A model generated the notes under the pieces. That model was given only the letters and a program-made list of their open reading frames with translations, searched no databases and was not told where the DNA came from. Both the position numbers and the translations under genes were made by a program. This document shows positions 1-64,000 of a DNA stretch of 64,000 bases, piece by piece. The DNA is from Pseudomarimonas salicorniae (GTDB lineage Bacteria; Pseudomonadota; Gammaproteobacteria; Xanthomonadales; Xanthomonadaceae), in contig NZ_JALNMH010000002.1 of NCBI RefSeq assembly GCF_023156535.1, forward strand, positions 248,001 to 312,000. The letters run 5' to 3'. Every line of letters starts with the position of its first letter. Within the stretch, counting starts at the first letter, position 1.

Positions 1-1694
1 TGCACATCGTCGACCTCGACGCCGACGCCGTGCACGAGCGCGCCCGGATCGCCGGCATCAACCTTCGCCGGATCGATGGCCGTTCGCTTGGCATCAGCCT
101 TGACGAGACCACCACTGCCGCCGACCTGCGCGCGCTGGCGTCGCTGTTCGAGGTGGACCTCGATGTGGAGAAGCTGGACGCCGGGGTCGACGACGCGCTG
201 CCCGCGGGCCTTGCACGCACGTCGGACTTCCTCAGCCATCCGGTGTTCAACACCCACCACAGCGAGCACGAGATGCTGCGCTACCTGCGCCAGCTGGCCG
301 ACAAGGACCTGGCGCTGGACCGGACGATGATCCCGCTCGGCTCGTGCACGATGAAGCTCAACGCCACCGCCGAGATGATTCCGGTGACCTGGCCGGAATT
401 CGCCCGCATCCATCCGCTGGCCCCGGCCGAGCAGACCGAAGGCTATGCCCAGCTGATCGCCGAGCTGGAGGCCATGCTGGTCGAGTGCACCGGCTACGAC
501 GCGGTCAGCCTGCAGCCGAACTCCGGTGCCCAGGGCGAGTACGCCGGCCTGTTGGCGATCCGCGCCTATCACCTGGCCAACGGCCAGGCGCAGCGCGACA
601 TCTGCCTGATCCCCGAGTCGGCCCACGGCACCAATCCGGCCAGCGCACAGATGTGCGGCATGACCGTGGTGGTGACCAAGTGTGATGCCAACGGCAACGT
701 CGACCTTGAGGACATCCGCGCCAAGGCCGAGAAATACAGCGACCGTCTTGCCGCGCTGATGATCACCTACCCGTCCACGCACGGCGTGTTCGAGGAAGAC
801 ATCGTCGCCATCTGCGAGGTGATCCACCAGCACGGCGGCCAGGTCTACACCGACGGCGCCAACATGAACGCGCTGGTCGGCGTGGCCAAGCCCGGCAAGT
901 GGGGCTCGGACGTGTCGCACCTCAACCTGCACAAGACTTTCTGCATCCCGCACGGCGGCGGCGGCCCGGGTGTCGGCCCCTGCGCGGTCAAGGCGCATCT
1001 CGCCCCCTACCTGCCGAAGACCTTCGGCGGCGAGGGTAAGGTCGGCATGGTGAGCGCGGCGACCTACGGTAGCGCCTCGATCCTGCCGATCAGCTGGATG
1101 TACATCACGCTGATGGGCGCCCACGGTCTGCGCCGGGCGACCCAGGTCGCCCTGCTCAACGCCAACTACGTGGCCAAGCGCCTGGCACCGCACTACGAGA
1201 CGCTGTACACCGGCCGCAATGGCCTGGTCGCCCACGAGTGCATTCTCGACCTGCGGCCGATCAAGGACGCCACCGGCATCGGTGCCGAGGATGTCGCCAA
1301 GCGGCTGATCGATTTCGGCTTCCACGCCCCGACCCTGAGCTTCCCGGTGGCCGGCACCCTGATGGTGGAGCCGACCGAGTCGGAGTCGCTGCACGAGCTG
1401 GACCGCTTCATCGACGCCATGATCCAGATCCGCGACGAGATCCGTGCGGTGGAGGATGGCAAGCTGGACCGCGAGGACAACCCGCTGAAGAACGCCCCGC
1501 ACACGGCGACCATGGCCATGGCCAGTGAATGGACCCACGGCTACCCCCGGGAGCTGGCGGTGTTTCCGCTGGCCAGCCTGCGCCAGTACAAGTACTGGCC
1601 GCCGGTGGCGCGCGTCGACAACGTCTACGGTGACAAGAACATCATGTGCGCCTGTATCCCGGTGGACGCTTTCAAGGAAGAGGTGGCGGGATAG
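1..1694 (+). CDS. gcvP: Glycine dehydrogenase (decarboxylating), P-protein, C-terminal part
   Basis: PLP-dependent P-protein of the glycine cleavage system. It decarboxylates glycine and passes the aminomethyl group to the lipoyl H-protein in the cytoplasm. The gene enters from the left edge; the frame is open from base 3 and about 563 residues are visible. The PLP lysine sits in [16 protein letters not shown], at about residue 311 of the fragment (codon at 933-935). By comparison with the usual ~955-residue enzyme, about 395 N-terminal residues are missing. The motif [10 protein letters not shown] and the C-terminal [11 protein letters not shown] block are intact. A strong intrinsic terminator follows 29 bp after the stop, so this is the last gene of its transcript. 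Identity is secure; the truncation is only the window edge. Confidence 0.97.
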
Positions 1695-1722
1695 GGATAG
1701 CCCGCCCCAACAGGGATGTGCC

Positions 1723-1754
1723 CGACGCCCCGGTTCGCCGGGGCGTCGTCTTTT
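1723..1754 (+). terminator. Intrinsic terminator after gcvP
   Basis: Perfect 11-bp stem (CGACGCCCCGG / CCGGGGCGTCG) closed by a TTCG tetraloop and followed by TCTTTT. It lies 29 bp after the gcvP stop. This is the clearest canonical Rho-independent terminator in the window. Confidence 0.9.
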
Positions 1755-1792
1755 GTGGACCCCGTAAGGCGCCGAGTTGGGGGGGAAACTTC

Positions 1793-2517
1793 GGGCGCAT
1801 TTTTGCCCTTCGCCCTGGCCGGCGAATGGGGCCTTTGTTCTGTATCCAGAGCCGGATCAAGATCAACATCAAGGGCGTTTCGAACCGTCCTTCGGCCGGC
1901 CCGAGTCACTTCTCTTTGCGTGCCCAAAGAGAAGTAACCAAGAGAAAGGGCACCCCGGTCAGGCGCCTTCCGGGCTTCCTGCCCTCCAGGTACGCGTGCG
2001 GGCTCCGAGGGTTCGCCGACAGCGCATCCTGCGCTGGGCGAACGCGAGCACGTCCCTATGCTCGCCCCTGCGGACCTTGTTCTCCGCCCGCCGCCAGACA
2101 GGGGCCCCATTGATCGGCCATCCTGGCCGCACAGCCCGTGGGCTGGTCGGGCAAGCCTTTTCAGGCGGCGTGTCGCGGAACGCGGCCCTCGAATCTCAAA
2201 GACCTCAACGCGCGTGGGTCCCGTGTGCAGCGCCGAGTAGCGCAGGAAACCGGCGGGGAAAGGCGTGGATGTTTGAGCGCATGGATGCGCGAGTTCACGC
2301 CGGCCGCCGGGTTCCGAGCAACGCAGGGCACCGGCATTGCGCAGCAATGACGGCGCGGAAGTCGGGTCGGCTTCTCTTTGGTTACTTTCTCTTGCCGACC
2401 AAGAGAAAGTGACTCGGGCCGACCGCAGGTCGGTCTGAAAGCTCTTGATCCTGTTCTTGATCTGGCTTCGCCCGAAAGGCCCATTCGCCGGCCAGGGCGG
2501 ACGGCAAGGATGCGCCC
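1793..2517. repeat. Large intergenic repeat element, copy 1 (725 bp)
   Basis: Fills most of the 908-bp gap between gcvP and purD. Related copies lie at 42642-43481 and 54018-54925. The outer ~150 bp at each end form a long imperfect inverted repeat that begins GGGCGCAT. Inside each arm lies an A/T-richer hairpin: CTTCTCTTTG-N6-CAAAGAGAAG on the left and CTTTCTCTT-N7-AAGAGAAAG on the right. The core holds further hairpins, for example GTTCGCC...GGCGAAC enclosing AGCGCA-TCC-TGCGCT, and GCGAGCA-N6-ATGCTCGC-like arms. Several frames stay open by GC bias, but none has a ribosome site or a recognisable protein. No transposase is present. It is either a non-autonomous mobile element or a structured noncoding element. 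Confidence 0.8.
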
Positions 2518-2602
2518 AATCCAGCCGCCCGAACCAACCCTCCAGGCCGCGGCGGGGCCGCGGCCGTTACAATGCGCGCCTTTCCCGCCTCGGGTGCTTG
2601 TG

Positions 2603-3883
2603 ATGAAGGTACTGCTGATCGGATCGGGTGGGCGCGAGCACGCGCTGGCCTGGAAGCTGGCGCAATCGGAGCGCGTGCAGGAGGTGCTGGTCGCACCGGG
2701 CAATGCCGGCACGGCGCGCGAGGACAAATGCCGCAACGTGCCGGTCAAGGCCACCGATCTCGACGCGCTGGTCGACCTCGCCCGCGCCGAGCAGGTGGCG
2801 CTAACCGTGGTCGGACCGGAGGCACCTCTGGTCGCCGGCATCGTCGACCGCTTCCGCGAGGCCGGGCTCCGCATTTTCGGACCGACCGCAGGGGCGGCCC
2901 AGCTTGAAGGCAGCAAGGCCTTCGCCAAGGACTTCCTGCGCCGTCACAACATCCCCACGGCCGCCTACGAGGTGTTCACCGAGGTGGCGCCGGCGATCGC
3001 CTACCTGCGCCGGCGCCGGGCGCCGATCGTGGTCAAGGCCGATGGCCTGGCCGCCGGCAAGGGCGTGATCGTCGCCAAGACGCTGGACGTGGCCGAAGCC
3101 GCGGTCCACGAGATGCTTTCCGGCAATGCCTTCGGCGAGGCCGGCGCGCGGGTGGTGATCGAGGAGTTCCTCGAGGGCGAGGAGGCCAGCTTCATCTGTA
3201 TGGTCGACGGCCTTCATGCGCTGCCCATGGCGACCAGCCAGGACCACAAGCGGGTCGGCGACGGTGACAGCGGTCCGAACACCGGCGGCATGGGCGCCTA
3301 TTCGCCGGCGCCGGTGGTCGACGAGGCGGTGCACAAGCGGGTCATGCGCGACGTCATCGAGCCCACCGTGCGCGGCATGGCCGAGGACGGTCACCCGTTC
3401 ACCGGCTTCCTCTACGCCGGACTGATGATCGACGAGACCGGCGCACCGCGGGTGATCGAGTTCAACGTGCGTTTCGGCGACCCGGAGACGCAGCCGGTGA
3501 TGATGCGGCTGGAGTCGGATCTGGTGGACCTGGTCGAGGCCGCGCTCGATGGCCGCCTCGACAGCGCCCGCGCCGAGTGGGACCCGCGCCCGGCGCTTGG
3601 CGTGGTGATGGCCGCCGCCCGCTACCCCAACGCACCGCGCACCGGCGACCTGATCGAGGGCCTGGACGCCAAGCTCCCGAAGGGTAGCAAGCTGTTCCAC
3701 GCCGGAACCGCCCTTGACGACTCCGGCCGCGTGGTCACCGCGGGCGGCCGCGTGCTTTGCGCCACCGCGCTCGGCGAGGACATCGAGGAAGCCCGCGAAA
3801 CGGCCTACGCGGCCGTCAAGCAGGTCCACTGGGAAGGCGCCTTCCATCGCAGCGACATCGGCTGGCGCGCGCTCGACCGCTAG
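2603..3883 (+). CDS. purD: Phosphoribosylamine--glycine ligase
   Basis: GAR synthetase joins glycine to 5-phosphoribosylamine using ATP, the second step of purine synthesis. The protein has 426 residues, the normal length. It starts MKVLLIGSGGREHALAWKL, the PurD N-terminal nucleotide-fold signature. The ATP-grasp domain shows VVKADGLAAGKGVIVA and the GGMGAYSP and FNVRFGDPETQ motifs. I chose the ATG at 2603; an in-frame upstream extension runs into the repeat element and is not credible. It is monocistronic here, convergent with the phosphatase gene that ends at 4086. A palindromic element fills the gap. Confidence 0.97.
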   Translation: MKVLLIGSGGREHALAWKLAQSERVQEVLVAPGNAGTAREDKCRNVPVKATDLDALVDLARAEQVALTVVGPEAPLVAGIVDRFREAGLRIFGPTAGAAQLEGSKAFAKDFLRRHNIPTAAYEVFTEVAPAIAYLRRRRAPIVVKADGLAAGKGVIVAKTLDVAEAAVHEMLSGNAFGEAGARVVIEEFLEGEEASFICMVDGLHALPMATSQDHKRVGDGDSGPNTGGMGAYSPAPVVDEAVHKRVMRDVIEPTVRGMAEDGHPFTGFLYAGLMIDETGAPRVIEFNVRFGDPETQPVMMRLESDLVDLVEAALDGRLDSARAEWDPRPALGVVMAAARYPNAPRTGDLIEGLDAKLPKGSKLFHAGTALDDSGRVVTAGGRVLCATALGEDIEEARETAYAAVKQVHWEGAFHRSDIGWRALDR

Positions 3884-3901
3884 GCGGCGCGGGGGCGGTT
3901 C

Positions 3902-4077
3902 GGGCGCAAAGCGGCCATTGCCGCAGTCAAACTGTGGGAGCGCCCTTGGGCGCGACCGCGGCGCTTCGGATTCACCTCGGACCGCGGCCAGAGCGGAACT
4001 CCGCGGTCGCGCCCAAGGGCACTCCCACAGAACATCGGCCCAATTGATGCACCGGGGCGAAGGCGAACGTGGCGCCC
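3902..4077. repeat. Intergenic palindromic element (97-bp hairpin core)
   Basis: The core at 3933-4029 is a long inverted repeat. Its arms begin TGTGGGAGCGCCCTTGGGCG and end with the near-complement CGCCCAAGGGCACTCCCACA. The flanks GGGCGCAAAG...ATTGCC (3902-3922) and GGCGAAGGCGAACG...GCGCCC (4056-4077) are inverted versions of the end module found on the other elements in this window. A second copy of the core is at 28402-28499. The element sits between the convergent genes purD and the PP2C phosphatase, so it may act as a two-way terminator. Confidence 0.8.
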
Positions 4078-4085
4078 GCCCCGCC

Positions 4086-5933
4086 CTAGCCCAACCCATC
4101 CGCCAGACTGCCGGGCCGCAGCCAGGCAAGGCACATGACCGTGATGTCGTCGGACTGCTCGGCGCCGCGCGCGAAGGCCTGGACGGCATCGACCACGGCG
4201 GCGTCGATGGCTGCTGCGTCACCGCTGGCTGCGGACAGTGACTCGACCAGGCGGGCGTAGCCGAACTCGACGTTGTCCGGGTCCATGGCCTCGTTGACGC
4301 CATCGGTGTAGATGAACAGGCGGTCGCCCGGCTGCAGGTGCAGGCGGGTCGAGGCGTAGGGCAGGCCGTCCATGGCGCCAAGCACGACCTGCTGCTCGAG
4401 GCGCAGCTCGCGCACGCTGCGCTGCGGACCCTCGATCAGCATCGGCGGGTTGTGTCCGGCATTGACCAGTTCCAGCTCGCCGCTGGCGGTGTCCAGCACC
4501 CCGAACAGGGCGGTGACGAACATCGATTCGTCATTGCCGGCACTCAACTCGTCGTTGGCGCGGGCGACGATCTCGCCGGGGTCGCTGAATACGCTGGCCG
4601 CGGTCTTGATCACGCTCTTGGCCTTGACCATGAACAGGCCCGCCGGCACGCCCTTGCCGGACACGTCGGCGATCACGAAGGCCAGCCGATGCGTATCCAG
4701 CCAGAAGAAGTCATAGAAGTCGCCACCCACGGTCTTGGCGGGAATCAGCTGGGCATGCAGGTCGACCACACCGGCACCGTCGCCGAAGTCCCGCGAAAGC
4801 ATGCTGGACTGGATCGAGGCGGCCAGCTTCAGCGATGCGTCGATCTCGCGGATGTACTTGCGCTCCTTCTCCGCCGCCGCTTCCAGGGCGCGCAACATGT
4901 CGTTCATCTCGCGGCCGAGGTGACCGATCTCGTCGCGGCCCTCTGCGCTGGTCCGAAGGCGCAGGTCGCTGCTGCGGCTGATCTGGTTGACCTCGGCGCT
5001 GAGCTGCAGGATCCGGCGCAGGACCACGTTGTTCAACAGCAGGACCAGGGCGGCGAGGATGGCCACCGCCGCCAGCATGAAGACGCCGAGCAGGTAGCGC
5101 AGGCTGAGCTGGCCCTGACGATGGATCGGTCGGTCCTGGCTGACCTCGACCAGCGCCAGGGTCTCGCCACCCGGCCCCTCGATCAGGAAGTAGCCGGCGA
5201 TCCGCTCTTCGCCGAGGGCCTTGATCAGGCTTCCCGACGGGGAGCGACCGAGTGCGACAGCAAGGCGCGCCGGCTCGCCCTGCCAGCCCTCCGGCCCGGC
5301 AGGACTCACGGCAAGGCTCAGCCCGACGCGATCCGACAGCCGGGCCATGAAGTCCTCGTCCAGCAGGCGGACAAGGATCACGCTGCCGCGACTCGCCCGC
5401 TGCTCATCGCTGTCGAGCACCGGGGATCCCGCCATGATCAGCAGCTGGCCACCGTCGGCGAGCAAGCCGACCTGGCCACCGGCCTCCTTGGACGGGGCAG
5501 CGAGCGCAGGATGGGCGTCGATCAGGGCGCGCATCCGTGCGTCGGGCTCGATGGTGGCGTCTTCCGCGCCCGGATCGAGCTGCTCGCCGAAGCGGATCCC
5601 GCCGGCGTGGGCGCGCACGGCCAGCAGGTCGATGCCGAGGCGCTCCAGCCCCTCGGCGCCGAGGCGCAGGCTGCGCTCGACGAAGCCGGAATCGCCGCTT
5701 TCCATCCAGTCGTAGAGATCGGTCCAGGAGCCCCAGTCGCGGGCGCTGGCGCGCACCGCCTGCATCTCCTGCTCCAGCGCCGCGCGCACCCGCTGCACGT
5801 TGCGCTGCATGTGCTGCTCCTCGATCTGCGCGAAGCCGCGCGAGATGACGCCCGACATCAGCAGGTACAGGGCGGTCAACAACAGCGCCATGACCGGCAC
5901 CAGCACGGCGATCACCTTCATGCGCAGGGACAC
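4086..5933 (-). CDS. Membrane-anchored CHASE4-HAMP-PP2C (SpoIIE-type) phosphatase
   Basis: Predicted sensor phosphatase of 615 residues. A membrane segment at about 9-29 is followed by a periplasmic domain with the CHASE4-like signature RASARDWGSWTDLYDWM. A second membrane segment lies at about 278-303, then a HAMP linker (about 305-355), a short coiled coil, and a C-terminal PP2C/SpoIIE domain. That domain shows GGDFYDFFWL, ADVSGKGVPAG, AGHNPPML, YTDGVNEA and SDDITVMCL, so the metal-binding aspartates are present. The start is GTG at 5933 because GAGGAG precedes it by 5 bp; an ATG four codons later is the alternative. Such proteins usually dephosphorylate an anti-sigma-factor antagonist, but no partner gene lies nearby, so its target is unknown. 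Confidence 0.88.
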   Translation of the reverse strand: MSLRMKVIAVLVPVMALLLTALYLLMSGVISRGFAQIEEQHMQRNVQRVRAALEQEMQAVRASARDWGSWTDLYDWMESGDSGFVERSLRLGAEGLERLGIDLLAVRAHAGGIRFGEQLDPGAEDATIEPDARMRALIDAHPALAAPSKEAGGQVGLLADGGQLLIMAGSPVLDSDEQRASRGSVILVRLLDEDFMARLSDRVGLSLAVSPAGPEGWQGEPARLAVALGRSPSGSLIKALGEERIAGYFLIEGPGGETLALVEVSQDRPIHRQGQLSLRYLLGVFMLAAVAILAALVLLLNNVVLRRILQLSAEVNQISRSSDLRLRTSAEGRDEIGHLGREMNDMLRALEAAAEKERKYIREIDASLKLAASIQSSMLSRDFGDGAGVVDLHAQLIPAKTVGGDFYDFFWLDTHRLAFVIADVSGKGVPAGLFMVKAKSVIKTAASVFSDPGEIVARANDELSAGNDESMFVTALFGVLDTASGELELVNAGHNPPMLIEGPQRSVRELRLEQQVVLGAMDGLPYASTRLHLQPGDRLFIYTDGVNEAMDPDNVEFGYARLVESLSAASGDAAAIDAAVVDAVQAFARGAEQSDDITVMCLAWLRPGSLADGLG

Positions 5934-6075
5934 GGGGACTCCTCGGGGGACGGCGGATGCCGGGGCGCCGCCAAGCTAATCGGCGACCGCCGGCACGGCA
6001 AGGGCGTTCGGGGCGGGAATTTCCCGCCCCGAACGGCAGCATTGCTATGCTCGCCCGTCAGCGCCCGGAGGCCCC

Positions 6076-7959
6076 ATGTCTGGTCAGAGCCAGTTCGCCC
6101 TGCTGCAGTCCCGCCGCTTCCTGCCCTTCTTCTGCACCCAGGCGCTGGGCGCCTTCAACGACAACGTATTCAAGAATGCGCTGATCATCCTGATCGCGTT
6201 CCAGGGCGCCACCCTTGCCGGCCTTGCCTCGACCGAACTCACCATCGCCGCCGCCGGCATCTTCATCCTGCCGTTCTTCCTGTTCTCGGCGACCTTCGGC
6301 CAGCTCGCCGACAAGTACGACAAGTCGCGGCTGATCCGCGCGGCCAAGCTGCTCGAGATCGGGGTGATGGGCCTTGCCGCACTGGGCTTTGCCCTCGGCT
6401 CGATCGAGCTGCTGCTCGGCGTGCTGTTCCTGATGGGCACGCAGAGCACGCTGTTCGGCCCGGCCAAGTACGGCATCCTGCCCCAGCACCTCGCCCCCGA
6501 GGAGCTGGTCGGCGGCAATGGCCTGATCGAAAGCGCGACCTTCCTGACCATCCTGCTCGGTACGATGACCGGCGGCATCCTGATCGCCCTGCAGCCGAGC
6601 GGCCCGATCATCGTCTCGGTCAGCGTGGTCCTGATTGCGGTCATCGGCTATCTGGCCAGCCGGGCCATCCCGCCGGCCCCGCCCAGCGCCCCCGACCTTG
6701 CGATCAACTGGAATCCGCTGAGCGAGACCTGGCGCAACCTGCGCTTCCTGTCCGGCAACCGGACGGTGTTCCTCTCGGTGCTGGGGATCAGCTGGTTCTG
6801 GTTCTTCGGCGCCACCATCCTCCAGGTCCTGCCGAGCTATACCAAGGACATCCTCGGCGGCAGCGAGCAGGTGGCCACCCTCGTGCTGGTGCTGTTCTCG
6901 CTCGGCATCGGTATCGGCTCCCTGCTCTGCGAGAAGCTCTCGCATCGCACGGTCGAGATCGGCCTTGTTCCGCTCGGTGCGGCCGGCATGACCCTGTTTG
7001 GCGTCGACCTGTACCTGGCCCATCCCGAGGCAGCCGGCGCGCTGGACCTCGGCGCCCGGGCCTTCGCCGAGCGCGAGGGCAGCTGGCGGGTCATGCTCGA
7101 CCTGGTGCTGATCGGCCTGTTCGGCGGCTTCTTCATCGTGCCGCTGTACGCCCTGGTGCAGCAGCGCGCCGAGCGCGCGCACATCTCCCGCGTGATTGCC
7201 GGCAACAACATCCTCAATGCCGCCTTCATGGTGGTCTCGGCCCTGCTGTCCATCCTGTTGCTGAAGTGGCTGACGATCCCCGAGCTGCTGCTGGCCACCG
7301 CCCTGCTCAATGCGGTGGTGGCCGTCTACATCTTCAGCCTGGTGCCCGAGTTCGCCATGCGCTTCGTCGCCTGGGGCCTGGTCAACCTGCTCTATCGGGT
7401 CGAGGTCCGCGGCGTCGAGCGGCATGTGCCGGACGAGGGGCCGGCGCTGCTGGTCTGCAACCACGTGAGCTATGTCGACGCCCTGGTGCTGGGCGGCTCG
7501 ATCCCGCGGCCGGTGCGCTTCGTCATGTACTACAAGATCCACCGGATCCCGCTGCTCGGCTGGCTGTTCCGCACGGCGCGGACCATCCCCATCGCCGGGG
7601 CCAAGGAAGATCCGGCGCTGATGGAGAAGGCCTTCGAGGAGGTGCGCTCCGCCCTGCGCGCCGGCGAGATCGTCGGCATCTTCCCCGAGGGCGCGCTGAC
7701 CCGCGATGGCCAGATCGCGCCGTTCCGCGGGGGCGTCGAGCGGATTCTCGCCGAGACCCCGGTGGCGGTGGTGCCGATGGCCATCACCGGGCTCTGGGAG
7801 AGCATGTGGAGCCGGCGCGATTCGCGGCTCGGCCGCATGCGCGTGCCGCGGAGGCTGCGCGCGCACATCGGGGTGGTGGCGGGCCCCGCCCTGCCGCCGA
7901 CCTCCAGCGCGGCCGAGCTTGAGGAAGCGGTCCGCGCCCTGCGTGGGGATCGCGCCTAG
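6076..7959 (+). CDS. MFS lysophospholipid transporter fused to a PlsC acyltransferase
   Basis: A 627-residue inner-membrane fusion. Residues 1 to ~420 are a 12-helix major facilitator domain of the LplT type (start SRRFLPFFCTQALGAFNDNVFKNAL). Residues ~430-627 are a PlsC-type acyltransferase with the catalytic HX4D motif in NHVSYVDALV (about 461) and the acceptor motif FPEGALTRDG (about 535). The inferred role is to flip lysophospholipid inward and re-acylate it, a membrane repair cycle. Related Aas-type proteins often carry a third, AMP-forming acyl-ACP synthetase domain. It is absent here, and the reading frame stops cleanly after the acyltransferase. CGGAGG lies 6 bp before the ATG. The gene stands alone, divergent from the phosphatase. 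Confidence 0.88.
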   Translation: MSGQSQFALLQSRRFLPFFCTQALGAFNDNVFKNALIILIAFQGATLAGLASTELTIAAAGIFILPFFLFSATFGQLADKYDKSRLIRAAKLLEIGVMGLAALGFALGSIELLLGVLFLMGTQSTLFGPAKYGILPQHLAPEELVGGNGLIESATFLTILLGTMTGGILIALQPSGPIIVSVSVVLIAVIGYLASRAIPPAPPSAPDLAINWNPLSETWRNLRFLSGNRTVFLSVLGISWFWFFGATILQVLPSYTKDILGGSEQVATLVLVLFSLGIGIGSLLCEKLSHRTVEIGLVPLGAAGMTLFGVDLYLAHPEAAGALDLGARAFAEREGSWRVMLDLVLIGLFGGFFIVPLYALVQQRAERAHISRVIAGNNILNAAFMVVSALLSILLLKWLTIPELLLATALLNAVVAVYIFSLVPEFAMRFVAWGLVNLLYRVEVRGVERHVPDEGPALLVCNHVSYVDALVLGGSIPRPVRFVMYYKIHRIPLLGWLFRTARTIPIAGAKEDPALMEKAFEEVRSALRAGEIVGIFPEGALTRDGQIAPFRGGVERILAETPVAVVPMAITGLWESMWSRRDSRLGRMRVPRRLRAHIGVVAGPALPPTSSAAELEEAVRALRGDRA

Positions 7960-7988
7960 CTCGGCAGCCCTGCCCAGCCCGGCCCCGA

Positions 7989-8069
7989 GCCGTTCGTGCC
8001 GAGGTATCGAAGCACGAACGGCCTGCCGAGAGCCGAGGCTTCGCCCTTCGATACCTCAGGGCGAACGGC
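7989..8069. repeat. Palindromic repeat, TTCGATACCTCAGG family, copy 1
   Basis: About 80 bp with outer arms GCCGTTCG / CGAACGGC and inner inverted GAGGTATCGAAG / CTTCGATACCTC. A near-identical copy lies 182 bp away at 8171-8251, and a third, more divergent one is at 31835-31912. The two local copies fill most of the 351-bp gap between the convergent acyltransferase and DUF5706 genes. I see no ORF or promoter in the rest of that gap. Confidence 0.85.
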
Positions 8070-8170
8070 TTCGTTGAGCTGAGAGATGCGTTGGTGTTCG
8101 CCCGTCCGGGTCCATCAACGCGCCCAGCCACGCCGCGTGCATTCCACCCCGGAGTCCCGACCGCCCCGCA

Positions 8171-8251
8171 GCCGTTCGTGCTGAGGTATCGAAGCACGAA
8201 CGGCCTGTCTAGGTCCGAGGCTTCCCCCTTCGATACCTCAGGGCGAACGGC
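8171..8251. repeat. Palindromic repeat, TTCGATACCTCAGG family, copy 2
   Basis: Same structure and orientation as the copy at 7989-8069, with a few substitutions (for example GTGCTGAGG for GTGCCGAGG). The tandem pair lies between two convergent genes. Confidence 0.85.
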
Positions 8252-8310
8252 TTCGTCGTGCGGTAGGAGGCCTTGCCCTGCGGATCAAGACCGCTGCCGG
8301 GGCGGGAGGC

Positions 8311-8880
8311 CTACGTCCACGCCGCCACCACCGTATACAGCTGCGCTACGCAGGCCAGCACAAAGCCGGTCAGGAAGAACAGATAGGCCATGCGCAGCCA
8401 GGGGTACTTGTGGTGGGCCAGATACATGCCGAGGCCATACACGTCCTCCAGCACGGTCTGGTAGGCACGGCCGGGCATCATCCTCGCGGCCATCTCGTCC
8501 ATCCAGCGCTGCTGGTCGAGCGCGCTGAAGTGACCGAAGAACATCAGGTTGAAGCCGGGCGGAATCTCGCCCTGCAGCCGCTTCACGCCGCGAAACTTCG
8601 GCAGCACGGTGAAGATGGCGCAGAGCAGGGCCAGCATGGTGAATACCGATAGCACGATCAGGGCGAGACGGAACTCAGGGTCGTTGAGGCGGCCAAGGGC
8701 CAGGGTCAACACGATCGACGAAACCGTGATGATCATGCTCGCCTTGGTGTCGGCCATGGTCGAGAGCTGCACATGGTGCTGCTGGATCAGGCGCAGCAGG
8801 TGGTCGGAGCTGCTGCGTTCGGGCACCTGGGCCATGGTCGCGGCCGGCTTCGGTTTCAATGCCTCGACGGCTTCGCTCAT
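8311..8880 (-). CDS. DUF5706 / Pycsar-effector-family membrane protein (orphan)
   Basis: A 189-residue protein. After a variable N-terminus comes an amphipathic stretch DHLLRLIQQHHVQLSTMADTKA, then two membrane helices (about 58-77 and 85-105), a cytoplasmic segment, and a third helix near the C-terminus (about 165-185). The ADTKA-plus-helical-hairpin arrangement matches my recollection of DUF5706, the PycTM effector family of Pycsar anti-phage systems. That assignment is from pattern memory, not a search. No pyrimidine cyclase gene is adjacent. The start is the ATG at 8880 with GGAAGGGGAG just upstream. It is divergent from the lipoprotein hydrolase, 33 bp away, so the two may share a promoter region. 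Confidence 0.66.
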   Translation of the reverse strand: MSEAVEALKPKPAATMAQVPERSSSDHLLRLIQQHHVQLSTMADTKASMIITVSSIVLTLALGRLNDPEFRLALIVLSVFTMLALLCAIFTVLPKFRGVKRLQGEIPPGFNLMFFGHFSALDQQRWMDEMAARMMPGRAYQTVLEDVYGLGMYLAHHKYPWLRMAYLFFLTGFVLACVAQLYTVVAAWT

Positions 8881-8913
8881 ACTCCCCTTCCTCGCCCTGT
8901 CCGCGCCGTGCCA

Positions 8914-9774
8914 ATGCAAAGACTAGCAAGCCGCGCCGTCCTCGCGGCACTGATCGCGCTGCTGCCCCTGCTGGGCGGCTGCGTATCCGGCTACTTTGCC
9001 GCACTCAACCGCGGCGCGCCTCCGGCGCCGCCGAGCAGCCTGTCCTTCCTGCCGCGCCAGGACGTCGCCCTCGACGTCTTCCCGGTGCAGGGCGAAGGCG
9101 AGGCCCCGGTCGTGGTGTTCTTCTATGGCGGCCGCTGGCAGGACGGCGAGCGCGCCGACTACGCCTTTGTCGGCGAGCAGCTGGCCGCGGCGGGCATCGT
9201 GACCGTGGTCGCCGACTACCGACTCTACCCCGAGGTGCGCTTTCCGACCTTCGTCGAGGATGCCGCGGCGGCGGTGGCCTGGGCGCGCGAGAACGCTGCC
9301 CGCTACGGCGGCCGGCCGGATGCCCTGTTCGTCGCCGGCCACTCGGCCGGGGCACATATCGCGGCGCTGATCGGCAGCGATCCGCGCTATCTGGCGGCGC
9401 ATGGCCTGCGGCCGAAGGACCTCGCCGGGGTGATCGGCGTGGCCGGTCCCTACGACTTCCTGCCGCTTCGCGCGGACGACCTGATCGAAATCTTCAGTGC
9501 CGACCCGGCCACACAGGCGGCCTCGCAGCCGGTCAACCACATCGACGGCGACGAGCCGCCCTTCCTGCTGCTGCATGGTGAAAGCGACCTGCTGGTCTGG
9601 GCCGAGAACAGCCGCAGGCTGAAGGCGCGCTTCGACGCGATCGGGGCCCCGGCGGAGCTGCGCCTCTATCCCGGCGTCGGCCACGTACGCATCCTCGGCT
9701 CGCTGCGCTATCCCGCGCTGGCGCCGACCCGCACCGACCTCATCGAATTCGTCCACCGCCACGCCGCTCGCTGA
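8914..9774 (+). CDS. Alpha/beta-hydrolase lipoprotein (esterase family)
   Basis: A 286-residue secreted lipoprotein. It begins with a signal peptide ending in the lipobox LLGGC (Cys ~23), so the mature protein should be lipid-anchored. The fold is the carboxylesterase/HSL-like alpha/beta hydrolase: VVVFFYGGRW supplies the oxyanion region, GHSAG the nucleophile serine, the Asp is probably in GESDLLVW and the His in GVGHVR. The substrate is unknown. The ATG at 8914 gives the signal peptide; an upstream in-frame start would destroy it and overlap the divergent gene. Its last 35 bp overlap the 3' end of the convergent TetR gene. Confidence 0.85.
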   Translation: MQRLASRAVLAALIALLPLLGGCVSGYFAALNRGAPPAPPSSLSFLPRQDVALDVFPVQGEGEAPVVVFFYGGRWQDGERADYAFVGEQLAAAGIVTVVADYRLYPEVRFPTFVEDAAAAVAWARENAARYGGRPDALFVAGHSAGAHIAALIGSDPRYLAAHGLRPKDLAGVIGVAGPYDFLPLRADDLIEIFSADPATQAASQPVNHIDGDEPPFLLLHGESDLLVWAENSRRLKARFDAIGAPAELRLYPGVGHVRILGSLRYPALAPTRTDLIEFVHRHAAR

Positions 9775-10399
9775 GCCGCGGCTCTTCGATGCGTCCGGAC
9801 AGCAGCAGCTGTACGGCCAACCCGGTGTCACCGACGTCGACCTGCTGGCCGCTCAGCACGTTGGCATAGAGGAAGGATTCGCCCAGCCGGACCATCAGGT
9901 AGGCCAGGGTGTCGATGGCCAGCGGCGGCGTCCAGCTGCCGCGCCGGCGCTCGCTCTCCAGCAGGTCGCGGACGGCCGCGATGGTGCGCGCCTGCACCGG
10001 GCTGGCCTTGGAGGTGAGCAGGCGCAGGGCGAGATCGGCGTCCTGTGCGATGAAGCGGCGCAGAGGCTCGAAATCCATCATCTGCCGCACCGCGGTCTCG
10101 CAGACCATCGCGATCCGCGCCACGCCCTCGCCGCGCGTCGAGTCGGCCGCCCGCTGCAGGGTCGGCGCGCACATCGACCAGAGCACCTCGGCGAGCAGCA
10201 GGTCACGGCTGCCGACCCAGCGGAACAGGGTGGCCCGGGCCACCCCCAGCTCCTGGGCCAGCTGGCCGATGTCCAGTCGCTCACCGTCCAGCCAGCGCTT
10301 GCGCGCCAGGCGCAGCGCATCGGCCGGCGTGGCGCGCGGCTGGCCGTCGGCGCGGCGCCGGCCGCCAGCGCGGTGGGAAGGACGTTCGGCGGGACTCAT
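9740..10399 (-). CDS. TetR-family transcriptional regulator (QsdR-like)
   Basis: A 219-residue regulator. The N-terminal helix-turn-helix is RLDIGQLAQELGVARATLF (about 40-60) followed by the usual RDLLLAEVLW. The C-terminal half resembles the QsdR-type ligand domain. It is transcribed divergently from the acyl-CoA dehydrogenase at 10525, and a perfect palindrome lies between them at 10432-10462. It therefore probably represses both itself and the dehydrogenase in response to an acyl-type ligand; this is inference from context. The ATG at 10399 has only a weak upstream purine run. The C-terminus overlaps the end of the hydrolase gene by 35 bp. Confidence 0.85.
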   Translation of the reverse strand: MSPAERPSHRAGGRRRADGQPRATPADALRLARKRWLDGERLDIGQLAQELGVARATLFRWVGSRDLLLAEVLWSMCAPTLQRAADSTRGEGVARIAMVCETAVRQMMDFEPLRRFIAQDADLALRLLTSKASPVQARTIAAVRDLLESERRRGSWTPPLAIDTLAYLMVRLGESFLYANVLSGQQVDVGDTGLAVQLLLSGRIEEPRLSERRGGGRIR

Positions 10400-10431
10400 G
10401 ACGGGAGTCTAAGTCAGCAAGGCTTGACTGC

Positions 10432-10462
10432 GGATGAGTCATATTCGATAAATGACTCATCC
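10432..10462. promoter_or_regulatory. Perfect palindromic operator between the TetR and acyl-CoA dehydrogenase genes
   Basis: The sequence is GGATGAGTCAT-N9-ATGACTCATCC, with 11-bp arms that match perfectly. It is centred about 47 bp before the regulator start and 78 bp before the dehydrogenase start. A shorter related pair (AGTCA-N8-TGACT) lies at 10412-10429. The position and symmetry fit a TetR operator controlling both divergent genes. Confidence 0.75.
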
Positions 10463-10524
10463 CTTTCCCGAGTCACGGGCGCCCCGACCCTGCGCCCCGG
10501 CCGGATCGCACCCGAGGAAACACC

Positions 10525-12324
10525 ATGAGCCACCCGACCCTGGTCGACCGCCGCCACCTGGACCTGATCCTGCACGACATGCTCGATGCCGAAGGCCTGT
10601 GCCGCTACCCGCGCTTTGCCGAGCATTCGCGGGAGATCTTCGACGCCACGATCGACCTCGCCGAACAGATCGCCGAGCAGAAGTTCGCCCCGCACAACCG
10701 CAAGTCCGACCTCAACGAGCCGCAGATGGTCGACGGCAAGGTGGTGCTGATTCCGGAGATCGAGGAGGCCCTGAGGGCCTTCAGCGAGGCCGGCTTCATG
10801 TCGATCTACGCGGCCGCGGAGGACGGCGGCATGCAGATGCCGTTCCTGATCACCTCGGCCTGCGACGCGCTGTTCGCCACCGCCAACGCCAGCACCCCGG
10901 CCTACCCGCTGCTGGCCCGCGCCGCGGCCAACCTGCTGGCTGTGTATGGCAGCGAGGAGCAGAAGCGCCTGTTCATGCGCCCGATCATCGAGGGTCGCTA
11001 CTACGGCACGATGTGCCTGTCCGAGCCCCACGCCGGCTCATCGCTGGCCGACATCAAGACCGTGGCCACGCCGCATGAGGACGGCGGCTACCGCATCACG
11101 GGGTCGAAGATGTGGATCTCCGCCGGCGACCACGAGATGGGCGAGAACATCGTGCACCTCGTGCTGGCCAAGATCGCCGGTGCGCCGGCCGGGGTGAAGG
11201 GCATCAGCCTGTTCATCGTGCCGCGCTTCCGGGTCAACGAGGACGGCTCGCGCGGCGCGCGCAACGATGTGCGCCTGGCCGGCCTCAACCACAAGATGGG
11301 CCAGCGCGGCAGCGTCAATACCTTCCTCAAGTTCGGCGAGCAGGACGACTGCCACGGCTATCTGGTCGGCGAGCCGCACCAGGGTCTGGCCTACATGTTC
11401 CACATGATGAACGAGGAGCGCATCGGCGTCGGCATGGGCGCGGTGCAGCAGGGCATGGGCGGCTACCTGTACTCGCTGCAGTACGCGCGCGAGCGTCGCC
11501 AGGGCCGGCATCCGGACCAGCGCGACCCGGCCTCGCCGATGCTGCCGATCATCGAGCACGCCGACGTGCGTCGGATGCTGCTGCAGCAGCGCGCCTACGT
11601 CGAGGGTGCCCAGGCCCTGGGCCTGTACGCCGCTTCCCTGGTCGACCACGGGCACGAGGGCGACGAGACGACCCGCCGCGAGAGCACCCAGCTGCTCGAC
11701 CTGCTGACCCCGATCGTCAAGGCGTGGTCGTCCGACTGGTGTCTGAAGGCCAACGAGCTGGCGGTGCAGGTGCTGGGCGGCTACGGCTACACCCGCGAGT
11801 ATCCGGTCGAGCAGTACTACCGCGACAACCGGATCAATCCGATCCACGAAGGCACCAACGGCATTCAGGCGCTCGACCTGCTCGGTCGCAAGGCGATGCA
11901 GGCGCAGGGCGCCGGCCTGAAGCTGCTGCTGCAGCGCATCGAGGCCTGCTGCGCCGCGGCCGAGAACGATGCCGCTCTTGCGCCCTACGCCGCGGCCCTG
12001 CGCGAGGCCGCCGCGCTCTGCGCACGCACCACCCTTGAGGCCGGCAAGCGGATCGCCGAAGGCGAGGTCCGAGCGGTGCTGGCCAATGCGAACTGGTACA
12101 TGCAGCTGCTCGGCCATACCTGCATCGCGTGGATGTGGCTCTGGCAGGCCAGCGCCGCCGCCCGACGCGCCGCGGCGCAGCCGGCCCTCGCCGAGTTCGC
12201 CGCCGGCAAGCTCGCCACCTGCCGCTTCTTCTTCGCCACCGAGCTGCCGCAGATCGAGCACTGGGCGCGGCTGGTGTCCGACGTCGACCGCAGCGCGCTG
12301 GAGATGCCGGAGAGCGGCTTCTAG
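10525..12324 (+). CDS. Acyl-CoA dehydrogenase (long form with C-terminal domain)
   Basis: FAD-dependent dehydrogenase for the first step of beta-oxidation, 599 residues, longer than the classic ~380-residue enzymes. It belongs to the family with an extra C-terminal domain. Visible motifs are [19 protein letters not shown] (FAD/substrate region), [14 protein letters not shown], and the C-terminal [21 protein letters not shown], followed by [17 protein letters not shown]. The last ~150 residues are the helical C-terminal extension. GAGGAAAC precedes the ATG by 3 bp. The divergent TetR gene and the palindrome between them suggest induction by fatty acyl compounds. Chain-length preference cannot be read from the sequence. 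Confidence 0.93.
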
Positions 12325-12389
12325 GGAGCCTTCAGGGCGAGCCCGACGGCCTGCTGGGCAGGCTGCCGGCGCTCGCCTACCATTCGCAC

Positions 12390-15300
12390 ATGTCACGCTG
12401 GCTTCGGGCGCTCGCCCGGCTCTTCCTGCTGTTCGCGATTCCGTGCTGCGCCCCCGCGTCCGCCGAACCGCCGCGCTTTACCAGCGTCGCCCCGCAGCAG
12501 ATCCCGAGCGGGGTGATCTCCTCGCTGACCGAGGACAGCCGCGGCTTCCTGTGGCTGGGCACGCCGGCCGGCCTGGTCCGCTACGACGGGTACCGCTTCC
12601 GCACCCACGGCGACCACTGGAGCCTGCCCGGCAGCGAGGCCGCGCTGTTCGTACGCTCCCTGCTCGCCGAGCCCGAAGGCGGCCGGCTCTGGGTCGGGAC
12701 CGATTTCGCCGGCCTGCTTCGCTACGACCCGATGCTCGGTCGCCTGCGCCGGGTGCCGCTCACACACGCACATGCGCCACTGTCCATCAATGCGCTGGCC
12801 CTGGAATCCGACGGCACCCTGTGGGCCGGCAGCGACGGTGAGGGACTGTTCCGCCGCGAAGCCGATGGCGGGGTGCACCGATTCGAGGCTGGCCCCGCTT
12901 CCGGGCTGCTGGACGATCGCATCGACAGCCTGCTGCTGGACCATCGCGGAAGCCTCTGGGTCGGCAGCTGGAGTGGCCTTCTGCGCTTCGACAAGGCCGG
13001 CGGGCGCTTCGAGACGGTCACTCTCGAGGCCGGACGGGGCGAACCCCGAATCAGCGCGCTGTACGAGGACAATGGCGGGCGGATCTGGATCGGCACGCGG
13101 CAGGGCGCTCTGTACCGCTGGGATGCGCAGCGCGGCGTCGAGCGACTGGGCGAGGCCGGCAGGGCCTCGCCAGCCGTGGTGTTCACCTTCCTGCAAACAG
13201 ACGAAGACACGCTCTGGGTCGGCCGCGGCGATGGCATCGAGATCCGTTCGCTCGACAGCGGGGCGGTGCGCGCCAAGCTGCGGCACCGTCCCGATGTCGA
13301 GCACGGCCTGGCCGGCAACGAGGTGCGCGCGCTGATCCGTGACCGCGGCGGCCTGATCTGGGTGGCCGGCTACGGCGGCGGCCTGCAGCGACACAATCCA
13401 CATAACGCCGCGTTCCGCGTCCACGACCGCCACAGCCGCCTCGGCCGGCTGCTCGGCGACCCCAACATCCGCGCCATCGCCTCGCTGCGCGACGGCCGCT
13501 TCCTCCTCGGCAGCCAGGACCGGGGCGTCGCCCTGGTAGCAGCCGACCTCGCACCGATCGACCTGCTGCGCGACGCATCGGGTCGCCCGCTGTTCGATGG
13601 CACCCGCATCTCGGGCCTGGCCGAGGATGCCGACAGCAGCTGGTGGATCGGCGGTGATGCCGGGCTGTATCGCCTGCGCGAGGGTTCGCAGGCGCTTGAG
13701 ACCGTTGACCTCGGCGCGCGGCGGATACGTCGCCTGGGGCCCGCGGCCGACGGCGGCGTCTGGGTGGCCACCGAGGCTGGACTGCTGCGGGCCCGTGCCG
13801 GCGAGACGATGGCGACCGCCCTGCCGGTGGCCGACGGGCCGGCACTCGACCGGGACGTCAATGCTATGGCCTATGACGAGGCCGGCACGCTCTGGATCGG
13901 CGGCGACCAGGGCCTGCTGCGCCTGCCGGCGACGGCGCAGCAGGCCGGATGGGTGCCGGTGCAGCACGCGCTGCGCCGCGACAACCACGACGTGCTGGGG
14001 CTGCTGGTCGACGCCGAAGGCGCGCTCTGGTTCGACACGCCCCGCGGCCTGTTCCGGCGCACGGGTGACGCCGAGGGAGGGGGGCAGGTCAAGGCCGTGG
14101 GCATCGAGCTCGGTGCTCCGCCAAGACCCTTCGGCGCCAACCTCCTGGCCGATTCCCGGGGACGCATCTGGACCCAGCACCACATGCTCGACCCCGACGC
14201 CGGTCGGCTGGTGGCGCTTGGCCCGGCCGACGGCGTCGACATCGGTTCCGCCTGGTTCCGCGCCTATGCCCGCGGCCGCGACGGCAGCCTGCTGTTCGGC
14301 GGCAGCCGCGGCCTCCTGCACGTAGAGCCGGATCGCTACCGCCTGCCCGACTACGACGCCCCGCTGGTGATCAGCGAGCTGCTGCTCGACGGCGAGCCCC
14401 TTCCGGTGCCCGAAGACCGCGCCCTCGCCATGAGCCCTGGCCAGCGCCGGCTGAGCGTGGAGTTCGCCGCCCTCGACTACAGCGCCCCGGAGCAGCTGCG
14501 CTACCGGCACCGGATCAGCGGCGAATCACCTCAATGGCAGGAGACCGATGCCGCCTACCGCCGGGTGATCCTCGCCAACCTCGACCCCGGCAGCTACCAG
14601 CTCGAAGTGGAGGCCAGCGACCGGCATGGTCGCTGGACCGCGCAGCGCATCGTGCTTTCGGTCGAGGTCATCCCGGCCTGGTGGCAGCGCCGGATGGTCC
14701 ATGCCCTGGCCGCGGCGCTGGTCCTGGCGGTCGGCCTGCTGCTGCTGAACCGGCGCAACCGCCGCCAGCGCCTGCGCGAGGCGCAGCTGGAACTGCGTGT
14801 TGAGGAACGAACCCGCGAGCTGCAGGCGCTGTCGGCGCGGCTCAAGGAGAAGTCGGATGCCCTGGAGCAGGCCAGTCTCACCGACCCGCTGACCGGGCTT
14901 CGCAACCGGCGCTTCTTCGCCGAGCACATCGACGAGGACGTGATGCGCAGCCGTCGACGCCATCGCGCCGCGCTTGACCGAGGCGAGGCGCCGCGCAACG
15001 CCGACCTGGTGTTCTTCCTCGTCGACCTCGACCATTTCAAACAGGTCAACGACGAACACGGCCATGCGGCCGGCGACGCCGTGCTGATCCAGATGCGCGA
15101 GCGGCTGCAGGCCTGCTTCCGTGATATCGACCACCTGGTCCGCTGGGGCGGCGAGGAGTTCCTGGTCGTGTCTCGCGACAGCGACCGCCAGCGCGCCGCC
15201 GAGCTTGCCGGGCGCGCGGTCCGCGCGGTGGCCGACTTCGCCTTCGAACTGCCCGGACCGCGCCGGCTGCGCTGTACCTGCTCGGTAGGCTATGCAGCCC

Positions 15301-15620
15301 TGCCCCTGCAGCCCGCCCACCCGGAACGGCATGGCTGGGCCGAGGCCGTGGAACTGGCCGATCTCGCCCTGTATGCGGTCAAGCATGCCGGGCGAAACGG
15401 TTGGGTCGGCATCGAGGCGACGGGTGACGCGCCGCTATCCGAAGCGCTTCCGCGCGAGGCCGCCGGTCTGATCGCCAGGGGGGTGCTGCGCCTGCGCAGC
15501 TCGATCGCCGAGCCCGCCCTGCGCGAGGCCCTGGAGACGCTGGTCCCTTCGCCTGGCCTCGACCGCGAGCCCGAGGGAAGGGCGGACGGCGGGGCGGGAG
15601 TGGACACCCCGCCGTCCTGA
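12390..15620 (+). CDS. Periplasmic beta-propeller/Y_Y_Y sensor with GGDEF output
   Basis: A 1076-residue predicted diguanylate cyclase. A signal peptide (about 1-27) leads into repeated propeller blades with DRGGLIWVA/DSRGFLWLGT-type motifs (about 40-650), then a Y_Y_Y domain ending near 765. One membrane helix follows (about 770-790), then a coiled coil (about 790-830) and the GGDEF domain. The A-site is GGEEF (about 920) and the I-site RxxD is present exactly five residues before it (RDID), so product inhibition is likely. The starting signature DPLTGLRNRR and DLDHFKQVND are intact. The domain order is that of hybrid two-component sensors with the kinase replaced by GGDEF. A GC-rich hairpin at 15584-15617 spans the last codons. 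Ligand unknown. Confidence 0.92.
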   Translation: MSRWLRALARLFLLFAIPCCAPASAEPPRFTSVAPQQIPSGVISSLTEDSRGFLWLGTPAGLVRYDGYRFRTHGDHWSLPGSEAALFVRSLLAEPEGGRLWVGTDFAGLLRYDPMLGRLRRVPLTHAHAPLSINALALESDGTLWAGSDGEGLFRREADGGVHRFEAGPASGLLDDRIDSLLLDHRGSLWVGSWSGLLRFDKAGGRFETVTLEAGRGEPRISALYEDNGGRIWIGTRQGALYRWDAQRGVERLGEAGRASPAVVFTFLQTDEDTLWVGRGDGIEIRSLDSGAVRAKLRHRPDVEHGLAGNEVRALIRDRGGLIWVAGYGGGLQRHNPHNAAFRVHDRHSRLGRLLGDPNIRAIASLRDGRFLLGSQDRGVALVAADLAPIDLLRDASGRPLFDGTRISGLAEDADSSWWIGGDAGLYRLREGSQALETVDLGARRIRRLGPAADGGVWVATEAGLLRARAGETMATALPVADGPALDRDVNAMAYDEAGTLWIGGDQGLLRLPATAQQAGWVPVQHALRRDNHDVLGLLVDAEGALWFDTPRGLFRRTGDAEGGGQVKAVGIELGAPPRPFGANLLADSRGRIWTQHHMLDPDAGRLVALGPADGVDIGSAWFRAYARGRDGSLLFGGSRGLLHVEPDRYRLPDYDAPLVISELLLDGEPLPVPEDRALAMSPGQRRLSVEFAALDYSAPEQLRYRHRISGESPQWQETDAAYRRVILANLDPGSYQLEVEASDRHGRWTAQRIVLSVEVIPAWWQRRMVHALAAALVLAVGLLLLNRRNRRQRLREAQLELRVEERTRELQALSARLKEKSDALEQASLTDPLTGLRNRRFFAEHIDEDVMRSRRRHRAALDRGEAPRNADLVFFLVDLDHFKQVNDEHGHAAGDAVLIQMRERLQACFRDIDHLVRWGGEEFLVVSRDSDRQRAAELAGRAVRAVADFAFELPGPRRLRCTCSVGYAALPLQPAHPERHGWAEAVELADLALYAVKHAGRNGWVGIEATGDAPLSEALPREAAGLIARGVLRLRSSIAEPALREALETLVPSPGLDREPEGRADGGAGVDTPPS

Positions 15621-15720
15621 CGCGCCGAACCGGGGGGAGGTTCGCGGACGCCGAAGGCCGCCGCGGCAAGGGAGAGACCGGGCTGCTTTCAACCTCAGTC
15701 TGCTGCGACGCACAAAATCG

Positions 15721-15761
15721 ATCAAGTTGATTGTGTTTATCCTTTCCATAGAGAAAATGGA
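15721..15761 (+). promoter_or_regulatory. Palindromes upstream of oxyR
   Basis: Two palindromes lie in an A/T-rich patch 31-71 bp before the oxyR start: ATCAA-G-TTGAT (15721-15731) and TCCAT-N7-ATGGA (15745-15761). LysR-type regulators commonly bind such dyads to control their own gene. The N7 spacing resembles the spacing of OxyR half-sites, but the exact consensus ATAG...CTAT is not clear, so the assignment is tentative. Confidence 0.45.
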
Positions 15762-15791
15762 TAGATCACCCACACCGGAGCGGGAAACGGG

Positions 15792-16742
15792 ATGAATATT
15801 CGCGACCTGCGCTACCTCGTCGCCCTGGCCGACCACAAGCACTTCGGCCGCGCTGCCGAGGCCTGCTTCGTCAGTCAGCCTACGCTGTCCACCCAGTTGA
15901 AGAAGCTGGAAGAGGAACTGGGCGTCGCCCTCGTCGAGCGCGCGCCGAGACGGATCATGCTGACCCCGGTCGGTCGTGAGGTCGCCGATCGCGCCCGCAG
16001 GATCCTTTCCGATGTCGAGCAGCTGCGCGAAGCGGCCCGCCGGGCGACCGACCCGGAAGCCGGCGCGGTACGCATCGGCCTGTTCCCGACCCTCGGCCCC
16101 TATCTGCTGCCGCACGTGGTGCCGCCGATCCGCAAGCGGTTTCCCAAGCTTGAGCTGCTTCTGGTCGAGGAGAAGACCGAGGTGATCCTGCGCATGCTGC
16201 GCGAGGGCAGGCTCGATGCCGGCATCCTCGCCCTGCCTGTCGGCGATGATCAGCTGCACGTCGAGCCGCTGTTCGAGGAGCCTTTCGTCCTTGCCGTGCC
16301 CGAGCTGCACCGGCTGGCCAAGGCCGGACCGCTGCGCCTGGAGGACATCGCCAACGAAAGCCTGCTGCTCCTCGAGGAGGGACACTGCCTGCGCGACCAG
16401 GCGCTCGACGTCTGCCATCTCGCGGGAGCAGAGGAGAAGGCCGAATTCCGCGCGACCAGCCTCGAGACCCTGCGCCAGATGGTGGCCGCCAACGTCGGCA
16501 TCACCCTGCTTCCTGTGCTCGCGGTCAAGCCGCCGGTACCACGCTCCCCGGCGATCGAGCTGGTGCCGTTCCAGGGCACAGCGCCCAGCCGGAGGATCGC
16601 GATGATCTGGCGACGCAGTTCGGCGCTGGACGGATTCCTCGGCAAGCTGGCCGAAGTGATGCGCGACCTGCCTGCCGAGCTGTTTACGGCGCCGGGGCCG
16701 GACAAGCCACGGGGACGGGGCCGGAAGCCGGCCGCAGCCTGA
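15792..16742 (+). CDS. oxyR: Hydrogen peroxide-sensing LysR regulator
   Basis: A 316-residue LysR-family activator of peroxide defence. The N-terminal winged helix starts MNIRDLRYLVALADHKHFG. The regulatory domain holds the two redox cysteines in GHCLRDQALDVC, at about positions 199 and 208, which form the disulfide in OxyR proteins. This motif separates it from other LysR regulators. The C-terminus is extended by a basic, Pro-rich tail. No katG, katE or ahpCF gene is adjacent, so its targets are elsewhere. GGAGCGGGAAACGGG lies just before the ATG. Confidence 0.95.
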   Translation: MNIRDLRYLVALADHKHFGRAAEACFVSQPTLSTQLKKLEEELGVALVERAPRRIMLTPVGREVADRARRILSDVEQLREAARRATDPEAGAVRIGLFPTLGPYLLPHVVPPIRKRFPKLELLLVEEKTEVILRMLREGRLDAGILALPVGDDQLHVEPLFEEPFVLAVPELHRLAKAGPLRLEDIANESLLLLEEGHCLRDQALDVCHLAGAEEKAEFRATSLETLRQMVAANVGITLLPVLAVKPPVPRSPAIELVPFQGTAPSRRIAMIWRRSSALDGFLGKLAEVMRDLPAELFTAPGPDKPRGRGRKPAAA

Positions 16743-16848
16743 ACGGGGGTTCGCGAATCCGCCCGGAGTTCACGATCTTCACACTCTGGCAGCACACCCC
16801 GCGCGCCGTCGGGGTATGCTGCGGTTTCCTCGCAGCAGAGGAGCGCCC

Positions 16849-17157
16849 ATGAACCCGCTCAGCACCGCCTCCCCGGCCACCGCCTTCGAGAATCCGCTCC
16901 GCATTGACGGGGCCCGTCCGCAGGATCCGTCCGCCGGCACGGAGCGCAGCCGCGAGCAGCAGTCCGAGCGTGCGACCCAGGCTCAAAGCGGCGTCAGCGT
17001 CGCCATCAGCGACGCCGCCCGCGAACGCGCCGGCGCCGACCTCAACGCCACCCAGGTGGTCGAGGGCGGCAACGCCAGCAGCGCCACCGGCGCCGAAACC
17101 CGCCGCGCCGACACCGACCCGCGCGGCCCGGGCAGCCTTCTAGACGTTACCGCCTGA
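16849..17157 (+). CDS. Small hydrophilic protein of unknown function
   Basis: A 102-residue protein rich in Ala, Ser, Arg and Thr, with no signal peptide, membrane helix or cysteine. It is probably disordered. Two features stand out: a segment VSVAISDAARERA in the middle, and the C-terminal GSLLDVTA. Similar S-x-x-A-R and L-D-(V/I)-T endings occur in several small uncharacterised proteobacterial proteins, but I cannot assign a family. The start at 16849 is supported by GAGGAG 5 bp upstream. It is convergent with purA. Confidence 0.6.
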   Translation: MNPLSTASPATAFENPLRIDGARPQDPSAGTERSREQQSERATQAQSGVSVAISDAARERAGADLNATQVVEGGNASSATGAETRRADTDPRGPGSLLDVTA

Positions 17158-17174
17158 TTCGCAGCACCAGCGAA

Positions 17175-17194
17175 CCGACGCCGCGAGGCGTCGG
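17175..17194. terminator. Short GC hairpin after the small-protein gene
   Basis: CCGACGCC-GCGA-GGCGTCGG, an 8-bp perfect stem with a GNRA-type loop, 18 bp past the stop at 17157. It lacks a T tract, so termination activity is only suggested. Confidence 0.5.
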
Positions 17195-17230
17195 CTGAAG
17201 GCGTGTGGGCGCTCGTTGGGCGGCCGATTC

Positions 17231-17361
17231 GGGCGCGAAGCAGACATTCCACAACACCCGAATGTAGGAGCCAGCTTGCTGGCGATCGTCCCATCCGGGG
17301 CGCCTATCGCCAGCAAGCTGGCTCCTACAGCGGGGCCGTGGCGAATGCGAACTTCGCGCCC
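17231..17361. repeat. Intergenic palindromic element (TGTAGGAGCCAGC core)
   Basis: The core at 17263-17329 is an inverted pair of TGTAGGAGCCAGCTTGCTGG-type arms, a REP-like hairpin. The ends are GGGCGCGAAG...CATTCC (17231-17250) and GGCGAATGCGAACTTCGCGC (17340-17361), inverted copies of the end module seen on the other elements. The left part of the element at 28245-28546 is the reverse complement of this one. It sits in the convergent gap between the small-protein gene and purA and reaches to within 16 bp of the purA stop. Confidence 0.8.
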
Positions 17362-17376
17362 GAGTCCGCCTTTCGC

Positions 17377-18714
<1,338 letters not shown>

Positions 18715-18823
18715 CTAGGTTCGCGCGTCCAGCGCTCACCAAGTCAGCCGGCCCTCGGCTCCTGCCTCGGGCGCTCAGGCCGTCTCGCGTGCCTGAACGG
18801 CACGCGAAAGCGACGGCATGAGC

Positions 18824-18921
18824 CCCCACTGCGCGCCGATCACCACCACTGACTGACCCATGTCTTTACTCCGATTGAAATGCAATGTTGGGGGCGACGT
18901 CGCTGACTAGGTTCGCGCGTC
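18824..18921 (-). pseudogene. Duplicated 5' fragment of purA (leader plus 13 codons)
   Basis: This 98-bp segment matches 18632-18729 with four substitutions, at a fixed offset of 192 bp. It carries the purA leader, the ATG (18861) and codons for [13 protein letters not shown], then runs into unrelated sequence and stops at 18775 after 28 codons. The three differences inside the coding part are all synonymous (TCT/TCA and two GTA/GTG). It is not a functional enzyme gene. Between the two copies lies a perfect 9-bp hairpin (TCGCGTGCC-TGAAC-GGCACGCGA, 18785-18807). Confidence 0.8.
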
Positions 18922-18923
18922 TG

Positions 18924-18984
18924 ATCGCCAGCAAGCTGGCTCCTACACAGGGCGCATCCGATGTAGGAGCCAGCTTGCTGGCGA
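18924..18984. repeat. REP-like pair in opposite order
   Basis: ATCGCCAGCAAGCTGGCTCC (18924 onward) followed by its inverted partner TGTAGGAGCCAGCTTGCTGG (18962 onward). It is the same repeat family as 17263-17329, 28277-28343 and 38697-38768, but the two halves are in the reverse order. It abuts the duplicated purA fragment. From 18985 to 19169 I see no gene or signal. Confidence 0.8.
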
Positions 18985-19169
18985 ACCCCGGCCAGGACCA
19001 CGAACCGGCGTGGGCGGGGCAAGGGTTTTTCCCGACGCAGGCACAGAAAAAGCCAGGACGCGGCCCGGCTTTGCGAAATTATCCCTGATTCCCACGCGCT
19101 CTGCAGGCTTTCGCCGGGACCGGCCCGGCTGCGCGACTTTGCACTGCCGATCGTGCTCCCGGCGACGAC

Positions 19170-19211
19170 TTGACCACGGTCAAGCCCTCCCCGAGTTCCC
19201 GAACGGACAAT
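19170..19211 (+). promoter_or_regulatory. FNR/ANR-dependent promoter of the cbb3 operon
   Basis: TTGAC-CACG-GTCAA at 19170-19183 is a perfect dyad of the FNR/ANR type (consensus TTGAT-N4-ATCAA). A GACAAT hexamer at 19206-19211 would serve as the -10 box, placing the start near 19218. The box centre is then about 41.5 bp upstream, the standard class II activator position. Oxygen-limited induction of the downstream ccoNOQP operon is expected from the known biology of cbb3 oxidases. Confidence 0.8.
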
Positions 19212-19239
19212 CGCGCCACCGATTTCCGGGAAGGCAGGC

Positions 19240-20673
<1,434 letters not shown>

Positions 20674-20683
20674 GGAGCCCGCT

Positions 20684-21349
20684 ATGAGCCATGAGAAGAT
20701 CGAAAAGAACGTCGGCCTGATGGGCATCCTGATCGCGGTGGCGATCAGCTTCGGCGGCCTCGCCGAGATCGTGCCCCTGATGTACCAGGCCGAGGCCGTC
20801 GAGCCGACGCCGGGCATCGAGCCCTATCCGCCGCTGCAGCTGGCAGGGCGGGATGTCTACGTCCGCGAGGGCTGCTACAACTGCCACTCGCAGATGGTCC
20901 GCACGCTGCGTTTCGAAACCGCGCGCTATGGACACTACTCGCTGGCCGGGGAGTCGGTGTACGACCGCCCCTTCCAGTGGGGCAGCAAGCGCACCGGGCC
21001 CGACCTCGCCCGCGTCGGCGGCCGCTACTCGGACGAGTGGCACCGCGTCCACCTGATCAACCCGCGCGACGTGGTGCCGGAATCGAACATGCCGGGCTAT
21101 CCCTGGCTGGAAAAGACCCGCGTCGACGCCAGCGCCATCGTCCGGCACATGCGCGCGCTGAAGACGCTTGGTGATCCCTACACCGAGGAACAGATCGCCG
21201 GGGCACCGGTCGCGGTCGATGGCAAGACCGAAATGGATGCGCTGATCGCCTATATGCAGGCCCTTGGCCGCCATGCGCCACGTCCGGGTGCGAGCCCGGA
21301 GGGCGATGACCCTGCCTCCGCCAGCGCTTCGGCAGGGGGTGCACCATGA
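20684..21349 (+). CDS. ccoO: cbb3-type cytochrome c oxidase subunit II (monohaem)
   Basis: Membrane-anchored c-type cytochrome of 221 residues that passes electrons to CcoN. One N-terminal helix (about 12-33) anchors it. The haem motif is CYNCH ([13 protein letters not shown]), and the family motif [20 protein letters not shown] follows. The axial methionine is probably in [11 protein letters not shown]. It starts 10 bp after ccoN and overlaps ccoQ by 4 bp (ATGA). Confidence 0.97.
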
Positions 21350-21504
21350 TCCAGGGCCTGATCACCGCCGTGCTGCTGATCGCCTTCATCGGCGGGACCC
21401 TCTGGCTGTGGAGCAGCAAGCGCAAGGCCTCTCTGGACGCCGCCGCGCGCCTGCCGCTGCACGACGAATCGACGTCGTCCTCCCGCTCCCAAGACAAGCA
21501 CTGA
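21346..21504 (+). CDS. ccoQ: cbb3 oxidase small subunit CcoQ
   Basis: A 52-residue single-helix membrane protein (helix about 3-23, then SSKRKA at the cytoplasmic side). Position and topology identify it as CcoQ (FixQ), which stabilises the cbb3 complex. Its ATG overlaps the ccoO stop (ATGA). The tail is rich in Ser and charged residues. Confidence 0.85.
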
Positions 21505-21512
21505 GGGCTGCC

Positions 21513-22430
21513 ATGGGCACTTTCTGGTCGATCTTCATCATCCTGCTGGTGGTCCTGAATATCGCCGGCTGCATCTGGCTGCTCTGGTGGACCTCCAAGC
21601 GCCGCCCGGGCGAGCCGGAGACTACCGGCCACGTCTGGGACGGCGACATCCGCGAGTACAACAAGCCGTTGCCGCGCTGGTGGATCAACCTGTTCTACAT
21701 CACCATCGTATTCACCGTCGGCTACCTCATCTGGTACCCGGGTGCGGGCAGCTTTGCCGGCACCTCGGGCTGGACCTCGGCCAAGGAGCACGCAGCCGAC
21801 CGCGCGGTCGCCGAAGCCAAGATCATGGCGGCGCTGGCACCCTTCGAGGGGCAGCCCATCGACGTCCTGGCACGCAACCCGCAGGCCGTCGAACATGGTC
21901 GCTCGGTGTTTGCCGCGAACTGCGCCACCTGCCACGGCTCGGACGCCCGCGGCGCACGCGGCTTCCCCAACCTTGCCGATGGCAGCTGGCAGTGGGGCCG
22001 CGATCCGCAGGCTGTGCTGACCTCGATCCTGGACGGTCGCCAGGCCGCGATGCCGCCGTTCGCCGCGGTGCTGGGCAGCGATCGCGCGGTGCTGGAAACC
22101 GGCGTCTACGTGCAGAGCCTGTCGGGGCAGCCGGTGGATCCGGCGCTCGCCGCCGCCGGCAAGCCGCGCTTCGCCAACGTCTGCGCGGCCTGCCACGGCG
22201 CTGAGGGCAAGGGCAATCCGGCCCTCGGGGCCCCCGACCTGACCGACGATGTCTGGCTCTATGGCGGCGACTTCGATGCCATCCGCACGGCCATCGTCAA
22301 GGGCCGCGCCGGCGCCATGCCTGCCCACGAGCCGCTGATCGGCGAGACCCGGGCGCGACTGGCCGGCGCCTGGGTATGGTCACTCTCGCACGGAGACGCG
22401 AGCACCGCGGGCAGCGGTACGGCGCCGTGA
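21513..22430 (+). CDS. ccoP: cbb3-type cytochrome c oxidase subunit III (dihaem)
   Basis: Dihaem c-type cytochrome of 305 residues. Two N-terminal helices (about 5-27 and 55-75) with the CcoP signature VWDGDIREYNKPLPRWW between them. The soluble part carries the haem motifs CATCH and CAACH. It accepts electrons from the bc1 complex or soluble cytochromes. It starts 8 bp after ccoQ. Its stop overlaps the start of the next small gene (GTGA). Confidence 0.96.
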   Translation: MGTFWSIFIILLVVLNIAGCIWLLWWTSKRRPGEPETTGHVWDGDIREYNKPLPRWWINLFYITIVFTVGYLIWYPGAGSFAGTSGWTSAKEHAADRAVAEAKIMAALAPFEGQPIDVLARNPQAVEHGRSVFAANCATCHGSDARGARGFPNLADGSWQWGRDPQAVLTSILDGRQAAMPPFAAVLGSDRAVLETGVYVQSLSGQPVDPALAAAGKPRFANVCAACHGAEGKGNPALGAPDLTDDVWLYGGDFDAIRTAIVKGRAGAMPAHEPLIGETRARLAGAWVWSLSHGDASTAGSGTAP

Positions 22431-22717
22431 ACACCGGTGAAAGCGAGCTGTTCGACCACCCGCCGCGCCCGATGGCGCAGCGGGTCGGCGCCATCCTCTG
22501 GCCCAGCTTCTTCGCTGCGGGCGTCTCGACCACGGTGTTCTTCGCCTTCATCGACCCCCTTGCCCTGCGCGACATCAGCTTCGTCGACTGGGAGATCAGC
22601 CGCGAGCTCGGCTACACGATCGGCTTCTTCATGTTCTGGCTGGCCACCGCGGCCAGCTCGCTGTTCACCTGGATCCTGCTGCGCCCGGCGAGCCGCTTCA
22701 ACCGGCCGCTGGACTGA
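22427..22717 (+). CDS. Small membrane protein inside the cbb3 operon
   Basis: A 96-residue protein with two predicted helices (about 22-42 and 60-80). The GTG at 22427 overlaps the ccoP stop, which is the coupling seen elsewhere in this operon; an in-frame start 51 bp upstream would lie within ccoP and is less likely. No cofactor motif is visible and I do not recognise a named family. Its place between ccoP and ccoG suggests a role in oxidase assembly or stability, by context only. Confidence 0.75.
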   Translation: MNTGESELFDHPPRPMAQRVGAILWPSFFAAGVSTTVFFAFIDPLALRDISFVDWEISRELGYTIGFFMFWLATAASSLFTWILLRPASRFNRPLD

Positions 22718-22756
22718 GGCCGGCGTGTTGCAGCCAACGCCCTGCGCCACACCGAG

Positions 22757-24319
22757 ATGAGCAAGCAGATTCCCAGCACGCTCGACCCTGACGACGGCGC
22801 GATGTACGTGTCCGAGCGCAAGGTCTATCCGCGCGACGTGCAGGGCCGCTTCACGCGACTGCGCACTGCCGCCTTGTTCTGGCTGCTGGGCATGTACTAC
22901 CTGTTTCCGTGGCTCACCTGGGATGGACGCCAGGCGGTGCTGTTCGACCTGCCGGCGCGCAAGTTCTATGTCTTCGGCCTCGCCTTCTGGCCGCAGGACT
23001 TCATCTTCCTCGCCCTGCTGCTGATCATGGCCGGGCTGTCCCTGTTCTTCTTCACCGCGGTGGCCGGACGCCTGTGGTGCGGCTATGCCTGTCCACAGAC
23101 GGTATGGACCGAGGTGTTCCTGTGGATGGAGCGCTGGACCGAGGGCGACCGTCACAAGCGCATCAAGCTCGACGCCGGGCCGTGGAGTGCCGAGAAGGTC
23201 CGTCGCAAGGGCAGCAAGCACCTCATCTGGCTGCTTTTCGCGCTATGGACCGGTTTCACCTTCGTCGGCTTCTTCACCCCGATCCAGGACCTCGGCGCGC
23301 GCCTGCTGACGCTTGAGTGGAGTGCCTGGGAGACGTTCTGGGTGCTGTTCTACTCGCTGGCCACCTGGGGCAATGCCGGCGTGCTGCGCGAGCAGGTCTG
23401 CAAGTACATGTGTCCCTATGCGCGCTTCCAGGGCGCGATGTTCGACCGCAACACCCTGATCATCAGCTATGACCCGCTGCGCGGCGAACCCCGCGGGCCG
23501 CGCAAGCGCGGCGCGCTGGCCTCGGTGCTGGAGCGGGCCCGCGGCCTGCTCTCGCCCGAGCGGGCCCACGAGGAACTGGTCCGCGCCGCCGGGCGGCGCA
23601 GCGCGGCCGACCGGCAGGCCGCCGCGCGGCTGACCACGGGCGCGCTGGACATCGGCAAGCCGCTGCCCGAACGCGGGCCGCTGAAGCGCGAGCAGCTCGG
23701 CGACTGCATCGACTGCACGCTGTGCGTGCAGGTCTGCCCCACCGGCATCGACATCCGCAATGGCCTGCAGTACGAATGCATCGCCTGCGGCGCCTGCATC
23801 GACGCCTGCGACTCGGTGATGGAGCGGATGGACTATCCGCGCGGACTGATCCGCTACACGACGCAGAACGCGGTGGACGGCAAGCCATCGAAGGTGCTGC
23901 GTCCGCGTGTCCTCGCCTACGGGACCCTGCTGGCGTTGATCTGCCTCGGCTGGCTGTACGGCGTCTTCAACCGCGAGCCCCTGCTGGTCGACGTGCTTCG
24001 TGACCGCAACGCGCTGTATCGCGTCGCCCCGGATGGCCGGATCGAGAACGCCTACACCCTGAAGCTGGTCAACAAGCAGGGCGCGCCGGTCCGCCTGCGC
24101 GTCGAGGTGGCGGGCGGCGCGGCCGAGGTCGTCGGGGGGCCGCTCGACGTGCGGGTGGAGGCCGAGGAGGTCGCCAGCCTGCCGCTGACGTTGACCGCGC
24201 CCGCCGGCGGACCCGGCGGAAGGCGTGACATCGAACTGCGCGTCACCGGGCTCGACGACGCCCGGCTGAGCGTCACCCACGTGGCCCGATTCTTCGCTCC
24301 CGAGGAGGGCAGCCGATGA
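22757..24319 (+). CDS. ccoG: Cytochrome c oxidase accessory protein CcoG (RdxA/FixG)
   Basis: A 520-residue polyferredoxin-like membrane protein, proposed in the family to reduce copper for the cbb3 oxidase. It has about five helices, a CGYACPQTVWTEVF motif, CKYMCPYARFQ, and two 4Fe-4S motifs near the middle, CIDCTLCVQVCP and CIACGACIDAC. The C-terminal ~120 residues form the Ig-like FixG domain. It is the usual length and ends with a 4-bp overlap with fixH. Confidence 0.96.
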   Translation: MSKQIPSTLDPDDGAMYVSERKVYPRDVQGRFTRLRTAALFWLLGMYYLFPWLTWDGRQAVLFDLPARKFYVFGLAFWPQDFIFLALLLIMAGLSLFFFTAVAGRLWCGYACPQTVWTEVFLWMERWTEGDRHKRIKLDAGPWSAEKVRRKGSKHLIWLLFALWTGFTFVGFFTPIQDLGARLLTLEWSAWETFWVLFYSLATWGNAGVLREQVCKYMCPYARFQGAMFDRNTLIISYDPLRGEPRGPRKRGALASVLERARGLLSPERAHEELVRAAGRRSAADRQAAARLTTGALDIGKPLPERGPLKREQLGDCIDCTLCVQVCPTGIDIRNGLQYECIACGACIDACDSVMERMDYPRGLIRYTTQNAVDGKPSKVLRPRVLAYGTLLALICLGWLYGVFNREPLLVDVLRDRNALYRVAPDGRIENAYTLKLVNKQGAPVRLRVEVAGGAAEVVGGPLDVRVEAEEVASLPLTLTAPAGGPGGRRDIELRVTGLDDARLSVTHVARFFAPEEGSR

Positions 24320-24825
24320 ACACTTCTGATCGTTCCCACGAAACCCCGCGTCGTTTCGAACCGATGCTGCTGCTGGTCTGGGGGCTGCCCGCGGTGGTCG
24401 TCGTGGCCGGGTTGGTCACCCTCGGCATCGCGATCCGCGCCGGCCAGCTCGATGCCAGCAGCGATGCCGTGCGGCGCATGGCGCAGGTGCAACAGACCGA
24501 CATGAGGGCCGATGCACAGGCGCTGCGCCGCGGCCTGAGTGCCTCGCTGCGCGTCGAGGATGGCGCGCTGCAGCTGCAGCTGCTGGGCGCAGGGGAGGCC
24601 GACGACGCCCTCTCCCTGCATTTCGAGCATCCGTCCAACTCGAAGCTGGACCGTCACATCGCCCTGCAGCGTGACGGATCGGTGTGGACGGCCCGGATCG
24701 ACCTGCCCGTCGCCGACCACTGGCGCCTCGTCCTGCGCGCATCGGATGCCAGCTGGCGGCTCGATGGCGAGCTGCGCGGCCACTCGGGCATTGCGGTGCT
24801 GTCCCCCCGATTCGGCCATGGCTGA
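24316..24825 (+). CDS. ccoH: FixH family protein (CcoH)
   Basis: A 169-residue protein with one N-terminal membrane helix (about 18-42) and a periplasmic beta-rich domain. FixH/CcoH proteins take part in assembly of cbb3 oxidase and act with the copper ATPase. Sequence conservation in this family is low; the call rests on the helix, the length and the place between ccoG and ccoI. Start and stop both overlap the neighbours (ATGA; 8 bp into ccoI). Confidence 0.85.
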   Translation: MNTSDRSHETPRRFEPMLLLVWGLPAVVVVAGLVTLGIAIRAGQLDASSDAVRRMAQVQQTDMRADAQALRRGLSASLRVEDGALQLQLLGAGEADDALSLHFEHPSNSKLDRHIALQRDGSVWTARIDLPVADHWRLVLRASDASWRLDGELRGHSGIAVLSPRFGHG

Positions 24826-27301
24826 GCCGCGAATGGCCGGCTGCCACCACTGCGGTGAGCCGCTGCCGGCGCGTCCCGAGCGGCTCACGCTGGACGGCGA
24901 GCCGCGTGATTTCTGCTGCGCCGGCTGCGCGGCGGCCGCGCGCTTCATCCGCGACGCCGGGCTCGCCGACTACTACCGTCTGCGCAGCCAGCCGGCCGGC
25001 CGATCGCGCGCGGAGTCGCTGGCCCTGTGGGACCGCGAGGACATCCTCGCCGAACACTGCCGAACGGTGGACGGCTCGCCCGGGCTGCGCGAGATCACCG
25101 TGGTCAGCGACGACATGCGCTGTGCCGCCTGCGCCTGGCTGATCGATCGCGCCCTGCAGCGCGAGCCCGGCGTCGAGCAGGTGGGCGTCAATGCCGTGAC
25201 CGGACGCATCCGTCTGCGCTGGCATCCTGAGGAGATAGCGCTGAGCCGCCTGCTGGAACGCCTGGCGGAGCTCGGCTACCGCGTGCATCTCGCGCCTGAC
25301 CCGGCCCGCGAGGACGCCCGCCGCCGCGAGCAGCGCAGCCTGATGATCCGCCTTGGCGTGGCCGCGCTCGGCGCCATGCAGGCGATGATGCTGGCCGAAG
25401 CGCTGTACCTCGACTTCGACCGCGCGATGGATCCGGCCACCCGCGACTTCTTCCGTTGGATCACCCTGCTGGTCTCTACGCCGGTGGTCTTCTACAGCGG
25501 CTGGCCGTTCATCGCCGGCATGCTGCGCGAGCTGCGCGCCCGGCACGCCGGCATGGACAGCCTGATCGCCAGCTCGGTGCTGCTGGCCTGGGCGGCCAGC
25601 GCCATCGAGACCGTGCGTGGCGGACCGGACGTCTGGTTCGATGCCGCGGTGATGTTCGTTTTCTTCCTGCTCGCCGCGCGCGCGCTTGAGCGCTTCGCCC
25701 GGCAGCGCTCGCAGGCGGTGGTCGAGCGCCTGGCCCGCGCCCAGCCGGGCAGCGCCACCCGGCTTGATGCCGACGGCGGCGTCGAATGCGTGCCGCTGGC
25801 CGGGCTCAATCCCAACGACGTCCTGCAGGTCAGCGCCGGCGAGGCCCTGCCCGCTGACGGCGTGCTGCTGGAGCCGGGCGACTTCGACGAGGCCCTGGTC
25901 AGCGGCGAATCGCGCCCGGTCGCTCGCGCGGCCGGCGAGGAGGTGCTCGCGGGCAGCCAGTGCCTTGGCAGGCCGGTCCGCCTTCGGGTCACCCGCGTGG
26001 GCAGTGACACGCGGCTGTCGCGACTGGTGCAGACGATCGAGCGCGCGCAGGAGCACCGGCCGCCGCTGGCCCGCTGGGCCGAGCGCCTCGCCCACCATTT
26101 CGTGCTGGTGCTGTTCGTCGCCGCGGCGCTGACCGCCTTGGTGTGGTGGTGGCTCGACCCTTCGCGAGCCTTTGCCGTCACCTTGGCCGTGCTCGTCGTC
26201 AGCTGTCCCTGCGCCCTGTCTCTGGCGGTGCCTGCCGGGATCGCCGCTGCGCAGTCCGGACTGTCACGCAGCGGCGTGCTGAGTCTCACCCCCGATGCGC
26301 TTGAGCGCCTGGCCAGTGTCGACTGCGTGGTCCTCGACAAGACCGGCACGCTGACCGCGGGCGCGCCCACCCTGCTTCGCTGCGAGGCCTTCGGGGAGCT
26401 GACCCGCGATCAGGTGCGCAGACTGGCGGCGGCACTTGAGCGCGCCAGCGGGCATCCCTTGGCGCGCGCGTTCGAACACGTGGGCCTCGTCCCCGAGGCC
26501 AGCGACGTGGCCGTCCACGCCGGCCTGGGCGTCAGCGGCCGGGTGCAGGGGCAGTCCCTGCGGCTCGGCCGGGCCGACTTTGCCTGCAGTGGAGAGGACG
26601 ATGGCGCGCTCTGGCTCGGCGATGACGAGGGTCGAGCGCTGGGCCGCTTCGAGGTCCGCGACGCGCTGCGCGAGGACGCGCTGGAGGCCATCGGGCAACT
26701 GCGCCGGCTCGGCGTGGCGCTGCACATCGCCAGCGGCGACGGGGAGCAGGCGGTACGCGAGGTGGCCGAAGCCGTGGGCGTCGAGGCCTGGACCGCGCGG
26801 CAGTTCCCCGAGGACAAGCTGGCCCGGGTCCGCGCCCTGCAGGCCAAGGGTTACCGGGTGGCGATGATCGGCGATGGCATCAACGATGCCCCGGTGCTCG
26901 CCGGTGCCGATATCTCCTTCGCGCTGTCCGACGGTTCGTCCATCGCCCACCGCGCCGCCGATCTCGTGGTGCTGCAAGGCGCCCTGACCCGCATCCCGCA
27001 GACGCTCGCCCTCGCCCGCCGCGCGCGCCGCGTGCTGCGGCAGAACCTCGCCTGGGCGCTCGCCTACAACGTGGTCGCCCTGCCGTTTGCAATGGCCGGG
27101 TGGGTGGCGCCCTGGCTGGCCGCCCTCGGCATGACGGCCTCCTCGCTCGGGGTCACCCTGAATGCGCTGCGCCTGCAGCGCGTCACATCACACCGTTCCA
27201 CCCATTCCGGAACACGGCCGGTTGCGGACGCGCCGCGTGCGCCCGTGGACGCCGATACAGCCGTGGCGCTGGACAGGACCCCGCTCGCGGGCCGGGTATA
27301 A
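24818..27301 (+). CDS. ccoI: Copper-transporting P-type ATPase for cbb3 assembly
   Basis: An 827-residue P1B-type ATPase that moves copper out of the cytoplasm for insertion into the oxidase. The N-terminus has a cysteine cluster (CHHCGEPL, FCCAGC), then an HMA-like domain with MRCAACAW. Later come the membrane CPC motif (VVSCPCALSLAVPAG), the phosphorylation site DKTGTLTAG, the HP dipeptide GHPLARAF and the hinge GDGINDAPVL. The start at 24818 overlaps the fixH end by 8 bp. This is the CcoI/FixI type rather than a detoxifying CopA, judged by its operon. Confidence 0.95.
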   Translation: MAEPRMAGCHHCGEPLPARPERLTLDGEPRDFCCAGCAAAARFIRDAGLADYYRLRSQPAGRSRAESLALWDREDILAEHCRTVDGSPGLREITVVSDDMRCAACAWLIDRALQREPGVEQVGVNAVTGRIRLRWHPEEIALSRLLERLAELGYRVHLAPDPAREDARRREQRSLMIRLGVAALGAMQAMMLAEALYLDFDRAMDPATRDFFRWITLLVSTPVVFYSGWPFIAGMLRELRARHAGMDSLIASSVLLAWAASAIETVRGGPDVWFDAAVMFVFFLLAARALERFARQRSQAVVERLARAQPGSATRLDADGGVECVPLAGLNPNDVLQVSAGEALPADGVLLEPGDFDEALVSGESRPVARAAGEEVLAGSQCLGRPVRLRVTRVGSDTRLSRLVQTIERAQEHRPPLARWAERLAHHFVLVLFVAAALTALVWWWLDPSRAFAVTLAVLVVSCPCALSLAVPAGIAAAQSGLSRSGVLSLTPDALERLASVDCVVLDKTGTLTAGAPTLLRCEAFGELTRDQVRRLAAALERASGHPLARAFEHVGLVPEASDVAVHAGLGVSGRVQGQSLRLGRADFACSGEDDGALWLGDDEGRALGRFEVRDALREDALEAIGQLRRLGVALHIASGDGEQAVREVAEAVGVEAWTARQFPEDKLARVRALQAKGYRVAMIGDGINDAPVLAGADISFALSDGSSIAHRAADLVVLQGALTRIPQTLALARRARRVLRQNLAWALAYNVVALPFAMAGWVAPWLAALGMTASSLGVTLNALRLQRVTSHRSTHSGTRPVADAPRAPVDADTAVALDRTPLAGRV

Positions 27302-27310
27302 GCTCAGCCC

Positions 27311-27508
27311 ATGCGCATCCTTGTCGTCCTGATTCCGATCAGCCTGGTGCTGCTGGGCATCGCCGTCTGGGCCTTCATCTGGGCGGTGCGTCGCGGCCAG
27401 TTCGACGATCTCGACACGCCGGCCGTCGACGTGCTGGCCGATGAGTCGAAGCCGCTGCCGCGACGGGGCGCGGCCCCTGCCTCAAGCAACGGCGACCACA
27501 CCGGGTGA
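27311..27508 (+). CDS. ccoS: cbb3-type oxidase assembly protein CcoS
   Basis: A 65-residue protein with one N-terminal helix (about 3-25) followed by the typical WAVRRGQFDDLDTPA motif of CcoS. It is needed for cofactor insertion into the oxidase in known systems. It starts 9 bp after ccoI and its stop overlaps the GTG start of the next gene. Confidence 0.93.
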   Translation: MRILVVLIPISLVLLGIAVWAFIWAVRRGQFDDLDTPAVDVLADESKPLPRRGAAPASSNGDHTG

Positions 27509-28224
27509 TCGACTGGCTGGTCCTGTCCGGCGCCGCCCTCGCCGGCGTGTTCGGCGGACTGCACTGCGTGGCCATGTGCGGCGGAATCGCTACCGGACTC
27601 AGTGCGACGTTCCCGAAAGGGCAGCCCTTCGCCGCGGCGCTCCGGCTCAATCTCGGTCGCGTGCTCGGCTATGCGCTGGCCGGCGCGCTGGTTGGTGGAT
27701 TGGGCGCAGGCCTGCTCAGCCTCGCCCGGTTCGAGTCGCTGCAGCTGGCGCTGCGCATGGGCGTCGGCGTCGTCCTGATGCTGGCTGGCCTGCGCGTGCT
27801 GTGGCCGCGGCTGCGCTTCGCGGCCGGCGCGGGCCAGCGGCTGTGGGGCAAGCTGGGACCGCTGAAGCGGCATCTGATTCCCGCCGATACGCCGATCCGC
27901 CAGCTGGCCCTGGGCGCGCTCTGGGGCTGGATGCCGTGCGGCCTCAGCGCCACCATGCTGGGTGCGGCATGGCTGACCGTCGATCCGCTGCAGGGCGGCC
28001 TGCTGATGCTCGCCTTCGGCCTTGGCACCTGGGCCACCATGCTGCCCCTGACCTGGAGCGGATCGCGGCTGATCGGCTGGCTGCGACAGCCACCCGCAAA
28101 AACTCTGGCCGGCGCTGCGCTGATCGCGGCGGGCCTCCTGACCATCTTCGCGCCCTGGCTGGCTTCCGTTCCCGCGATGCACGACCTTCTCACCGCGCTG
28201 GGCTGCCGCACGCTGCCGGGCTGA
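27505..28224 (+). CDS. TauE/SafE-type membrane protein of the cbb3 operon
   Basis: A 239-residue integral membrane protein with about six helices. It begins IDWLVLSGAALAGVFGGLHCVAMCGG, the conserved HC...MCGG motif of the DsbD_2/TauE-like family found at the end of cco operons in many proteobacteria. WGWMPCGL is the second paired motif. The cysteines and histidine may handle copper; that is an inference. The GTG at 27505 overlaps the ccoS stop. It is the last gene of the operon. Confidence 0.85.
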   Translation: MIDWLVLSGAALAGVFGGLHCVAMCGGIATGLSATFPKGQPFAAALRLNLGRVLGYALAGALVGGLGAGLLSLARFESLQLALRMGVGVVLMLAGLRVLWPRLRFAAGAGQRLWGKLGPLKRHLIPADTPIRQLALGALWGWMPCGLSATMLGAAWLTVDPLQGGLLMLAFGLGTWATMLPLTWSGSRLIGWLRQPPAKTLAGAALIAAGLLTIFAPWLASVPAMHDLLTALGCRTLPG

Positions 28225-28244
28225 GCCCGGCCAATGCGGAGTCT

Positions 28245-28546
28245 GGGCGCGAAGTTCGCATTCGCCCCGGCCCCGCTGTAGGAGCCAGCTTGCTGGCGAT
28301 AGGCACCCCGGACGGAACGATCGCCAGCAAGCTGGCTCCTACACGCAACGTCGCTGCCAGGTCCGGTTTGCGCTGCAAAGCAGGCCTTGCCGCAGTCAAA
28401 TTGTGGGAGTGCCCTCCGGCGCGACCGCAGCGCTACGGATTCACCACAGACCGCGGCCAGAGCGGAACTCCGCGGTCGCGCCCAAGGGCACTCCCACAGA
28501 ATATCGGCCCATTTGATGAACCGTGGCGAATGCGAACTTCTCGCCC
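28245..28546. repeat. Compound intergenic element with two hairpin cores
   Basis: The element is bounded by GGGCGCGAAGTTCGCATTCG (28245 onward) and the inverted GGCGAATGCGAACTTC (ending 28546). It contains a TGTAGGAGCCAGC hairpin (28277-28343) and a copy of the TGTGGGAG...CTCCCACA hairpin (28402-28499). The first resembles the reverse complement of 17231-17361, the second is a copy of the core of 3902-4077. So one element carries the cores of two others inside a single pair of ends. The remainder of the gap, 28547-28823, shows no gene or signal I recognise. Confidence 0.8.
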
Positions 28547-28823
28547 TTCCTTCGCATTTGCGCCGTGCTGGACTGAGGGTGGTGGATGCACTCCAACGCC
28601 GCATCCGCCTTCGCGCCGCCGTTCGCGAAGCGCCGATGGGTTGAACCCGACCTTGCCTCAAGGCCTCACCGACCAAGGCGGATCCCGTCGTTCAGTGGCC
28701 CGAGCTGCGTCAGCGCAGGCAATCGTCAAGCGGATTCAGGCCTGCCACGCCAAGAATAACGCTCTGTCTATCAGTCACTTAATCGGTTTCACGGGAAATC
28801 ATGGCAGGCCCGTGAAAAACCAC

Positions 28824-28853
28824 TTGACAACGTTCTTTGTTGCGGCACAGCAT
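28824..28853 (+). promoter_or_regulatory. Promoter of the ilv/leu superoperon
   Basis: A perfect -35 box TTGACA (28824-28829) and a weak -10 candidate CAGCAT (28848-28853), spaced 18 bp. The predicted start falls at about 28860, the A of the leader-peptide ATG. The region is noticeably less GC-rich than its surroundings. Confidence 0.65.
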
Positions 28854-28859
28854 AGACCC

Positions 28860-28988
28860 ATGACCTCCGCCGCACTGAACAGAGCGTTCCACCTGCAAGC
28901 TATCGGGCAGAAGCTCGACGGCCTGCTCGCGCTCGTACTCGTACTCCTTATTAGCCGACAACGGTGCGGAGCGGCGAGTTTGGCCTGA
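28860..28988 (+). CDS. ilvL: Branched-chain amino acid leader peptide
   Basis: A 42-codon ORF whose residues 22-31 read LLALVLVLLI, nine of ten being Leu, Val or Ile. It sits just after the promoter and just before a terminator hairpin, the arrangement of ilv attenuator leaders. Ribosome stalling at these codons under Leu/Val/Ile shortage would control read-through into ilvD. No Shine-Dalgarno sequence is visible before the ATG, and the predicted transcription start coincides with it, so it may be translated from a leaderless mRNA. Confidence 0.88.
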   Translation: MTSAALNRAFHLQAIGQKLDGLLALVLVLLISRQRCGAASLA

Positions 28989-29051
28989 GCGACAGCAGAC
29001 CCAGACAAAACCGAAACCCCGCACCGGGCAACCAGTGCGGGGTTTCTGCTT
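28962..29051 (+). terminator. Attenuator of the ilv/leu superoperon
   Basis: Terminator: AAACCCCGCAC-N10-GTGCGGGGTTT (29014-29045), an 11-bp perfect stem followed by CTGCTT. Antiterminator: CGGTGCGG at 28962-28969 is exactly complementary to CCGCACCG at 29019-29026, which overlaps the 5' arm of the terminator. Protector: CCGCACTG at 28870-28877, within the leader's first codons, can pair with 28962-28969 with one G-U pair. These three mutually exclusive pairings are the standard design of a translation-controlled attenuator. Confidence 0.9.
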
Positions 29052-29099
29052 GATGGGCCCCCGAAAACGTTGCAGACGACACCGAGGAACCCCGAATCC

Positions 29100-30761
29100 A
29101 TGCAAAGCGATGCCATCAAGACCGGACCGGACCGCGCCCCCGCAAGGGCCATGCTGCGCGCGACCGGGCTGGATGACGCCGCCATCGCCAAGCCGCTGGT
29201 CGCGGTGATCCACAACTGGTCGGACGTCTCTCCTTGCAACATCAACCACCGCGAACTGGCCGCCGAAGTGCGCGCCGGCATCGAGGCGGCCGGTGGCACG
29301 CCGATCGAGTTCAATACCATCGCGGTCACCGACGGCATCGCGATGGGCACGCCGGGCATGCGCGCCTCGCTGGCCTCGCGTGAGGTGATCGCCGACTCCA
29401 TCGAGCTGGCCGTGCGCGGCCACTGCCTGGACGGCCTGGTGGTGCTCTGCGGCTGCGACAAGACCATCCCCGCCGCGGCGATGGCGCTGGCGCGCCTCGA
29501 CCTGCCCGGGCTGATGCTCTACGGCGGCTCGATCCTGCCCGGCTGCCACAAGGACCAGGCGACGACGATTCAGGACGTGTTCGAGGCGGTCGGCGCGCAC
29601 GCGGCCGGCAAGATCGATGATGAGGAACTGGCCGCGATCGAGAAGACCGCCTGCCCGGGCGCCGGCGCCTGCGGCGGCCAGTTCACCGCCAACACCATGG
29701 CTTTGGCCAGCACCTTCCTGGGCCTCGCGCCGATGGGCCTGAACGATATTCCTGCGCCGGACCCGGCGAAGAAGCCCGCCGCGCGCTGGTGCGGCGAGCG
29801 CGCGGTGCAGATGGTGAAGGAAGGCATCAACGCGCGGCAGTTCATCACCGCCGAATCGGTGCGCAACGCGGCCGTCGCGGTCACCGCCACCGCCGGTTCC
29901 ACCAATGCCATCCTCCATCTGCTGGCCATCGCCCGCGAGGCCGGCGTCGAGTTCGACATCGACCAGTTCGACAGCATCAGCCGCGACACGCCGGTGATCA
30001 CCGACCTCAAGCCCGGTGGTCGCTTCATGGCCCCGGACATGTACCTGGCCGGTGGCTCGCGCCTGCTGGGCGAGCGCCTGCGCGCCGCGGGAAAGATCGT
30101 CGATCAGCCGACCGTCAGCGGAAACCCCCTGTTCAGCGAGATCGACCGCGCCGAGGAGACCCCGAAGCAGAAGGTCATCTATTCCTGCGAGGCGCCGGTC
30201 AAGGCGCGCGGCGGCTTTGGCATCTGCTACGGCAACATCGCCCCGGAAGGCTGCGTGGTGAAGCTGGCCGGGCACGATGCCCTGCGCTTCGAGGGTCGCG
30301 CCCGAGTGTTCAACGGTGAGGAGGCCTGCTTCGCCGCCGTGCAGCGCCGCGAGATCGTCGCTGGCGACGTCGTGGTGATCCGCGGCGAAGGCCCGGTCGG
30401 CGGCCCGGGCATGCGCGAGATGCTGGCAGTCACCGCGGCCCTGGTCGGACAGGGCCTGGGCGGTGATATCGCCCTGATCACCGATGGCCGCTTCTCCGGC
30501 GCCACCTACGGCTTCATGGTCGGGCACATCTGCCCGGAGGCCGCGCTGGGCGGACCGATCGGCCGTCTGCGCGACGGCGACCGCATCGTGATCGACGTCG
30601 AGGCGCGCACGCTGTCCACCGATGCCGACCTCGCATCGCGCCCGAACGAATGGTCGCCGCCCTCGCCGCCGCCGCGCTCCGGCGCGCTGGCCAAGTTCGC
30701 CGCCGCGGTCAGCTCGGCCTCGACCGGCGCCTCCACCGCTTTCCCCGCCCCGCGCTTCTGA
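29100..30761 (+). CDS. ilvD: Dihydroxy-acid dehydratase
   Basis: Iron-sulfur dehydratase for the third step of Ile and Val synthesis. The protein has 553 residues, normal for the shorter IlvD type. Cluster and active-site motifs are visible: [38 protein letters not shown], and the C-terminal [17 protein letters not shown] prefer the ATG at 29100 with GAGGAA 10 bp upstream; an in-frame TTG at 29070 is the alternative. It is the first structural gene after the attenuator. The C-terminal tail is unusually rich in Ser, Ala and Pro. Confidence 0.96.
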
Positions 30762-30795
30762 ACCAGCACTCACCTACTTAACACGGAGCTTTGCC

Positions 30796-31821
30796 ATGCA
30801 GTACTACGGAATCAACGACGCCAATCCCGACGCCCTGCGTGGCCGCACCATCGTCATCTACGGCTACGGCAGCCAGGGCCGCGCGCACGCGCGGAACCTG
30901 CACGAGAGCGGGATGACCGTCGTCGTCGCCGCGCGCCCGGGCAAGAGCTTCGACCAGGCCAAGGCCGATGGCCTGGCGGTGGACACGCCCGAGCGGGCCA
31001 TCCCGACCGCCGACCTGATCGCCCTGCTGACCCCGGACATGCAGCAGCCCGAGCTGTACGAGAAGCACATCGCACCGCTGGCGCGCGAAGGCGCCGCCCT
31101 GCTGTTCGCCCACGGCTTCAACGTCCACTACAAGCAGATCAGCCCGCGCAAGGACCTCGACGTGATCCTCGTCGCGCCCAAGGGCCCCGGCGCCCTGGTG
31201 CGCCGCCAGTATGAGGAAGGTCGCGGCGTGCCCTCGCTGATGGCGGTCTTCCAGGACGCCACCGGCAAGGCCAAGGAGCTGGCCCTGGCCTACGCCCACG
31301 GCATCGGCGGCACCCGCGGCGGGGTGATGGAAACCAACTTCGCCGAAGAAACCGAGACCGACCTGTTCGGCGAGCAGGCCGTGCTCTGCGGCGGCGCCAC
31401 CGAGCTGGTCGCGGTCGGCTTCGAGACCCTGGTCGAAGCGGGCTACCAGCCCGAGGTCGCCTACTTCGAGGTGCTGCACGAGCTGAAGCTGATCGTCGAC
31501 CTGCTCTGGGAAGGCGGCTTCGCACGCATGCACGAGTTCATCTCCGAGACCGCCCAGTACGGCGACCTGACCCGCGGCCCGCGCGTCGTCGATGCGCATA
31601 CCCGCGAGCAGATGCGCGCCATCCTGCGCGAAATCCAGGACGGCACCTTCGCCCGCCAGTGGGTGGCCGAGCACAAGGCTGGCCGTGCCAATTACGACGC
31701 CCTCAAGCAGAAGGACCTGGAGCATCCCATCGAAGTGGTTGGCAAGAAGCTGCGCGCACGCATGCCCTGGCTGCAGGAAGCAGCACAAGGCAAGGCCAAG
31801 CCGAAGGCGGTTGCAAGCTGA
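30796..31821 (+). CDS. ilvC: Ketol-acid reductoisomerase
   Basis: NADPH-dependent enzyme for the second step of Ile/Val synthesis. The protein has 341 residues, a class I (short) enzyme. The nucleotide fold [18 protein letters not shown] is at about 21-38. The metal-binding region [19 protein letters not shown] and [17 protein letters not shown] are conserved. ACACGGAGC precedes the ATG by 6 bp. It follows ilvD by 34 bp. A palindromic repeat lies between it and ilvG, which is unusual inside an operon. Confidence 0.97.
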
Positions 31822-31834
31822 GGCCCGTACCGCT

Positions 31835-31912
31835 GCCCGTTCGCCCTGAGGTATCGAAGGGTGAACGGGCGCAGCGAAGCCGTCCGTCCTTCGATACCTC
31901 AGGACGAACGGC
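31835..31912. repeat. Palindromic repeat, TTCGATACCTCAGG family, copy 3
   Basis: GCCCGTTCGCCCTGAGG...TATCGAAGG followed by inverted CCTTCGATACCTC...CGAACGGC. It belongs to the same family as 7989-8069 and 8171-8251, with diverged outer arms. It lies within the ilv/leu operon between ilvC and ilvG, where a stable hairpin could protect the upstream mRNA or tune read-through. Confidence 0.8.
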
Positions 31913-31945
31913 TGCCACCGCCAAGAGAGTCGAACAGATCCAGCC

Positions 31946-33658
31946 ATGAGCACACACGCCCAGCCAACGCCCGCCACCACGCCCCGTATCCGTGGAGCCG
32001 ACGCCCTGCTCCGCGCGCTGGAAGCGGAAGGCGTACGCACGGTGTTCGGCTATCCGGGCGGGGCGATCATGCCGGTCTACGACGCGCTGGTGGACTCGCC
32101 GATCCGCCACATCCTGGTCCGCCATGAGCAAGGCGCAGCGCTGGCGGCCAACGGCTATGCCCGGGCCAGCGGCGAGGTCGGCGTGTGCATGGCGACCAGC
32201 GGTCCCGGCGCCACCAACCTGGTCACCGGCATCGCGGACGCCTATCTGGACTCTGTGCCGATGGTCGCCATCACCGGTCAGGTGCCCTCCCACCTGATGG
32301 GCACCGATGCCTTCCAGGAAGTCGATATCTTCGGCATCACCCTGCCGATCGTGAAGCACAGCTGGGTCATCCGCGACGCACGCGACATTGCCGCCACCGT
32401 GCGCGAGGCCTTTCGCATCGCCCGCGAAGGCCGTCCCGGCCCGGTGCTGATCGACCTGCCGAAGGACGTCGCCGTGGCCGAGGTCGACTGGACCGGCGCC
32501 GCGACCTCGCCGAGCGAGCCGGCGACACCGATCGACCGCGCCGCCGTGCAGCGCGCCCGCACCCTGATCCAGCAGTCGCAGCGCCCGCTGCTCTACACCG
32601 GCTACGGCGTCGGCGTCGCGGGCGCCGAGCCGGCCCTGCGCAGGCTGGCCGAGGACACCGGCATCCCGGTGGTCAGCACGCTGAAGGGGCTGGGCGGGGT
32701 CCCCACCGATCACCCGCAGTTCCTCGGCATGCTCGGAATGCACGGCAGCCGTGCGGCGAACCTCGGTGTTCAGGAGTGCGACCTGCTGATCTGCGTCGGC
32801 GCGCGCTTCGACGACCGGGCCACCGGCAAGCTGGCCGAGTTCGCCCCGCACGCCAAGGTCATCCATCTCGATACCGACGCCGCGGAGATCTCAAAGCTGC
32901 GCTATGCCCATGTGCACCTGCTCGGCACCCTGACCGAACTGCTGCCCCAGCTGGACTGCCGCCCGCAGATCGCCGACTGGCAGGCGCTGTGCGCCGAGCG
33001 CCGGGCGGAGTCGCAGCCGCGCTACGACGCGCCCGGGGAGGACATCTACGCTCCCGCCCTGCTGCGCCGGATGAGCGAGATCGCCCCGGCCAATACCGTG
33101 GTCGCCTGCGATGTCGGCCAGCACCAGATGTGGGTGGCGCAGCACTGCATCCATCGCTCGATCCACCAGCACCTGACCTCGGGCGGCCTCGGCACCATGG
33201 GGTTCGGCGTGCCCGCCGCGATGGGCGTGGCGATCGGCATGCCCGAGCGGCCGGTGGTCTGCGTGTCGGGCGACGGCTCGATCATGATGAACATCCAGGA
33301 GCTGGCGACCCTGCGCCGCTACCAGGTGCCGGTGAAGATCATCCTGCTCGACAACAGCGCGCTGGGCATGGTGCGCCAGTGGCAGGAGCTGTTCTTCGCC
33401 GAGCGCTATTCCGAGATCGACCTGTCCGACAACCCGGATTTCGCCGTGCTGGCCCGTGCCTTCGGCATCGAGGCGGCGAGCATCGAGCGCCGCGACCAGG
33501 TCGAGGACGCCCTCAAGCATCTGTTTGCCACGGACGGCCCTTTCCTCCTCCACGTTCGTATCGACCCCAAGGCCAACGTCTGGCCGCTGGTGCCGCCGAA
33601 CACCCCAAACCACAAGATGATGGACGCTGCCCCGCCCGCGTCCACGCCCGCTGCCTGA
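31946..33658 (+). CDS. ilvG: Acetolactate synthase, large (catalytic) subunit
   Basis: ThDP- and FAD-dependent synthase for the first common step of Ile/Val/Leu synthesis. The protein has 570 residues. The catalytic Glu lies in VRHEQGAALAANGYARASG (about 60), and the ThDP motif is VSGDGSIMMNIQELATL. The family motif GGAIMPVYDAL is near the start. The partner small subunit follows 18 bp downstream. I use ilvG rather than ilvB because of its place next to an ilvM-type ACT subunit in this operon; the distinction is by convention. Confidence 0.95.
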   Translation: MSTHAQPTPATTPRIRGADALLRALEAEGVRTVFGYPGGAIMPVYDALVDSPIRHILVRHEQGAALAANGYARASGEVGVCMATSGPGATNLVTGIADAYLDSVPMVAITGQVPSHLMGTDAFQEVDIFGITLPIVKHSWVIRDARDIAATVREAFRIAREGRPGPVLIDLPKDVAVAEVDWTGAATSPSEPATPIDRAAVQRARTLIQQSQRPLLYTGYGVGVAGAEPALRRLAEDTGIPVVSTLKGLGGVPTDHPQFLGMLGMHGSRAANLGVQECDLLICVGARFDDRATGKLAEFAPHAKVIHLDTDAAEISKLRYAHVHLLGTLTELLPQLDCRPQIADWQALCAERRAESQPRYDAPGEDIYAPALLRRMSEIAPANTVVACDVGQHQMWVAQHCIHRSIHQHLTSGGLGTMGFGVPAAMGVAIGMPERPVVCVSGDGSIMMNIQELATLRRYQVPVKIILLDNSALGMVRQWQELFFAERYSEIDLSDNPDFAVLARAFGIEAASIERRDQVEDALKHLFATDGPFLLHVRIDPKANVWPLVPPNTPNHKMMDAAPPASTPAA

Positions 33659-33676
33659 GCCACGAGGACCGCCGCC

Positions 33677-34032
33677 ATGCTGGAACTGAACCTGACCATC
33701 GCCCAGACCGAAGGTGCCCTGCTGCGCCTGCTCGGCACCATCGAGCGTCGCGGTTTCCGCATCGAATCGCTGAGTGTCACCCCGCAGGGCACGTCGCAGC
33801 GGATCAAGGTGGCACTGGGCAACACCGCGCGGCCGGCCGAGGTGCTGGTGCGCCAGCTGCAGCGTCTGATGGAAGTGCGTGAGGTGAGCCTGGACATCGT
33901 CCGCCCGGCCTTTGCCCTGCCCGCGCAGCCCGACCCGGCGCCGGAGCTGTCGCGCATCGCCCTGCGCCAGCGCCGGGGGATGAGCTTCCTGGGTATTCCG
34001 GAGCGCGTGTCTGTCGCGCAAGGGGGTGTGGC

Positions 34033-34036
<4 letters not shown>
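33677..34036 (+). CDS. ilvM: Acetolactate synthase, small (ACT-domain) subunit
   Basis: A 119-residue regulatory subunit. One ACT domain covers about residues 1-75 (LELNLTIAQTEGALLRLLGTIERRG). The remainder is a short tail. It is longer than the ~87-residue IlvM of enteric bacteria and shorter than IlvH (~160). ACT binding of valine would give feedback inhibition. Its stop overlaps the leuA GTG start (GTGA), consistent with coupling. Confidence 0.88.
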
Positions 34037-35604
<1,568 letters not shown>

Positions 35605-35632
35605 AGCCGCCCCGCCAACGAGAGAGCGCCCC

Positions 35633-36586
35633 ATGAAGACCTCCCAATCGATCTGGTTCAACGGCTGCTTCCTGCCCTGGGCAGAGGCCAATGTGCACGT
35701 GATGTCCCATGCCCTGCACTACGGCTCCTCGGTGTTCGAGGGCATCCGCTGCTACAACACCCCCAACGGGCCGGCGATATTCCGCCTGGTCGACCACATC
35801 GAGCGGCTTTACGAGTCGGCCAAGATCTACCGGATGGACCTGCGCTTCTCGCCCGCCGATCTGGTCGAAGCCTGCCGCGCGACCATCCGCGAGAACCGGC
35901 TGCACGCGGCCTACCTGCGTCCGATCGCGATGCGCGGCATCAGCGGCTTCGGCGTCGCAGCGCCGGTCGATGGCCCGGTCGATGTCGCGATCGCCGCGAT
36001 CGAGTTCGGCGCCTACCTCGGCGAGGAAGGTCTCAAGCACGGCATCGACGCCTGCGTCTCCAGCTGGCATCGCGCCGCGCCGAACACCTTCCCCACCGCG
36101 GCCAAGGCCGGCGGCAACTACCTCAATTCGCAGCTGATCGCCATGGAGGCCCGAGCCAACGGCTTCGGCGAGGGCATCGCGCTCGCGCCCGACGGCACCC
36201 TGAGCGAGGGAAGCGGCGAGAACCTGTTCATCATCCGCAAGGGGGTGCTCTACACCCCACCCGCCGCGGCCTCGATCCTGGTCGGCATCACCCGCGACAC
36301 GGTGTTCGAGCTGGCCGGCGACCTCGGCCTGAAGATCGTCGAGCAGCCGCTGCCGCGCGAGCTGCTGTATCTGGCCGACGAGGTGTTCATGACCGGCACC
36401 GCGGCCGAGATCACCCCGGTTCGCTCGGTCGATCGCCGACCCGTCGGAAATGGCGGCCGCGGACCGATCACTGCCGCACTGCAGGAAAAGTTCTTCGGCC
36501 TGTTCGACGGCCGCACCGAGGACCGCTGGGGCTGGCTGGACCATGTCCACGTCGGCAGCCCGCAGGCGGTGGAGGTAGCGGCGTAG
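35633..36586 (+). CDS. ilvE: Branched-chain amino acid aminotransferase
   Basis: PLP enzyme for the final transamination of Ile, Val and Leu. The protein has 317 residues, fold type IV. Visible motifs are [18 protein letters not shown], the PLP lysine in [28 protein letters not shown] and [14 protein letters not shown]. The ATG at 35633 with GAGAGAGCGCCCC upstream is chosen; an in-frame start 48 bp earlier adds an atypical Pro-rich leader. Confidence 0.96.
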
Positions 36587-36645
36587 GCGTCGAGAGGCGC
36601 CTGCAGACCAGCTCCTCTCCGTTGGCCCCCAAACAGCGAAGCGCA

Positions 36646-38097
36646 ATGAAGACGAATCACGAATTACCAGTCACGAATCACGGCCCCAGAACGATCATCG
36701 ACAAGATCTGGGACGCGCACTGCGTACGCGCGGAGAGCGAGGACGCGCCGGCCATCCTCTACGTCGACCTGCATCTGGTCCACGAGGTCACCTCGCCGCA
36801 GGCTTTCTCCGAGCTGCGCGCACGCGGGCTCAAGGTGCGCCGTCCCGAGCGCACGCTGGTGACGCTCGACCACAGCACGCCGACCCTGCCCGCCGGGCCC
36901 GACGGCAAGCTGCCCTACGCCAATGCCTCGGCGGCTGAACAGGTGGCCTCACTGGAGCGCCACTGCGCCGAGTTCGGCCTGACCCTGCACGGTTTCGGAT
37001 CTGGCAGCCGCGGCGTGGTCCACGTGATGGGCCCGGAGCTGGGCGCCACCCAGCCCGGCATGACCATCGTCTGCGGCGACTCGCACACCGCCACGCACGG
37101 CGCGTTCGGCGCCCTGGCGTTCGGCATCGGCACGACCGAAGTCGGGCATGTGCTGGCCACGCAATGCCTGCTGCAGCGGCGGCCGAAGACCATGGCGGTC
37201 ACCGTCGACGGCCACCTCCGGCCCGGCGTCGCGGCCAAGGACCTGATCCTGCACATCATCGGCGTGCTGGGTGTCGATGGTGGCACCGGCCATGTCATCG
37301 AATACCGCGGCGAAGCGATCCGCGCGCTGTCGATGGAGCAGCGCATGACCCTGTGCAACATGAGCATCGAGGCCGGCGCCCGCGCCGGGCTGGTGGCGCC
37401 GGACACCACCACCGTGGAATGGCTGCGCGGGCGCCCGCACGCCCCCAAGGGCGAGACCTTCGAAGCCGCGGCCCAGGCCTGGCTGGCCTGGGCCAGCGAA
37501 CCCGGCGCACGCTTCGACCGCGAGGTCCGCATCGACGCCGCCCAGGTCGAACCGACCATCACCTGGGGCACCCATCCCGGCCAGGTCACGCCGGTCGGCC
37601 GGGCCATTCCCTCGTCCGCCGATCCGCAGGCCCAGCGCGCCCTGCAGTACATGGGTTTCGCGGGCGGCGCGCCGATCCTCGGTGAGAAGGTCGACGTCGT
37701 GTTCATCGGCTCCTGCACCAACGGGCGACTGTCCGATCTGCGCGAAGCCGCCGCCCTGCTGCGCGGCCGGCGCATCGCCGGGCATGTCCGCATGCTGGTC
37801 GTGCCGGGCTCGGAGCGGGTCAAGCGCGAGGCCGAGGCCGAAGGGCTGGACCGGGTGTTCCGTGAGGCAGGCGCCGAATGGCGCGAGCCCGGCTGCTCGA
37901 TGTGCATCGCCATGAACGGCGACCAGGTGGCCCCGGGCCAGCTGGCCGTCAGCACCAGCAACCGTAACTTCGAGGGCCGCCAGGGCCCCGGGGCCCGCAC
38001 CGTGCTCGCCAGTCCGGCCACCGCCGCGGCCTGCGCCGTCGCCGGGGCGATCGCCGACCCGCGGGAACTGGATGTGTTGCAGGAGGAGGCCGCCTGA
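36646..38097 (+). CDS. leuC: 3-Isopropylmalate dehydratase, large subunit
   Basis: Aconitase-family iron-sulfur enzyme that isomerises isopropylmalate with LeuD. The protein has 483 residues. Cluster ligands are visible in [11 protein letters not shown] and [31 protein letters not shown] is intact. The conserved N-terminus normally begins near [11 protein letters not shown], but the only upstream start codon adds about 14 residues coded by two near-copies of ACGAATCACG (36652 and 36673). So this start may have been created by a short repeat. It lies 59 bp after ilvE. Confidence 0.95.
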
Positions 38098-38675
38098 TGA
38101 AGCCGATCCGCCGCATTGAATCGCGTCTGGCCGTCCTGCCGACCGAGAACGTCGACACCGACCAGATCATCCCCGCCCGCTTTCTCACCACCACCGAGCG
38201 CAGCGGCCTTGGCCGGCACTGCTTCGCCGACTGGCGTTACGACAAGGACGGCAACGAACGCCGCGACTTCATCCTGCACCGCCCCGAGCTGCGCGGCGCC
38301 GGCGTCCTGCTGGCCGGACGCAATTTCGGCTGCGGCAGCTCCCGCGAGCATGCGCCCTGGGCGCTGCTCGACTTCGGCATCCAAGTGGTCATCTCCAGCC
38401 AGATCGCTGACATCTTCCGCAACAACTCGCTGAAGAACGGGCTGCTGCCGATCGTGGTCAGCGAGGCCGACTGGCAGCGCATCGCCGCGTTCAATGCGCA
38501 GTCGATCGCGGTGGACCTCGAGCGCCAGCAGATCGAGCTGCCGGACGGAACGACCATCGGATTCAGCGTCGAGGGCTTCGCGCGGCAGTGCCTGCTCCGC
38601 GGCGTGGACCAGCTGGGCTATCTGCTCGCCGAAGACGCGGCGATCAGCGCCTTCGAGGCGCAGCGGGCGGCCTGA
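38097..38675 (+). CDS. leuD: 3-Isopropylmalate dehydratase, small subunit
   Basis: Swivelling domain subunit of the LeuCD isomerase, 192 residues. NVDTDQIIPARFL and GRNFGCGSSREHAPWAL are the family signatures. Its ATG overlaps the last base of the leuC stop (TGATG), so the two are probably translated together, as expected for a 1:1 complex. Confidence 0.97.
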   Translation: MKPIRRIESRLAVLPTENVDTDQIIPARFLTTTERSGLGRHCFADWRYDKDGNERRDFILHRPELRGAGVLLAGRNFGCGSSREHAPWALLDFGIQVVISSQIADIFRNNSLKNGLLPIVVSEADWQRIAAFNAQSIAVDLERQQIELPDGTTIGFSVEGFARQCLLRGVDQLGYLLAEDAAISAFEAQRAA

Positions 38676-38696
38676 GTGCGCCCGCCATCACTAACT

Positions 38697-38768
38697 TGTA
38701 GGAGCCAGCTTGCTGGCGATCGGCGCACCGGCAGTCCGTACACCATCGCCAGCAAGCTGGCTCCTACA
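38697..38768. repeat. REP-like hairpin between leuD and leuB
   Basis: TGTAGGAGCCAGCTTGCTGG and its inverted partner, separated by ~25 bp. It is the same family as 17263-17329, but without the GGGCGC...TTCGCC end modules. It lies inside the ilv/leu operon, 59 bp before the leuB start. Confidence 0.85.
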
Positions 38769-38827
38769 AGAATCGGCATGTTCCCCGGCGCCGGGAAGGC
38801 ACCCATCCCATTGAAAGGACTCACCGC

Positions 38828-39907
38828 ATGAAAGCCACCATTGCCCTGCTCCCCGGCGACGGCATCGGCCCCGAGATCTGCGCGGAAGCGCGTGAGCTGC
38901 TGGAACTGGTGGCGGAGAAGGACGGGCATACGTTCAAACTCAAGGAAGGTCTGATCGGCGGCTGCGCCATTGATGCCTATGGCGACCCGCTGCCCGAGGA
39001 GACGGTGAAGCTGTGCGCCAAGGCCGACGCCGTGCTGCTCGGCGCGGTGGGCGGACCGCAGTGGTCGGATCCCAATGCGAAGGTCCGGCCCGAGCAGGGC
39101 CTGCTGCGTCTGCGCGCCCAGCTCGGCGTGTTCGCCAACCTGCGGCCGGTGGCCCCACACCCGGTGGCCGCCAAGCTGGCACCGCTGAAGACCAGGCTGC
39201 TGAAGGGCGTGGACATCCTGTTCGTGCGCGAGCTCACCGGCGGCAGCTACTTCGGCGCCAAGCGGCGCGAAGCCGATGCCGCCGTGGACGAATGTCGCTA
39301 CACGGTCACGGAGATCGAACGGGTCACGCGCAAGGCGGCCCTTTTGGCGCGCGGCCGTCGCGCCAAACTGACCCATGTCGACAAGGCCAACGTTTTGGAG
39401 ACCTCACGGCTGTGGCGTTCGACGGTCACCCGGGTGATGCGCGATGAGTTTCCGGACGTGGCGGTCGAGCACCTGCTGGTCGACGCCATGGCGATGTACC
39501 TGCTGACCCGGCCGGCCAGCTTCGATGTGATCCTGACCGAGAACCTGTTCGGCGACATCCTCACCGACGAGGCCTCGGTGCTGGCCGGCTCGATGGGGCT
39601 GCTGCCCTCCGCCTCGCTGGGAGAGGGACGGGTCGGGCTGTACGAGCCGATCCACGGATCAGCGCCGGACATCGCAGGTCAGGGCATCGCCAATCCCTAC
39701 GCGACCCTGCTTTCGGTCGCCCTGCTGCTGCGCCACTCGCTGGGCCTGGAGACCGAGGCCGCACGCATCGAACAGGCGGTCGCCGATGTGCTGGATGAGG
39801 GCGTTCTGACCGCCGACCTGTCGCGCAAGCATGCGGTGTCGACCCGGGAAGCCGGCGAGGCGGTGCGCAAGCGCTATCGAAAGCTCGCCAAGCGGCGGCG
39901 CGCGTGA
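38828..39907 (+). CDS. leuB: 3-Isopropylmalate dehydrogenase
   Basis: NAD-dependent oxidative decarboxylase of Leu synthesis. The protein has 359 residues. It starts [21 protein letters not shown]. The substrate-binding region [14 protein letters not shown] and the metal/NAD signature [19 protein letters not shown] are present. The C-terminus is basic ([12 protein letters not shown]). Its stop overlaps the ilvA GTG. It is preceded by a REP-like hairpin and a GAAAGGACT ribosome site. Confidence 0.97.
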
Positions 39908-41490
39908 GCACCCCTGACACACTACCTGAAGCCCGCACCGGGACGCAGGCCGAGCGCCAGGCCGCCGAGGCCAGTCACTGGCTGCGCGCCATCCTCACCG
40001 CGCCGGTGTATGACGTGGCCCGGCGCTCGCCGCTGGACGAGGCGCCACGGCTCAGCCGCCGTCTGGACAATCGCGTGTGGCTCAAGCGCGAGGACCTGCA
40101 GCCGGTGTTCTCGTTCAAGCTGCGCGGTGCCTACAACCGGCTCTGCCAGCTGAGCGCCGAGGAGCGCGAACGCGGGGTGCTGGCAGTGTCCGCCGGCAAC
40201 CATGCCCAGGGCGTTGCACTGGGCGCGCGCGAGTTGGGCATCGACGCGGTGATCGTGATGCCGGCGACCACGCCGCAGATCAAGGTCTCCGCGGTGCAGG
40301 CACTCGGCGCCACCGCGGTGCTGCACGGCGACTCCTACGATGACGCCGCCGCCCACGGCCGTGAGCTGGCGCAGCGCGACGGCCGTACCCTTGTGCATCC
40401 CTACGACGACGCCGCGGTGATCGCCGGCCAGGGCACGGTGGCGATGGAACTCCTGGCCCAGCACCGGGGGAAGATCGACGCGATCTTCGTGCCGGTCGGC
40501 GGCGGCGGGCTCTGCGCCGGCATGGCCGCCTACATCAAGGCCCTCGACCCGGCCGTCAAGGTCATCGCGGTGGAACCGGACGACGCCGCCTGCCTCAAGG
40601 CGGCGATGGAGGCCGGCAAACCGGTGCGCCTCGACCAGGTCGGCCTGTTCGTCGACGGCTGCGCGGTGCGCCAGATCGGCACCCTGAACTTCGAAGTCAT
40701 CCGCGAGCGCATCGACGGCGTGGTGACCGTCGATGCCGACCAGATCTGCGCGGCCATCCGCGACGTGTTCGAGGACACCCGAAGCATCGTCGAGCCAGCC
40801 GGCGCGCTGGCGCTGGCCGGCCTGAAACGTTGGGCGGCAGAGACCGGCGGCAAGGGCCAGGAACTGGTGGCGGTGCTCTCCGGCGCCAACATGAACTTCG
40901 ACCGCCTCGGCCACATCACCGAGCGCGCGGTGATCGGCGAGCAGCACGAGGCGCTGTTCGGCGTCACCATCCCGGAGCGGCCAGGCAGCTTCCTCGACTT
41001 CTGCCGTGCCATCGGCCGGCGACCGGTCACCGAGTTCAACTACCGCTACCACGCCAGCGTGGCGGCGCAGGTCTATGTGGGTATCCAGCTCAAGGGCGGC
41101 ATGGCCGAGCGCAGCGCGATCCGCAGCGCGCTCACCGAGGCGGGCTATGCCTGCGCCGACTACACCGACAACGATGTCGCCCGCCAGCACGTCCGGCACC
41201 TGGTCGGCGGCCCGGCGCGGGAGCTGCAGCGCGAGCGGCTATTGCGCTTCGAGTTCCCGGAGCGGCCGGGCGCCCTGCTGCAGTTCCTCGACACGCTCGG
41301 CACGCGCTGGAACATCACCCTGTTCCACTACCGCAACCACGGCGCGGCTTACGGGCGCGTGCTGGCCGGCTTCGATGTCGCCGAAGGCGATGATGCGGCC
41401 TTTGCGGCCGAACTCGAGCGGCTCGGCTTCTGGTGGGTGGACGAGACGGCCAATCCGGCGCTGAGGCAGTTCGTCGGCAGCGGCGGATGA
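39904..41490 (+). CDS. ilvA: Biosynthetic threonine ammonia-lyase
   Basis: PLP enzyme that makes 2-oxobutanoate from threonine, the entry to Ile synthesis. The protein has 528 residues, the long allosteric form. The PLP lysine is in [12 protein letters not shown]; the glycine loop is [13 protein letters not shown]. Two ACT-like regulatory domains occupy about 345-528 ([18 protein letters not shown] and [14 protein letters not shown]), so isoleucine feedback is expected. GTG start overlapping the leuB stop. Confidence 0.96.
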
Positions 41491-42605
41491 GCGCGGCACC
41501 GACGGTCGGCATCGTCGGCCTGGCCGGCGCCTACGGACGCTGGCTGGAGCGCTTCTTCCGCGAACGCATGGGCCTTGCGGTGATCGGCTGCGATCCCGCG
41601 CTGCCCGACGGCCCCTCTGCCCGCGAGGTTCGCGACCGCGCCGACGTGCTGCTGTTCGCGGTGCCGATCCGCCACACCGCACGGATCATCGCCGAGCTGG
41701 CGGCGGACATGCCCGAACGCGGCGTTCCGCCGCTATGGCTTGACGTCACCTCGATCAAGCAGGCACCGGTGGCAGCCATGCAGGCCGCGCCGGTCGAGGT
41801 GCTCGGCCTGCATCCGATGGCGGCACCGCCCAAGTCGCCCACCCTGAAGGGTCGCGTGCTGGTGGTCTGCGAGGGGCGCCTCGATCACTGGCGTGGCTTC
41901 ACCGGTCGCCTGCTCGATGCGCTGGAAGCGCAGTGCGTGCACTGTGCGCCCACCGAGCACGACCAGATCATGGCCCGCGTGCAGGCGCTGGCCCATGCCG
42001 CCATCCTCTCGCTGGCCGGCGTGCTGGCCGAGGACGAGGCCCCGCTCTCTCCGCCCGCGGCACTCCTGCCCTACCGCACGCCGATCTTCGAGCTGGCCAA
42101 CGCGATGATGACGCGGATCCTGTCCAGCAACCCGCAGATATACGAGGACATCCAGTTCGGCAGCCAGGCGGTCGCACCGATCCTCGATCGGCTCGCCGTC
42201 CGCACCCGGGCGCTGGCGGACCTGGTCGCCGACGGCGACGAGGCCGCCCGCGAGGCCTTCCGCACACGCTTCCTCGACGCGCCCAGAAGTGCCTTCGGGG
42301 GCGCCCCGCTCGGCGAGGGCAATGCCGGGTTCGAGCGCCTCGCCTGGCTGCTGGCCGATCTTGCCGAGCCGCGCTGTCTGGCCCTGCACCTGCCCGAGGA
42401 CCGACCCGGCGCGCTGCGCGCGGTGCTCGCCGATTTCGAACAGCACGGCATCAGCATCGAGTCCATCCACTCATCGCGCAGCCCGGAAGGCGATGTGCAG
42501 TTCCGGATCGGCTTCTCCCGCCAGCAGGACGACACCGCCATCCGCGCGGCCAGCGCGAGGCTGGAGACCGCGGGTCTCGCCTGCGTGATCTCGCTCCAGC
42601 TTTAG
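41487..42605 (+). CDS. tyrA: Prephenate dehydrogenase with C-terminal ACT domain
   Basis: A 372-residue NAD(P)-dependent dehydrogenase of tyrosine synthesis. The Rossmann motif GIVGLAGAYGRWLERFF is at about 8-24, HPMAAPPKSPTLKGRVLVVC marks the prephenate-binding part, and an ACT domain follows (about 290-372, ALHLPEDRPGALRAVLADF). The glycine-rich loop GLAGAYG departs from the standard GxGxxG. The ATG overlaps the ilvA stop, so it is co-transcribed with the branched-chain genes although it serves another pathway. A chorismate mutase domain is absent. Confidence 0.85.
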   Translation: MSAAPTVGIVGLAGAYGRWLERFFRERMGLAVIGCDPALPDGPSAREVRDRADVLLFAVPIRHTARIIAELAADMPERGVPPLWLDVTSIKQAPVAAMQAAPVEVLGLHPMAAPPKSPTLKGRVLVVCEGRLDHWRGFTGRLLDALEAQCVHCAPTEHDQIMARVQALAHAAILSLAGVLAEDEAPLSPPAALLPYRTPIFELANAMMTRILSSNPQIYEDIQFGSQAVAPILDRLAVRTRALADLVADGDEAAREAFRTRFLDAPRSAFGGAPLGEGNAGFERLAWLLADLAEPRCLALHLPEDRPGALRAVLADFEQHGISIESIHSSRSPEGDVQFRIGFSRQQDDTAIRAASARLETAGLACVISLQL

Positions 42606-42641
42606 CCCGAAAGGCCAGGGCGCAGGCCGAGCGGCTGCTTC

Positions 42642-43481
42642 GGGCGCAAATTTGCCGTTCGCCCTGGCCGGCGAAACGGGCCTTTGTTCTGGACCCAGAG
42701 CCAGATCAAAGATCAACATCAAGGGCGTTTCGAACCGTCCTTCGGCCGGCCCGAGTCACTTCTCTTTGCGTGCCCAAAGAGAAGTAACCAAGAGAAAGGG
42801 CACCCCGGTCAGGCGCCTTCCGGGCTTCCTGCCCTCCAGGTACGCGGTCGGGTTCCGGGGTTTTTCGATAGCACGTCCTTGTCCTGGCGAAAAACACGCG
42901 CGCATCGTGCGCGCGTCCCTGCGGGCTCCTGCTGGGCATGGCCATCCTGGCCATGCTTATTCCAGCAGGTCCGGCCACGGGCATTCCGTGCCCGTGGCGT
43001 TCGCCGGGGCGACGCATGCGTCGCCTTTGTCCGGCTCACCCTCCACCCGCCCGCCGCCAGACAGGGGCCCCGTTGATCGGCCTTCCTGGCCGCACAGCCT
43101 GTGGACCGGTCGGGCAAGGCTTTTCAGGCGGCGTGTCGCGGAACGCGGCCCTCGAAACTCAAAGACCTCAACGCGCGTGGGTCCCGTGTGCAGCGCCGAG
43201 TAGCGCAGGAAACCGGCGGGGAAAGGCGTGGATGTTTGAGCGCAGGGATGCGCGAGTTCACGCCGGCCGCCGGGTTCCGAGCAACGCAGGGCACCGGCAT
43301 TGCGCAGCAATGACGGCGCGGAAGTCGGGTCGGCTTCTCTTTGGTTACTTTCTCTTGCCGATCAAGAGAAAGTGACTCGGGCCGACCGAAGGTCGGTCTG
43401 AAAGCTCTTGATCCTGTTCTTGATCTGGCTTCGCCCGAAAGGCCCAGTTCGCCGGCCAGGGCGAACGGCAAGAATGCGCCC
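42642..43481. repeat. Large intergenic repeat element, copy 2 (840 bp)
   Basis: Same ends and outer ~150-bp inverted arms as copy 1 (1793-2517), filling the convergent gap between tyrA and rsmE. The core differs from copy 1: from about 42856 to 43060 it holds a row of hairpins, including TTTTTCG...CGAAAAA, ACGCGCGC-ATCG-TGCGCGCGT-type arms, CCTGCTGG...CCAGCAGG enclosing GCATGGCCA-TCC-TGGCCATGC, CCACGGGCA-TTCCG-TGCCCGTGG, and GGCGACGCATGCGTCGCC. The distal ~400 bp again match copy 1. No coding gene. Confidence 0.8.
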
Positions 43482-43513
43482 AACTCCTTCTACTGCGGGC
43501 CCGGCTCGCCGGG

Positions 43514-44248
43514 CTAGCCGAGGTCCCCCCAGCGCGCCTGCAGCACGGCGAGCGCGGTGAGGCCGGCGGTTTCGGTGCGCAGCACGCGCGGGCCGAGGCG
43601 GGCGGGGGTGAAGCCCGCTGCGGCCGCGGTCTGCAGGTCGCGCTCGCCCAGGCCACCTTCCGGACCGATCAGCAGCTGGACCGCTGCCGCGCTGTCGAGG
43701 TCGAGCGCAGCCAGCGCGGCGAGGGCGCCCGGCGACAGGGTGAGGCGTTGGCCGGCCGGGAGCCGGGCCAGGGCGGATGAAAGCGACTCCAGCGGCGCGA
43801 GCCGCGGCACGCGGGCCCGGCCGGATTGCTCCGCTGCACCGCGCAGCACGCCCAGCCAGTGGGCATGGCGGCGCTCGGCGCGCTCACCGTCAAGGCGCAC
43901 CTCGGTGCGTTCGGTGATGACCGGCCAGATCTCGGCCACGCCCAGCTCGCAGGCTTTCTGCAGGATCAGGTCCATCTTCTCGCCCCGGGCCACGCCCTGC
44001 AGCAGGGTGATCGACAGCGCCGATTCGGCCGCGTTGCGCTGCGCGGCGCCGACCCGCACCCGGCACAGCTGCTTTCGCGCCTCCTCAACGGTCGAGGGAT
44101 AGTCGAAGCCATCGCCGTTGAACAGGGTTACCGCCGCACCGGGGCCCAGGCGCAGCACGCGCACCAGGTGGCCGGCCGCCACGTCAGGCAGTTCCATCGA
44201 AGCGCCCTCGGCGAGCGGCAGGTCAACGAAGCAGCGGACCTCACGCAT
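43514..44248 (-). CDS. rsmE: 16S rRNA (uracil-1498-N3) methyltransferase
   Basis: SPOUT-family methyltransferase that modifies U1498 of 16S rRNA. The protein has 244 residues. HLVRVLRLGPGAAVTLFNG is the N-terminal PUA-like part. GEKMDLILQKACELGVAEIWPV and the knot motifs LLIGPEGGLGERD and LGPRVLRTETAG define the family. It overlaps the end of bioA by 8 bp and is the second gene of that leftward pair. Confidence 0.96.
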   Translation of the reverse strand: MREVRCFVDLPLAEGASMELPDVAAGHLVRVLRLGPGAAVTLFNGDGFDYPSTVEEARKQLCRVRVGAAQRNAAESALSITLLQGVARGEKMDLILQKACELGVAEIWPVITERTEVRLDGERAERRHAHWLGVLRGAAEQSGRARVPRLAPLESLSSALARLPAGQRLTLSPGALAALAALDLDSAAAVQLLIGPEGGLGERDLQTAAAAGFTPARLGPRVLRTETAGLTALAVLQARWGDLG

Positions 44249-45593
44249 CGTCGTCTCCCGCTACATGCAGGATGGCGCTGGCGGTGACCTCGCCGAGCCG
44301 GGCGATGCCCTCGACATCGATGCAGTAGGGCGGCATCCAGTACAGGACATCGCCCAGCGGGCGCAGCAGAACGCCCTGTTCCAGGGCATGCACGTAGGCG
44401 CGGCGGCCGCGGCGCTGCTCTGCGGGGTGCGGGCTGCGGTCGCTGCGCGCCATCTCGACGGCGAGGATCATGCCGCACTGGCGCACCTCGGCGACGCCGG
44501 GCAGGGCGGCCAAGGGTTCGGCCGCTTCAGCCATCAGGCTGGCCCGCTCGCGGTTGCGTTCCAGAACCTCGTCGCTGTCGAAGATGGAAAGGCTGGCCAG
44601 CGCGGCCGCGCAGGCGATCGGGTTGCCGGTATAGCTGTGCGAATGCAGGAAGGCGCGCTCGCGGCTGTCGTCGAGGAAGCGCTCGTACACGGCGTCTCCG
44701 GTGAGCACCGCGGCCAGCGGCAGGAAGCCGCCGGTGATCCCCTTGGACAGGCAGAGAAAGTCCGGCGTGATCCCGGCCTGCTCGCAGGCGAAGAGGGTGC
44801 CGGTGCGGCCGAAGCCGACCGCGATCTCGTCGGCGATCAGGTGCACGCCGTGCGCCGCGCAGAGTCGCCTGGCCTCGCGCAGATAGGCCGGGTGATGCAT
44901 GCGCATGCCGCCGGCGCACTGCACCAGGGGTTCGACGATCAGGGCGGAGATCTCCTCGCCCATGTCCTCCAGCGTCGCGCCGAGGGCCGCTGCGGCGCGC
45001 AGGGCGCAGGCCTCCTCGTCCTCGCCCGCGGCGCGGTACCAGGCGTCCGGCGAGGGCACGAAGTGCGGCTTCATCATCAGCGGCGCATAGGTGCGCCGGT
45101 ACAGCGGGATGTCGGTCACCGCCAGCGCGCCCAGCGTCTCGCCGTGGTAGCTGTTGGACAGGGCAAGGAAGCGGGTGCGCCGCTCGTCGCCGCCGTTGCG
45201 ATGGGCGTGGAAGCTCATCTTCAGCGCGACCTCGACCGCGGCCGAGCCGTTGTCGGCGTAGAAGACCTTGTCCAGCCCGGGTGGCGCGCGCTGCAGCAGG
45301 GCCTCGGCGAGTTCGATCGCCGGGGCGTGGCTGAAGCCGGCGAGGATCACCTGCTCCAGCCGCGCGGCCTGCTCGGCGATGGCCGCCGCGATGCGCGGCT
45401 CGGCGTGGCCGAACAGGTTGGTCCACCAGGAGCTGACCGCGTCGAGGTAGCGGCGCCCGTCGTAGCCTTCCAGCCAGACGCCCTCGCCGCGCCGGATCGG
45501 GATCAGCGGCGACCCTTCGTGGTGTTCCTGCATCTGGGTACAGGGGTGCCAGAGCACCCTGAGGTCGCGTTCACGCCATGCCGCCGCGTCCAT
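44241..45593 (-). CDS. bioA: Adenosylmethionine-8-amino-7-oxononanoate aminotransferase
   Basis: PLP aminotransferase of biotin synthesis that uses S-adenosylmethionine as amino donor. The protein has 450 residues. RDLRVLWHPCTQMQEH and WWTNLFGHAEPRI are the BioA signatures that distinguish it from other class III enzymes. The PLP-binding part has LIADEIAVGFGRTGTLF and the lysine in CLSKGITGGFLPL. It starts 40 bp from the divergent gspG and is followed by rsmE with an 8-bp overlap. Confidence 0.95.
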   Translation of the reverse strand: MDAAAWRERDLRVLWHPCTQMQEHHEGSPLIPIRRGEGVWLEGYDGRRYLDAVSSWWTNLFGHAEPRIAAAIAEQAARLEQVILAGFSHAPAIELAEALLQRAPPGLDKVFYADNGSAAVEVALKMSFHAHRNGGDERRTRFLALSNSYHGETLGALAVTDIPLYRRTYAPLMMKPHFVPSPDAWYRAAGEDEEACALRAAAALGATLEDMGEEISALIVEPLVQCAGGMRMHHPAYLREARRLCAAHGVHLIADEIAVGFGRTGTLFACEQAGITPDFLCLSKGITGGFLPLAAVLTGDAVYERFLDDSRERAFLHSHSYTGNPIACAAALASLSIFDSDEVLERNRERASLMAEAAEPLAALPGVAEVRQCGMILAVEMARSDRSPHPAEQRRGRRAYVHALEQGVLLRPLGDVLYWMPPYCIDVEGIARLGEVTASAILHVAGDDDA

Positions 45594-45633
45594 GCCTTGC
45601 TACCATCCGCCGCGAGTTGCCAAGAGACCCCGA

Positions 45634-46092
45634 ATGATCCGTCCCAGCCGGCTGTGTGTCCAACCCGTCCCGCGCTTCCAGCGTGGATTCACCCTGATCG
45701 AGATCCTGGTCGTCGTGGTGATCCTCGGCATCCTCGCCACCATCGTCGTGCCGCGCTTCCTCGACAAGCCGGACGAGGCGCGGGTGGCCCGGGCGCGAAC
45801 CGACATCCAGGCCCTGACCACGGCGCTGAACCTCTACCGGCTGGACAACTTCGCATACCCCAGCACCGAGCAGGGCCTGCAGGCGCTGGTGTCGGCGCCC
45901 TCGGGCAGCCCGGCGGCGCCGAACTGGCGCCAGGGTGGCTATATTGACCGCCTGCCCAAGGACCCCTGGGGTGGCGAGTACCGCTATCTCAGCCCGGGCC
46001 AGCGCGGCGACTTCGACCTCTACAGCTTCGGCGCCGACGGTCAGCCGGGGGGTGACGGGGCCGCTGCCGACATCGGCAACTGGGGCGAGTGA
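45634..46092 (+). CDS. gspG: Type II secretion major pseudopilin GspG
   Basis: Main subunit of the type II secretion pseudopilus, 152 residues. The prepilin peptidase site is RG/FTLIEILVVVVILG, with Glu at +5. The C-terminal calcium-loop region contains RLPKDPWGGEYRYLSPG and FGADGQPGGDGAAADIGNW, characteristic of GspG. I chose the ATG at 45634; it leaves a 24-residue leader, longer than usual. It is the first gene of gspG-N here; gspE and gspF, which often precede it, are absent. Confidence 0.95.
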   Translation: MIRPSRLCVQPVPRFQRGFTLIEILVVVVILGILATIVVPRFLDKPDEARVARARTDIQALTTALNLYRLDNFAYPSTEQGLQALVSAPSGSPAAPNWRQGGYIDRLPKDPWGGEYRYLSPGQRGDFDLYSFGADGQPGGDGAAADIGNWGE

Positions 46093-46598
46093 ACGGCCGC
46101 CAGCGCGGGCTCAGCCTGATCGAACTGCTGGTTGTGCTGGCGGTGGTCGGCGCCGTGCTCGGCGCGATCAGCCTGTCGCTGGGCAGCCGCCCCGAGCGTC
46201 TGCTGGAGAACACCGCCCGCCGCGTCGAGGCCCTGATCGGCCTTGCCTGCGAGCGGGCCGTGCTGACCGGGCTGGACATGGGCTGGCGTTTCGAGCCGGA
46301 GGGCTGGCGCTTTGGCTTCCTGCGCCCGGATGGCTGGCAGGAGGTTGGCGAGGACAGCGGCGACGAGCTGCGTCCGCGGCGCTGGGAGCAGGGCATGGCG
46401 TTCGATCTGCGCCGCGACGGCCTGCTGGTCGATCCGGCTGCCGATCCGCTGCAGCCTCAGCTGCTCTGCGTCGCCTCCGGCGAGATGACCCCCTTCGAGC
46501 TGGAGTTGCGCCACGCCGGCAGCGCCGTACGCTGGCGCCTGCAGGGCGAGGCCGACGGCGCGCTTACCCTCGAGCCGATCACTCCGGCGCCGCGATGA
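46089..46598 (+). CDS. gspH: Type II secretion minor pseudopilin GspH
   Basis: A 169-residue minor pseudopilin. The cleavage site is RG/LSLIELLVVLAVVG. The C-terminal GspH domain includes GWRFEPEGWRFGFLRPDGW. GTG start overlapping the gspG stop (GTGA). Confidence 0.9.
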   Translation: MNGRQRGLSLIELLVVLAVVGAVLGAISLSLGSRPERLLENTARRVEALIGLACERAVLTGLDMGWRFEPEGWRFGFLRPDGWQEVGEDSGDELRPRRWEQGMAFDLRRDGLLVDPAADPLQPQLLCVASGEMTPFELELRHAGSAVRWRLQGEADGALTLEPITPAPR

Positions 46599-46990
46599 AT
46601 CGCTCGCGACCGGTCAAGTCGCTAGCCCGGCGCAGCCGCGGCTTCACCCTGCTCGAGGTGCTGGTCGCCCTGCTCCTGCTCTCACTGGCCATGGTCGCCC
46701 TGGTCCGCAGCGTTGGTCAGGAAGCGTCGGCGCTGGGCCAGCAGCGCGAGGCCACGCTGGCGCAGTGGGTGGCCGCCAACCGGCTTGCCGAGCTGCGCCT
46801 GGCTCGCGACCTGCCGCGCAGCGGGCAGGCCCAGGGGCGCAGCCGGCTGGGCGGGCGCGATTGGCGCTGGCAGCTCGATGCCCGGGCCACCGATACGCCG
46901 GGCCTGCTGCAGGTCGAGCTGCGCGTCTACGACGAGGGCGCGGACGCGGCCCTGCCTGCCGCAACCCTGCTCGGGTTCTACCGCCAATGA
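46595..46990 (+). CDS. gspI: Type II secretion minor pseudopilin GspI
   Basis: A 131-residue minor pseudopilin, with cleavage site RG/FTLLEVLVALLLLS. The short C-terminal domain with WVAANRLAELRL is typical of GspI, which nucleates the pseudopilus tip with GspJ and GspK. ATGA overlap with gspH. Confidence 0.92.
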   Translation: MNRSRPVKSLARRSRGFTLLEVLVALLLLSLAMVALVRSVGQEASALGQQREATLAQWVAANRLAELRLARDLPRSGQAQGRSRLGGRDWRWQLDARATDTPGLLQVELRVYDEGADAALPAATLLGFYRQ

Positions 46991-47583
46991 GGCCCAGCCG
47001 CGGATTCAGCCTGCTCGAGGTGCTGGTCGCCGTGGCCCTGTTTGCCCTGGCCATGGGCCTGGCCTACGGCGGCCTGGATGCCGTGGTCCGCGGCCGCGCC
47101 CAGCTGCAGGAAGAGGCCGCCCGGCTGGCCGAGCTGCAGCGCGTGGTCGGCCTGCTGGAGCGTGACCTGCGCGCCGCCGTGCCGCGCGGGGTCAGGCTCG
47201 GCGACCTGCGCCAGCTGCCGGCCCTGCTGATCGATCCCGACGGTATCGAACTCACCCGATCAGGCCACGCCAATCGCCTTGCCCAGCCGCGCGCCGAGCT
47301 GGAGCGGGTGCGCTGGACGCTGCAGGAAGGGGGCCTTGCCCGGACCCGCTTTGTCGCCCTCGACCGCGGCGGCAGCGAGCGCCCGCGTGAGGATGCCGTA
47401 CTGCAAGGGGTCTCCGCCCTCGACGTCGAGGCCCTGACCCTCGATGGCCGCTGGGTCAATCGCTGGCCGCTGCCCGGCGCGCGGGAGGACGACTGGCCGC
47501 GCGCGGTGCGCATCGGCTTTGAGGTCGACGGCCTCGGCCGCATCGAGCGGGTGCTGGAGCTGGCCGAGGCGGTGCAGCCGTGA
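46987..47583 (+). CDS. gspJ: Type II secretion minor pseudopilin GspJ
   Basis: A 198-residue minor pseudopilin, with cleavage site RG/FSLLEVLVAVALFA. The rest fits the GspJ tip subunit, including LERDLRAAVPRGVR. ATGA overlap with gspI and GTGA overlap with gspK. Confidence 0.92.
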   Translation: MRPSRGFSLLEVLVAVALFALAMGLAYGGLDAVVRGRAQLQEEAARLAELQRVVGLLERDLRAAVPRGVRLGDLRQLPALLIDPDGIELTRSGHANRLAQPRAELERVRWTLQEGGLARTRFVALDRGGSERPREDAVLQGVSALDVEALTLDGRWVNRWPLPGAREDDWPRAVRIGFEVDGLGRIERVLELAEAVQP

Positions 47584-48518
47584 CGCGTCGAAGCCGCCAG
47601 CGGCCCGGTCGCGAGCGCGGCGTCGCCCTGCTGGCGGCGATCGTGGTGGTGGCCCTGGCCACCGTGCTGGTCGCGGCCCTGCTCGACCAGGGTGAGCAGT
47701 CGCGGGCACGCAGCCGCAACCTGCTGCGCGCCGAGCAGACCTGGCAGCTGGCGCTGGGCGCCGAGTACTGGGCCATGGACGCCCTGCGCCGCGACTACGA
47801 GGCCCGGCCCGAGTTCGACGCCCGCGGTGACGGCTGGAGCCAGCCGCTGCCGCCGGTGCCATTGCCGGGCGGTCAGCTGCTCGGCCGGCTGCGCGATGCC
47901 GGCGCCTGCCTCGACCTCAATCGGCTGGCCGATGCCGCCGCCGCGCCCCTGCAGAGGCAGCGGCTTGAGCGCCTGCTGCGCGCGCTGGAGCTGGACCCGC
48001 GTCTGCTGCCGGCTATCGTCGACTGGATCGACGCCAATGCCATGCCGGAGACCGGCGGCGCCGAGGACGGCCGCTATCTGGCGCGCAATCCGGCCTATCG
48101 AGCCGCCAACCGGCCGATGGCCCACATCTCCGAGCTGCGCCTGGTCGACGGCGTCGACGGCAAGGTCTACGAGCGCCTCGCTCCGCACGTCTGCGCCCTG
48201 CCCGAGCCTGCGCCGATGAACCTCAACTTCCTCACTCCGCCGCTGTGGATGAGCCTGTCCGACGAGATCACCGCGCAGACCGCCCAGCAGCTGTGGCGCG
48301 ATGGCCAGGCCAACTACCAGCAGCCCGACCAACTGCGCGACGAGGCCCAGCGCCTGGGCTTCGCCCCGCCGCCGCTGGAAGGCCTCTCGGTGCACAGCAC
48401 CTGGTTTGCGCTGGAGGCCGAGGTCGACGTCGACGGTCTGCCGTTCCAGTACGCCGCCCTGATCCGCCGCGACCGCGCCGGGCTGCGCACCCACGTCCGC
48501 CTGCGCGGGCGCTGGTAG
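47580..48518 (+). CDS. gspK: Type II secretion minor pseudopilin GspK
   Basis: Large tip pseudopilin of 312 residues. It begins ERG/VALLAAIVVVALATVL, and as expected for GspK the +5 glutamate is missing. LLPAIVDWIDANAMPETGGAE and NPAYRAANRPMAHISELRLV are the family blocks. Two cysteines (about 109 and 204) may form a disulfide. GTG start overlapping the gspJ stop. Confidence 0.93.
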   Translation: MTRRSRQRPGRERGVALLAAIVVVALATVLVAALLDQGEQSRARSRNLLRAEQTWQLALGAEYWAMDALRRDYEARPEFDARGDGWSQPLPPVPLPGGQLLGRLRDAGACLDLNRLADAAAAPLQRQRLERLLRALELDPRLLPAIVDWIDANAMPETGGAEDGRYLARNPAYRAANRPMAHISELRLVDGVDGKVYERLAPHVCALPEPAPMNLNFLTPPLWMSLSDEITAQTAQQLWRDGQANYQQPDQLRDEAQRLGFAPPPLEGLSVHSTWFALEAEVDVDGLPFQYAALIRRDRAGLRTHVRLRGRW

Positions 48519-48561
48519 GAAGCCCGGGTTACACTGCGGGGCTTTCCCGCCAGGGCCATCC

Positions 48562-49701
48562 ATGTCGCACCACCACCTCGTTCGCTGCCTGCCCGACGGC
48601 ACCAGCGAATGGCTGTCGCTGAACCGCGAGGGACGCATCCTGTCCGGGCCGCAGCCCGGCCTGCCGTCCTCGCCGGCCGAGCGGACCAGCCTGGTGCTGC
48701 CGGCCGAACAGGTGCTCTGCCTTTCCGCCCCGCGCGTGGCGCGCAGCCCCGCGGCCCTGGCCCAGGCCCTGCCGTATGCCATCGAGGAGCAGCTGGCGGC
48801 ACCGGTGGAGTCCCTGCACGTCGCCTTCGACGCAGCGGCCGCCGGCGACCGGGTGCCGGCCGCCGTGGTCGATGCCGAGGCCCTGCGCCGGCGGCTCGAC
48901 GACCTCGCCGAGTCCGGACTGGCCGTCGATGCCTGCCACGCCGAATGGCAGCTGCTGCCGGGCGAGGGCAGCCGGATCTGGCTGGAGCGCGGCCGCGTCC
49001 TGCTGGTCGACGAGCGCCGCGCCCTTTGCCTGCCCGAGGCGGACCTGCCCGCGCTCGGCGACTGGCTGCGCGACCAGGGGTTCGATCCGCAGGCCCTGTC
49101 CCGCTTCCGCGCCGACGGCGCCGCGGCGCCCGGCGAGCAGCCGGTCGATGCGCCGCTGGCGACGCTTGCGGCCCAACTGGGGCGGCGTCCCTTCAATCTG
49201 CTGCAGGGCAGCTTTGCGCCGCGCCGCCGCTCGCAGCGCCAGCAGACCCTGTGGCGTCTGGCCGCGGCCTTCGTGCTGGGCGCGCTGGCCCTTGGCACCG
49301 CCCTGCCGCTGGTCGAGCGCGGCATGCTGGAGCGGCACGTCGAGTCCCGGCAGGCCGAGATGTCGCGTCTGCTGCAGCAGGCCGTGCCCTCGGTCACGCG
49401 GGTGGTCGACCCGGTGGCCCAGATGCGCACCGCCCTGCGCCAGACCGGCGCCGGCAGTGACGGACTGGAGCTGCTCACCCGCGTGGCCCCTCTGCTCGCC
49501 GGCGGCACGCGGACCACGCTCGACGCCGTGGAGTATCGCGCCGGTACCCTCGAGATGACCGTGATCGCCGCCGATGTGGCGACCCTGGATGGGCTGCGCG
49601 AGCGGCTGGTGCAGCAGGGACTGAAGGCCGAGCTGACCGCGGCCAATCCGGGTTCGCAGGGCGTCGAGGGCCGGCTGCGGATCAGCGGGGGTGGAGCATG
49701 A
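48562..49701 (+). CDS. gspL: Type II secretion inner-membrane protein GspL
   Basis: A 379-residue inner-membrane platform protein. The N-terminal ~230 residues form the actin-like cytoplasmic domain that binds the GspE ATPase (ALPYAIEEQLA is its hallmark). A membrane helix lies at about 232-252, followed by the ferredoxin-like periplasmic domain. It follows gspK by 43 bp and its stop overlaps gspM. Confidence 0.92.
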   Translation: MSHHHLVRCLPDGTSEWLSLNREGRILSGPQPGLPSSPAERTSLVLPAEQVLCLSAPRVARSPAALAQALPYAIEEQLAAPVESLHVAFDAAAAGDRVPAAVVDAEALRRRLDDLAESGLAVDACHAEWQLLPGEGSRIWLERGRVLLVDERRALCLPEADLPALGDWLRDQGFDPQALSRFRADGAAAPGEQPVDAPLATLAAQLGRRPFNLLQGSFAPRRRSQRQQTLWRLAAAFVLGALALGTALPLVERGMLERHVESRQAEMSRLLQQAVPSVTRVVDPVAQMRTALRQTGAGSDGLELLTRVAPLLAGGTRTTLDAVEYRAGTLEMTVIAADVATLDGLRERLVQQGLKAELTAANPGSQGVEGRLRISGGGA

Positions 49702-50177
49702 GGGCCTGGTGGCAGGGTCTGGCCGAGCGCGAACGCCGCCTTGTCCGCTTCGGCGCCGGGCTGGCCCTTTTGATGCTCTGGTTCGGACTGCTGTTCGCCC
49801 CGGCCCGCGAGGCCCGTGATCAATGGCGGCAGCGTGCCGAGTCCGCCGATGCCGCGCTGCGCTGGATGCAGGCCGCGGCCAGCCAGCTGTCGGCGCGACC
49901 GGCCGCGCCGGCAGCGCTTGACGACCGTCGCTCGCTGCTGGCGCGGGTCGACGAGGGCGCACGCAGCGCCGGCCTCGGCACCTCGCTGCTGCGGGTCGAG
50001 CCACTGGCCAACGGCCGCGTCCGCATCCAGCTTCAGGCCGCGCCCTTCGACCAGACCATGGACTGGCTGCAGCCGCTGCGCGCCCAGGGCGTCCAGGTCG
50101 AGGAGCTGTCCGTGCAGCGCAGCACCGGCGTCGGCCTGGTCGATGCGCGGATCACGCTGGCCGCGCCGGGCGGCTAG
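49698..50177 (+). CDS. gspM: Type II secretion inner-membrane protein GspM
   Basis: A 159-residue bitopic protein: short cytoplasmic start, helix at about 17-35 (LALLMLWFGLLFAPA), then a periplasmic ferredoxin-like domain. It begins WWQGLAERERRLVRFGA, the usual GspM opening. It pairs with GspL. ATGA overlap with gspL. Confidence 0.9.
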   Translation: MRAWWQGLAERERRLVRFGAGLALLMLWFGLLFAPAREARDQWRQRAESADAALRWMQAAASQLSARPAAPAALDDRRSLLARVDEGARSAGLGTSLLRVEPLANGRVRIQLQAAPFDQTMDWLQPLRAQGVQVEELSVQRSTGVGLVDARITLAAPGG

Positions 50178-50212
50178 GACAACGATTCAATCTGTTCAGG
50201 AGACATGGCTCG

Positions 50213-50977
50213 ATGAAGTTCATCAAGGCGCTGCTGCTGGTGATCCTGCTCCTGCTGGCGCTGGCCGCGCTGGCGATCTTCCTGTTTCCCGCCAGTACCG
50301 CGATCAGCTGGATGGGCGGTCGCCTCGGACCGGTCCAGCTCGAAGAGGTGGGCGGCACGATCTGGGACGGCCATGCCGGTCGGGCCACGGCCTTCGGCGA
50401 GGACCTGGGCCGCCTGCGCTGGACGGCCAGCCCGATCAGCGCCCTGCGCGCGGCGCCGCGGGTGAATCTGGAGCTGGAGGGCGAGCGCTACCAGGGCAGC
50501 ACGCTTGCGGTGCTGCACGGCGCGCTGTCGATGGACCTGGCCGATGCGAAGTTCCGCTTCCCGGCGGAGAAGCTGCGCCCGGCGCTGGACGTGCCCGGCC
50601 TCGTGCCCACCGGCACGGTCGAGGTCGACCTGCCCAGCGCGAACATCGTCGGCGGCTATCCGCGCTCGCTGCGCGGCGAGGCGATCTGGCGCGACGCGGC
50701 GGTAGCCGGCGAGGCCGCGGCTGCGCTGGGCGACATTAAGGCCGAGTTCCGCACCACGGCCGATGGGGCGATCACCGGTGTGATCAGCGACCTCGGCGGC
50801 CCGCTCAAGGTCGAGGGCAGCTTCCGCTTTGCGCTTACCGGCTATGAGGCCGAGGCCCTGCTGACCCCGCGGGGCAGCAATCTGGCCCTCGACAAGGCCC
50901 TCAACCACATCGGCGAGCGCCAGCCGGACGGCAGCGCCTACCTGACGATCACCGGCTCGATGCTGCCGATCCGCTAG
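50213..50977 (+). CDS. gspN: Type II secretion protein GspN
   Basis: A 254-residue protein with an N-terminal helix (about 5-27) and a periplasmic domain of repeated beta strands. The motif GGTIWDGHAGRAT matches GspN. GspN is present in only some type II systems; its role is unclear. It is the last secretion gene; gspD and gspC are not found next to it. Confidence 0.85.
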   Translation: MKFIKALLLVILLLLALAALAIFLFPASTAISWMGGRLGPVQLEEVGGTIWDGHAGRATAFGEDLGRLRWTASPISALRAAPRVNLELEGERYQGSTLAVLHGALSMDLADAKFRFPAEKLRPALDVPGLVPTGTVEVDLPSANIVGGYPRSLRGEAIWRDAAVAGEAAAALGDIKAEFRTTADGAITGVISDLGGPLKVEGSFRFALTGYEAEALLTPRGSNLALDKALNHIGERQPDGSAYLTITGSMLPIR

Positions 50978-50986
50978 CCTTTGCCC

Positions 50987-51778
50987 ATGAACCTCGACGA
51001 CGCCTTCCTTGACCATGCGCTGCAGGTCGCCCGCCAGGCGGTCGACGCCGCGGCGCAGGTGATCCATGGCCACTATCGCAGCGAGACGCTCGGCGTGGAG
51101 CACAAGGCCGACGACTCGCCGGTGACCCGCGCCGATGTCGAGTCCGAGCAGGCCATCCGCCGGGTCCTGCTCGGCGCCTTTCCTGACCACGCCATCTACG
51201 GTGAGGAGGAGGGGCGTCGCGGCGACAGTCCTTTCCTCTGGCTGGTCGATCCGATCGACGGCACCAAGAGTTTCGTTCGCAGCTACCCGATGTTCAGTAC
51301 CCAGGTCGCGCTGATGGTCGGCGACGAGCTGGTGCTGGGCGTGTCCTGCGCCTCCGAGTTTGGCGAGACCGCCTGGGCCCGGCGCGGCGGCGGTGCCTTC
51401 CTCGACGGCCGGCCGGTCCGCTGCGCCACCACCGAGGGCTGGAACCGGGCGACCCTGTCCACCGGCAACCTCAAGTCGCTGGCCACCGGGCGTGGATGGC
51501 GGCAGCTTGGCGAGCTGGTTCCGAAGTTGCATCGGATCCGCGGCTACGGCGACTTCTTCCACTACCACCTGCTGGCCCGTGGCTCGATCGACCTGGTTCT
51601 GGAGTCCGACGTCAACATTCTCGACATCGCCGCGCTCACCGTGATCGTCCGCGAGGCCGGCGGCGTGTTCACCGATCTCGACGGCCAGCCGCCCGGGCTT
51701 GCCACCACAAGCGTGCTGGCCGGCGTGCCCGACCTGCATGCCCGCGGGCTGGACCATTTCAGGAACTGGCGCGCATGA
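50987..51778 (+). CDS. hisN: Inositol-monophosphatase-family phosphatase, probably histidinol-phosphatase
   Basis: A 263-residue magnesium-dependent phosphatase. Metal ligands are visible in GEEEG, DPIDGTKSF and, near the C-terminus, ESDVNILDIAALTVIVREAGG. The DPIDGTKSFVRSYPMFSTQVAL stretch resembles the HisN subfamily more than SuhB, but a general inositol or sugar phosphatase is possible. The ATG at 50987 is 9 bp after gspN, so it may be transcribed with the secretion genes. ATGA overlap with nudE. Confidence 0.75.
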   Translation: MNLDDAFLDHALQVARQAVDAAAQVIHGHYRSETLGVEHKADDSPVTRADVESEQAIRRVLLGAFPDHAIYGEEEGRRGDSPFLWLVDPIDGTKSFVRSYPMFSTQVALMVGDELVLGVSCASEFGETAWARRGGGAFLDGRPVRCATTEGWNRATLSTGNLKSLATGRGWRQLGELVPKLHRIRGYGDFFHYHLLARGSIDLVLESDVNILDIAALTVIVREAGGVFTDLDGQPPGLATTSVLAGVPDLHARGLDHFRNWRA

Positions 51779-52329
51779 AGCCGCTGCCGACCGTGCATGG
51801 CCAGGAGGACCTCGACTTCGGCGGGCGGTTCAAGGTCGAGCGCCTGGATCTCGAGTTCAGCAACGGCGCCCGGCGCATCTACGAGCGGATGAAGCCACGC
51901 GGCCGCGGCGCGGTGATCGTGGTGCCGATGCGGGACGCCGACACCGTGCTGCTGGTCCGCGAGTACGCCTGCGGCGTGCACCGCTATGAGCTGGGCCTGG
52001 TCAAGGGGCGCATCGACCCCGGCGAAACGCCGGAGCAGGCTGCCGACCGCGAGCTCAAGGAAGAGGCCGGCTACGGCGCGCGCAAACTTGAGGTGGTGAG
52101 GGCAATGACCCTCGCTCCGACCTACATGAGCCACCAGACCCATCTGGTGCTGGCCAGCGACCTGTACCCCGAGAAGCTCGAAGGCGACGAGCCCGAGCCC
52201 CTCGATGTGGTCCCCTGGCGGCTCGATGCCCTGGATGAGCTGATGCTGCGCGAGGACGTGTCCGAGGGGCGCTCGCTGGCGGCCCTGTTCATCGCCCGCG
52301 AACTGTTGTGGAAGAGGAGCAAGGCATGA
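51775..52329 (+). CDS. nudE: ADP-compound hydrolase NudE (Nudix)
   Basis: A 184-residue Nudix hydrolase of ADP-ribose, NADH and diadenosine phosphates. The Nudix box is GRIDPGETPEQAADRELKEE followed by AGYG (about 81-104). The C-terminal DVSEGRSLAALFIARELL matches NudE. It overlaps both neighbours by 4 bp, between two inositol-phosphatase-fold genes. Confidence 0.9.
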   Translation: MKPLPTVHGQEDLDFGGRFKVERLDLEFSNGARRIYERMKPRGRGAVIVVPMRDADTVLLVREYACGVHRYELGLVKGRIDPGETPEQAADRELKEEAGYGARKLEVVRAMTLAPTYMSHQTHLVLASDLYPEKLEGDEPEPLDVVPWRLDALDELMLREDVSEGRSLAALFIARELLWKRSKA

Positions 52330-53129
52330 GCGAGCCGGCCACCGTGCAGGCCCTGCTGGAACCGGTCATCGGCCTGGTGCACGAGGCCGGCGAGGCGATC
52401 ATGGCGGTCTACGCCGAGGACTTCGACGTCGAGCACAAGGACGACCGTAGCCCGCTGACCGCCGCCGACCGCGCCGCCCACGGCATCCTCGACGCCGGTC
52501 TGGTAGCGCTGGCAGGCGGCTATCCGGTGCTCAGCGAGGAGTCCGCCCATATCCCCTGGGAGACCCGGCGTGGCTGGCGGACCTACTGGCTCGTCGACCC
52601 ACTCGATGGTACCCGTGAGTTCGTCAAGCGAAACGGCGAGTTCACCGTCAACGTCGCCCTGATCGACGACGACCGGCCGGTGCTCGGCGTCGTCTATGCG
52701 CCGGCGCTGGGTTACCTCGCCTACGCTGCGGCCGGCTGCGGCGCCTTCCGTCGCGCCGCCAACGGTCAGGACATCGCCCTTTCCACCCGGCCGCAGTCCG
52801 CCGGCCCGCTGCGCGTCGCCGCCAGCCGTTCCCACCTCGACGAACGCACGCTCGCCCTGCTCGAGCGGGTCGGCGAGCACGAGCGCATCGGCCTCGGCTC
52901 CTCGCTGAAGTTCTGCCGCATCGCCGAGGGTCAGATCGACCTCTACCCGCGCTTCGGGCCGACCTCGGAGTGGGACACGGCGGCCGCGCAGTGCCTGCTC
53001 GAGGAAGCCGGGGGCGCGGTGATCAAGGTCGATGGCGAGCCGCTGCGCTACAACACCAAGGACAGCCTGCTGAACACCGACTTCCTGGCCCTGGCCAGCC
53101 GCGACCTGCCATGGCGGAACTGGGTGTGA
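52326..53129 (+). CDS. cysQ: 3'(2'),5'-bisphosphate nucleotidase CysQ
   Basis: A 267-residue phosphatase that removes PAP, the by-product of sulfate assimilation. Metal-binding motifs are SEESAHIPW, VDPLDGTREFVKRNGEFTVN and, near the C-terminus, GPTSEWDTAAAQCLLEEAGG; the DGTREF form is typical of CysQ. It follows nudE with an ATGA overlap. nudE-cysQ adjacency is common in gammaproteobacteria. Confidence 0.93.
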   Translation: MSEPATVQALLEPVIGLVHEAGEAIMAVYAEDFDVEHKDDRSPLTAADRAAHGILDAGLVALAGGYPVLSEESAHIPWETRRGWRTYWLVDPLDGTREFVKRNGEFTVNVALIDDDRPVLGVVYAPALGYLAYAAAGCGAFRRAANGQDIALSTRPQSAGPLRVAASRSHLDERTLALLERVGEHERIGLGSSLKFCRIAEGQIDLYPRFGPTSEWDTAAAQCLLEEAGGAVIKVDGEPLRYNTKDSLLNTDFLALASRDLPWRNWV

Positions 53130-53160
53130 TGGGCTCGTTGACCCGCAGGGCCCCTGCCCG

Positions 53161-53973
53161 ATGAGTGACGCCGCCGATCAACTCGAGCGCCTGATCACCA
53201 TCATGGCCGCCCTGCGCGACCCCGAGGGTGGCTGCCCCTGGGATCTCGAGCAGGACTTCGCCAGCATTGCCCCGTACACCATCGAGGAAGCCTACGAGGT
53301 GGCCGACGCCATCGAGCGCGGCGACATGGGCGATCTTCGCGAGGAGCTGGGCGACCTGCTGCTCCAGGTGGTCTTCCACGCGCAGATGGCCCGGGAGCGC
53401 GACGCCTTCGACCTCGCCGACGTAGCCCGGGCGATCAGCGACAAGATGGTCGCCCGCCATCCGCACGTGTTTGGTGACGTGGAGATGCGCGATTCGGCCG
53501 AGCAGACCGAGGCCTGGGAGCAGGGCAAGGCCGCCGAGCGCGCGGCCAAGGGGGAGACGGACGACAGCGCACTGGCCGGCATCGCACGCGGTCTGCCTGA
53601 GTGGATGCGCGCGATCAAGCTGCAGAAGCGCGCGGCGCGGGTGGGCTTCGACTGGCCCTCGCCCGATCCCGTCTTCGACAAGCTGCATGAGGAGATCGAC
53701 GAGCTGCGCGCGGAGTTCCGCGCCGAGGACCCGGGTCGCCTGGAGCGCCTCGAGGACGAGCTGGGCGACGTGCTCTTCGTGGCCGCCAACCTGGCCCGGC
53801 ACGCCGGCGTCGATCCCGGCCGCGCCCTGCGTCGCGCCAACGCCAAATTCGAGCGGCGCTTCAGGCGCATGGAAACCCTCGCCCGCGAGCGCGGCATCGA
53901 GCTCGCCGCCCAGCCTCTCGCCGAGCAGGACAAGCTCTGGGACGAAGCCAAGCGCGAGGAGCGCAAAGGTTAG
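53161..53973 (+). CDS. mazG: Nucleoside triphosphate pyrophosphohydrolase MazG
   Basis: A 270-residue housecleaning NTP pyrophosphatase with two MazG domains. The first has CPWDLEQDFASIAPYTIEEAYE and the metal-binding EELGDLLLQVVFHAQMA; the second has KLHEEIDELRAEF and EDELGDVLFVAANLARH. It starts 31 bp after cysQ and ends the rightward operon. A large repeat element follows. Confidence 0.95.
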   Translation: MSDAADQLERLITIMAALRDPEGGCPWDLEQDFASIAPYTIEEAYEVADAIERGDMGDLREELGDLLLQVVFHAQMARERDAFDLADVARAISDKMVARHPHVFGDVEMRDSAEQTEAWEQGKAAERAAKGETDDSALAGIARGLPEWMRAIKLQKRAARVGFDWPSPDPVFDKLHEEIDELRAEFRAEDPGRLERLEDELGDVLFVAANLARHAGVDPGRALRRANAKFERRFRRMETLARERGIELAAQPLAEQDKLWDEAKREERKG

Positions 53974-54017
53974 GGCGCTTGCGCGCCTTCAAGAGGGAGC
54001 GACCCAGAGCCCGCTTG

Positions 54018-54925
54018 GGGCGCATATTTGCCGTTCGCCCTGGCCGGCGAATAGGGCCTTCTTTCTGGATCCAGAGCCGGATCAAGATCAACATCAAGGG
54101 CATTTCGAACCGTCCTTCGGCCGGCCCGAGTCACTTCTCTTTGCGTGCCCAAAGAGAAGTAACCAAGAGAAAGGGCACCCCGGTCAGGCGCCTTCCGGGC
54201 TTCCTGCCCTCCAGGTTCGCGTGCGGGCTCCGGGGTTTTTCGACAGCACGTCCTTGTCCTGGCGAAAAACACGCGCGCATCGTGCGCGCGTCCCTGCGGG
54301 CTCCTGCTGGGCATGGCCATCCTGGCCATGCTTATTCCAGCAGGTCCGGCCACGGGCATTCCGTGCCCGTGGCGTTCGCCGGGGCGACGCATGCGTCGCC
54401 TTTGTCCGGCTCACCCTCCACCCGCCCGCCGCCAGACAGGGGCCCCGTTGATCGGCCTTCCTGGCCGCACAGCCCGTGGACCGACCGGGCAAGGCTTTTC
54501 AGGCGGCGTGTCGCGGAACGTGGCCCTCGAATCTCGAAAACCTCATTGCGCGTGGGTCCCGTGTGCAGCGCCGAGTAGCGCAGGAAGCCGGCGGGGAAAG
54601 GCGTGGATGTTTGAGCGCAGGGATGCGCGAGTTCACGCCGGCCGCCGGGTTCCGAGCAACGCAGGGCACCGGCATTGCGCAGCAATGACGGCGCGGAAGT
54701 CGGGTCGGCTTCTCTTTGGTTACTTTCTCTTACGGCGGACCTCCTGTCCGCCGCCCTTCGGGCCGCCTGCGGCGTTCGGCCGCGCTCCTGCGCGGCTCGT
54801 GCCGATCAAGAGAAAGTGACTCGGGCCGACCGCAGGTCGGTCTGAAAGCTCTTGATCCTGTTCTTGATCTGGCTTCGCCCGAAAGGCCCATCTCGCCGGC
54901 CAGGGCGAACGGCAAACTTGTGCCC
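54018..54925. repeat. Large intergenic repeat element, copy 3 (908 bp) with a 69-bp insertion
   Basis: Closest to copy 2 (42642-43481), including the same row of hairpins in the core, and with the same inverted ends. It differs by a 69-bp insertion at 54732-54800 placed exactly in the loop of the right-hand CTTTCTCTT/AAGAGAAAG hairpin. The insertion itself holds GGCGGAC-CTCCT-GTCCGCC and further short GC inverted repeats. It fills most of the convergent gap between mazG and the first subtilisin. The remaining 54926-54979 shows nothing. Confidence 0.8.
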
Positions 54926-54979
54926 ATACCTAGCATCGACCCGATCAGATGCCTGATCCCGCTATCCCGCGGCAGATGC

Positions 54980-55009
54980 AGGAAGGCCCGGCAATCGCCG
55001 GGCCTTCCT
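54980..55009 (-). terminator. Hairpin terminator after the first subtilisin gene
   Basis: AGGAAGGCCCGGC-AATC-GCCGGGCCTTCCT, a perfect 13-bp stem, 22 bp past the stop of the leftward protease gene. No long T tract follows, but the position and stability fit a transcript end. Confidence 0.65.
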
Positions 55010-55031
55010 GGGTCACGCTGTATCGCTTCGA

Positions 55032-56891
55032 CTAGAACTGCAGGCTCCAGTCGTCGATGTAGCCGGTGTCGCCGCGTGCGGCGTCGCGGACGCGCAGCTT
55101 CCAGGTGCCGTTGGCGGACACCGAGGAGGCATTGATCGTCCAGCTCTGCTGCAGGTTGTCGGCGCTGCCGCCGCTGCGGTTGTGCAGGTTGGCGGTCGCG
55201 CCGTTCGGGGCCACCAGATCGACCACCAGGTCACCGCGGTAGGTGTGCTTGATGTCCACCGTCACCACGAGATCTGAAGGCGCATTGCCGGAGAGCCCGC
55301 TGACCGTGATCGGACTTTCCACCGTGCGGTAGTCGGAGATCGTGTAGTTGCTGGTGTTCTCGAAGAAGGTGGTGCCACCTCCGCCGCCGGGCGGATCATA
55401 GCTGCCGACCAGGCTGACGCCGGAGAAGCTCGTGTAGCCACGAACCAGCACGTGGTAGGTGCCCGCTTGCGGGCTGGTGAAGCTGCAGCTCTCGGTGCTG
55501 CTGCTGGTCCAGGAACGGCAGTCGTAGCTGCTGGTGGTCGGGGCCGAGCCGAAGCGCACGTACAGGTCGGCGTCGCCCGAGCCGCCACTGGTCAGGAAGT
55601 CCAGATTGCTGGCCCCGGCCGGCACGTCGAGGGTGAAGCGCTGCTCGCTGCCGGCACCACCGGACAGGCCGGTCACCGGCACGTTGTTGGTCAGCGCGCC
55701 GCCGCCACCTCCGCCACCGCCACCCCCGCCGCCGCCGCCGCCACCACCGCCGTTGAGAGCGGAGATCGCAGCAGGGATATCGACGAGGCCGTAGCCATAG
55801 AAATTGTCGCGACCGCTGCTGCCAAGATCCTCGGCGCTGGCATTGATCGCGTTGCGCACGTCGGCGTTGCTCGCGCTGAGGTCAGAGCTCCAGACCACCG
55901 CGGCGGCGCCGGCCACATGCGGGCTGGCCATCGAAGTGCCGTTGAGGCTGCTGTAGCCGCTGCCGTACGTGCTCTCCACATTGACGCCCGGCGCGGAGAT
56001 CTCCACCTGGCTGTTGTACTGCGAAAAGCTCGCGCGCGCCTTCGAGCTGTTCACCGCCGCCACCGACACGACGCTCGAGTACGAGGCGGGATAGCTGAAC
56101 GACGAGTTGCCGCCGTTGCCGGCCGCGGCGATGGATAGCACGCCCTGGTTGTACAACGACTGGAAGCCGTTGGACTCGGTGCTGTTCGAGCCGCCGCCGC
56201 CGAGGCTCATGTTGATCACCAGCTTCTTGCCAGCGCTGTCGGCGGCGCTCTTGCAGCGATTGGCCGCGTTGATCAGGTCGGAGGCATAGGTCCACTGGCA
56301 CTGCGAGCCGGAGAACACCTGCACGAAGTACATCGAGAGCGGGCCCGGCGCCACGCCCACCACGCCCTTGGTGTTGTCCTGGGCGGCGATGGTGCCGGCG
56401 ACGTGGGTGCCGTGGCCGCAGGCATCGCTGCTCCAGCCGCTCGGATAGCCACCGCGGATGTCGAGGCCGGCGAAGTCCTCGTGGCTCGCGTTCACGCCCG
56501 AGTCGATCACGCAGACCATGACGCCGTTGCCGGTGTGGCCCTGCGCCCAGGCGCTGGGCGCGCCGACCAGGTTGATGCCATAGGGCGTGGACTGGGCCAG
56601 CGAGTAGCGCTTGGGGTCGGGCTCGACCGACTTCACGCGCGGATCTTTCTTCAGAGCATGCAACTGGGTCTTGCTGAGGGTCATGGCGATGGCGCCGAGA
56701 TCCTCGAATTCGTGGTGCACCTTGGCCGTGGCCCCGGCGAGCTTGCCAGCCAGCGAGTCGGTCATCAGCTTGGCGGAGACCCCCTCCTCCAGCTCGACGA
56801 TATAGCGCTGCCCCCCCTGGGCCGACGTCGCACCGGCCATGGCCAGCGCGATGCCAGCCCACAACACACTTCTGCGTACTGCCTTGTTCAC
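55032..56891 (-). CDS. Secreted subtilisin-family (S8) serine protease with PPC and P domains
   Basis: A 619-residue preproenzyme. Signal peptide (about 1-26), I9-type propeptide (about 28-100) and S8 catalytic domain (about 105-380), with the triad in VCVIDSG (Asp), CGHGTHVAG (His) and NGTSMASPHVAG (Ser). A linker of 18 glycines (55698-55751) leads to a pre-peptidase C-terminal (PPC) domain with GDADLYVRFG, then a proprotein-convertase P domain ending GYIDDWSLQF. Secreted proteases of this build are usually exported by the type II system, whose pseudopilin genes lie just upstream. It is a paralog of the next gene, with similar prodomain, catalytic, PPC and P parts. Confidence 0.93.
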   Translation of the reverse strand: MNKAVRRSVLWAGIALAMAGATSAQGGQRYIVELEEGVSAKLMTDSLAGKLAGATAKVHHEFEDLGAIAMTLSKTQLHALKKDPRVKSVEPDPKRYSLAQSTPYGINLVGAPSAWAQGHTGNGVMVCVIDSGVNASHEDFAGLDIRGGYPSGWSSDACGHGTHVAGTIAAQDNTKGVVGVAPGPLSMYFVQVFSGSQCQWTYASDLINAANRCKSAADSAGKKLVINMSLGGGGSNSTESNGFQSLYNQGVLSIAAAGNGGNSSFSYPASYSSVVSVAAVNSSKARASFSQYNSQVEISAPGVNVESTYGSGYSSLNGTSMASPHVAGAAAVVWSSDLSASNADVRNAINASAEDLGSSGRDNFYGYGLVDIPAAISALNGGGGGGGGGGGGGGGGGGALTNNVPVTGLSGGAGSEQRFTLDVPAGASNLDFLTSGGSGDADLYVRFGSAPTTSSYDCRSWTSSSTESCSFTSPQAGTYHVLVRGYTSFSGVSLVGSYDPPGGGGGTTFFENTSNYTISDYRTVESPITVSGLSGNAPSDLVVTVDIKHTYRGDLVVDLVAPNGATANLHNRSGGSADNLQQSWTINASSVSANGTWKLRVRDAARGDTGYIDDWSLQF

Positions 56892-57001
56892 TTGCTACCC
56901 TCCAGCGTTAAGCCGGACGCCCCTGATGCAACCCGCCCGGCGTGAGTGGATCGATTGGTGGAGGGGTGACCCTACCAGCGCTCAACGGGCGTTCATACTT
57001 C

Positions 57002-57024
57002 CTTCAGCCATCGGGAGGTTCCCC
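57002..57024 (-). promoter_or_regulatory. Conserved upstream box of subtilisin 1
   Basis: Read leftward, GGGGAACCTCCCGAT...CTGAAG lies 111 bp before the start codon at 56891. A near-identical box lies 112 bp before the second subtilisin. The flanking GAAC/TTCA bases are also shared. It is a candidate activator site or promoter. The rest of the 407-bp gap (56892-57298) has only an A/T-rich patch at 57080-57130 and the hairpin at 57248-57275. Confidence 0.6.
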
Positions 57025-57247
57025 AGTCGGGGCCTCCGAATCACCCCGTGTCAATCACTTGGATGGTTTCGAGCGAAAGCGCAAGCGATCTATTTGCCAG
57101 ATAAGCGGTAGATATTTAGCGATAAACGGTTGCCGCCTTCACGTTCTGCTCGGCTGGGGCGTGGGACAGGTGTCGCCTGCGGGGCGGGCGAACAGGGCGA
57201 CGCAGGCTGTTTCGCGACCACTGGCAAAGATGGCGCTCGCGCCACGA

Positions 57248-57275
57248 CGAAGACCCGGCCGGGGCCGGGTCTTCG
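57248..57275 (-). terminator. Hairpin terminator after the second subtilisin gene
   Basis: Arms CGAAGACCCGGCC and GGCCGGGTCTTCG match perfectly, 24 bp past the stop of the leftward gene. There is no T tract on the leftward side. Confidence 0.65.
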
Positions 57276-57298
57276 CTTTACGCTGTGGAACGGAGTGC

Positions 57299-59818
57299 TT
57301 AGAACTGCAGGCTCCATGCGTTGATGTAGCCGGTGTCAGCCCGGGCACGGTCGCGCACCTTCAGCAGCCAGGTGCCGTTCGCCGCCTCGCTGGAGGCGTT
57401 CACGGTGTAGGTCTGGATGATGTTGTCGGCGCTGCCACCGGTGCGGTTGTGCAGGTTGTACACGCTGCCGTCCGGAGCGATCAGGTCCACGATCAGGTCG
57501 CCGATATAGGTGTGCCGGATGTCCACCGCGACCTTCAGGTTGGTCGGTGCGTTGCCGGTCCGGCCGCTGACGGTGATCGGACTGGTGATGCCGGTGGAGT
57601 TGTTGTCGGGGATGGCGTAGTCCGCGGTGTTCTCGAAGAACGTGGCGCCACCTCCGCCACTCGGCGGGGTGAAGTTGCCGACCAGGCTGGCGCCGGAGAA
57701 GGTCGAATAGGCGTTGACCAGTACGTGGTAGGTCCCGGCCTGCGGGCTGGCAAAGCTGCAGCTCTCGGTGTTGCCCGAAGCCCACGAGCGGCAGTCGTAG
57801 CTCCCAGTGGTCGGCGCCGAACCGAACTTCACGTAGAGGTCCGCATCTCCGCTGCCACCGGACAGGTTGAACGACAGGTTGGTCGCACCAGCAGGCACCA
57901 CGAGGGTATAGGCGAGCTGCGTGCCGGTCGCGCCCGACAGGCCGTTAACGGGCACGCCGTTGCTCAGCACGCTGCCGCCACCGCCGCCGGCGGAGTCGGT
58001 GGTCGCCTGGGCGATGCCGCTGTAGTTGCCGTTGTTGCCGGCGCCGTCATAGGCACGGACGCGATAGCGGTAGGTGGTCGCCGCGGTCAGCCCGGTGTTG
58101 CTGTAGCTGGTCGACGTGGTGGTGGCGATCTGGGCGAAGTTCGAGCAGCTAGCGCCCGAGCAGCGCTCGATCTTGTAGCCGGCCAGACCCGAGCCACCGG
58201 TATCGGTGGCCGCAGACCAGGACAGCGAGACTGCCGAGGTTCCGGCGGACGAAGCCGAGAGACTGGCGACGGTGCTGGGCGGCGTGGTGTCGGGCGCCGG
58301 GCCGGCCAGGGCGGCGATCGCGTTCGGAATCCGCACCAGGCCGAAGCCGAAGCTGGTATCGCGGCCGGCGGTACCGAGGTCCTCCGCCGTGGAGGTCAGG
58401 GCGTTGCGCACGTCGAGGGCAGTAGCGGACAGATTCGAACTCCACACCACGGCGGCCGCGCCGGCCACGTGCGGAGTGGCCATCGATGTGCCGTCCAGCG
58501 GCGAGTAGGCGCTGGTGTTGTTGTTGGCGATGGTGCTGACGGTCGCGCTCTGGCCCAGTCGCGAGGCCACGATCTCCTGGCCGTCCTCCTGCGACATGGC
58601 CACCGAAGGAATGGTGGTCTGCGTGGGTGAGGACAGGGTGCCACCGAAAGTGCCGGGAGCATTGTTGTAGACGATGGCCGCCGTGCCGCCGCCGGTCTGC
58701 GCGTTGACCACCTTCTGCTCGAAGCTAATGTTGCCGCGCTGGCACAGGACGACCTTGCCAGACCACGATCCCACGGTCTCACAGGTGCCGCCGTTGACGA
58801 TGGCGCCGCTGCGGGTGAGCTGGGGCGTGTTTGTCATGGCGGTGACGCTGTAGGCCGCGCCGCCGACGCTGGTGGTCGCCGAGGCGATCGGGTAGGTGCT
58901 GAGCACCCCGACGCCGGGACCGGAGATCTCGACCTGGCTGTTGAATTGCGAGAAGTCGGCCTTGGCCTTGTTCGAGTCGATCGCGGCGACCGACATCACC
59001 GCATCATAGGACGCCGGGTAGCTCAGCGAACTGTTGCCGTCGTTGCCAGCAGCGGCGATGGACAGCACGCCCTGGTCAAGCAGCGACTGGAAGCTGTTGC
59101 GCTCGGTGGTACTCGAGCCCGAGCCGCCGAGCGACATGTTGATGACCAGCTTCTTGCCCGCGGCGTCGGCCGCGGTCTTGCAGCGGTTGGCCGCGTCGAT
59201 CAGGGTCGAGGCGTAGTTGAGGCCGCAGTTGGCGCCGCCGAAGTAGCGGACGATGTAGAGCGAGACGACGCCCGGGCTGACGCCCACCACGCCGACGTTG
59301 TTGTCCTGGGCAGCGACGGTGCCGGCGACATGGGTTCCGTGGCCGCAGGTGTCGGTGTTCCAGCCGCTCGGATAGCCGCCGCGGATGTCGACGCCGGCGA
59401 AGTCCTCGTGGTCGGCCTTCAGGCCGGAGTCGATCACGCAGACCATGACGCCGTTGCCGGTGTGCCCGCTGGCCCAGGCGCTGGGCGCGCCGACCTGGGC
59501 GATGCCGTAGGGCTGGGTCTGCGCCATCGGGTAGCGCTCGGGGTCGATCTCGATCGACTTCACCCGCGGATCGCTGCGCATGGCGGCGAGCTGGGCCTTG
59601 GACAGGGTCATGGCGATCGCGCCGAGGTCCTCGAATTCGTGGTGGACCTTGGCGGCCTGCCCGGCCACCTTGCCGGCAAGCGCGCCGGTCATCTGCTTGG
59701 CCGAGACGCCCTCTTCCAGCTGGACGATGTAGCGGTGGCCGTCGGCCGCCGATACCGTCCCCGCCATGGCCAGGGAAATCCCGGCCGCCAACACGCCGAT
59801 ACGCACTGCTTTCTTCAC
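57299..59818 (-). CDS. Secreted subtilisin-family (S8) protease with PA, FN3, PPC and P domains
   Basis: An 839-residue paralog of the first protease. Signal peptide (about 1-24), I9 propeptide and S8 domain with the triad in VCVIDSG, CGHGTHVAG and DGTSMATPHVAG. A protease-associated (PA) domain of about 140 residues is inserted before the catalytic Ser (around VVLCQRGNISFEQKV). In place of the glycine linker there is a fibronectin type III domain (about 515-610, PPSTVASLSASSAGTSAVSL). PPC (GDADLYVKFG) and P domains (ending GYINAWSLQF) follow. It likely degrades extracellular protein after type II export. It lies 407 bp upstream of its paralog in the same orientation. Confidence 0.93.
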   Translation of the reverse strand: MKKAVRIGVLAAGISLAMAGTVSAADGHRYIVQLEEGVSAKQMTGALAGKVAGQAAKVHHEFEDLGAIAMTLSKAQLAAMRSDPRVKSIEIDPERYPMAQTQPYGIAQVGAPSAWASGHTGNGVMVCVIDSGLKADHEDFAGVDIRGGYPSGWNTDTCGHGTHVAGTVAAQDNNVGVVGVSPGVVSLYIVRYFGGANCGLNYASTLIDAANRCKTAADAAGKKLVINMSLGGSGSSTTERNSFQSLLDQGVLSIAAAGNDGNSSLSYPASYDAVMSVAAIDSNKAKADFSQFNSQVEISGPGVGVLSTYPIASATTSVGGAAYSVTAMTNTPQLTRSGAIVNGGTCETVGSWSGKVVLCQRGNISFEQKVVNAQTGGGTAAIVYNNAPGTFGGTLSSPTQTTIPSVAMSQEDGQEIVASRLGQSATVSTIANNNTSAYSPLDGTSMATPHVAGAAAVVWSSNLSATALDVRNALTSTAEDLGTAGRDTSFGFGLVRIPNAIAALAGPAPDTTPPSTVASLSASSAGTSAVSLSWSAATDTGGSGLAGYKIERCSGASCSNFAQIATTTSTSYSNTGLTAATTYRYRVRAYDGAGNNGNYSGIAQATTDSAGGGGGSVLSNGVPVNGLSGATGTQLAYTLVVPAGATNLSFNLSGGSGDADLYVKFGSAPTTGSYDCRSWASGNTESCSFASPQAGTYHVLVNAYSTFSGASLVGNFTPPSGGGGATFFENTADYAIPDNNSTGITSPITVSGRTGNAPTNLKVAVDIRHTYIGDLIVDLIAPDGSVYNLHNRTGGSADNIIQTYTVNASSEAANGTWLLKVRDRARADTGYINAWSLQF

Positions 59819-59929
59819 GAAACGATCCCCAGCTCTTGGGCCGTAGGTCCCCTCCCAGGGTCCGCCGGCGGTGAATGGATGAAACGACGTGGGCGGAAAC
59901 TAGCAGTGTTCGCGTGGTGTTCAGTTTTT

Positions 59930-59951
59930 CTTCAGGTATCGGGAGTTCCCC
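59930..59951 (-). promoter_or_regulatory. Conserved upstream box of subtilisin 2
   Basis: Read leftward, GGGGAACTCCCGATACCTGA lies 112 bp before the start at 59818 and matches the box at 57002-57024 in sequence and spacing. More loosely similar stretches continue upstream in both genes (CAAYCACTTG at ~57054 and ~59980; ACGG...CTTCAC at ~57125 and ~60055). Confidence 0.6.
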
Positions 59952-59992
59952 GAGCCGACGCGCGTGGCCCATGCTGCTTCAACCACTTGCGA

Positions 59993-60033
59993 ATTCGTGA
60001 TGAGACGCGCAGTTCTGCGCGACTCATGACGAA
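59993..60033. promoter_or_regulatory. Long hairpin in the subtilisin 2 / DUF962 intergenic region
   Basis: ATGAGACGCGCAG-TT-CTGCGCGACTCAT (60000-60027) has 13-bp arms with one mismatch; weaker pairing extends it to 59993-60033. It lies 175 bp before the leftward protease start and 149 bp before the rightward DUF962 gene. It may be an operator or a transcript-end structure; the sequence does not decide. The rest of the 357-bp gap (59819-60175) holds only the conserved box at 59930-59951. Confidence 0.45.
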
Positions 60034-60175
60034 CGGTGCTTTTTTGCCGACTAACGGCTGTTCTCTTCACAATACGGAGCTCTTCGTTTCCGACCTGTTC
60101 AGTTTTCTTGCGCAAACCGGCGCGGGCTTGCCCCCCCGGGTACGGGCCGCAACAATGGATTGAAGGGAGGTCCCC

Positions 60176-60481
60176 ATGGCCCGCTTCGACAACTTCGCCG
60201 CCTTCTATCCGTACTACCTGCAGGAGCACAGCAACCGCACCTGTCGCCGCCTGCACTTCGTCGGCAGCGCACTGGTGCTGGGGGTGCTGCTGGCGGTGCT
60301 GATCGGCTCGCTGTCGCCCTGGTGGCTGCTGTCGATCCCGCTGATCGGCTACGGGTTCGCCTGGGTCGGCCACTTCTTCTTCGAGCACAACCGGCCTGCG
60401 ACCTTCAAGCATCCCTGGTACAGCCTGATGGGCGACTGGGTGATGTTCCGGGACATGCTGACCGGTCGCATTCCGTTCTGA
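60176..60481 (+). CDS. DUF962 / Mpo1-family membrane protein
   Basis: A 101-residue protein with two central helices (about 31-67). The family is related to yeast Mpo1, an iron-dependent dioxygenase of 2-hydroxy fatty acids; the conserved histidines are in HSNRTCRRLHFVGS and GHFFFEHNRPATFKHPWYSLMGD. Activity in bacteria is inferred only. GAAGGGAGG lies 5 bp before the ATG. recC follows after 10 bp, so the two are probably co-transcribed. Confidence 0.85.
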   Translation: MARFDNFAAFYPYYLQEHSNRTCRRLHFVGSALVLGVLLAVLIGSLSPWWLLSIPLIGYGFAWVGHFFFEHNRPATFKHPWYSLMGDWVMFRDMLTGRIPF

Positions 60482-60491
60482 CCTGCACCCG

Positions 60492-63400
60492 GTGGAGTCG
60501 AGCGAGGTACCCGGCAACGGGCTGATCGTCTACCGCGCGAGCCGCCTCGAGGCCCTGCTCGAGCCGCTGCATGCCCTGCTCGCGGCGGCTCCGCCCGACG
60601 GCCTGCTGCAGCCGGCCGAGCTGATCACCGCGCATCCGGGCATGCGTCGCTGGCTACTCAACCGACTCGCCGAGGCCGGCGGCCGCTACGGCATCGCGGC
60701 CAATATCGACATCGATCTGCCCGGGCAGTGGATCGACCGGCTAAGCCGGCGCTGGCAACCCGGCCTGTCCGATGCGCAGTCGGCCTACGGCACCGATGCG
60801 CTGCGCTGGCGCCTGTTCGAGCTGGCCGGCGCGATCAGCGACGGGAACATCGAGGCGCCGCGTCTGGCCGAGTACCTGGATGCCGATCCCGCCGGCCCGC
60901 GCCGCTGGCAGCTGGCCGCGGCGCTGGGCGAGCTGTTCGGGCGCCTGCTGGTCTACCGGCCGGACTGGCTTCAGGCCTGGGCCCGCGGCCAGCAGCCGAT
61001 CGAGGGCGCTGGCGAGCTGCCGGCGCTGTGGCGAGCCCTGCGCGAGCGGATCGGCAGCCCGCACCGCAGCGAGCGCCACGCCGAGCTGCTGCGCGCGGTG
61101 GCCGAGGCGCCCGGCGGCGATGCCCCCCTGCACGTCTTCGGCCTCAGCCATCTGCCACCGCGGCACCTCGACGTGCTGCGCGCGGTGTCGCGCAAACGCC
61201 TGGTGGTGATGTACTGCCCCGACCCCTGCGTCGAGCACTGGGCCGGCCTTGGCAACGAGCGCGCCCGGCTGCGCCAGCTGCTGGAGGCACCGGCCGGTCC
61301 GGAGGTCGCCCTGCTCCATCTGGAAACCGGTCATCCGCTGCTGGCCAGCCTGGGCCGCCTCGGGCAGCAGTTTGGTGCCCTGCTGGCGGCCGCGGAAGAG
61401 GACATCGTCATCGACGTCCGTCACAGCCTGGATGCCGAGCCGCAGCGCGGCGCCCTCGGGAGCCGCCTCGGCCGCCTGCAGGAGAGCATCCGCCGGCTCG
61501 ATGCCGGCCTGGTCGCGGCGGACTCGGATCGCGGCGACGCCTCGCTGCGCCTGCACCGCTGCCACAGCCGCTGGCGCGAACTGGAAGTGCTGCGCGATGC
61601 CCTGCTCAAGGCGCGCGTCGACCTGCCCGACCTGCGGCCGTCGGAGATCGCGGTGCTGGCGCCCTCGATGGCCGACTACCTGCCCCTGCTCGGCGCGGTG
61701 TTCGGCCCGGCGGGCAGCGCCGACACGCCCCTGCCCTATCACGTGGCGGATCTGCCCATCGGCCGCAGCCATCCGCTGCATCTGGCCTGGTTCGACCTGC
61801 TGCAGCAGGCGCGGCAGCGGAGCACCGCGCCGGGGCTGATGGCCCTGCTGCGCCTGGGGGCAGTGCGCCGGGCGCTGGACCTCGACGAGGCGGACCTCGA
61901 ATCCCTGCAACACGGCCTCGGCGCCGCCGCCGCAGCGCTCGGACTCGACGGCGAGGCACGCGCCGACGAGGGGCTGCCGCCTCTGGAGGCGCACACCCTC
62001 GGCTGGGGGCTTGATCGGCTGTGCCTTGCCTACGCCCTGGGCGACGAGGAGGGCGAACCGGCCCTGCTCGATGGCCTGCGCCCGTCCGGCGCGCCGGACG
62101 AGGGCGACGCCCACGCGCTGGGCGCACTGTATCGCCTGCTGTCGGCGATCAAGCGGCTGCGCATCGAGGCCGGCTCGCCGCGCCCGGCCGGACGCTGGAT
62201 CGACCTGTTCAGGCGCCTCTGGCAGTCGCTGTTCCGCGTCGATCCCGCCCTGCGCGACGAAGTCGATTCCGAGGACGCCCTGCTCGAGTGCCTGGCCGGC
62301 GCGCAGCGCGCCATCGCCGATGCCGGGGTCGACCCGACGATGAGCCATGCCCAGGCCATGGCCATGCTCGACGGCCTGCTCGCCCAGCTGGGAGGGCGCG
62401 GCGCCTTCCTGCATGGCGGCATCACCTTCTGCGGCATGGTTCCGCAGCGTGCCCTGCCCTACCGGATGATCTGCGTGCTCGGAATGTCGGAGAGCGACTT
62501 TCCGCGCCGCCCCACGGCGGTGCTGGGCGACCCGATGCCGCGGCATCCGCGGATCGGCGATCGCGACGTGGTCAGCGACGACCGCTTCCTGTTCCTCGAG
62601 ACCCTGATGTCGGCCCGCGATCGCCTGCACCTGTCCTGGGTCGGCGAGGACCCGCGCGACGGCAGCGCCCGCGAGCCCTCGCCGGTGCTCGGCGAGCTGA
62701 TCGGCCTGCTGCAGTCGGTCGCCGGGGCCGAGCCACGCGAGGCCTGGCTGATCGAGCATCCGCTGCAGCCTTTCGATGTGCGCTACGCCCGCGACCCGGC
62801 CGCCCGCGAGCCGCTGCACAGCTTCGGCCCGATCTGGCGCCCTGCGCCGGTACCCGTCCCGGGCGACGGGGCAGAGCTGCCGGAGCCGGCAGCGGCCGCG
62901 CTGCGCATCGAATCGCTGCGCGGCTGGCTGCGCAATCCGGCCCAGGAGCTGCTGCGCCAGCGCTGGCGCATGCCGATGCGCGGCCTGGATACCGAGACCC
63001 TGCCCGCCGACGAGCCGCTGGATACCCGGCTCGATGCCCGTGAGGCGCTCTGGCGCCCCCTGCTCCAGCAGGCCCTGGTCAGCGGCCGGGCGCCGCCCGA
63101 TGAGCCCGACGAGATCCTGCTCGCCTCTGGCCAGCTCCCGCCGGGCCGCCCCGGGCGGATGGCCTACGCCCGCCAGGCCGCGATCGCACGCGCCCTGTTC
63201 GAGGAGTCCGCCGGCCTGCCCTGCTTCGCCCTGCCCTCGCAGCGCCTCGTCCCGGACCTTTCGTTCGAGCTCGAAGGCCAGACCATCGAGGGCCGCCCTG
63301 GCCCGGTCTGGCGCTGCGGCAAGGTGCTCTGGCTGGTCGAGTTCGCCGACGAACCGAAGCGTTTCAAGGGGCTGTCGGGTCGGCTGGACCTCGCCCTGCG

Positions 63401-63824
63401 CGCCGCCCTGCTTGGCCTCTGCCTGCAGCCCGGAGAGGCCCTGCAGGTGCTGCGCCTGGCTCCCGGCAAGCAGGACAGCTGGGCGGCGACGCTTTCGCTC
63501 GAGGCCTCCGATCTGACCGTGCGGCGCGCCGGTCTTGAACAGGTCGTTTCCACGATAGCCCGATCCTGGGAGGCGGCCCTGCGCGAGCCGCTGGCCTACT
63601 TCCCCAAGGCCAGCCAGGCCTTGCTCGAGGACGGCGACATCGCCGGCGCCTGGCTTGGCAGCGACCGGCAGACCGGCGAGCGCGACTGGTCGCCGGGCTA
63701 TGCCTGGCTGCTGGCCGGAGAGCGCGAATTCTGGGACGCACGCGACCCGGCCAGCCCGCTCTTCGCCGAGACCGCCCGGCGACTGGCCGCCCTGCTGGCG
63801 CCGGGACCGGAGCGCGGCGCATGA
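60492..63824 (+). CDS. recC: Exodeoxyribonuclease V, gamma subunit
   Basis: A 1110-residue subunit of the RecBCD helicase-nuclease, which repairs double-strand breaks and recognises Chi. The N-terminus [17 protein letters not shown] and [18 protein letters not shown] match Rec[12 protein letters not shown]-like [13 protein letters not shown] and [20 protein letters not shown] are the strongest conserved blocks. The GTG at 60492 places the conserved start at residue ~10. recB begins with a 4-bp overlap, the normal recC-recB order. Confidence 0.95.
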
Positions 63825-64000
63825 GCCTTGACTGGCGAAACCTGCCGCTCGAGGGCCGGGTGCTGGTCGAGGCCAGCGCCGGCACCGGCAAGACCTGGAC
63901 GCTTGCCATGCTCTACCTGCGCCTGCTTCTGGAGGGTGGGCACGCGCCCGAGGCGATTGCCGTCACCACCTTCACCGAGGCCGCGGCGCAGGAGCTGCGC
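63821..64000 (+). CDS. recB: Exodeoxyribonuclease V, beta subunit (N-terminal 60 codons)
   Basis: The ATG at 63821 overlaps the recC stop (ATGA). The visible residues include the Walker A motif [20 protein letters not shown] and the following [13 protein letters not shown], which identify the RecB helicase domain. The gene runs off the right edge. Confidence 0.93.

Follow-up and report, generated by a model that had tools for sequence, protein, structure and literature searches.

A dispersed structured repeat in Pseudomarimonas salicorniae carries divergent units with predicted triplex pseudoknots and candidate CsrA/RsmA hairpins

The window analyzed here, a stretch of 64,000 nucleotides from Pseudomarimonas salicorniae, contains copies of a dispersed, non-coding, intergenic element that is probably mobile. 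Comparative analysis shows that the two units of each element end in a predicted H-type pseudoknot with a parallel major-groove triple helix, folded on one definite strand, and this unit structure is well supported at the sequence level. Our preferred reading, to which we give an even chance, is that a transcript arriving from either side of the element would end in the triplex pseudoknot, which would protect its 3' end, and that in CsrA-bearing hosts it would also carry CsrA sites. The element is undescribed as far as Rfam and the searched literature show, and its broad kind is that of a dispersed structured repeat. The window gave no Rfam match at the gathering score, a relaxed threshold on the element returned sub-threshold noise only, and the literature searched on such repeats and sequences contained neither the element's sequences nor any account of it.

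Copies and boundaries of the element

The initial annotation described three copies of the repeat in the 64 kb. Their coordinates were exact (Table 1), but the genome as a whole (4.54 Mb, 32 contigs) contains 11 complete copies and at least two that are truncated at contig ends. Copy 1 is 97-98% identical over 725 bp to copies on contigs C13 and C4, although the loci are unrelated, and homology among the three breaks off sharply at GGGCGC...GCGCCC, which shows that the repeat is dispersed. Complementarity between the element ends was 77% over the outermost 60 bp and 77-80% over about 150 bp across both ends. The long inverted arms of the initial annotation are real, but the halves do not mirror each other over their full length: copy 1 carries a type-1 domain on the left and a type-2 domain on the right, and the inversion concerns the ends and the pseudoknots.

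The element has terminal inverted repeats and contains no ORF of a known coding family, as in MITEs, and the ORFs spanning the copies gave no Pfam match. Since no coding family matches these ORFs, genes called at the elements are probably false, which had been anticipated.

Extra interior hairpins account for the greater length of copies 2 and 3 (840 and 908 bp). An interior block at 42880-43046 in copy 2 and 54255-54421 in copy 3, not found in copy 1, holds the added hairpins GGCCATCCTGGCC, CCACGGGCATTCCGTGCCCGTGG, and GGCGACGCATGCGTCGCC. In copy 3, the right pseudoknot has an insert with a further hairpin (54732-54795) within its stem-2 loop, and this insert recurs in the copies on contigs C1 and C14. 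The diverged copy on contig C11 has inverted GTAGGAGCC REPs on both flanks, as if it had been placed inside a REPIN.

Each element is composed of two units diverging outward; in copy 1, the left unit is read from the minus strand and the right unit from the plus strand. From the element centre to the outside, a unit consists of hp5 (CCC-GNA-GGG), hp4, hp3, hp2, the pseudoknot, and one more hairpin. This structured unit, roughly 200 nt long and found twice in each element, is the conserved payload, and relatives share its core but not the outer ends.

Table 1 Coordinates of the element copies in the window and of their predicted structural parts.
Feature	Position	Strand	Details
Element copy 1 (725 bp)	1793..2517	no strand	Flanked by gcvPB (+) and purD (+); ends from 11-copy alignment and BLAST against own genome
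Element copy 2 (840 bp)	42642..43481	no strand	Gap between convergent tyrA-like (+) and rsmE-like (-) genes
Element copy 3 (908 bp)	54018..54925	no strand	Gap between convergent mazG (+) and subtilase (-) genes
Left terminal inverted repeat, copy 1	1793..1826	+	GGGCGCAT..GGCGAA; 11-copy alignment
Right terminal inverted repeat, copy 1	2484..2517	-	11-copy alignment
Left unit pseudoknot, copy 1	1902..1956	-	R1 model 82.6 bits, E=3e-19; covariation; triplex matching
Parts of left pseudoknot, copy 1	S1a 1952-1949; L1 1947-1940; S2a 1939-1925; S1b 1924-1921; S2b 1918-1904	-
Left unit type-1 5' domain, copy 1	1957..2104	-	Closing stem Pa, stem Pb, hp5, hp4, hp3, hp2
Left unit hairpins, copy 1	hp4 2065-2044; hp3 2043-2011	-	hp3 loop AGGAU; covariation in 55-sequence alignment
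Right unit type-2 5' domain, copy 1	2205..2362	+	Covariation in 12-sequence alignment; fold z -4.5
Hairpin GCGC-AUGGAU-GCGC in right type-2 domain, copy 1	2277-2290	+
Right unit pseudoknot, copy 1	2363..2416	+	R1 model 46.5 bits, E=5e-10
Parts of right pseudoknot, copy 1			S1a GGUCGG / S1b CCGACC; L1 UUCUCUUU re-matched to purine strand AAGAGAAA
Left pseudoknot, copy 2	42752..42806	-	R1 model
Right pseudoknot, copy 2	43326..43379	+	R1 model
Left pseudoknot, copy 3	54127..54181	-	R1 model
Right pseudoknot, copy 3	54701..54823	+	30.8 bits; stem-2 loop split by extra hairpin insert

Pseudoknot and triple helix

The pseudoknot model reached E = 3e-19 in all three window copies, and the interior folding z-scores (-3.9 and -4.5) were far from chance, in agreement with the folded interior first noted. 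Both of the A/T-richer hairpins quoted in the initial annotation are present, but what had been taken for hairpins is actually the stem of a pseudoknot. The suggestion that this large structured repeat could be an RNA was put to a compensatory-change test set beforehand, which it passed strongly beyond shuffled and slid controls. Across 43 distinct pseudoknot sequences, 94.6% of cells were paired. Double changes were found at 11 pairs versus 5.3 after shuffling, a count that 0 of 500 shuffles equalled, and the covariation score was 0.262 compared with 0.117 for shuffled and at most 0.085 for slid alignments. Helix S1, in which a loop pairs with upstream sequence, covaries at four of its five pairs. 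Two wobbles are conserved (G-U in 25 cells and U-G in 25 cells), and because they would become A-C mismatches on the opposite strand, the folded strand is fixed.

Loop 1 (UUUCUCUU) is parallel to the stem-2 purine strand (AAAGAGAA), matches it in order, and follows the U-A-U / C+-G-C code. This canonical triplex code was found in 336 of 344 cells in one register, while the other registers reached at most 175. Where stem 2 changes across families, loop 1 re-matches it (UUUCUUUU/AAAGAAAA, UUUUCUUU/AAAAGAAA, UUCUCUUU/AAGAGAAA, CUUUCUUU/GAAAGAAA, and UCUCUUUU/AGAGAAAA), and versions of loop 1 and stem 2 that are one base longer or shorter show matched indels. In a diverse set, the full loop 1 match was present in 31 of 43 distinct combinations; when loop 1 was exchanged at random among the sequences, full matches averaged 6.7 and never exceeded 15 in 2000 shuffles. 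We infer that A-form pseudoknot geometry would suit this arrangement, with loop 1 following the first 8 of 15 bp from the junction and then crossing the deep groove over the remaining 6-7. Loop 1 was also considered as the strand of an antiparallel duplex, and this was rejected: it accounted for 327 cells including wobbles, compared with 336 for the parallel strand, failed at the covarying position, and gave 9 full matches versus 31 for the parallel third strand.

Covariation of the 5' domain

Upstream of the pseudoknot, the alignments show the predicted hairpins hp5-hp4-hp3-hp2, in this order, within a closed multibranch. In the type-1 domain, double changes occur in 54 of 76 pairs (55-sequence alignment), amounting to 563 double-change cells versus 153.5 shuffled and at most 121 slid, with a score of 0.375 versus 0.124. 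All eight pairs of the hp4 helix covary and 99.8% of its cells are paired. The type-2 domain, which forms the right unit in the window, shows double changes in 31 of 65 pairs (12 sequences). Over the type-1 structure, G-U cells outnumbered A-C cells by 123 to 48; outside stem 2 and the loop-closing column, the excess was modest (54 versus 32, p=0.02, with non-independent cells).

Such covariation, like the wobble bias, would also be compatible with selection acting on a single strand of DNA in transposition, and RNA of the element may be absent from the cell. REPINs are inverted doublets with compensatory changes too (PMC3116915), so covariation alone does not decide against a role as single-stranded DNA. 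A role in transposition is the main rival to our reading. The element would then be a giant REPIN- or MITE-like DNA element whose folds are read by a transposase in single-stranded DNA, either in a transposition intermediate or in a cruciform, with any RNA incidental. This is consistent with the inverted doublet, the sharp ends, and the near-identical dispersed copies, and a pyrimidine-motif triplex is possible in DNA as well. We nevertheless consider it somewhat unlikely, in part since each strand has one correctly oriented unit, on the 3' side, whereas IS200/REPIN ends are read together on one strand.

GGA loops and CsrA/RsmA

The loops of hp4 and hp3 contain GGA in 48 and 54 of 55 sequences, respectively. 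The stems under these loops occur in 19 versions for hp4 and 28 for hp3, whereas the loops are constant as CA(N)GGANG, which is the CsrA/RsmA consensus; the commonest forms are CATGGATG, CAGGGATG, CAGGATG, and CAGGACG. In 6 of the 11 copies in this genome, the left hp4 loop is ACGAU instead of GGA. Constant loops on changing stems bear on the idea that the elements are selfish palindromic repeats, or BIME-like mosaics, with no cellular role, whose covariation comes from homogenisation by template switching or gene conversion. Homogenisation yields palindromes rather than such loops, and it would not maintain a pseudoknot helix together with a parallel third strand across families. Although the Russian-doll arrangement, in which REP/BIME and further hairpin modules are nested, is in keeping with this idea, we find it very improbable.

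The binding consensus of Rsm proteins is A/UCANGGANGU/A (PMC4353343), and the units contain several stem-loops with A(N)GGA in the loop (consensus CANGGANG), as expected of RNAs that bind CsrA/RsmA. We regard the GGA hairpins as candidate CsrA/RsmA sites. Upstream of pseudoknots in distant genomes, GGA loops were found in 40 of 206 hairpins (19%) versus 24 of 547 (4%) in the flanks (p=1e-9), while TCC loops were not enriched in the same comparison.

The genome studied here has one CsrA. Units were readable in 33 genomes, comprising 25 with CsrA and 8 without. Of the units from CsrA-bearing genomes, 46 of 69 had ANGGAN hairpins ahead of the pseudoknot, compared with 0 of 35 from CsrA-less genomes. 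At the genome level, 16 of the 25 CsrA-bearing genomes were positive and 9 had no such hairpin near the pseudoknot (p=0.0027), an association that is not phylogenetically independent, as the CsrA-less set consists of three families, one of which supplies six of the eight genomes. With only three CsrA-less families, the association is suggestive rather than decisive.

The CsrA-less genomes retain the pseudoknot without the GGA hairpins. On the side of a DNA element, this could mean that the pseudoknot is the part needed for spreading. However, a DNA-only role leaves the CsrA-consensus loops, and their absence in CsrA-less genomes, unexplained, and it is on account of both that we favor an RNA role over a single-stranded DNA role. 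The divergent units, the multiple ANGGAN hairpins, and the co-occurrence with CsrA could also point to CsrA/RsmA decoys, that is, two divergent CsrB/RsmZ-type sRNAs that start from promoters near the element centre and have their 3' end protected by the pseudoknot. Xanthomonas RsmU, a 3'UTR-derived RNA that sequesters RsmA, provides a precedent (PMC7694677). We judge this to be quite improbable: nothing resembling a conserved promoter was noticed at the centre, which varies more than any other part and frequently contains inserted modules, the element is kept in CsrA-less genomes, and the 3'-side position fits read-through better.

Distribution and gene position

At E<=1e-4, the pseudoknot model found matches in 34 of 299 sampled Pseudomonadota, and single genomes gave as many as 19; the carriers named in a motif scan were Dyella, Dokdonella, Aquimonas, Chiayiivirga, and other Lysobacterales. 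Distant units mostly form divergent pairs 400-600 bp apart, and a few form convergent pairs or tandem arrays. Elements were located in convergent gene gaps in 20 of 45 cases versus 16 of 85 background gaps (p=0.0035) and more rarely in divergent gaps (3 of 45 versus 18 of 85, p=0.04), both approximate counts, with genes called by codon-position GC. The window copies follow gcvPB, the tyrA-like gene, and mazG, respectively.

In Dyella amyloliquefaciens and a Lysobacterales MAG, units follow one another directly in tandem, two or three at a time, so what evolves may be the single unit and not the inverted pair. In a genome from another family of the same class (G485), divergent pseudoknot units 2.8 kb apart enclose two ORFs of 130 and 286 aa. 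The 286-aa ORF looks HEPN-like by eye, and the pair begins right after gcvPB, the gene that also precedes copy 1 in the window.

Outer ends and probable mobility

The outer ends differ by lineage: this genome has GGGCGCA...TGCGCCC, another has TTGATACCGGACTGGCAAG..., and Dyella has other repeats. The terminal 22-mer GGGCGCATATTTGCCGTTCGCC also opens two other repeat families in the same genome (contigs C27, C28, C32, C1, C4, C12, C29, and C30). One is a 265-bp BIME-bearing family with inverted GTAGGAGCG REPs, a GGTGCGCC hairpin, and the end ..CTTTGCGCCC (40 places scored of 384 candidates), and the other is shorter, with the GGTGCGCC module alone. One set of ends carries different interiors, and outer ends common to other repeat families are a further point in favor of a DNA element. 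An autonomous parent was sought through the 22-mer, but the 11 extra places read were mostly these two short repeat families.

No unit was found beside gcvPB or purD in 12 related genomes, where gcvPB and purD are non-adjacent and no clean joined empty site for copy 1 was found. By eye, no target-site duplication was visible in the flanks of the copies in this genome, and phage and plasmid records gave no match to the element.

A RAYT/REPIN origin was rejected. The RAYTs of this genome are flanked by other GTAG REPs and never by the element, 0 units occurred in 21 Y1_Tnp loci, and Y1_Tnp is missing from three genomes rich in units (G505, G426, and G544). An obligatory partnership with RAYTs is excluded, and the absence of a transposase reported at the outset holds. 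That no Y1 transposase lies near any unit, and that three unit-rich genomes have none, also argues against a DNA element.

Of the three Y1 transposases in this genome, L149 is flanked by GTAGGAGCGSACATGG REPs and L150 by GTAGGAGCCAGCTTGCTGGCGA REPs, while L148 adjoins GGGGTCAGAG repeats that resemble TIRYT ends. In Dyella silvae, nesting of the Russian-doll kind was seen, with an outer CCCCTCACCCCAACCCTCTCCCC palindrome and a CCCAGCGAAAGCTGG palindrome around divergent units and a GTAGGAGCGC BIME at the centre of some copies.

Proposed mechanism and significance

Since the units diverge, the element would act as a bidirectional mRNA 3' end. Read-through from a gene on either flank would give a transcript that ends with exactly one correctly oriented unit. 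There, the triplex pseudoknot may block the 3'-to-5' exonucleases PNPase, RNase R, and RNase II and thereby stabilise a processed 3' fragment or the mRNA upstream. Where the host has CsrA/RsmA, this protein would be bound by the GGA hairpins, and many transcripts could jointly titrate it or gain stability from it. The element itself would be moved by trans-acting machinery that reads the lineage-specific outer ends (here GGGCGCA..TGCGCCC), which also border unrelated interior modules. A broader version, which we think unlikely, is that widespread mobile elements spread a bidirectional triplex-pseudoknot 3'-end module that protects transcripts, with CsrA-binding hairpins added in CsrA-bearing hosts, so that the dispersed copies would jointly act as an evolvable buffer of CsrA/RsmA across the genome.

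Palindromic repeats of the dispersed kind are commonly written off as junk or RAYT parasites, whereas this family has an elaborate fold, with a covarying pseudoknot and a predicted triple helix that covaries as well, and it recurs across Pseudomonadota. Were it transcribed, the family would be the bacterial equivalent of triplex elements that guard RNA 3' ends elsewhere. The link to CsrA presence suggests a way, open to testing, for mobile DNA to rewire a global post-transcriptional regulator, and the element flags places at which annotated genes are likely to be false.

Comparison with known systems

Like REP, BIME, and REPIN sequences with their RAYTs, the element is intergenic and multicopy and forms structured inverted doublets. 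It differs in being about 10 times larger, in carrying a triplex pseudoknot, and in having a RAYT neither nearby nor required; despite the doublet layout, its conserved unit is without the GTAG/CGTC tag. With bacterial MITEs (Correia/NEMIS, ERIC, and RUP), it shares terminal inverted repeats, dispersal, a lack of coding capacity, and probable transcription with flanking genes. In contrast to them, no parent insertion sequence or target-site duplication was found for it, and its ends vary by lineage while the core is kept across families. CsrB, RsmX/Y/Z, and RsmU similarly have several stem-loops with the CANGGANG motif, and RsmU also comes from a 3' UTR. Unlike these RNAs, the element is multicopy, dispersed, pseudoknot-ended, and outside Rfam, and its CsrA sites are predicted from sequence.

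Triplex H-type pseudoknots are known from telomerase RNA and from the SAM-II and preQ1-II riboswitches. In telomerase RNA and SAM-II, loop 1 lies in the major groove of stem 2 and forms U-A-U / C+-G-C triples, and ENE stability elements protect RNA 3' ends through a triple helix. The predicted placement of loop 1 in the stem-2 major groove is the likeness to the telomerase and SAM-II type. The element has no sequence or Rfam relation to telomerase RNA, SAM-II, preQ1-II, or ENE and no evident ligand domain, and it differs from all of them in being bacterial, repeated, and arranged in divergent pairs.
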